A DNA stretch of 40,521 nt from Prochlorococcus sp. AG-335-I21 (GTDB lineage Bacteria > Cyanobacteriota > Cyanobacteriia > PCC-6307 > Cyanobiaceae). Location: positions 1-40,521 of the forward strand of contig QBZO01000006.1 in assembly GCA_003282225.1 (NCBI GenBank), written 5' to 3'. Below, piece after piece: positions 1-40,521 of the stretch. Both the position numbers and the translations under genes were made by a program. Under the pieces are notes generated by a model. That model searched no databases. It was given only the letters and a program-made list of their open reading frames with translations, and was not told the DNA's origin. Numbering within the stretch: the stretch's first letter is position 1; each line of letters begins with the position of its first letter.

Positions 1-74
1 AACCTATCACGAGAGTCAAAATAGGCCAATTTACAGAGTTAGGAAAATTCAAAATACTTCTAATGACTAAATTT

Positions 75-464
75 CTACTTAAACTTTCTAATAAGATCAG
101 CTGAACGTTCAACTATCTGTAGATTCATATCTTTTAAACCTTTTCTGAGAATTGGTAATGTAGATTTATCTGCTAACTCTTCTGTAATCTTACAAGCTTG
201 TAATTTATCTGCTTTACTCCCTTTAAAAAGTTTTAACATTTTTTCTCTAAGAGTTCTTTTGTAAAATTCTGAGTACTTATTAGAACTATTTTGATAATGA
301 TTATTTTTTGTTATTGAATCAATAATTATATGATTTTTATTATTTATTTCTTTTATAAGATGTAACTTCTTTTTATTAAATGCATTAGATATATATTTCC
401 TCTTGAATATTACTATAAAAAAAAGTATTAAGATAATGAAAACTATTGTGAAAAAATTAAGCAT
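75..464 (-). CDS. hypothetical protein with N-terminal membrane segment and HEAT-like C-terminal repeat
   Basis: 129 aa ORF; hydrophobic N-terminus (MLNFFTIVFIILILFFIVIF) and C-terminal 'LPILRKGLKDMNLQIVERSADLIRKF' resembling a HEAT-type helix pair. Confidence 0.6.
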   Translation of the reverse strand: MLNFFTIVFIILILFFIVIFKRKYISNAFNKKKLHLIKEINNKNHIIIDSITKNNHYQNSSNKYSEFYKRTLREKMLKLFKGSKADKLQACKITEELADKSTLPILRKGLKDMNLQIVERSADLIRKFK

Positions 465-556
465 ATAAAAAGTTAATAATTTTTATATCATCAAGTAATA
501 AAATTAACACTATTTCTCCGATAAATATTAAAGTGTATAAAGATGTTTAAAGAATT

Positions 557-670
557 ATGCCATCTGATTTAGCAAGTCTTCTTCCCCCGATCTTTGTTCC
601 ATTAATTGGGATAGCTATGCCTGCAGTATTTATCGTACTGATAGGAAGATTAATTACTGCAACTGAATAA
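557..670 (+). CDS. psaI: photosystem I reaction center subunit VIII (PsaI)
   Basis: Read directly from sequence (not in ORF track): MPSDLASLLPPIFVPLIGIAMPAVFIVLIGRLITATE*, 37 aa, single TM, PsaI-like 'LPxIFVPLxGxxxPA' motif, directly upstream of psaL. Confidence 0.9.
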   Translation: MPSDLASLLPPIFVPLIGIAMPAVFIVLIGRLITATE

Positions 671-698
671 ATTAACTCAAAAATAACTATCAAAAAAA

Positions 699-1298
699 AT
701 GAGCGACTTTCAAAAATCATTCTCAGAATCAACAAATTCTATTAAATTTGATGATAAATATATAGATAATTCTGTCCAGCCTGATGACATTGGTGTAGCA
801 AACCAATGGGCGGTTAAAACAGTTTCTGATCCATGTGTTGGAAATTTAGCTACTCCAGTCAATAGTGGTTATTTTACAAAAGCTTTTATTAACAACTTAC
901 CTTTTTATAGGGAAGGAATTTCTCCAAACTTTAGAGGTTTAGAGACAGGGGCAGCATTTGGTTATCTGCTATATGGACCATTTACAATGACAGGCCCACT
1001 AAGAAATTCTGAGTTCGCAATAACTGCAGGACTTTTAGCAGCTATTGGAGCGGTTCACATAATGACTGCACTTTTAGTTCTTTATAATGCGCCAGGAAAG
1101 GCACCTAATGTTCAGCCTCCAGACGCTACCGTATACAACCCTCCTGCAGACTTGTTTACTAGAACAGGCTGGGCTGATTTTACAAGTGGATTTTGGTTAG
1201 GTGGTTGCGGTGGAGCTGTATTTGCATGGCTTCTTGTTGGGACTCTTCACTTGGATACCATAATGCCAATTATTAAAAATATTTGGACTAATGGTTGA
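699..1298 (+). CDS. psaL: photosystem I reaction center subunit XI (PsaL)
   Basis: 199 aa; '[47 protein letters not shown]' is typical PsaL. Confidence 0.96.
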
Positions 1299-1348
1299 TT
1301 TCATAATTTAACTAGAGCATTTTCTCGATAGTCAGTTTTTTAAAAATA

Positions 1349-2104
1349 TTACCTGATAGATTTATTCCATCTGTATGATCTTATTATTCTTCCTGCAGAA
1401 ATAAGTTTTGATTGATAATGTAGAGAAATTTTATCGTTAGTGTCTTTTAAAGTATCTATTCCTATACCATTTCTTCCGTAATCTATACCCGAACTATGGT
1501 AATAAAGTCCATTTCCTTTATAAATACCAACATGATCACATTTGTTTTTGTTTCCAAAGAATAAAATATCTCCTTTTTTAAGTGATTTATTTTTTTCTTT
1601 GAAATTGAAAAGATGCTTACAAAAACTTTTTATTTGATAAGAATCTCTAGGTATAAAAATTTCATGATTTAAAAAAGCGGTTTGAATTAAGCCAGAACAG
1701 TCAAAGTTAGGACCTAATGTACCACCCCAAAGATATATATTTTTTTCTTTAGATCGATCTTTGATCCAATTAAGAATTAAGGGAATCTTGGCATGTATTA
1801 ACTTTTGTTCAGATTTTATGCAACTATTTTGAACATCAAATCTCTCAATTAATAATTTATTTAAATCAATCCAGCAGATATAACCATCTTCATAAAATTG
1901 AACTAATATCCTGGACAATTTATTTTTACTCTGATAAAGACTTGGATAAACAAGTCTAAAAATTCTATTTTTGACTATTTCCGTCACTAAATTATTTTCA
2001 GTTTCATTTTGATATCCAGAAATATTAATTTTTACTTTCCACCAAATAGTGTTTGAAAAATTTGTTTGCTTAAATAGTGAGAAAGAGTCTATATATTCTT
2101 TCAT
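1349..2104 (-). CDS. NlpC/P60 family peptidoglycan endopeptidase
   Basis: 'GPNFDCSGLIQTAF' (Cys), 'CDHVGIYKGNGLYYHSSG' (His) NlpC/P60 signatures. Confidence 0.88.
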   Translation of the reverse strand: MKEYIDSFSLFKQTNFSNTIWWKVKINISGYQNETENNLVTEIVKNRIFRLVYPSLYQSKNKLSRILVQFYEDGYICWIDLNKLLIERFDVQNSCIKSEQKLIHAKIPLILNWIKDRSKEKNIYLWGGTLGPNFDCSGLIQTAFLNHEIFIPRDSYQIKSFCKHLFNFKEKNKSLKKGDILFFGNKNKCDHVGIYKGNGLYYHSSGIDYGRNGIGIDTLKDTNDKISLHYQSKLISAGRIIRSYRWNKSIR

Positions 2105-2107
2105 AAA

Positions 2108-3007
2108 ATGTCTTTTTATTATTTACAAGAAGAAATGGGTTTAGCCTTAAATGATATTTTAGTCAGAGTTTGCTCCAACAATATAGAAAATTTAAGGAAT
2201 GATATCGCAATAACTTGGATCAATTATAAAAGTGAAAGCAATCATATAAATAAAGGCTGTGGATTTGGAATCAATAATAGAAAACTCATTTATCCTGCAA
2301 GCATTGTAAAGCTAATTTATGGCCTTGCTGCATACTCATGGATTGATACAAAAAAAATATTATTAACCCAAGAAATAAGTGATGCAGTCAATAAAATGCT
2401 CTTTTACTCAAGTAATGATGCCACAAGCTTTTTAATTGATATTATCACTGGGACTACAAGCGGTCCATGTATAGAAGGTGATTCTTGGGAGAATTGGAAA
2501 TATCAAAGATCAATAATCAATGATTGGTTAAAAGAGCTTAATTGGAATGAATTAAATGAAATAAATTGCTGCCAAAAAACTTGGGATGATGGACCATTTG
2601 GTCGAGAAAAAGAATTTTATGGAAATCATAACAGCAATAGAAATATGATGACAACTGATGCTACTGCAAGGATTTTGGAGGAGATAATGATAAGGATTGA
2701 TTATCAAAAAGATAATTTGAATTTAAAAAGTTTTTTAAAAAGAAATTTAAATAAGAATGTTCTTAATAATGATCCTCTTAATCAAGTAGATGGTTTTTTA
2801 GGAGAGGGATTACCTGAGAATATTAATTTCTGGAGTAAAGCAGGTCTTATGTCTCAAGCTAGACATGATGCTGCTTGGTGGGTTAATAACGACTCAGTAC
2901 AGACTTTATTAGTTGTTTTTGGTAATGGAGAAAAATACTTCAAAGATGAGACCTTATTTCCCGAAATAGCAAAGGCTGTTTACAAATATAATAATAATTT
3001 TGTTTGA
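2108..3007 (+). CDS. class A beta-lactamase-like serine hydrolase
   Basis: SxxK motif 'PASIVKLIYG', SxN-like 'YSSND', KTG-like 'FWSKAGLMS'. Confidence 0.8.
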   Translation: MSFYYLQEEMGLALNDILVRVCSNNIENLRNDIAITWINYKSESNHINKGCGFGINNRKLIYPASIVKLIYGLAAYSWIDTKKILLTQEISDAVNKMLFYSSNDATSFLIDIITGTTSGPCIEGDSWENWKYQRSIINDWLKELNWNELNEINCCQKTWDDGPFGREKEFYGNHNSNRNMMTTDATARILEEIMIRIDYQKDNLNLKSFLKRNLNKNVLNNDPLNQVDGFLGEGLPENINFWSKAGLMSQARHDAAWWVNNDSVQTLLVVFGNGEKYFKDETLFPEIAKAVYKYNNNFV

Positions 3008-3009
3008 TA

Positions 3010-3240
3010 TTAATTTAAATCATCTAAGAAATCTCTATCTAATTTATTTGTATAGGCTTCGTAAGGTAACATCATAACCTCAGCAAAATCAAAGTCATTC
3101 AGAATCCATTCTTTATACTCAGCTATTAAACTATTTCTATCTCTATTATCTAATTCATGAATTCGTAATGCAGTATCTTTAAGGTTTTCTTTAATCAGGT
3201 TTTCAAGTTCTTTTTTATTCATATCAGTTATCTTCTCCAT
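3010..3240 (-). CDS. small acidic hypothetical protein
   Basis: 76 aa ORF; start overlaps 3' end of the recombinase-like ORF by 17 nt; no family recognised. Confidence 0.6.
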   Translation of the reverse strand: MEKITDMNKKELENLIKENLKDTALRIHELDNRDRNSLIAEYKEWILNDFDFAEVMMLPYEAYTNKLDRDFLDDLN

Positions 3241-3898
3241 CTAAGATTATTCTTCTAATTGTTGATAAAGCAATTCCAGTTTGAGTTCTGATTGATCGAT
3301 ATGAGCAACCCTCATTACGTAACCTCATCACTAATGATTCTTTTAAAGGACTAATTTTCGGTCTGCCACCTAAATTATTTCCATTTAATCTTCTTTGCGA
3401 AATAAGTTCTTTTTTCCTTTCTCCCAAACACTCATTATCTAAATTATCCAACTCATATAAAATATTAAAGACAGACAAAGATATCTCTGATGAATGTTTG
3501 AGGGATAAAAAACCAGATAAAGTTCTCAACCTAACATCATTATTCAAGAGTTTACGAATTGTTTTTATACATTCATTCCTATTAGCAAATGCCCGATCTA
3601 GTTTTGTTACGACTAATTCATCTCCTTTTGATAAATAATTTAGAGCTTTTTTAAGTTCAGGTTTTATTTCTTCATCTAAACTTACGATTTCAGAAAATAT
3701 TAAGCTGCAACCCTCATTTTTTAGGCAATTAATTTGTTCTTTTAAATAATCAAATTCACTATCTATAGCTCTTGCATATCCAATAGATTTATTCTTTTTA
3801 TTTTTTTCAGATAAAAGAAAACGTTTTCTTTTAAATTTAAAAGTCAATGTTTTAATACATATATTTTTAACTGTATCAAATACTAATGAAAAAAACAC
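3224..3898 (-). CDS. serine recombinase (resolvase/invertase)-like protein, probably catalytically inactive
   Basis: 'IGYARAIDSEFDYLKEQINCLKNEGC...GDELVVTKLDRAFANRNECIKTIRKLL' aligns with the resolvase catalytic domain; C-terminal 'GRPKISPLKESLVMRLRNEGCSYRSIRTQTGIALSTIRRII' is a Hin-like HTH. GTG start. Confidence 0.8.
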   Translation of the reverse strand: MFFSLVFDTVKNICIKTLTFKFKRKRFLLSEKNKKNKSIGYARAIDSEFDYLKEQINCLKNEGCSLIFSEIVSLDEEIKPELKKALNYLSKGDELVVTKLDRAFANRNECIKTIRKLLNNDVRLRTLSGFLSLKHSSEISLSVFNILYELDNLDNECLGERKKELISQRRLNGNNLGGRPKISPLKESLVMRLRNEGCSYRSIRTQTGIALSTIRRIILDGEDN

Positions 3899-3902
3899 TT
3901 AA

Positions 3903-4021
3903 TAGAACATAATAATCCACATTTTAGTTATATTTATACTAAATAATTTTCTAGCAAATGTTCTAAAAACTATAGTAAAAATAACATTTTTATTATTGTT
4001 CTTATTATGTTATTAGAACAT
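3903..4021. repeat. cluster of three TAGAACAT-type octamers, two forming an inverted repeat
   Basis: TAGAACAT 3903-3910; ATGTTCTAA 3958-3966; TTAGAACAT 4013-4021; the last two extend to ATGTTCTAA(a/t)AAC, 12/13 matching inverted arms. Confidence 0.6.
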
Positions 4022-4209
4022 GTCTTCGGATTTCGATTTAGTTTGTTTTAGAAAAATGTTATTAAAAATTCAAAAATATTCTTCTATAAGTAATATGTAA
4101 ATTTTTCCAGATTTGAATAAAAATATAGTTTTTTTATTAAATTAAACAAAAATAGTATAGTTTCATTTTTTTGATTAAAATTAGAATTAATTGATTTGAA
4201 TAAATTAAT

Positions 4210-5103
4210 TTGACTAATATTTTAAGTAATGCAGTTGCGAAACCTGAATGGTTAAGAGTAAAAGCACCTCAAGTTGAGAGAATAGGTAATACTGCAAATT
4301 TGTTGAGTGATTTAAAATTAAACACTGTCTGTCAAGAAGCGAGTTGTCCTAATATTGGAGAATGTTTTGCTAGCGGCACGGCAACCTTTTTAATAATGGG
4401 TCCTGGCTGTACAAGGGCGTGTCCATATTGCGATATTAATTTTGATAGATCCAAGAGAGATTTAGACCCAACAGAACCTGATCGTTTGGCAGAGGCAGTT
4501 TATAGAATGAAACTTAAACATGTTGTAATTACATCAGTTAACAGAGATGATCTAGAAGATGGTGGAGCTTCTCAGTTCTTTAAATGTGTTTCTGAAGTTA
4601 AAATTAAATCTCCTGAAACCACTATTGAATTATTAATTCCAGATTTATGTGGTAATTGGTCAGCACTTGAAGAGGTTTTAGATTCTAAACCAAATGTTTT
4701 AAATCATAATATTGAAACTGTCCCAACTTTGTATAAAAAAGTAAGGCCTCAAGGAAACTATCAAAGAACTCTAGAATTACTTAAAAGAACAAGAGAATAT
4801 TTTCCAAGTGTTTATACAAAATCTGGCTTTATGTTGGGATTAGGAGAAAAGGATGATGAAGTCTTAAATCTTCTAAAAGATCTAAGAAGTCATGATGTAG
4901 ATATAGTTACTATTGGTCAATACTTATCTCCAGGGCCAAAACATCTTCCGGTTAAAAGATTTGTTAGCCCTTCGAAATTTAATTATTTTAAATTATTTGG
5001 AGAAAATGAATTAGGTTTTATGCAAGTTGTTAGTTCTCCTTTAACGCGTAGTAGTTATCATGCGGAAGAGATTCAAAAACTTATGAAAAAATATCCAAGA
5101 TAA
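4210..5103 (+). CDS. lipA: lipoyl synthase
   Basis: 297 aa; '[12 protein letters not shown]' auxiliary cluster and 'CTRACPYC' radical SAM motif; TTG start. Confidence 0.96.
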
Positions 5104-5115
5104 TTTAATTATTTA

Positions 5116-5406
5116 TTAATTGATATCAATCCATTCATTTAATTTCCATTCAACTATATTATTTTTTATCATCGGATCATTTTTTATAATTTCTAGAGCA
5201 TCTTTATAAGTATTCATTTCGATAATTAGTAATCCTCCAGCACCTGGTTTTTTAAATTCATCAACTAAAAATCCACTCTTAATATCAATACCTTTTTTAA
5301 TTAATTTTTTTATCCAATTAATATGTTCGTTGATTATTTTATTTCTAAAATCATTTTGGATTAGATATTCTTTTTTTATTAGTTCAGTCTTAATAAAAAT
5401 TGGCAT
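5116..5406 (-). CDS. YciI-like protein
   Basis: 96 aa; 'GFLVDEFKKPGAGGLLIIEMNTYKDALEIIKNDPMIKNNIVEWKLNEW' typical of YciI family; ATG abuts the gltB stop codon. Confidence 0.75.
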   Translation of the reverse strand: MPIFIKTELIKKEYLIQNDFRNKIINEHINWIKKLIKKGIDIKSGFLVDEFKKPGAGGLLIIEMNTYKDALEIIKNDPMIKNNIVEWKLNEWIDIN

Positions 5407-8400
5407 TTATTGATTCTTTATACTTAGCATTTCTTCTTCACTAGGAGGCACAACTATTTTAAAAATTTCCTTGCTATTAGACCAATCTTTAATTATTTTA
5501 GATGCTTTTAAACTTTTTGTTTTTTCATAATATTCATTTAAAATTTCTAACAAAATTTCTTCCTGCTTAAGGTTAGTAATTTTATGAATGCTAACTATTT
5601 CTTTATTAACTTTATTTTCTAAATCATCATTTTCGTCAAGTATATAAGCTATTCCACCTGTCATCCCCGCTCCTATATTTCTCCCTGTTGGGCCTAAAAT
5701 AACTATTTTTCCACCAGTCATATATTCACAGCAATGGTCGCCCGAACCCTCTGTGACTGCAGTTGCACCACTATTTCTAACAGCAAATCTCTCTCCGGAT
5801 TTACCTAGAGCAAATAATTTACCCCCTGTTGCTCCATAAAGACAGGTATTACCTAGGATTACTTGCTCTGAAGACTTTTCATCTATTCTTGGAGGAATAA
5901 TAGTAAGTACACCTCCATTCATTCCTTTGCAAACATAATCATTTGCTTCACCAATTAATTGGATATTCATTCCTTTTAAAAGAAACGCGCCGAAGCTCTG
6001 TCCCGCATGCCCATTAAAATTAAGATTAAGTTCACCTTTGAAACCATTATTTCCAAAAAACTCAGCGATTTCTCCCGAAATTTTTGCACAAACGCTTCTA
6101 TCTGTATTTTTGATTTTAATATCTTTTGTGAATTTTTTATGATTTTTGACTGCTTCAATAAAAAGAGTATCCATTAAAAATTTATCTTCCAATACATGTC
6201 CATTATCATGAGCATCTTTTGAATGATTTATCCAAGACCTATCTTTGAATATAGGATTATTATTAACTAGAGAAGTAAGGTCTATATTTCCAGTTTTAGG
6301 AAGACTGATATCTCTTGTAGTAAGAAATTCTTTATTGCCAATTAATTCCTCCATTCTAGAGACCCCAATACTACTCATGATTTGTCTTATCTCCTCAGCA
6401 ATATATAAAAAAAAGTTCACGACATTATCTGGGAGACCTTTGAATCTTTTTCTTAATTCCTCTTTTTGAGTAGCAACCCCTACAGGACAGGTATTTTTGT
6501 GGCAAACACGAGCCATTATGCATCCTTCGGCAATCATTGCTACTGATCCAAATCCATATTCTTCAGCACCTAAAAGCGCTGCAATAACTACGTCCCACCC
6601 TGTTTTAAGGCCCCCATCAGTTCTTAAAAGTACTCTATCTCTTAAATTATTTTCTAAAAGTGATTTATGAACTTCTGCCACCCCAAGTTCCCATGGCAAT
6701 CCAGCATGTTTGATAGAACTTAAAGGAGAGGCTCCTGTACCCCCATCATGTCCAGAAATTTGTATTACATCAGCATTTGCTTTACTTACTCCAGCTGCAA
6801 TAGTTCCGATTCCAATCTCAGATACTAATTTTACACTTACTTTTGCTTTAGGATGTATTTGATGAAGATCATGAATAAGTTGAGCTAAATCTTCAATTGA
6901 ATAAATATCATGATGAGGTGGTGGAGATATTAAAGCTACACCTGGTTTACTATTTCTAAGCTTTGCAATGTAAGAATCAACTTTTGGCCCAGGAAGCTGT
7001 CCCCCTTCTCCAGGTTTTGCTCCTTGCGCCATCTTAATTTCTAATTGTTTACCACTTCTCAGATATTCAGGAGTGACTCCGAATCTCCCAGAAGCTATTT
7101 GTTTAATAGCAGAGCATGCTGTATCTCCGTTTTCAAGACCTTTGATGAATGGTAATGTCGCAGATTGAGTATTTTTATCAATGTCATTTAATACGTTAAA
7201 ACGAGCGGGATCCTCACCTCCTTCTCCACTATTACTTTTCCCTCCTATTCTATTCATTGCAACTGCTAATACCTCATGAGCTTCTCTGGATAATGCTCCT
7301 AAACTCATACCTCCTGTACAGAATCTTTTACATATAGATTCAACACTTTCTACTTGATCTATAGGAATGCTATTTCTCGTAGAATTTATTGTTAGTAAAT
7401 CTCTTAAAGAAGTTATTGGTCTATTACGAACAAGTTCTTGATACGTATTGAAATGATCATAACCTGGCCCCTCCTTCAAAGCTGTGTGAAGAACTTTTGA
7501 CATGGCGGGGTTATTTGAGTGGTACTCTCCATAATTTCTGAATTGAACGAATCCTAAGAATTCAAGTTTCTTTATATCGATTTCTGGATAAGCTTTCGTA
7601 TGTATTGAAAATGACTCATTTGAAAGCTCTTTTAATGTGATCCCTGCAATTCGACTAGTTGTTCCATTGAAAGCAATTTTAATCAAATCAGAACCAAGTC
7701 CTACTGCCTCAAAAATTTGAGCTCCATGATAGCTAGAGAGAAGAGAAATTCCTATTTTTGAAAGTATTTTTCTTAGACCATCTTCTAATGCTTTTTTTAT
7801 ATTCTTTTGAACTTCCTGTATTGATAAAGGATTAATTTTTTTACCTTCTATAAGTTTTTGAGTCTTTGGATGTTTTAACCAATGTCTCCCAGATTCGAAT
7901 ATTAACCAAGGACAAACAGCACTAACTCCATAACCAATTAAACATGCTAAATGATGAGTACTCCAACATTGCCCAGTTTCTAAAATGAGAGAGGCTTTTA
8001 ATCTGATTTCTTTTTTTAAAAGATAATGATGAATTGCTCCAACAGCAAGTAAAGGTGGGATGAAACTTTTTTTTGAAGTTACTCCTTTGTCAGAAATGAT
8101 AATTAAGGAACAACCTTCATTTATTGCTATTTCACTTTGTTTGCAAATATCTTTTAATTTATGTTCAAACCCTTTCTGACCTTCTTCGATATCAAATAAG
8201 CTTGAAATAGTTTGGGATTTAATTTTTGATTCCTTAATAGAAATTAATTCTTCTTCATTAATAATTGGGCTTTTTAAATGAATAAAAGGCTTAATATTTT
8301 TCGTCTCAAATGGGGAACATCTTTCTCCAAGATGCATTTCTAAACTCATTACTAACTTCTCTCTTAAAGGATCTATGGGAGGATTAGTAACTTGTGCGAA

Positions 8401-9981
8401 TCTTTGCTTAAAATAGTCGTATAATATATGGGGTTTTGAAGAAAGCACCGCTAAGGGGATGTCATCGCCCATACAAAAAGTAGGTTCTTTTGAGACAGAA
8501 GCCATCGAATCAAGAATGAGATCATTATCTTCGGCAGAAAAACCATAAACAGTTTGTTGTTGGAGTAACTCAAGATCTTTTAATTCACATGTTTCAAACC
8601 AATCTTCCTTTTTTAGTTTTACAATTCTTTTTTGAAGTAAATTTTGATAGTTTTTTCTTCTTGCAGCTTCTGATTTAACTTCCCAATTTCTTAATATTTT
8701 ATTTTTGGTAAAATCTACTGCAAGCATTTGGCCTGGACCTAATCTACCCTTCTCTATTACTTTATTATCCTCAATATCTACTACCCCTGTCTCTGATCCC
8801 ATTATCACAAATCCATCATTTGTAATTGAATATCTAGCGGGTCTTAAACCATTCCTATCAAGGGTTGCACCAATAAAATCACCATCTGTAAATACTAGAA
8901 GAGCAGGGCCATCCCAAGCTTCCTGGAGGCTAGCAGAATACTCATAAAATGCTTTTATATCATCTTTCCCTTCTAGTTCTGGTTGATCTCTGAATGCCTC
9001 TGGAACGAGTTTCAATAAAGAATCAGTTATTAATTGGCCTGAACGAATATTAATTTCAAGTGTTGCATCTAGATTTGATGAATCACTTTTGTTTATATCT
9101 ACAATTGGTTTAATATCTTTAGATAATTCCCCCCAATATTCATCGATATGATTTTCTGAGGCTTTGGCCCAATTAATATTTCCTAAAAGTGTATTGATTT
9201 CTCCATTATGGCCTAGATATCTCATGGGTTGAGCTAGGGGCCATTTTGGTAGAGTATTTGTGCTGAATCTTCGATGGTAAACAGAAAATGAAACTTTAAA
9301 TTCTTTTTTTTGTAGGTCTTCATAGAATTTTGAAAGTATTTCAGATCTGACCATGCCTTTGTATACCACTGTTTTGGAGCTAAGCGATGCGAAATAAAAT
9401 TCACAATCGCCAACGGCATTTTTTGTATTTTCTCTGATCCTTTTTTCAATTCTTTTTCTTAGCTGAAATAAGAGAGTCTCAATATCTCTAATACCATCTT
9501 TTTCTATACAAACGACCCATTGACTTATAAATGGTGCATTTTGTTTTGCTAATCTACCTAATATTTTATTTTTAACTGGTACGTTTCTCCAAAATGTTTT
9601 TTTGAAATTTAATCTTTTGGCTTCTTCATCACATATTAGTTTTGATTCTTTAATTTTTGAGTCATTATTCGGCATGAAAATCATACCTAAACCTCTCATT
9701 TGATTAGGTTTAGATTCCAAATTCATATCTGAATCTAAAAACCTCCATGGAATTGAACATAAGATACCTGCTCCATCACCTGAATCATTATCCCCTCCGC
9801 ATCCTCCTCTGTGCTCCATACAATTAAGCCCTTTTAAAGATTGCTCTAATATCCAATTACTTTCTTTGCCATCAATATTTGCAATGAAGCCCACACCACA
9901 AGCATCTTTCTCTCCAATGATTCCTTTTGGAGAATAACTATCTTGATATGGCTCGTTGCTTCTTTTGATACTCCCTCGCAT
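5407..9981 (-). CDS. glsF: ferredoxin-dependent glutamate synthase (GOGAT)
   Basis: 1524 aa; 'DACGVGFIA' (N-terminal nucleophile Cys after a propeptide), 'CIMARVCHKNTCPVGVATQ' 3Fe-4S region, GXGXG C-terminal repeats; no gltD nearby. Confidence 0.95.
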   Translation of the reverse strand: MRGSIKRSNEPYQDSYSPKGIIGEKDACGVGFIANIDGKESNWILEQSLKGLNCMEHRGGCGGDNDSGDGAGILCSIPWRFLDSDMNLESKPNQMRGLGMIFMPNNDSKIKESKLICDEEAKRLNFKKTFWRNVPVKNKILGRLAKQNAPFISQWVVCIEKDGIRDIETLLFQLRKRIEKRIRENTKNAVGDCEFYFASLSSKTVVYKGMVRSEILSKFYEDLQKKEFKVSFSVYHRRFSTNTLPKWPLAQPMRYLGHNGEINTLLGNINWAKASENHIDEYWGELSKDIKPIVDINKSDSSNLDATLEINIRSGQLITDSLLKLVPEAFRDQPELEGKDDIKAFYEYSASLQEAWDGPALLVFTDGDFIGATLDRNGLRPARYSITNDGFVIMGSETGVVDIEDNKVIEKGRLGPGQMLAVDFTKNKILRNWEVKSEAARRKNYQNLLQKRIVKLKKEDWFETCELKDLELLQQQTVYGFSAEDNDLILDSMASVSKEPTFCMGDDIPLAVLSSKPHILYDYFKQRFAQVTNPPIDPLREKLVMSLEMHLGERCSPFETKNIKPFIHLKSPIINEEELISIKESKIKSQTISSLFDIEEGQKGFEHKLKDICKQSEIAINEGCSLIIISDKGVTSKKSFIPPLLAVGAIHHYLLKKEIRLKASLILETGQCWSTHHLACLIGYGVSAVCPWLIFESGRHWLKHPKTQKLIEGKKINPLSIQEVQKNIKKALEDGLRKILSKIGISLLSSYHGAQIFEAVGLGSDLIKIAFNGTTSRIAGITLKELSNESFSIHTKAYPEIDIKKLEFLGFVQFRNYGEYHSNNPAMSKVLHTALKEGPGYDHFNTYQELVRNRPITSLRDLLTINSTRNSIPIDQVESVESICKRFCTGGMSLGALSREAHEVLAVAMNRIGGKSNSGEGGEDPARFNVLNDIDKNTQSATLPFIKGLENGDTACSAIKQIASGRFGVTPEYLRSGKQLEIKMAQGAKPGEGGQLPGPKVDSYIAKLRNSKPGVALISPPPHHDIYSIEDLAQLIHDLHQIHPKAKVSVKLVSEIGIGTIAAGVSKANADVIQISGHDGGTGASPLSSIKHAGLPWELGVAEVHKSLLENNLRDRVLLRTDGGLKTGWDVVIAALLGAEEYGFGSVAMIAEGCIMARVCHKNTCPVGVATQKEELRKRFKGLPDNVVNFFLYIAEEIRQIMSSIGVSRMEELIGNKEFLTTRDISLPKTGNIDLTSLVNNNPIFKDRSWINHSKDAHDNGHVLEDKFLMDTLFIEAVKNHKKFTKDIKIKNTDRSVCAKISGEIAEFFGNNGFKGELNLNFNGHAGQSFGAFLLKGMNIQLIGEANDYVCKGMNGGVLTIIPPRIDEKSSEQVILGNTCLYGATGGKLFALGKSGERFAVRNSGATAVTEGSGDHCCEYMTGGKIVILGPTGRNIGAGMTGGIAYILDENDDLENKVNKEIVSIHKITNLKQEEILLEILNEYYEKTKSLKASKIIKDWSNSKEIFKIVVPPSEEEMLSIKNQ

Positions 9982-10174
9982 AGATTATTTAACTATATAA
10001 GAAAATTTATTTATTTCTATTATAAAAATGAATTTCAAAATACAAAGCAAAAATAATGAAGAATTACTAAACAAATTAAAATTTTATTTATAAATAAAAA
10101 AAATCAAAAATGCTTTAGATATGACTCGTAAAAGGTTATGATGTTTTGATATGTATTTTTATCTATTAATATAG

Positions 10175-10552
10175 ATGCCGACCATTTCTCAATTAATTGG
10201 ATCAGAAAGAAAACGTCTGACAAGAAAAACAAAATCTCCTGCACTTAAATCTTGTCCAGAGAGAAGAGGAGTTTGTACAAGGGTTTATACATCTACTCCA
10301 AAGAAACCTAATTCCGCGTTAAGAAAAGTTGCCAGAGTTAGATTAACTTCAGGTTTTGAAGTTACCGCATATATTCCTGGAATCGGACATAATTTACAGG
10401 AGCACTCTGTAGTCCTGCTCAGGGGAGGAAGAGTTAAAGACCTGCCTGGGGTAAGATACCATATAATAAGAGGAACTTTAGATACTGCAGGAGTCAAAGA
10501 TAGACGTCAATCCAGGTCTAAATATGGTGCAAAAGCTCCTAAAAATGATTAA
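10175..10552 (+). CDS. rpsL: 30S ribosomal protein S12
   Basis: '[38 protein letters not shown]'. Confidence 0.98.
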
Positions 10553-10578
10553 TTTTTTAACATCAATTCTTTTCTAAA

Positions 10579-11049
10579 ATGTCACGTCGAAATGCAGCAG
10601 TAAAAAGACCAGTTTTACCAGACCCTCAATTTAATAGTCGTCTTGCCTCAATGATGATTTCTAGATTGATGAAACATGGTAAAAAATCTACTGCACAAAA
10701 AATATTATCAGATGCTTTCTCTCTAATCAGTGATAGAACAGGTGGAAATGCTGTGGAGCTATTTGAAACAGCTGTAAAAAATGCAACCCCTTTAGTAGAG
10801 GTGAGAGCTAGAAGAGTTGGAGGTGCTACTTATCAAGTTCCTATGGAAGTTCGTCAAGAGAGAGGAACTGCTATGGCACTAAGATGGCTTGTTACTTTTT
10901 CAAGAGGAAGAAATGGAAAGAGTATGTCGCAAAAGTTAGCAGGTGAATTAATGGATGCAGCTAATGAAACTGGCAGCGCAGTTAAGAAGAGAGAGGATAC
11001 TCATAAAATGGCAGAAGCTAATAAAGCTTTTGCTCACTACAGATACTAA
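10579..11049 (+). CDS. rpsG: 30S ribosomal protein S7
   Basis: 156 aa S7, '[37 protein letters not shown]'. Confidence 0.98.
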
Positions 11050-11092
11050 TTTCGACCCAAAATGGTCCTTATTTAGTTTATTATTGAACAAA

Positions 11093-11130
11093 AGTTTATT
11101 TCGATTAAATAAACTGTTGCTATTTAGCAA
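11093..11130 (+). promoter_or_regulatory. two tandem hairpins in the rpsG-fusA spacer
   Basis: AGTTTATTT(cgatt)AAATAAACT, perfect 9-bp stem 11093-11115; TTGCT(attt)AGCAA, 5-bp stem 11117-11130. Confidence 0.5.
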
Positions 11131-11154
11131 TTCATTCTATTTGGAGTTTTAACA

Positions 11155-13230
11155 TTGGCACGCGACTTTCCCCTTGAACGAGTACGGAATATAGGTATAG
11201 CCGCTCATATTGATGCTGGTAAAACAACGACTACTGAAAGAATACTTTTTTATTCAGGGGTTGTTCACAAAATCGGAGAGGTACATGATGGTGCTGCAGT
11301 AACAGATTGGATGGCCCAAGAAAGAGAGAGAGGAATTACTATTACAGCTGCTGCTATTTCTACAAGTTGGCAAGATCATAGAATTAATATTATTGATACG
11401 CCAGGACACGTTGACTTTACAATTGAAGTTGAAAGATCAATGAGAGTTTTAGATGGTGTTATAGCTGTGTTTTGTGCGGTAGGAGGTGTTCAGCCACAAT
11501 CAGAGACTGTTTGGAGACAAGCTGATAGATACTCTGTTCCAAGGATGGTTTTTGTCAATAAGATGGATAGAACAGGTGCAGACTTCCTCAAAGTTAATCA
11601 ACAAATTAAAGATCGTCTTAAAGCAAATGCTTTTCCTATTCAGCTTCCAATAGGAGCTGAAGGTGATCTTTCAGGAATTATTGATTTAGTTAGTAACAAG
11701 GCCTATTTATATAAAAATGATTTAGGAACTGATATTGAAGAAGCTCCAATACCAGATGAGATGAAAGACGAGGCATTGGAATGGAGAAGTAAATTAATGG
11801 AAAGTGTCGCAGAAAATGATGAAGAATTAATTGAAATATTTTTAGATAAGGGAGAATTAACTGAAGATGAATTAAAAAAAGGGATTAGAGAAGGAGTTCT
11901 CAAACATGGTTTAGTTCCTGTTTTATGCGGATCAGCCTTTAAAAATAAAGGGGTTCAACTAGTTCTTGATGCAGTAGTTGATTATTTACCAGCTCCAATT
12001 GATGTAAAACCAATTCAAGGTGTTTTACCAAATGGTAAGGAAGATGTTAGACCTTCGGATGATAATGCTCCTTTCAGTGCACTGGCTTTCAAAGTCATGT
12101 CTGATCCTTATGGAAAACTAACTTTTGTAAGAATGTATTCTGGAGTGCTTTCTAAAGGCAGTTATGTTATGAATTCAACTAAGGATGCTAAAGAGAGAAT
12201 TTCAAGGTTAGTTATCTTAAAAGCCGATGAAAGGGAAGAAGTTGATGAATTAAGAGCAGGAGATTTGGGAGCGGTGCTGGGATTGAAGAATACGACAACA
12301 GGTGACACCTTATGTAATACCGATGACCCAATAGTTCTAGAAACTTTATTTATACCCGAACCTGTTATCTCAGTTGCTGTAGAACCAAAAACTAAAGGAG
12401 ATATGGAGAAACTTTCTAAGGCCTTACAAGCCTTGTCTGAAGAAGATCCAACCTTCAGGGTAAGTACAGATCAGGAGACTAATCAGACTGTCATAGCCGG
12501 GATGGGGGAACTACATCTTGAAATTCTTGTAGACAGAATGTTGAGAGAGTTTAAAGTTGAGGCAAATATAGGCGCCCCTCAAGTTTCTTATAGAGAAACA
12601 ATTAGATCAAGTTCCAAGGGTGAAGGTAAATATGCAAGACAAACAGGAGGTAAAGGACAATATGGACACGTAGTTATTGAGATGGAACCTGCCGAAGTTG
12701 GTAAAGGGTTTGAATTTGTTAACAAAATCGTGGGTGGAACTGTGCCAAAAGAATATATTGGGCCAGCCTCAAATGGAATGAAAGAAACCTGTGAATCAGG
12801 GGTTCTTGCCGGTTATCCGCTGATTGATGTAAAAGTAACACTAGTCGATGGTTCGTTCCACGATGTAGACTCATCTGAAATGGCCTTCAAAATTGCAGGT
12901 TCAATGGCTTTTAAAGATGGGGTTAAAAAATGCAATCCTGTCCTCTTAGAGCCTATGATGAAAGTCGAGGTCGAAAGCCCTGATGATTTTCTTGGATCTG
13001 TAATTGGTGATCTCTCCTCAAGGAGAGGTCAAGTCGAAGGACAATCTGTCGATGATGGATTGTCTAAAGTACAGGCCAAAGTGCCTTTAGCCGAAATGTT
13101 CGGTTATGCCACTCAACTCCGATCAATGACTCAAGGTCGGGGTATATTCTCAATGGAGTTCGCAAATTATGAGGAAGTTCCTCGTAACGTTGCTGAAGCT
13201 ATCATTTCCAAGAATCAGGGCAACTCCTGA
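11155..13230 (+). CDS. fusA: elongation factor G
   Basis: 691 aa; '[19 protein letters not shown]', 'DTPGHVDF'; TTG start. Confidence 0.98.
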
Positions 13231-13273
13231 TCTCTAAACTAAACACTCTTTAACCCCCGATTCTTTAATTCAA

Positions 13274-14473
13274 ATGGCTCGCGAGAAGTTCGAAAGGAAC
13301 AAACCACATGTCAACATAGGTACTATTGGCCATGTTGATCATGGGAAAACAACCCTGACTGCTGCTATAACTAATGTTTTAGCTAAAAAAGGTCAAGCAC
13401 AAGCTCAAGACTATGGAGACATCGATGGTGCTCCAGAAGAAAGAGAGCGTGGTATTACAATTAATACTGCACACGTTGAATACGAAACAGCCGATAGACA
13501 TTATGCTCACGTTGACTGTCCAGGTCACGCTGATTATGTGAAAAATATGATCACTGGAGCTGCTCAAATGGACGGTGCAATTTTAGTTTGTGCGGCAACA
13601 GACGGTCCTATGGCTCAAACAAAAGAGCATATTCTTCTAGCAAAACAAGTTGGAGTTCCTGCTTTGGTTGTTGCTTTAAATAAATGTGACATGGTAGATG
13701 ATGAAGAAATCATTGAACTTGTTGAAATGGAAATTAGAGAACTTCTTGATAGTTATGATTTCCCGGGAGATGATATACCCATCGTTCAAGTTTCAGGTCT
13801 AAAAGCTTTAGAAGGAGATTCTACTTGGGAATCTAAAATCGAAGAATTAATGACTGCTGTTGATGCTAGTATTCCCGAACCTGAAAGAGAAATAGACAAG
13901 CCATTCTTGATGGCAATTGAAGATGTATTTTCTATCACAGGTAGAGGAACAGTTGCCACTGGAAGAATAGAGAGAGGAAAAGTCAAAGTTGGGGAAGAAG
14001 TTGAAATAGTTGGAATAAGAGATACAAGATTGACTACTGTCACGGGAGTTGAAATGTTCCGTAAACTTCTTGATGAAGGTATGGCTGGAGACAATGTTGG
14101 ACTACTTTTACGTGGAGTTCAGAAAGAAGATATCGAAAGAGGTATGGTTCTTGTTAAAAAAGGTTCGATTACTCCTCATACAAAATTTGAAGGAGAAGTT
14201 TATGTGCTTAAGAAAGAAGAGGGTGGAAGACATACACCTTTCTTTGCTGGTTACCGACCACAATTTTATATAAGAACAACCGATGTAACTGGACAAATCA
14301 CTGCATTCACATCTGATGATGGAGCTAATGTTGAGATGGTAATGCCAGGTGACAGGATAAAAATGACTGGAGAATTAATTTGTCCAGTTGCGATTGAACA
14401 AGGTATGCGCTTTGCTATTCGCGAAGGTGGTCGTACTATTGGAGCTGGTGTTGTCTCTAAAATTATTCAATAA
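13274..14473 (+). CDS. tuf: elongation factor Tu
   Basis: 399 aa; '[20 protein letters not shown]'. Confidence 0.98.
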
Positions 14474-14533
14474 TTTTCTTTAATTTTATGAAGTAACCCC
14501 CTGATAATCTAAAATAGTCAAATACAGCGATAT

Positions 14534-14556
14534 GGGTTATTGATAATCAGTAACCC
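14534..14556 (+). promoter_or_regulatory. hairpin in tuf-rpsJ spacer
   Basis: GGGTTATTGATAATCAGTAACCC: 10-bp stem (one G-U) with 3-nt loop, followed by TTTT. Confidence 0.5.
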
Positions 14557-14582
14557 TTTTATAAAGAGATTAATTTAAACTT

Positions 14583-14903
14583 ATGACAGCTTCACTTACT
14601 CAACAAAAAATACGTATTAGATTAAAAGCATTCGATAGAAGAATGCTTGATTTATCTTGTGACAAAATAATTCAAACGGCAGATACAACCGCTGCTTCAG
14701 CTATCGGACCTATTCCATTACCAACTAAACGAAAAATTTATTGCGTTTTAAGATCGCCTCATGTAGATAAAGATTCTAGAGAGCATTTTGAGACTAGAAC
14801 TCATAGAAGAATAATTGATATTTATAGTCCTTCTGCTAAAACTATAGATGCTTTAATGAAATTAGATCTTCCTAGTGGTGTAGACATAGAAGTTAAATTA
14901 TAA
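14583..14903 (+). CDS. rpsJ: 30S ribosomal protein S10
   Basis: '[27 protein letters not shown]...[24 protein letters not shown]'. Confidence 0.98.
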
Positions 14904-14958
14904 GAAATCCCGAATAGAACTTTAATTAACTAAACTATATTAAATATTTGAGGTTTAA

Positions 14959-15615
14959 ATGGGAGAGCTTTCAGTAAGGGAATTACCATTGTTCCCTCTC
15001 CCAGAAGTTGTTCTTTTCCCACAAGAAGTTTTGCCACTACATATCTTTGAGTCGAGATACAGAATTATGCTTAAATCTGTACTTGAATCAGATTCAATGT
15101 TTGGAGTAATTAAATGGGATCCCAACAAAAAGAGTATGGCCAACGTTGGCTGTTGTGCTCAGATAATTAAACATCAAACGGCTGAAGATGGTAGAAGCAA
15201 TATAATTACCTTGGGACAGCAAAGATTTCAAGTTCTTGAAATTGTACGTTCCACCCCTTATTGTTCAGCAATGGTAAGTTGGATCACTGATGAAAATGTT
15301 GATAGTTTTCAAAGTTTAGATCTTTTAAGAGATTCAGTCACTGAGGCCTTAAATGATGTAGTTAAATTAACTAGTAAATTAACTAATTCTCAGAAAGTTC
15401 TTCCTGATAAGTTACCTGAGAACCCTATGGAGCTGTCTTTTTGGATTGGTGCTCATTTGGGAGGGCCAGTAGCTGAAGAGCAGCAAAAACTTTTAGAGGA
15501 GAGGAACACACATACTCGTTTGCAAAGAGAGTTTGAAATGCTAGATCATACTAGAAAACAATTAGCAGCTAGAACAGCTTTAAAAGAAAGTTTTCCTGAT
15601 ATCAAAGAAAACTAA
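14959..15615 (+). CDS. Lon protease N-terminal-domain protein (no ATPase/protease domain)
   Basis: 'ELPLFPLPEVVLFPQEVLPLHIFESRYRIMLKSVLESDSMFGVI' LON substrate-binding domain; only 218 aa. Confidence 0.88.
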   Translation: MGELSVRELPLFPLPEVVLFPQEVLPLHIFESRYRIMLKSVLESDSMFGVIKWDPNKKSMANVGCCAQIIKHQTAEDGRSNIITLGQQRFQVLEIVRSTPYCSAMVSWITDENVDSFQSLDLLRDSVTEALNDVVKLTSKLTNSQKVLPDKLPENPMELSFWIGAHLGGPVAEEQQKLLEERNTHTRLQREFEMLDHTRKQLAARTALKESFPDIKEN

Positions 15616-16551
15616 ATGTCTATTTTTTTAATATCTTCTCTTGTTATATTTTTAACTTTATTATTTTCTTCTTTAATACTTTGGAGAATTAATACTAGAA
15701 AATACATTTCTTCGAGAACTGTAGCTAAAGCATATGATTCCTGGACTCAAGATAAATTACTAGAAAGATTGTGGGGAGAGCATATACATCTAGGTTTTTA
15801 TCCTCTAAATAAAAATATTGATTTTAGAGAGGCTAAAGTTCAATTTGTACATGAGTTAGTAAGTTGGAGTGGTTTAGATAAATTACCTAGAGGTTCTAGG
15901 GTTTTAGATGTCGGTTGCGGAATTGGTGGAAGTTCTAGAATTCTGGCGAATTATTATGGATTTAATGTCACTGGTATAACTATCAGTCCAGCTCAAGTAA
16001 AAAGAGCAAAAGAACTTACGCCTTATGGATGTAAATGCAACTTCAAAGTTATGGATGCTTTGGATTTGAAATTTGAAGAGGGAACATTTGATGGTGTTTG
16101 GAGTGTTGAGGCAGGAGCACATATGAATAATAAAACTAAATTTGCAGATCAAATGTTAAAAACTTTAAGACCTGGAGGATATTTAGCATTGGCTGATTGG
16201 AATTCAAGAGATTTACAAATGCAACCTCCATCGATGCTTGAAAAAATCATCTTAAAACAATTACTTGAACAGTGGGTGCATCCTAAATTTATAAGTATCA
16301 ATGACTTTAGTAGTATTCTTATAAATAACAAAAATAGTTCAGGTCAAGTTTTATCCTCTAACTGGAATTCTTTTACAAATCCGTCTTGGTTTGATTCAAT
16401 ATTTGAAGGAATGAGAAGACCTAATGCAATTTTATCCCTTGGTCCAGGAGCGATTATAAAGTCTATTAGAGAGATACCTACAATACTTTTAATGGATTGG
16501 GCTTTTAAAAAGGGTTTAATGGAATTTGGAGTTTATAAATGTAGAGGTTAA
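15616..16551 (+). CDS. SAM-dependent methyltransferase, MPBQ/MSBQ (plastoquinone/tocopherol pathway) type
   Basis: N-terminal TM anchor; 'VLDVGCGIGGSSRILANYYGFNVTGITISPAQVKRAKELTP'; 'WGEHIHLGFY' typical of cyanobacterial MPBQ methyltransferases. Confidence 0.82.
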   Translation: MSIFLISSLVIFLTLLFSSLILWRINTRKYISSRTVAKAYDSWTQDKLLERLWGEHIHLGFYPLNKNIDFREAKVQFVHELVSWSGLDKLPRGSRVLDVGCGIGGSSRILANYYGFNVTGITISPAQVKRAKELTPYGCKCNFKVMDALDLKFEEGTFDGVWSVEAGAHMNNKTKFADQMLKTLRPGGYLALADWNSRDLQMQPPSMLEKIILKQLLEQWVHPKFISINDFSSILINNKNSSGQVLSSNWNSFTNPSWFDSIFEGMRRPNAILSLGPGAIIKSIREIPTILLMDWAFKKGLMEFGVYKCRG

Positions 16552-17397
16552 TTAGTCTAAATTAATCTTTTCTGAAAAATAACATCCAAAGTCGATCAAA
16601 TGTTTACATAAGGGTTGTATTTTTTTCTTTAATTTATTAAATGCTTCAATATTAGTTTTAGTATTTATCTCAATATCAACATAGATAATATATTCTCCTA
16701 GTTCTCTCTTTGAAGGTCTAGATTCTATTTTACTCATGTTAAATCCATATTCTGCAATATAATTTAAGGCTTCCAGTAAAGCACCAGGATTATTTGAGAG
16801 TAATGAGAAGGCAAAACTTGCAATATTGGCTCTACCTACAATGTATTCTTTACTCAACAATACAAATCTTGTACAATTGCCCGGGACATCATTAATAGGA
16901 AATGCTAATTCTTTAAGTCCTTCTATTTCAATAAGAGATTTCGAACCAATAGCTGCTCTAAATGAGCTTCCTTTTACCATATTCACAGCTTCTGAAGTTG
17001 ATTTTGTTGGTAAAGTAATAGCTTCTGGAAGATTCTCAGATAGCCATTCTGAGCATTGAGCTAAAGCTTGTGGATGAGATAATACCTCAGATATCTCTGA
17101 AATCTTACCATCACTAATTAATGCATGTTTTATTGGCAAAACAATAGCTTTATTTATATTAATATCAGGAAATTTCCAAAGCGCGTCAAGAGTAGTTGTT
17201 ACTCCTCCTTCAACAGAATTCTCAATGGGTACTATTGCTGCATCACAATTGTTGTAGGCTATTGATTTAATAACCGAATATAGTCCGTTACATGGTACAA
17301 ATAAAGGTGACTTAAAATTAGCAAGCTTTGATAAAATATGAGCTGCTTTTTCAGCGTATGTCCCTTTAGGGCCTAAATATGCAACTTGTTTGCTCAT
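16552..17397 (-). CDS. pheA: prephenate dehydratase
   Basis: 'VAYLGPKGTYAEKAA', 'IVPIENSVEGGVTTTLDAL', C-terminal ACT-like 'NNPGALLEALNYIAEYGFNMSKIESRPSK'. Confidence 0.95.
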   Translation of the reverse strand: MSKQVAYLGPKGTYAEKAAHILSKLANFKSPLFVPCNGLYSVIKSIAYNNCDAAIVPIENSVEGGVTTTLDALWKFPDININKAIVLPIKHALISDGKISEISEVLSHPQALAQCSEWLSENLPEAITLPTKSTSEAVNMVKGSSFRAAIGSKSLIEIEGLKELAFPINDVPGNCTRFVLLSKEYIVGRANIASFAFSLLSNNPGALLEALNYIAEYGFNMSKIESRPSKRELGEYIIYVDIEINTKTNIEAFNKLKKKIQPLCKHLIDFGCYFSEKINLD

Positions 17398-17449
17398 GAT
17401 AAATTGTAAGAAAAAAAGAAATCAAATAAGCATTGGAGGTATATAGAAA

Positions 17450-17968
17450 ATGCTTTTAGCTTTTGATGCAAAACAGAAACTTAAACTTTCTGTTACGAGG
17501 AATAAAGAATATCTTTCTAGGTATCTTTTGGAGGAAGAAAGAGTTGTTGGAGCAATGCTAGACCCAAATAAATTAGAACCTGAAGGGGAAGGAATGTATA
17601 AGTATACTGTAACAAGTTTCAAGGTTTTTCAATTAGATGTTAAACCTGTTGTATCAATTGCAGTTGAGAATAAAGAGGGTGTTTTAAAAATGACTGCACT
17701 TGATAGTAAATTAGATGGTTTAGGAATGGTTGAAGACTTTAATTTAATTTTGAAAGCAAATTTGGAGGCAACTGATTTTGGGTTAGAAGGTGAAGCCTTA
17801 CTCGGAGTTTCAGTAAGTCAACCACCTCTTTTGAAACTTTTGCCAAAGAAAATTTTAGAATCTACAGGTCATTCAGTATTGAATGGAATATTATTAGGAA
17901 TAAAATCTAGAGTTCAACAACAATTAATAAAAGATTTTGTAAATTGGTATGAATTAAATCAGATTTAA
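17450..17968 (+). CDS. DUF1997-family conserved protein
   Basis: 172 aa; '[46 protein letters not shown]' pattern of cyanobacterial/plastid DUF1997 proteins. Confidence 0.7.
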
Positions 17969-18535
17969 CTTATTCAAGAAACTTTTTCTATGGAGATTCG
18001 TTAGTCCATTTTCTTTAAGACTTGAAAAATGTTGTTTGGTACCATATCCTTTATTTTTAAATATGAAATATCCAGGATATTTTCTTTCTAATCTTTCCAT
18101 CAAAGAGTCACGCATAACTTTAGCAATTATGCTTGCAGTAGCTATTGAAATCAATTTAGAATCACCCGAAATTATATTTCTTTGATTACCCTTCCAAAGT
18201 CTTAATGGTAATGGGCCGTCAATTAATAGTTCAGATGGCGTATTTTTTAACTTTTTAACTGCTCTAATCATTGAAAGCTCAGTTGCATATCTTATCCCCA
18301 ACAAATCTATCTCTCTTACTGAAGACTGCCCTAAACCGTAATCTGATGATAATGCAATAATTCTAGGAAAGACATCCTTTCTTTTTTTGGGAGTTAATTT
18401 TTTACTATCATTAACCCCTAATTTCTTGAGAGTTAATTCATTTTCCTTAGTAAGAACTATCGCAGCAGAAAATACAGGTCCAAAAACCGAACCACGACCT
18501 ACTTCGTCAATACCTATCTCAGAATCTTTATTCAA
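17954..18535 (-). CDS. rnhB: ribonuclease HII
   Basis: '[23 protein letters not shown]...[14 protein letters not shown]'. Confidence 0.96.
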
Positions 18536-20345
18536 TATTTGCAGATGATCTTCTTCTTTTTCTTCTTGAAATATTCATTTCATCTGTTGTTTCTATTTCC
18601 TCGTTCTCATTGGTTACTTTTGGCAATTTTTTGTCCGGATTCACTTCTTTAGAGTAATCTGCATCAACCTCTTCTTTTGAATCAAAAGTTGAGGTTATTT
18701 TATTTGTTTTCTCACTTGCAACTTTATTATTTGTTTTTACATTTTGCCCAGAAGTAGTTTTCCCCTTGTTCTGAATATCTTCCAAACGTACTATGTGATT
18801 ACTACTTAGATATTCTTTTCCTAATTTAATTAATGGATTAATACCCAATTGGCTATAAACAATTTTTTCATCATTATTGAGCTCAACTGTGATTACTTTC
18901 TTTTCTCTACGATTATTTGTATTAGGTACTTCATTATCATTTTCCCTTTTATTGGAATGATCATCGTCTTTATTGGCATTTTTGGTTTTAGTAAACTCTT
19001 CCTTAATGATCGTTTCCTGATTTTCAATTAATTGAATGGGAGTTAAATCTGGGATTTTAGTCTCAATCATTTTACTGGATTTGTTTATATTTTGATTAGT
19101 TTTAAAAGAATTATTTTTATAATTTGGTAAATTTTCTGTATGCCCTAATCCATTGCAGTTATTACATTTAGTGCCAAATAATTCATATATATTTTGACCT
19201 TGTCTTTTTCTTGTTAATTCAACTAAACCTAACTCAGTTAATTGAGCTATCTGTGGCCTTGCTGAATCATCTTTAATGGCTAAAGTAAATTGCTCAAGTA
19301 ACTGAAATTGATCTCTTCGAGATTCCATATCTATAAAATCTATAACTAAAACTCCCCCAATATTTCTTAATTTCATTTGCCTAGAAATTTCTATAGCTGC
19401 CTCACAATTCGTCCATAAAACAGTTTGTCTTGAATTAGCTGATCTTGTGAAAGATCCAGAATTAACGTCAATTACTGTCAATGCTTCAGTAGGTTCAATA
19501 ATTATGTAACCTCCTGAAGGTAAATCTACTCTTGGCTGAAGCGCCTTTTGAATAGTTTTATTAATTTGGTATTTTTCTAAAATATGTTCATTTATTTCAT
19601 TATTATGAAAAACAAGATCCACATTAGAGTCATTATTAACTAAAAAGTCTTTTGCTTTTTCAAGAGCGATTTTATTATCAATTACGATTTTATTAGTTGA
19701 TGATTTGATGCAATCTCTTAAAATTTTTAATGAAAAATCCTCATCTCTACTTACTAAATTTGGTGGATGAGTATTCTCTGAATTTTTTAATACTTTATCC
19801 CATTGTTGAATTAAATTTTCTAAATCTTCAATAAGTAATTCTTCTTTGATTTGTTTGGCTTCAGTTCGAAGTAATAAACCTGTGCTGGGCGGTTTAATTA
19901 AAACTCCAAGAGCTCTTAAACGACTTCTTTCAGTCTCAGTATTTATCTTCCTAGAAATATTGACACCTTGTCCATAGGGTTGCAATATTAAATATTTACC
20001 AGGCAATGAGATATTGCCTGTAAGTCTAGGTCCTTTATTTCCAGTCGGTTCTTTCATTACTTGTACGAGAACTTTTTGTTTTGGTTCAAGAAGTTCAGTA
20101 ATTCCTACAACACCTTTTTTTAATCTTAATGGACCTAGATCTGATACATGAATAAAGCCATTTTTTTCACTTTCTCCAATATCTATAAAGGCAGCATCAA
20201 TCCCTGGAAGGACATTTTCAACAGTTCCTAAAAAAATATCCCCGATTTGATATTGACCTTGTGCGACGATTAATTCATCAACTTGATCATCTGTGAGTAG
20301 TGCTGCTATACGCGCCTGCTCAGCTATTACAATTTGCTGAGACAT
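18528..20345 (-). CDS. rne: ribonuclease E/G
   Basis: 605 aa; N-terminal S1 domain, '[10 protein letters not shown]', 'CNNCNGLGH' Zn-link, C-terminal basic cluster '[13 protein letters not shown]'. Confidence 0.95.
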
Positions 20346-20644
20346 AAAATGTTTTGAAGTATGTTTTGAATTTTTGAAAATCGATAAAAAGTTAATAATT
20401 ATATATTTAATTATTCGCTAGCAATTTCTTGAAAGCTTAATTTATTAGATTTTTAAAATAATTAGTAGCAGTTTTATTTGCTAAATGTTTAAGTTTTAGA
20501 CGACTTTCAAACGATTTGAAATTGATTAATAGCTATGATTATTTCTTTAATTAAATCATAACCACCTTTATATTAACATCTAATTCCCGCTTAAGTACAT
20601 TGTCCATTATTCTTGTATAGGTTAAGTGTAGAAATTTTTTTAAA

Positions 20645-21871
20645 GTGGTTAAAGTCAACGAAAATTATTTAAAACTCAAAGCAGGATATTTATTTCCTGA
20701 AATTTCAAAAAGAGTTAATAACTATACTCAAGCTAATAGCAATTCGAAAGTCATTAAGCTTGGAATAGGTGATGTAACGGAGCCGTTACCTAAAGCTTGT
20801 GTTAATGCTATGGGAGAAGCATTAAATGAAATGGGAACAAATAACGGATTTAAAGGTTACGGCCCAGAGCAAGGATATGGATGGCTTAGGGAAAAAATTT
20901 CTGTAAATGATTTTATTTCAAGAGGGTGTCAAATCTCATCGGAAGAAATATTTGTTTCTGATGGTTCAAAATGCGATAGCAGCAATATTTTAGATATTCT
21001 TGGGGATGATAATTTAATTGCCGTAACTGATCCGGTTTATCCTGTTTATGTCGATACTAATGTGATGACTGGGAGAACAGGAGAAACACTTCAAAATGGT
21101 ATTTATCAAGGATTAGTATATTTAGCGATTAATGAAGAAAATAATTTTCAACCTGAAATCCCAAAAAAGAAAGTTGATATTGTTTATCTTTGTTTTCCAA
21201 ATAATCCAACTGGGGCAACAATTACTAAACAAGAATTGAAAAAATGGGTTGATTATGCCATCGAAAACAAGTCTTTGATTCTTTTCGATGCAGCTTATGA
21301 AGCTTTTATTCAAGACAAAAATATTCCTCATTCAATATATGAGATTGAGGGAGCAAAAAATTGTGCCATCGAATTTAGATCTTTCTCAAAAAATGCAGGA
21401 TTTACCGGAGTTAGATGCGCTTATACAGTAATTCCAAAAAATCTATCAGGACAAAATTCAAAAGGGGATAAAATTGATTTATGGTCATTATGGAATAGGC
21501 GTCAATGTACTAAATTTAATGGAGTTAGCTATATCGTACAAAGAGGAGCTGAGGCGGTATATTCTTCGCAAGGTAAAAAAGAGGTTAATTCTTTAATTGA
21601 CTTTTATATGAAAAATGCAGAAATTATGCAAAAAAAGCTCAGAAGTGCAGGTTTTAAAGTTTATGGAGGTGATAATGCACCATATGTTTGGATAAAAGTA
21701 CCAGATAGAATGACTTCTTGGGACTTTTTTGATTATTTACTTGAAAAAGCTGATGTCGTAGGCACCCCAGGAAGTGGATTTGGATTGGCGGGTGAGGGCT
21801 ATTTTCGATTATCTGCTTTCAATTCAAGATTGAATGTTAATAATGCAATGGAACGAATAATTAATATATAA
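20645..21871 (+). CDS. dapL: LL-diaminopimelate aminotransferase
   Basis: 408 aa; '[20 protein letters not shown]', '[24 protein letters not shown]', PLP region '[20 protein letters not shown]'; GTG start. Confidence 0.94.
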
Positions 21872-21909
21872 TAATTAATAGATTTTCTTGTAATTACAAT
21901 CAAAAAGTA

Positions 21910-22227
21910 ATGTCAAATATAAAGTTTGAAAAAGGGGAAAATAATAACACAGCAGTGTTGGAGAAAAAAACAGCTGCGTTAAAAAACAAATCACCAAAAT
22001 ACAAAGTTTTACTTCATAATGACCCCGTTAATTCAATGGAGTATGTCACTAATGCACTTAGAGAGGTAGTGCCACAATTAAGTGAGCAAGATGCTATTTC
22101 TATTATGCTTGAGGCTCATAATACTGGTGTTGGTTTAGTTATCGTATGTGATTTGGAGCCGGCTGAATTTTATTCAGAATCTTTAAAATCAAAAGGTATA
22201 TCAAGTTCAATTGAAAAAGAAGATTAA
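21910..22227 (+). CDS. clpS: ATP-dependent Clp protease adaptor ClpS
   Basis: 'YKVLLHNDPVNSMEYVTNALREVVPQLSEQDAISIMLEAHNTG'. Confidence 0.93.
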   Translation: MSNIKFEKGENNNTAVLEKKTAALKNKSPKYKVLLHNDPVNSMEYVTNALREVVPQLSEQDAISIMLEAHNTGVGLVIVCDLEPAEFYSESLKSKGISSSIEKED

Positions 22228-22262
22228 TTATCTCCTTATTAATGAATTAGTTTTAAATACTT

Positions 22263-23903
22263 TTAAACTTTTGCTGCAGTAAGTTTTCTTTCTGCTAATT
22301 TACGAACCTTTAACGAATCATCTAAGGATGATTTACCATAATTTCTTTCCAAAATATTAATAACTGTTTTTCCAAATTCGTCATCTTTATTATCAAAAGC
22401 TTCTAAACATACCTCTCCCAGTTTTTTACCAAGAGGACCAGGATTCCATAAAAGTTTTCTTGCTGTCCAAGGCATCATACTCATTGGATTGTAACTAGGT
22501 TTTAATATATTATTTTCTATAGCGTACTTTTCTAAAAGAGTATGTGGTTGCAAACCTATAAAAAATATTGCTGGATCTACTAAACCTTTCCCAAAGATAT
22601 TTTCTAACTCTCTATGGTAAGCAATAGTTTGTTTAATTGTGTTAGGGGTTTCATCAAAAACATTAAATGAGTAATTCACTGAGACATGATTTCTAAACCC
22701 TGCCTCAACAAGCAATCTACAATTTTCAAGTACAGTTTTAAGGTTATATGCTAATCTCATTTTTCTAACAAGTTCCTGAGATCCTGATGTAATCCCGATC
22801 TCAAAATAACTCATTCCTGTATCAACCATTAATTGAGCTAATTCACGATCAATATTATCGGCTCTAATATATGCCGCCCACTTAAGATCAGTCCAACCCT
22901 GATCTTTTATAGCTTGAAGAAGTAATTTCGCATCTTGAATATGATTCTTTGTTGGAATGAATTGAGCATCAGTAAACCAAAAACCTCTAACGCCCATCTC
23001 GTAAAGTTGCTTCATTTCTTCAATAATTTCATTTATGGGATTAACTCGAACTTTTTTACCCTCTACAACTCCATAAACGCAAAAACAACAATTATGTGGA
23101 CAACCTCTTTTAGTTTGAACTCCTACATAATAATCACCACCTTCAATGTACCAATCAAATTCAGCCCAAATAGATTTAATATATTTATAGTTGCAAGCTG
23201 TTTTAATTGTTCCGGATGGCTGCTCATGTATTAATTTATTTCTAGGTTTTTGCCCAGCAAGATAACATCTTTCTTCGATAATAGAATCACCCTTAATAAC
23301 TTTTTCGATAAGGTTCTCACCTTCTCCAACAGAGATTATTGTACCTTTAGGTAATAATTTACCTAGTTGTTCGTAGAAAACGCTTACAGCTCCTCCTCCT
23401 AAAATCACTTTTACAGATTTGTTATATTTCTGAGCTCTATTGAGACCCATTTTAACTAAGGATGTATTTCTATTTATTTCTTCATAATGTGATGTTATTA
23501 ACTTTAGACCTCCCCAAGCACCTCTAATTTTTTTTAAAATATTATTTGAGTAAAAAACTTCAAATGAGTTCTGCAACGGGTTGCCGCTTCTTCCGTCAAC
23601 TGGTGCGTATATTTGTATGTCCCTCCAAGAATAAACGATTAGGTGAGGTCTGAATTGGTCAATTCTTCTTTTTAAATATTTAGAAACTTTATTTAGAGGT
23701 ACTATTGCTAGATCTATGAATTGTTGTTTTATCTCAGGGAAACACTTATGAATATGATCCGCTAAATAAATAGGCCCTATTGGAAATATCGGGTTGCATG
23801 GGAGTCTAACAATGAGAACTTTTCTAAATTCTCTATTGGACTCTTTAGCTATATTTTTTAAAGGAAAGTTAAACTCCATAAAAGAGATTTCAAATGATCT
23901 CAT
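22263..23903 (-). CDS. B12-binding-domain/radical SAM family protein
   Basis: 546 aa; 'RGCPHNCCFCVYG' CxxxCxxC radical SAM motif; N-terminal 'LPCNPIFPIGPIYLADHI' BchE-like cobalamin-binding-type fold. Confidence 0.85.
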   Translation of the reverse strand: MRSFEISFMEFNFPLKNIAKESNREFRKVLIVRLPCNPIFPIGPIYLADHIHKCFPEIKQQFIDLAIVPLNKVSKYLKRRIDQFRPHLIVYSWRDIQIYAPVDGRSGNPLQNSFEVFYSNNILKKIRGAWGGLKLITSHYEEINRNTSLVKMGLNRAQKYNKSVKVILGGGAVSVFYEQLGKLLPKGTIISVGEGENLIEKVIKGDSIIEERCYLAGQKPRNKLIHEQPSGTIKTACNYKYIKSIWAEFDWYIEGGDYYVGVQTKRGCPHNCCFCVYGVVEGKKVRVNPINEIIEEMKQLYEMGVRGFWFTDAQFIPTKNHIQDAKLLLQAIKDQGWTDLKWAAYIRADNIDRELAQLMVDTGMSYFEIGITSGSQELVRKMRLAYNLKTVLENCRLLVEAGFRNHVSVNYSFNVFDETPNTIKQTIAYHRELENIFGKGLVDPAIFFIGLQPHTLLEKYAIENNILKPSYNPMSMMPWTARKLLWNPGPLGKKLGEVCLEAFDNKDDEFGKTVINILERNYGKSSLDDSLKVRKLAERKLTAAKV

Positions 23904-23982
23904 GTTAAGAATCTAACTATTTTATTACCCTTTCGGTGATTTTTTTAAATTAAATTCTGAAAAAATTTAACTCTATTTTTAG

Positions 23983-25074
23983 TTAAATGTCTGAAATCAT
24001 ATATTTCCAACAAACATTTAGAAGTTTAATACCATCTATCCATCTTGATATATTTGGTGCTCCAGACCGCCTTGCATAATATCTGACAGGGTAATTTAAA
24101 ATTTTAATATTATTATTAGCCGCTTCAAAGATTATTGTAAAATCGCCAAAAGGATCTGACTTTGATTCCCAACTACCATTTTTTTTCATCAAATTAAAAA
24201 ACTTCCTCGAGAAAACTTTTGTTCCACATAGTGAATCAGATATGGGCTTGTTTATTAAAATTGATAAAAATATTGCAAAACATCTATTGCCAATATAATT
24301 TGCCCATCTCATGGCATCTTTTTCCATTGGGAAAGTTGTCCTAGTGCAATTTACTAATATATTTTCATTTTTTGTTGATTCCATTATGGCATCAATACTA
24401 TCATCAATATCTACGGTTAGGTCAGAATCAATAATTGCTAAAGTATCTCCAGTTGATATATTAAATCCTTCAACAACTGCGTTTTTCTTTCCCTTTGAAG
24501 TTTGTTTTAAAAGAGATATTTTAAAGTTTTGTGAGAAGTCTTTAGTAAGATTTTCCAACATTTGAAAAGTATTATCTTTACTATTTCCTTCAACAAATAT
24601 TATTTCGATTTTATTAGGTATTTTTTTAAATTTATTTAATGCTTTGATTAAAAGTTCTTTATTACCTTCTTCATTTCTTGCAGGAATAAGTATTGAAATC
24701 ATATGATCATTTAAATTTTCTTGATATTTATAAAATATGATTTCAATTTCAAATGCAAGGTGCTTAATTATTGGTAACTTACGCAAAGTATTTTTTATAG
24801 ATTGGGGAACTAATTTGGTTTGTATTGGAGTTAATTTTTTTGCTTTCCATCTGATAGATCTGTAATTATAGATTTCTGCTAATGATTCAACATCACATAA
24901 AGTAATTCTTGCTGTATTTGTTGTTCCCCTAAATATTCTGGAATCTAATTTAAGCCATCTTGTAATTGGTTCCCAAGTATTACCTCTAACTTTAAGAGAA
25001 ATAAATTCATTATTATCTTTAAATAATTGGTGGAGTTTATTGTTTGTTAAATTCCAAGTATTTACTGATTTCAT
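23983..25074 (-). CDS. glycosyltransferase family 2 with extra N-terminal region
   Basis: 'MISILIPARNEEGNKELLIKAL...IIFVEGNSKDNTFQML...DTLAIIDSDLTVD' GT-A/GT2 signatures beginning about residue 124. Confidence 0.88.
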   Translation of the reverse strand: MKSVNTWNLTNNKLHQLFKDNNEFISLKVRGNTWEPITRWLKLDSRIFRGTTNTARITLCDVESLAEIYNYRSIRWKAKKLTPIQTKLVPQSIKNTLRKLPIIKHLAFEIEIIFYKYQENLNDHMISILIPARNEEGNKELLIKALNKFKKIPNKIEIIFVEGNSKDNTFQMLENLTKDFSQNFKISLLKQTSKGKKNAVVEGFNISTGDTLAIIDSDLTVDIDDSIDAIMESTKNENILVNCTRTTFPMEKDAMRWANYIGNRCFAIFLSILINKPISDSLCGTKVFSRKFFNLMKKNGSWESKSDPFGDFTIIFEAANNNIKILNYPVRYYARRSGAPNISRWIDGIKLLNVCWKYMISDI

Positions 25075-25109
25075 TTTTTAAAAATTTAACCATGATTTAT
25101 ATTAACTCA

Positions 25110-26657
25110 TTAGATTTTTTTGATTAATTTCCAAGGAAATATAACTTCATTCTCATAAATAATTTTAAAGGAGTCATCTTTTTTTTGATCTTCTTTTGGC
25201 AAGATGGACCAAGCTAGCTCTGATGTTTTTAAACTTTTGATGCTCTCAATTCCTTCTCCTAAATTAGGTGTTAGAAGAGCAATCCTAATGATTTTTGATT
25301 GTGAAACATTATTTATAATGCTGCTCTTGTCAACTTTAATTCGTCGACTATTGATTGTTTTCAAAGAAGAGATATTTTCCATAGTTTCTCTTAGTTCTCT
25401 CGAGCGGTCTGTAAAAAGACCTGATTGCAAAAAACAGGATGTCATTAAATAGGGTCCAATTATTAAAATAGATATTAATGTAGAGGTGCTTTGAGTTTTT
25501 TTAATAAAAGTCCAAGCTAAAGCAAACAGTACTAATCCACTAATTAAGAATGTATTCTCTTTGACATTAAAACTCATATTAGATTTGAATACGAAAAAAT
25601 AGATAAAAATTACTGAGACCAAAAATAATGGAATTATTCTTGAAGATACAAAAACAAAAATAAATTTAAATCTTTTTTCTTCTATTAAATACTTAAGGCC
25701 TATAAAGGCATTTAGGGATAATATTGAAGAAATTTGTAAAGGATAGTAAGGCGTTTTTGTGGAAAAACTACTTATCAAGATTATTAAAATTAAAGGGAAA
25801 TAAAATAAAATGAAACCTTGAGAATTTTTGCTTTTTAAACCATGAACTAATCCAATAATGGAAAATATGCTCCATGGGAGGAAAGAGACTGGGATATTCC
25901 ATAAATAGTAGTAAAAAGGATTTGTGAAAGTATTATCTTTAGATAAATTATTAAATTTATCTAGAAGGTGAAAAACAATATTTTTATCAATAAATGTATT
26001 TATAGAGGTTGTCCACCAAGCGAAGGGAGTAAAACCAATTATGAATCCAAGCCAAAAATATTTTGAAGTAAAAATATATTTTTTTTTAATCAGGTAAGGT
26101 AATAATGAAGTAATTGGTATCGCAACTAGAAAAGTCTTCATCATAAAAGCTAAACCGATCCAAAGCCCAAAAAGAGATATGTAAAATGATTCTTTTTTAC
26201 TGGTTGTTTTTACAATGGAAAATATTCCAATAGTTACTAGACAACTATAAATTAAATCTTGAGTAGCTAAATGAGAATAATCAAACCACAAAAAACTTGT
26301 AGAAAGAATAAGTGGTGATGCGATTGCAAACTTTTTACCTATTAATTCTTTATGTAATTTATAAGTGATGATTAACATAACTATTGATGAAATAGTTGTT
26401 GGTAAATAGGCTGCGAATAAATTTGCCCCAAATATCTCTTGTGATTTGGCAATTAGAAATTGTATACCTATTGTTCTATCTAAATAAAAATCTCCCCACC
26501 ATAAAGGAACTGTCCAATTTCCTTTTTCCAATATCCATCTAGCCTGTAATGCATAAAATCCTTCATCATAAGCTAAGTAACTTCTTTTACCAAAGTAGAA
26601 AATTAATGGAAAAAATATAAGTAATTTTAAAAAAAATTTGAAATTAATTTTCAACAT
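25110..26657 (-). CDS. ArnT/PMT-like (GT39-type) membrane glycosyltransferase
   Basis: 515 aa multi-TM; 'YLAYDEGFYALQARWILEKGNWTVPLW' motif of GT39/ArnT-like enzymes. Confidence 0.85.
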   Translation of the reverse strand: MLKINFKFFLKLLIFFPLIFYFGKRSYLAYDEGFYALQARWILEKGNWTVPLWWGDFYLDRTIGIQFLIAKSQEIFGANLFAAYLPTTISSIVMLIITYKLHKELIGKKFAIASPLILSTSFLWFDYSHLATQDLIYSCLVTIGIFSIVKTTSKKESFYISLFGLWIGLAFMMKTFLVAIPITSLLPYLIKKKYIFTSKYFWLGFIIGFTPFAWWTTSINTFIDKNIVFHLLDKFNNLSKDNTFTNPFYYYLWNIPVSFLPWSIFSIIGLVHGLKSKNSQGFILFYFPLILIILISSFSTKTPYYPLQISSILSLNAFIGLKYLIEEKRFKFIFVFVSSRIIPLFLVSVIFIYFFVFKSNMSFNVKENTFLISGLVLFALAWTFIKKTQSTSTLISILIIGPYLMTSCFLQSGLFTDRSRELRETMENISSLKTINSRRIKVDKSSIINNVSQSKIIRIALLTPNLGEGIESIKSLKTSELAWSILPKEDQKKDDSFKIIYENEVIFPWKLIKKI

Positions 26658-26684
26658 ATAAAAATTTGTTTTATTTAAGATAAA

Positions 26685-26756
26685 TGCCGATAGTTTGAAT
26701 TGAATAAATTACATGCTGCTAATGAAACAGTTGCTGTCCCGTTGAGCCACATCGGC
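26685..26756 (-). tRNA. tRNA-like element, CAU anticodon, degenerate (pseudo-tRNA or divergent tRNA)
   Basis: Minus strand GCCGATG-TG-GCTCAACGGGACAGC-A-ACTGT-TTCATTA-GCAGC-ATGTA-ATTTA-TTCAATT-CAAAC-TATCGGC-A; 7-bp acceptor stem, canonical arm spacing, G18G19, U33, TTCAA T-loop; 17 of 21 stem positions pair; no encoded CCA. Confidence 0.6.
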
Positions 26757-26810
26757 GATATTAAATTTTATTTTTTTCATATAGACTTAATTTTATATTT
26801 TAAAGAATAA

Positions 26811-27050
26811 ATGTCAAAAATTGACCCTGAATTAAAAAAAAAATTACTGAAAGAGACTCAGGCTCCATTCAAAGGCTTAAGAAGAATACTATGGATAGCT
26901 TTCTCTGGCTCTGCTTTTTTAGGCCTTCTAATAATGCTTGCTAATATTGCTGGTGGAAATGAAATACAGCAAAATAATCTTTTAATACAACTAGGAGCTT
27001 GTGCATTATTTCCTATCTTATTTTTCCTCGATAGAAATAAGGAAGATTAA
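26811..27050 (+). CDS. DUF3493-family (LPA3-like) small membrane protein
   Basis: 79 aa; 'LLKETQAPFKGLRRILWIAFSGSAFLGLLIML...FFLDRNKED'. Confidence 0.75.
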   Translation: MSKIDPELKKKLLKETQAPFKGLRRILWIAFSGSAFLGLLIMLANIAGGNEIQQNNLLIQLGACALFPILFFLDRNKED

Positions 27051-27054
27051 GTTT

Positions 27055-30000
27055 TTATTTATTTAGAGTCCTTTTTTTTGTTACAAATTTGAACGCCTCA
27101 ATGATATCTCCTTCACTCCAAGTTGAGAATTTATCACATCCAACTCCACATTCGAAACCAGTATTAACTTCTTTTACATCATCTTTAGATCTTTTCAGAG
27201 AATCTAAATTACCTTCAAATATTATTTTACCTGATCTAAGTACTCTCAAAGAACAATTTCTTTGAAGCTTACCACTTTGTATGTAGCATCCAGCAATTGC
27301 TCCTTTTCCAACCGCAAATGTCGCTCTTACTTCAGCTTGACCTAAAGATTCCTCAACAAGATCAGGTTCAAGTAATCCTTCCATAGCAGATTGAATATCT
27401 TCTAAAAGTTTATAAATGACTTCATACTCTCGTATGTCAACATCATTTGCGTCGGCCGCTCTTTTAGCTCCAGAGGCTAATGATGTGTTGAAGCCTATTA
27501 TTACTGAGCCAGAGGCAGCAGCAAGATCTATGTCAGTCTCAGTTATTTCTCCAGGCGCGGAGAGTAGGACTCTAACTTGAACCTCATTCTTTGGTAATTG
27601 TTCTAATGAGCCTAAAATAGCTTCTACACTCCCTTGGACATCTGCTTTAAGAATTAGATTTAATTCTTTAAGTTCTCCATCATTCGCTTGAGAAGATAAA
27701 GATGATAAACTTACCCTTCTTGATGCCATTTGCTGGGCTAATTTTGTTGCTCTTGCATCAGTCGCTCTATCTCCAACAATCGCTCTAGCAGATTTCTCAT
27801 CAGGATAAACTTCAAATTCATCACCAGCTGTCGGGACTTCGCTAAATCCAAGTGCTTCCACTGGACATGAAGGCCCAGCCTCCTTAATTCTATTACCATG
27901 TTCATCGACCATGGCTCTAATTTTCCCAAGGACTGAACCTGCGGCTAAAACATCACCAGCTTTTAATGTGCCATTTTGTACTAATAAAGTTGCAACAGGA
28001 CCTTTAGCTTTATCTAAATGGGCTTCAATTACTGTCCCTTTAGCTAATCTTTCTGGGTTTGCTTGGAGATCTTCAACTTCAGAAACTAACAGGATCATCT
28101 CGAGTAATTTATCAATATTTTGTTTTTTGATTGCACTGACTGGAACCATAACAACGTCCCCACCCCAGTCTTCGGCGATTAGATCTTTTTCTGATAATTC
28201 CTGTTTAACTCTGTCTGGAGAAGCACCTTCTTTATCAATTTTATTTATAGCTACCACTATTGGTACTTTTGCTGCTCTTGCGTGACTGATAGCTTCGAGT
28301 GTTTGAGGTCTGCACCCATCATCAGCAGCTACTACAAGTACCGCCACGTCTGTAACTTTCGTACCTCTTGCACGCATTGCGGTGAAAGCTTCATGGCCTG
28401 GAGTATCAAGAAAAGTTAGTTTTTTCTTTTTTGATTCGTGCTCAAATTCAACCTGATAAGCCCCTATATGTTGAGTTATCCCACCTGCTTCTCCGGAGGC
28501 TATTCTAGATTCTCTTATGGAATCTAAAAGACTTGTTTTACCATGGTCAACATGACCCATTACTGTAATGACTGGAGGCCTTTTGATAAGACTTTCAATA
28601 TCATCTTTTTCAATCATGTCCACTGTCTTCTTTGCAGCCTCTTCAACATCATCTTGTAGAACAGGGACTCCAAATTCCTCGGCCACTGTTTCGATGGTTG
28701 CCAAGTCAAGTGATTGAGTAACTGTAGCTGTAATCCCTTTGAAAAAAAGAGATTTGATTATTTCAGAACTTTCAAGACTAAGCTTATCGGCTAATTCTTG
28801 TACTGTTAAATTATCTTCAGGTATTATTATCATTTCAGGTCTTACTTGTTTTGCATCTTTCGCTGCTCTTAATTCCATCGCTCTTCTTTTTTGTCTTTGC
28901 CTAGTAGTCTCTTTTTTCTTTTTCTTGAATTGTCTTGAGGGTTTTTGTGATTTGATCTCTTCAGATTTTTCTTTTTTTGGACGAGCCAAACTAGCTGATA
29001 ATATTGAAACTTTCTCTCCTGAGTAGCCACTAGTCTCAGAGGTTAATGAATCATCATTTTCGCCAATAATATGGACTTTTTGTCTTTGTTTTTGTGGGTT
29101 TTTATTTCTTAATGCTTCTAACTTGGCACTGTCGTCCCAATCTGTTCTGCCAGGCTTCTTAGAGTTGCTTGCGAATGATTTATGAGGCGGTTTCTTAGCT
29201 GTGGGAGATGCATTTAAACGACTATTAGGTGATTTAACCTTCTGATTGGTCCCCTCGAGTTTTTGTTTGTTTACATTAGAAGTATTTGGTTTTTCTTTAT
29301 TTGATGCATGAGTTTTCTGTAGCTGCATCAATTCATTAGGTGCTACTGGCTTTCTAATTCTGGAGGGACTTTGATTACTAAATTTCGAACCGACCCTATT
29401 GAAATCTCCCTGTCTATAAGACCCGCCTTGTCTATTTGGAACACCCTGCCTATCCCGCTCCTGCCTCCCTGGTCTAGTTGGAGTGCCCTCTCCATAAGGA
29501 CTGCCTGGCCTGTTTGGAACATTTTGGCGGCTTGGCCTATTGGAATTTGCTTGTTTATTAGGAATACCATTCCTATTTGCAGAAATTGGTGAACCAGATG
29601 AGGGTTTCCTGCTATTAGTATTTGGCCTATTTGAATTAATTTTAGGATCTTCCCTTCTTATCGGGGCGCCTACTAGTTCAGGTGTATTTTTTACATGAGG
29701 ACTATTTAAATTCTTTTTAGGCAAATTATTATTATCATTTTTATTTGATAATTGAGCCCTTTGATTAACTGAGTTATTTATTTTGTTTGCGTTTATATTC
29801 CTATTTGAATTTGCTAAATTTTTTGGTTTTTCAATTAGTTGAATAGGAGGTCTTGCAGAAGTTTTTATTGGAGATAAAGAGGAATTTTTTAAAGGCTTTT
29901 TGTCCTGTACAACCCTTGAGTCTTTTATGTCTTTAAGATTTGGATTTGTTTTTATTATGTTATTAGTTTTATTTTGAGTCTTTGAAAGTGCTTGAGATTT

Positions 30001-30426
30001 GAGGTTAGAGACAATAGAAGGGGGATTTGGATTTTTTAAATTATTTAAATTTCTTTTGTTTGAGCTTTCTAGCGAATTTTCTTGTTTATTTATGGGCTTA
30101 ATTAAAAGAGGTTTTTTATTTAAACCTTCTTTTGATAAATTCTCTGGATGCAAGTTACTTGATAAAGTTTTATTGTTTTCATTATCATTATTTTTTGGTT
30201 TTTCAGTTTTTGCTTTAAATGTAGATTTACTTACGGAAAGAATTGTTTTGCCTGGATTTTTGTTAGTTATAAGATTTTTTATTTTTTTTGCATCTTCCAA
30301 GCTTATTGAACTGCTATGACTTTTTACTGATATCGAAAGTTTTTGAGCAGCATCCAATATATCTTTATTTTCCAGTTTTAAATCTCTGGAAAGTTCATAA
30401 ACTCTGATTTTATCGCTGATAGTCAT
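27055..30426 (-). CDS. infB: translation initiation factor IF-2
   Basis: 1123 aa; '[23 protein letters not shown]', '[15 protein letters not shown]', long low-complexity N-terminus. Confidence 0.98.
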
Positions 30427-30497
30427 TTAATCTGAATGTAACTCTTTTTTGGAAATTTAAGAGAATATAATTTTAATTATATGCCCTTTTGGGATAG

Positions 30498-30758
30498 TTA
30501 TTTATAGTTTGCAATTTCCCTATCAAAAATATTAAAAAATACAGGATTTAAAATGCCTTTTAAAGCTTTTTGAAGCTTTTTTTTAAGTTTAGGATCTGTG
30601 TAACACTTTTTTGATTTACAAATGTAAGCAGAACGACCCATACCTTGGTTAAGCATTATTCCTAACTTATGATCATTAGTAATCTTCATAAGATTATTTC
30701 TATCAAAAGTTGTCCTGCAAGAAATGCACTTGCGCATAACAGGAGATTTCTGTATCAC
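30498..30758 (-). CDS. ylxR: YlxR-family RNA-binding protein
   Basis: 86 aa; 'MRKCISCRTTFDRNNLMKI...GRSAYICKSKKCY'. Confidence 0.93.
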   Translation of the reverse strand: MIQKSPVMRKCISCRTTFDRNNLMKITNDHKLGIMLNQGMGRSAYICKSKKCYTDPKLKKKLQKALKGILNPVFFNIFDREIANYK

Positions 30759-32158
30759 CGAGTTTTCTCCTCTCTAGACGAAATTTCCATTTGTTTCAAG
30801 TTTTCTGTTTGGTCGTTTTCTGAGAGAGTTTCTTCGTCATATCGTTCATCTCCATATTCTTCATCATCTTCAGGCAAAGGGTAAAGCTCCCTTAATCTTT
30901 TATCTTCTGCAGCTCTTTCTGCTTGTTCAGCCTCCAATCTCTGTTCAGCTTCTCTTTGAAGATTCTCTTCCTCCTCCCTTTGAATAATTAATTCTGCTAC
31001 TGCAGAGTCTTCAGCCTTTTGATCATATTCATGGGAGTTTTTAACGTCTATTTTCCAGCCTGTTAACCTAGCAGCAAGACGAACATTTTGACCTTCTCTT
31101 CCTATGGCAAGACTTAATTGATCAGGAGGAACTAAAACATGAGCATGTTGTCCTTCTGGATCAACAAGTCTGACAAGGTCAACTTTAGCAGGACTCAAAG
31201 AATTTAGTATGTATTGAATAGGGTCAGATGACCACTTTATAACATCTATTTTTTCTCCCCTTAATTCATTGACTACTTGTTGAATTCTTGCTCCTCTTGC
31301 TCCAATGCAAGCACCGACTGGATCAACTTCTGTTTCAATACTATCTACGGCGACTTTAGTCCTTGGGCCAACAGCTCTTGAAGGAGGATTTGCTTCTCTT
31401 GAAACAGCAACAATTTTTACTGTGCCTTCTTGAATTTCTGGGACTTCATTTTCGAATAAATAAACCACTAGACCAGCATTAGCTCTACTTACAAAAAGTT
31501 GAGGACCTTTTCTTGCTACCTCGCTAACTTCTTTAAGAAAAACTTTGAATGTAGCGTTAGCTCTATAATTGTCATTAGGTAATTGATCCCTTTTAGGAAG
31601 TTCTGCTTCTACTTCTGGTCTGCCGATTCCTGAGCTAACTCCCATAATTACTGACTGTCTCTCAAATCTTATAACTCTTGCAGTTAAAACAGGATCCTCC
31701 AAATCTGCGAATTCTTCCTGAATCATTTTCCTTTGTTGGTCTCTCAACTTTTGAGCCAATACTTGCTTCGTTGTTGAGGCAGCCATTCTACCAAAATCCT
31801 CTTTTTCGGGAGTGACATCTAAAACGACGGTATCACCTATTTGAGCATCATCAGCAACTTGTTTAACTTCTTGAAGAGATATTTGATGATCTTCGCTTTC
31901 AACCTCTTCAACAATAATTTTACTCGATAAAATTCGATAACCCTCTTCTTCTAGATCGAATCCTACATCAAAATTACTAAAATATTCTTCATCAAATGGA
32001 TCTTCTTTCACTCCAATGTAGAAAGTTTTTCGGTATTTTTCGTAACCTTTAAGTAAAGCTTCACGTAAAGCTGATTCCACAACGTGAGGAGGTAATTTTT
32101 TTTCCTCACTTATGTCTTCAATAAGATTGTTTAAACCTGGGAGAATTACTAATGCCAT
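30755..32158 (-). CDS. nusA: transcription termination/antitermination factor NusA
   Basis: 'GARGARIQQVVNELRGEKIDVIKWS', 'AIGREGQNVRLAARLTGWKIDVK' KH domains. Confidence 0.97.
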   Translation of the reverse strand: MALVILPGLNNLIEDISEEKKLPPHVVESALREALLKGYEKYRKTFYIGVKEDPFDEEYFSNFDVGFDLEEEGYRILSSKIIVEEVESEDHQISLQEVKQVADDAQIGDTVVLDVTPEKEDFGRMAASTTKQVLAQKLRDQQRKMIQEEFADLEDPVLTARVIRFERQSVIMGVSSGIGRPEVEAELPKRDQLPNDNYRANATFKVFLKEVSEVARKGPQLFVSRANAGLVVYLFENEVPEIQEGTVKIVAVSREANPPSRAVGPRTKVAVDSIETEVDPVGACIGARGARIQQVVNELRGEKIDVIKWSSDPIQYILNSLSPAKVDLVRLVDPEGQHAHVLVPPDQLSLAIGREGQNVRLAARLTGWKIDVKNSHEYDQKAEDSAVAELIIQREEEENLQREAEQRLEAEQAERAAEDKRLRELYPLPEDDEEYGDERYDEETLSENDQTENLKQMEISSREEKTR

Positions 32159-32194
32159 CTATGATGGGTAAAATGAATAAGAGTTGATAATTAA

Positions 32195-32662
32195 TTAGTC
32201 TTTAAAAGTGCAAAGACTAACCTTTAATACTTCATTAAAGGGAATTTTTTTAATCTTACCTTTAATGTTAATGGCTAAATAATCTTTAGACTTTTCATAA
32301 AGTAAACCGTTCAAAAATTTTATTTGAGAATTTTTTTGGTTTAACTCAACATTAACTGGAAAACCTTTAAAAGTTTTGAAGTCTCTTTCTGAGGTTAATT
32401 CATCACTGACACCTTGACTACTAATTTCTAAAACATATGAACAATTTAAAAGATTTGAATTCTCAATCACATTAATAGCGGGGTTATTGAATCTTGAACA
32501 GTCATCTAAAGTAATATCATCATTGTTATTTTTGCAAATAATAATTTTTATAATAATGGGATTTTGATTTGTCAGTATATTTAAACTATGTATCTTTAGG
32601 TTAAATCCTTTAGCGACTCCTTGAAGAAGAATTTCTAACTTGCTTTTACATTCCTTATCCAA
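32195..32662 (-). CDS. rimP: ribosome maturation factor RimP
   Basis: 155 aa upstream of nusA; '[16 protein letters not shown]...[32 protein letters not shown]'. Confidence 0.92.
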
Positions 32663-32818
32663 TTTATTTTAAGTAGGTAGTTTTAATAATTGATTATTTG
32701 CACATATCAAAAAGTTTTATTGAAAAATAGTTTTTATTATGTGTATTTTATGGATGTTAACAAAAAAACAACAATAGGAATTTTATTCAATTAAATTCTG
32801 GATATTCTTGATATTTAA

Positions 32819-33955
<1,137 letters not shown>

Positions 33956-34002
33956 AGCATCTGTTGAAATTTAATAATCTATAAACTTTAGGTCAAAACA
34001 TT

Positions 34003-34716
34003 TTGGATTTACAGACTCAGATGAAACAAATAGTTGCTGATGCAGCTGTTAGAGAAGTAGAAGATGGAATGATCTTGGGTTTAGGATCTGGATCAACAGC
34101 TGCACTTATGATAAAAAGTCTTGCTGAACAAATTAGATCAGGCAAATTAAAAAATATTAAAGGAGTTCCAACTTCCTTTCAATCAGAGGTGCTTGCATTA
34201 GAACTCAATATCCCTTTAATTGATTTAGCTGCAGTTCCTTACATTGATTTAGCCATTGATGGAGCGGATGAAGTAGATCCTGAATTTCAACTCATTAAGG
34301 GTGGGGGAGCTTGCCATGTACGAGAGAAATTGGTTGCATCTAAAGCAAATAAATTATTAATTGTTGTTGATGAATCAAAGCTAGTACAAAATTTAAACCT
34401 AGTTTTCCCTCTCCCTGTGGAGGTTATGCCTTCTGCGTGGAAGCAGGTTAAGGATATAATTTCAGGAATGGGTGGAGTTTCTAATTTAAGGATGGCAACA
34501 AAAAAAGCAGGCCCAGTGGTCACTGATCAAGGTAATTTGATTTTGGATGTTTTATTTGATGCTGGCATAAAAGATCCAAAAGATTTAGAAATGCGTATTA
34601 ATAATATTCCTGGAGTTTTGGAAAATGGATTATTTGTTGATTTAGCAGATAAGGTTTTGGTGGGTAAAATTGAAGATAATGTTCCAGTATTATTTTCACC
34701 TTCTAGGGAAAGTTAA
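34003..34716 (+). CDS. rpiA: ribose-5-phosphate isomerase A
   Basis: '[22 protein letters not shown]', '[28 protein letters not shown]'; TTG start. Confidence 0.97.
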
Positions 34717-35999
34717 TCTTCAAATCTAATTTTTACTGAATTTGCATGACTATGTAAACCCTCACTATTTGCCAAATTTATAATATCCAAGCTGTTAATT
34801 TTTAAACTTTTTTCATTAAATTCAATTATTGAAGAATTCTTCATGAAAGTTTCGACTCCTAATGAACCACTAAACCTCGCATTCCCACATGTTGGTAAAG
34901 TATGGTTTGGTCCAGCTAAATAATCACCTACAGCCTCCGGTGTCCATTTTCCTAAAAATATCGCACCTGCATTTTCAATAGACTTAAGCGTCGTTCTTGG
35001 ATCTACAGTAATTATTTCTAAATGTTCTGGGGCAAACTCATTACTTAGTTCAACACATGATTCTAAATTTTCGCAAATAGCAATTAATCCCCAATTTTTA
35101 ATTGATTGAATGCAAATTTCTTTTCTGGGGTGATGCTCTATTTTCTTAAAGACTTCATCAAAAACTTCTTGAGCTTGATCATTTGATGTGGTCAACAGTA
35201 TTGAGGAAGCTAAAGGGTCATGCTCGGCTTGTGCTAATAAATCTGATGCTATTTGAGAACTTTTGGCTGTTCTATCGGCGATGATTAAAATTTCACTTGG
35301 ACCGGCTAAGGAATCAATTCCAGTTGATCCGTAAATTAACTTTTTAGCAGTGGTTACATAGATATTTCCAGGTCCCGAAATTACATCAACTTTATTTATT
35401 TGCTTTGTGCCAAATGCTAATGCTCCAATTGCCTGTGCTCCGCCAATTCTAAAAACTTTATCAACCCCTGATAAGTAAGCAGCAGCTAAAACAGTTTTAT
35501 TTATTTTCCCTTTTGTGTTTCCCGGAGATACCATTGAAATTTCTTTAACTCCAGCTACTTTTGCAGGTATCGCATTCATTAAAACTGTACTTGGATATGC
35601 CGCTCTCCCTCCAGGAATATATAAACCAGCATTTTTTACAGGCATCCATTTCCTTTGGACGGAGTCACCATATTCTCCTTTTATAATAAATGATTCAGGA
35701 AGTTCTTTTTCATGAAACTTTTTTATTCTTTGATAGGCAATTTCTAATGATTGTTTTAAATGCTGATCTGTCTCTTCCCACGCAGTTTTTAAATCCCTAT
35801 TACTTACTTGCATTGGTTTAGGTTGGTATCCATCAAATTTTTTTGTATATTTTTCTACAGCTACATCTCCATGAACTTTCACCTCTTGAAGAATATCTTC
35901 AACAATTGAATTTATTTTTTTATTGTCTCCAGAGGTAGTCCTTTGAGAAATTCTTCTTAACTCTTGGGAAGCTTTTTGTTTAGTATCTATAATCTTCAT
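34713..35999 (-). CDS. hisD: histidinol dehydrogenase
   Basis: '[32 protein letters not shown]', '[20 protein letters not shown]'. Confidence 0.97.
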
Positions 36000-36118
36000 A
36001 TTCTTAGTACTTAATTTAAATTCAATTAATTACGTAAATCACTGATCTAAATTATATATTATTGATTAGTAGACTATCTATTTGATATAATATAAATCTA
36101 TATTTTAACCTAATTTCT

Positions 36119-36412
36119 GTGGCTAATAACAAATCAGCGAAAAAAAGAATTCAAGTTGCTGAGAGAAATCGTTTAGTTAATAAATCATATAAATCAACAG
36201 TAAGAACGCTAACAAAAAAAACACTAGCTAACTGTGAGAAATATAAGCAACAACCTAATTCAGACAACAAAGATTTAGTTCTTGTTAGTGTAAATGAAGC
36301 TTTTAGTCTTATCGATAAGGCAGTCAAAAAGAGTGTTTTACATAAGAATAACGGTGCTAACAAAAAATCAAAAATCAACAAAGTAGTTAAAGATTTTCTT
36401 ACAAGTAAGTAA
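36119..36412 (+). CDS. rpsT: 30S ribosomal protein S20
   Basis: 97 aa; 'NNKSAKKRIQVAERNRLVNKSYKSTVRTLTKK'; GTG start. Confidence 0.96.
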   Translation: MANNKSAKKRIQVAERNRLVNKSYKSTVRTLTKKTLANCEKYKQQPNSDNKDLVLVSVNEAFSLIDKAVKKSVLHKNNGANKKSKINKVVKDFLTSK

Positions 36413-36418
36413 GCAAAA

Positions 36419-37213
36419 ATGACCAGTATTGAACTCATTGATTCTCATTGTCATTTGATATTTGAAAATTTTGAAGAGGATCTTGAAGAGGTTGTTTCAA
36501 GATGGCGTTCAATAGGAGTAAAAAAATTACTCCATGCATGTTGTGAATTGTCAGAAATTCCTAAATTGCAAAAAATATCTCGAAGATTTGATGAATTGTA
36601 TTACTCAGTTGGTTTACATCCTCTTGAAGCTAATAAATGGGAATGTAATTCTAAATCTATAATGAAAAATGCAGCACAAGGTGATTCAAGAGTTGTTGCT
36701 ATTGGTGAATTAGGATTAGATTTTTTTAAAAGTGAAAATACAAATAAACAAATAGAGGCTCTTGTTCCACAAATGAATTTAGCCTGGGAACTTGACTTGC
36801 CCGTAATTATTCATTGTAGAGAAGCTGCAAATGAGATGATAAAAATATGTAAGGATTTATCTAAACAAGGTATATGTCCTAAAGGAGTTCTGCATTGTTG
36901 GAGTGGAACTCAAGATGAGATGAAGCAATTTTTGGATCTAGGATTTTATATAAGTTTTAGTGGGATAGTTACATTCCCAAAAGCATACGAAATTCACGAA
37001 TGCGCAAGAAATGTTCCAGGTGATAGATATTTAATAGAAACAGATGCTCCCTTTTTAGCCCCTGTCCCATATAGAGGTAAAAGAAATGAGCCAGCTTTTG
37101 TTGAGAGTGTAGCTAAGTCTATTGCCAGTTTAAGATCTTCAGACTTGAAAAATATTGCAGATGAGTCTTCAAGGAATGCTGAAGATTTGTTTAAATTTAA
37201 CTTGATAAAGTAA
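36419..37213 (+). CDS. tatD: TatD-family metal-dependent hydrolase
   Basis: 'LIDSHCHLIF', 'VAIGELGLDFF', 'PVIIHCREA', 'YLIETDAPFLAP'. Confidence 0.95.
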   Translation: MTSIELIDSHCHLIFENFEEDLEEVVSRWRSIGVKKLLHACCELSEIPKLQKISRRFDELYYSVGLHPLEANKWECNSKSIMKNAAQGDSRVVAIGELGLDFFKSENTNKQIEALVPQMNLAWELDLPVIIHCREAANEMIKICKDLSKQGICPKGVLHCWSGTQDEMKQFLDLGFYISFSGIVTFPKAYEIHECARNVPGDRYLIETDAPFLAPVPYRGKRNEPAFVESVAKSIASLRSSDLKNIADESSRNAEDLFKFNLIK

Positions 37214-37260
37214 CGCATAACCTGTTAGTATTAAAAATTACTGGAATTTTTTCTTAATTA

Positions 37261-37320
37261 TTAGTAAACGGCTGATTAAAGTACGGTTTTCGGACCCTTA
37301 ACTTTGATCGTTTCAGCTAA
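37261..37320 (+). promoter_or_regulatory. imperfect stem-loop in tatD-rpoB spacer (rpoB leader candidate)
   Basis: ATTAAAGT (37275-37282) pairs with ACTTTGAT (37301-37308); CTG/CAG and TTAG/CTAA add outer pairs with internal bulges. Confidence 0.4.
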
Positions 37321-37450
37321 TAATAATTTAGATATTTGTTGAATTCAAGACCAAAATCTTGATTCCACTCTCAAACTCTTGATTATTTTTCTAATATTTA
37401 GATCAAGTTTATGGTAATTAGCAAATCTTACATAATGGCGGTTTTCTTGG

Positions 37451-40400
37451 ATGAGCAGTAGCGCTTTACAGATAGCTAAAACAGCAACTTATCTACCAGA
37501 TTTGGTTGAAGTACAAAGGGCAAGTTTTAAATGGTTTCTGGAACAAGGCTTAATTGAAGAATTAAAAAGCTTTTCTCCAATTACTGACTACACAGGTAAA
37601 TTAGAACTACATTTTATTGGTGAAGAATATAGGTTGAAAAGACCTAGACATGACGTTGAAGAAGCCAAGAGAAGAGACGCAACTTTTGCTTCGCAAATGT
37701 ATGTAACATGTAGATTAATAAATAAAGAAACTGGAGAAATAAAAGAGCAAGAAGTTTTTATTGGTGAACTACCTCTAATGACTGAGAGAGGTACCTTCAT
37801 TATTAATGGAGCCGAAAGAGTAATAGTAAATCAAATAGTTCGTAGTCCAGGAGTCTACTTCAAAGATGAAATGGATAAAAATGGTAGGAGGACTTATAAT
37901 GCCAGCGTTATACCTAATCGAGGGGCTTGGCTAAAATTTGAGACAGATAAAAATAATCTACTTTATGTAAGAGTTGATAAAACAAGGAAAATTAATGCAC
38001 ATGTACTTATGAGAGCTATGGGCCTCTCGGATAATGATGTGGTTGATAAATTAAGACATCCTGAGTTTTATAAACAGTCAATTGATTCAGCTAATGATGA
38101 AGGAATAAATTCAGAAGATCAAGCTTTATTAGAACTCTATAAAAAATTACGACCAGGTGAACCCCCATCTGTTTCTGGAGGGCAACAACTTCTACATAGT
38201 AGATTTTTCGATCCTAAAAGATACGATTTAGGAAGAGTAGGTAGATACAAAATTAATAAAAAATTGAGATTAACTGTTCCAGATAATGTCAGAACGCTTA
38301 CACATGAGGATGTTCTTTCGACAATTGATTATCTTATCAACTTGGAACTTGATATTGGTGGAGCTAGTTTAGATGATATTGATCATCTAGGTAATAGAAG
38401 AGTTAGATCCGTTGGAGAACTTCTTCAAAACCAAGTTAGAGTTGGCCTTAACCGGTTAGAGAGGATTATCAAAGAAAGGATGACTGTTGGCGAGACAGAT
38501 TCTCTTACACCTGCTCAGCTAGTCAATCCAAAACCTTTAGTAGCAGCTATTAAGGAATTTTTTGGATCCAGTCAATTAAGTCAATTTATGGATCAAACAA
38601 ATCCATTAGCTGAGTTAACCCATAAAAGAAGAATATCCGCATTAGGACCAGGCGGGTTAACTAGAGAAAGAGCAGGTTTTGCTGTTAGAGATATTCATCC
38701 ATCACACTATGGAAGATTATGTCCTATTGAAACCCCTGAAGGCCCAAACGCAGGTCTCATAAATTCTCTTGCAACACATGCAAGAGTTAATGAATATGGT
38801 TTTATTGAAACTCCTTTTTGGGAAGTAGAAAAAGGTAGGGTTATGAAAGAGGGTAATCCTGTTTATTTATCAGCAGACTTAGAGGATGAATGTAGGGTTG
38901 CTCCTGGTGATGTGGCGACTGATAAAAATGGTAATATCCTTGCAGATTTAATTCCAGTAAGATACCGGCAAGATTTTGAGAAAGTTCCGCCTCATCAAGT
39001 TGATTATGTTCAGCTTTCTCCTGTTCAAGTTATTTCAGTAGCTACTTCTCTTATCCCCTTCTTAGAACATGATGATGCAAATAGAGCCTTAATGGGTTCA
39101 AATATGCAGCGTCAAGCGGTTCCATTATTAAGACCTGAAAGACCCCTAGTTGGTACAGGATTAGAATCCCAAGTTGCTAGAGATTCCGGGATGGTGCCAA
39201 TTACAAAAGTAAATGGAATCGTTTCTTATGTTGATGCTAATGAAATAGTTGTTAAAGATGTAGATGGTCATGAGCATGTTCATTATCTTCAGAAATACCA
39301 GAGATCTAATCAAGATACTTGCTTAAATCAAAGACCAATAGTGAAAAATGGAGATCAAGTTATATCTGGTCAAGTCCTTGCTGATGGATCAGCTTGTGAA
39401 GGTGGAGAAATAGCATTGGGACAGAATGTTTTAATTGCTTATATGCCATGGGAAGGTTACAACTATGAAGATGCAATACTAGTCAGTGAAAGGATGGTTA
39501 CCGATGATCTTTATACTTCAGTACATATAGAAAAATATGAAATAGAAGCTAGACAAACCAAATTGGGTCCTGAAGAAATTACTAGAGAAATTCCTAATAT
39601 TTCTGAAGAAAGTCTAAATAATCTTGATGAAATGGGAATTATCAGAACAGGTGCTTTTGTAGAAAGTGGTGATATTCTCGTAGGTAAAGTTACTCCTAAG
39701 GGAGAATCAGATCAGCCACCTGAAGAAAAACTTTTGAGAGCTATATTTGGCGAAAAAGCAAGAGATGTAAGGGATAATTCTCTTAGAGTTCCTAAAACAG
39801 AAAAAGGAAGAGTCTTAGATGTTCGAATTTATACAAGGGAGCAAGGCGATGAGCTGCCTCCAGGAGCGAATATGGTTGTAAGAGTTTATGTTGCTCAAAG
39901 GAGGAAAATTCAGGTAGGCGACAAGATGGCTGGGAGACATGGTAATAAAGGCATAATAAGTAGAATTTTACCTAGAGAAGATATGCCTTATTTACCGGAT
40001 GGTACACCAGTTGATATCGTTTTAAATCCTCTTGGTGTTCCAAGTAGAATGAATGTTGGACAAGTTTTTGAGTTGTTAATGGGCTGGGCAGCATCAAACT
40101 TAAATTGCAGAGTTAAAGTTGTGCCTTTTGATGAAATGTATGGTGCTGAAAAATCACATCAAACTGTACAAGCCTTTTTAGAGGAAGCTTCAAATCAAGA
40201 TGGGAAGGATTGGGTTTATAACCCTAAAGATCCTGGAAAGTTGTTACTAAAAGATGGTAGAACAGGTGAACCTTTTGATCAACCTGTAGCTGTTGGATAC
40301 TCTCACTTTCTTAAACTTGTTCACTTAGTAGATGATAAGATCCATGCCAGATCAACAGGTCCATACTCTTTAGTTACTCAGCAACCTTTAGGTGGTAAAG

Positions 40401-40521
40401 CTCAACAAGGTGGACAGAGACTTGGAGAAATGGAGGTTTGGGCTTTAGAGGCATACGGTGCAGCTTATACTCTGCAAGAATTGTTAACTGTTAAATCAGA
40501 TGATATGCAAGGAAGAAATGA
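37451..40521 (+). CDS. rpoB: DNA-directed RNA polymerase beta subunit, 3' truncated by window end
   Basis: Read directly: [38 protein letters not shown]...; '[25 protein letters not shown]', ends '...DDMQGRN' in frame at the edge, no stop; absent from ORF track because it runs off the window. Confidence 0.98.

Follow-up and report, generated by a model that had tools for sequence, protein, structure and literature searches.

The 72-nucleotide element at positions 26685–26756 of the window, i.e., the whole 40,521-nucleotide stretch of Prochlorococcus DNA analyzed here, is very probably a pseudogene derived from the resident tRNA-Thr(CGU) gene, which would have been made redundant by an island-borne copy of the same tRNA; the gain of that copy and the redundancy are steps that we infer. 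An earlier note, made from the letters of the window, had described a degenerate tRNA-like element with a CAU anticodon and had offered three options, namely a decaying tRNA, an unusual functional tRNA, or a tRNA-like structure reused as a processing signal or small RNA. The features of the region are the following.

26685..26756, minus strand: tRNA-Thr pseudogene, anticodon formerly CGU and now CAU (RF00005 match, intact orthologues, lesion comparison)
26811..27050, plus strand: DUF3493 gene (PF11998, Low PSII accumulation1 / Rep27; Pfam 68.3 bits), the synteny anchor
25110..26657, minus strand: PMT_2-type membrane glycosyltransferase gene (Pfam 71.3 bits), whose 4-fold divergence of 24.4% is the neutral yardstick
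26790..26817, minus strand: likely promoter of the former tRNA gene, TTGACA-16 nt-TAAAAT (11/12 match to the consensus, pattern only)
26757..26810, no strand: upstream spacer of 54 bp (comparison with the pseudogene by Fisher test)

The fold of the minus strand (26756–26685) was reproduced at the coordinates originally proposed, with 17 of the 21 stem pairs formed and the same four positions broken. All seven pairs of the acceptor stem are present, one of them as G-U, while the D stem retains three of four (C13-C22 is broken), the anticodon stem four of five (A27-C43 is broken and one pair is U-G), and the T stem three of five (A49-C65 and A53-C61 are broken). As first described, the anticodon reads CAU, CCA is not encoded, and there is a U at position 37, where the intact gene has A. 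A search with cmscan under permissive filters (251 bases) matched RF00005 to the minus strand of 26685–26756 over the full model (positions 1–71 of 71) with 32.6 bits (E = 2.4e-5), which is above the Rfam tRNA gathering score of 29 bits; the Infernal check suggested for the element thus gave a hit over its full length. The same model was missed at the element by the Rfam fast filters at the gathering threshold in a scan of the whole window, and ARAGORN called no tRNA there. The end-to-end RF00005 match, together with an intact tRNA gene in the syntenic spacer of relatives, places the tRNA likeness beyond chance. The full cloverleaf that typifies functional bacterial tRNAs is nevertheless lacking, given 17 of 21 pairs, a T stem with three of five, and the negative ARAGORN result.

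Searches with the spacer, first in 61 and then in 267 genomes, located the syntenic site across Prochlorococcus; the DUF3493 gene served as the anchor for finding the site in other genomes. At this site between DUF3493 and PMT_2, all 26 of the aligned intact loci carry an intact tRNA with the anticodon CGU, and wherever ARAGORN was run on intact old sites it returned tRNA-Thr(cgt). By pattern search, 203 of the 267 genomes of the genus have a copy within 3 mismatches of the intact gene, mostly at this site; for the nearly complete genomes the count is 80 of 87. Of the other 7 nearly complete genomes, four have a more diverged intact copy, one has the gene cut off by the end of a contig, and two lack both the gene and the DUF3493 anchor. 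Since intact copies are this widespread and most of them lie here, tRNA-Thr(CGU) is, on these sequence matches, near-universal in the genus and the DUF3493/PMT_2 site is its ancestral home. Subtracting the 11 carriers of a second copy described below from the 203 leaves about 190 intact old sites, of which 26 were read in the alignment and most of the others as matches. The two genomes in which neither tRNA-Thr(CGU) nor the DUF3493 gene was found are G190 (99% complete) and G146 (95%), by real deletion or by an assembly gap. In a further genome, G173 (L067, L120), only a few tRNA-like bases are left beside DUF3493, a gene other than the usual glycosyltransferase follows, and the rest of this assembly (89% complete) yielded no CGU copy.

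Judged from sequence, the element is what remains of the resident tRNA-Thr(CGU) gene and not a Met/Ile2 tRNA. The Met/Ile2-type identity read from the CAU anticodon is at odds with the intact tRNA-Thr(CGU) gene found in the same spacer of about 190 other genomes, while the guessed resemblance to tRNA-Thr was well founded: the parent is tRNA-Thr(CGU), and CGU becomes CAU by the single substitution of G35 to A. As expected of a pseudogene, the element has an intact tRNA gene as its homologue at the syntenic site. The intact gene of the ancestral type (e.g., L010, G022) agrees with the window copy in locus, length and collinear sequence; in contrast, the L010/G022 gene has a full cloverleaf, 64.9 bits in Rfam and the anticodon CGU, whereas the window copy has 16 differences, four broken pairs and CAU. 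Counted on the alignment with the intact consensus, these 16 differences are 8 to A/T, 6 to G/C and 2 neutral, and so no A/T bias is apparent in the decay, contrary to the A/T-biased mutation that had been invoked. A G-to-A origin had likewise been supposed for all three A-C mismatches. Comparison with the intact orthologues bears this out for A53-C61, but A27-C43 and A49-C65 arose by U-to-C changes on the 3' side; C13-C22 reflects a G-to-C change. The missing CCA is unremarkable because the intact orthologues of the genus do not encode it either.

The gene at the old site is broken in the window and in nine relatives (G015, G116, G182, G122, G115, G117, G114, G121, and G106), and ARAGORN detected no tRNA at the old site of the window or of the first eight of these. 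The genome of G015, one of those with a wrecked old copy, has 1,657,990 bp; its old site is at about 1,434,145–1,434,216, and the island copy described below at 818,172–818,243. The eight share the site and the wrecked state with the window, but G015 and its sisters differ from it in their lesions, which include deletions in the D arm or the anticodon stem, and in their anticodons. Among the damaged copies the anticodon is CAU, CGU, AGU, UGG or AUU, 14 to 17 of the 21 pairs are left, several relatives have single-base deletions, and the broken stems differ from one relative to the next; disabling lesions of stem and anticodon which vary by lineage are characteristic of a pseudogene. With 17 pairs, the window copy retains more than any other damaged copy except that of G119. 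The old-site tRNA-Thr of the latter genome (L066:1375-1446) has 19 of 21 pairs with two mismatches in the acceptor stem, is still annotated as a tRNA, and looks like an early stage of decay. In G106 the flanks resemble those of another lineage (G022), and the old copy is broken differently from those of the window's clade. Because G106 and G119 share few of their lesions with the window's clade, decay must have occurred more than once.

It is extremely improbable that the element is an unusual functional tRNA with a CAU anticodon, reading AUG, or AUA if lysidinylated. Its CAU, intact acceptor stem and complete length of 72 nucleotides would fit such a role, but CAU is confined to the window and G121 among the damaged copies, and these two differ at position 37 (U and G, respectively) and in their broken stems. 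Two pairs of the T stem are broken, divergence is neutral, and a Thr-type body with a CAU anticodon would risk the insertion of Thr at Met codons. The range of anticodons and broken stems at the broken sites also speaks against this option, as does an intact CGU gene elsewhere in all but one of the relatives with a broken site. Function as a tRNA of the Met/Ile2 type was rejected on the ancestry from tRNA-Thr(CGU), the broken T stem and the neutral divergence.

The neutral divergence was measured against the neighboring genes. Between the window and G015 the element differs at 18 of 71 positions (25%), while 4-fold sites differ by 24.4% in the glycosyltransferase, 23.1% in infB, which lies beyond the DUF3493 gene, and 26.1% in DUF3493; a second glycosyltransferase further downstream has a lower value, 13.3%. 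Thus, the purifying selection that typifies a functional tRNA is not seen, and the rate of change is that of a tRNA pseudogene. Where the gene is intact (26 loci), the tRNA is better conserved than either spacer, with 4.1% divergence compared to 21.7% upstream and 40.8% downstream. The order is different in the nine genomes of the window's clade, with values of 23.4% for the element, 3.3% for the upstream spacer and 21.8% for the downstream one. To assess the retention of structure, an equal number of substitutions was scattered at random on the intact gene and the pairs kept were counted. No significant excess of retained pairs resulted in any of the 10 damaged copies (P = 0.26 for the window and 0.46–0.91 for the other nine), and so there is no sign of kept structure of the kind expected in a tRNA-derived regulatory or leader RNA. 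One shared double change, G52-C62 to U52-A62, is present in most of the window's clade; it may predate the decay, and stem retention otherwise remained at the random level.

These results bear on the possibility that the fold has been kept as a processing signal, a leader structure or a small RNA for the glycosyltransferase gene, which starts 27 nucleotides downstream of the pseudogene in the same direction, such that the element sits in its would-be leader. Two damaged copies still exceed the Rfam gathering score, and in the damaged clade the promoter-like site and the upstream spacer are conserved, with 2 of 54 spacer positions differing between the window and G015 as against the 18 of 71 in the element. 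However, the element diverges at the synonymous rate with its stems kept at the random level, different stems are broken in each relative, several have single-base deletions, and the conservation of the spacer can be explained by the promoters of the two flanking genes. Reuse of the structure, as originally offered, therefore found no positive support and is very unlikely. Rather, the upstream spacer is probably still constrained through the promoter or promoters of one or both flanking genes. A similar promoter-like site lies at the same place in all 28 of the old-site loci in which the upstream spacer is covered. Its -35 box, TTGACA, runs into the DUF3493 start codon, being the reverse complement of ATG TCA A, and this overlap is kept across the genus. 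Decay of a real tRNA, in contrast to the other two options, agrees with the intact syntenic orthologues, the varied lesions and the divergence at the synonymous rate.

A second copy of tRNA-Thr(CGU) was found in 11 genomes among the matches listed (G015, G010, G012, G106, G114, G116, G117, G119, G121, G122, and G182). Its loci (L056:5173-5244, L057, L058, and L121-L132) lie in genomic islands at strain-specific places, and an independent scan of GTDB r220 contigs recovered nine of the same second-copy contigs, matched by their lengths, and no others. ARAGORN identifies it as tRNA-Thr(cgt), and it scores 77.3 bits in Rfam in G015, G010 and G012, the three in which it was scored. The sequence is identical at 72 of 72 positions in ten genomes and at 71 of 72 in G106; since its flanks vary freely while these 72 nucleotides are nearly the same, the second copy should be under selection or have spread recently. 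It adjoins tRNA-Met in G015, G010 and G182, and is located some 4 to 9 kb from tRNA-Thr(GGU) in G116, G117, G121, G012 and G106, most with tRNA-Tyr alongside. An upstream block of up to ~2 kb is common to 10 of the 11 listed carriers, while G119 shares only ~110 bp around the tRNA. The motif TATTAG occurs on both sides of the second copy, ~110 bp apart (L122:9541-9700, L128:9559-9720, L130:9933-10090), and the sequence shared by G119 stops about at these repeats, which may be the limits of a moved unit or A/T-rich chance. Tentatively, tRNA-Thr(CGU) might move from island to island in high-light Prochlorococcus, possibly within a unit of ~110 bp that has TATTAG at each end, with the core gene displaced at least three times independently (in the MED4-like clade, G106, and G119), a proposal that we regard as doubtful. 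A cyanophage source was sought, and the only matches were generic ones to tRNA-Thr, which did not exceed 87% identity and stopped at the ends of the tRNA; among 398 genomes of the family, no donor within 1 mismatch was found other than carriers of the same genus.

Another possibility is that the element is a tRNA fragment (att site) that a mobile element left behind when it integrated or was excised. In these genomes tRNA genes border islands and are known attachment sites (PMC2784084), but the element spans the whole tRNA length, is collinear with the intact orthologues that remain in place, and has conserved genes on both sides. Neither an integrase, a foreign insert nor an island junction was seen at the pseudogene site or among its neighbors, and Phage_integrase occurs in only 2 of the 11 listed carrier genomes, on contigs other than that of the second copy. 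An attachment scar was rejected, as a partial (3') tRNA at an island junction would be expected and the element is of full length with no junction; the probability that it is such a scar is minimal.

The association between the two copies is what points to replacement. The old copy is damaged in all nine of the listed carriers in which the old site is assembled, G119 included, and every genome more than 80% complete with a damaged, recognizable old copy also has an intact second copy. Decay of a tRNA gene after it becomes redundant is a known kind of event. We propose that the island-borne tRNA-Thr(CGU) arrived first and would have rendered the resident gene redundant, which would then have been freed from purifying selection and could have decayed independently in several lineages. 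This order, gain first and decay second, is the simplest reading of the association and of one intermediate, G119. For the window's own genome, replacement would mean that the island copy is, or was, present in the 41% of the cell's genome that is unassembled: searches of the assembly (59% complete) found neither the second copy nor its island, and the tRNA genes read from it include none for Thr. The element itself would have no role as a tRNA now, and might still be transcribed from the old promoter within the leader of the glycosyltransferase mRNA.

Alternatively, the gene could have been lost without replacement, tRNA-Thr(CGU) being dispensable as tRNA-Thr(UGU) can read ACG. ACG is rare, as the larger ORFs of the window use it for 25 of their 495 Thr codons, and tRNA-Thr(UGU) could read this codon by wobble, which makes simple loss possible for the window's genome. 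In keeping with this, the second copy was not found there or in G115 (65% complete), where the old copy is likewise damaged, and the nearly complete G190 and G146 show no CGU gene, but they are also without the DUF3493 anchor. Against this, almost all of the nearly complete genomes in the genus retain one intact CGU gene, and recognizable damaged old copies in the more complete genomes are all matched by an intact second copy. On balance, simple loss is unlikely, and replacement by the island-borne copy is the reading that we favor.

Two known systems offer a comparison. As with other bacterial tRNA pseudogenes and redundancy-driven changes of the tRNA set, exemplified by a tRNA gene that is reported to have arisen by duplication in an experiment (PMC7661048), the gain of a copy would alter selection on the existing gene. 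In Prochlorococcus, by contrast, the new copy is located in a variable island and it is the old one that decays, across natural strains. Among the tRNA-bordered islands of marine picocyanobacteria, one is situated at tRNA-Met in MED4 and other strains (PMC2784084). The replacement copy is similarly found in variable regions beside tRNA-Met or tRNA-Thr(GGU)/Tyr genes, but here the tRNA gene, whole and functional, is carried within the island as cargo and is not an attachment site at its border. A literature search for a tRNA-Thr pseudogene in Prochlorococcus returned a sole match, which concerns plant plastomes, and the main text of the paper on MED4 non-coding RNAs (PMC2518516) mentions neither tRNA nor the coordinates of the element. 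This instance of tRNA decay appears to be undescribed.

For the annotation of Prochlorococcus genomes, the element is a warning that tRNA pseudogenes can exceed the Rfam gathering score. From the intact gene through the early damage in G119 to the advanced decay in the window's clade, the strains would form a natural series in which a single-copy core tRNA is replaced by a copy in a variable island, and Prochlorococcus is among the most abundant and the most streamlined of free-living bacteria. If the copy does move as a mobile cassette, a near-universal core tRNA would depend on a variable island, and island turnover would carry a translation gene with it.
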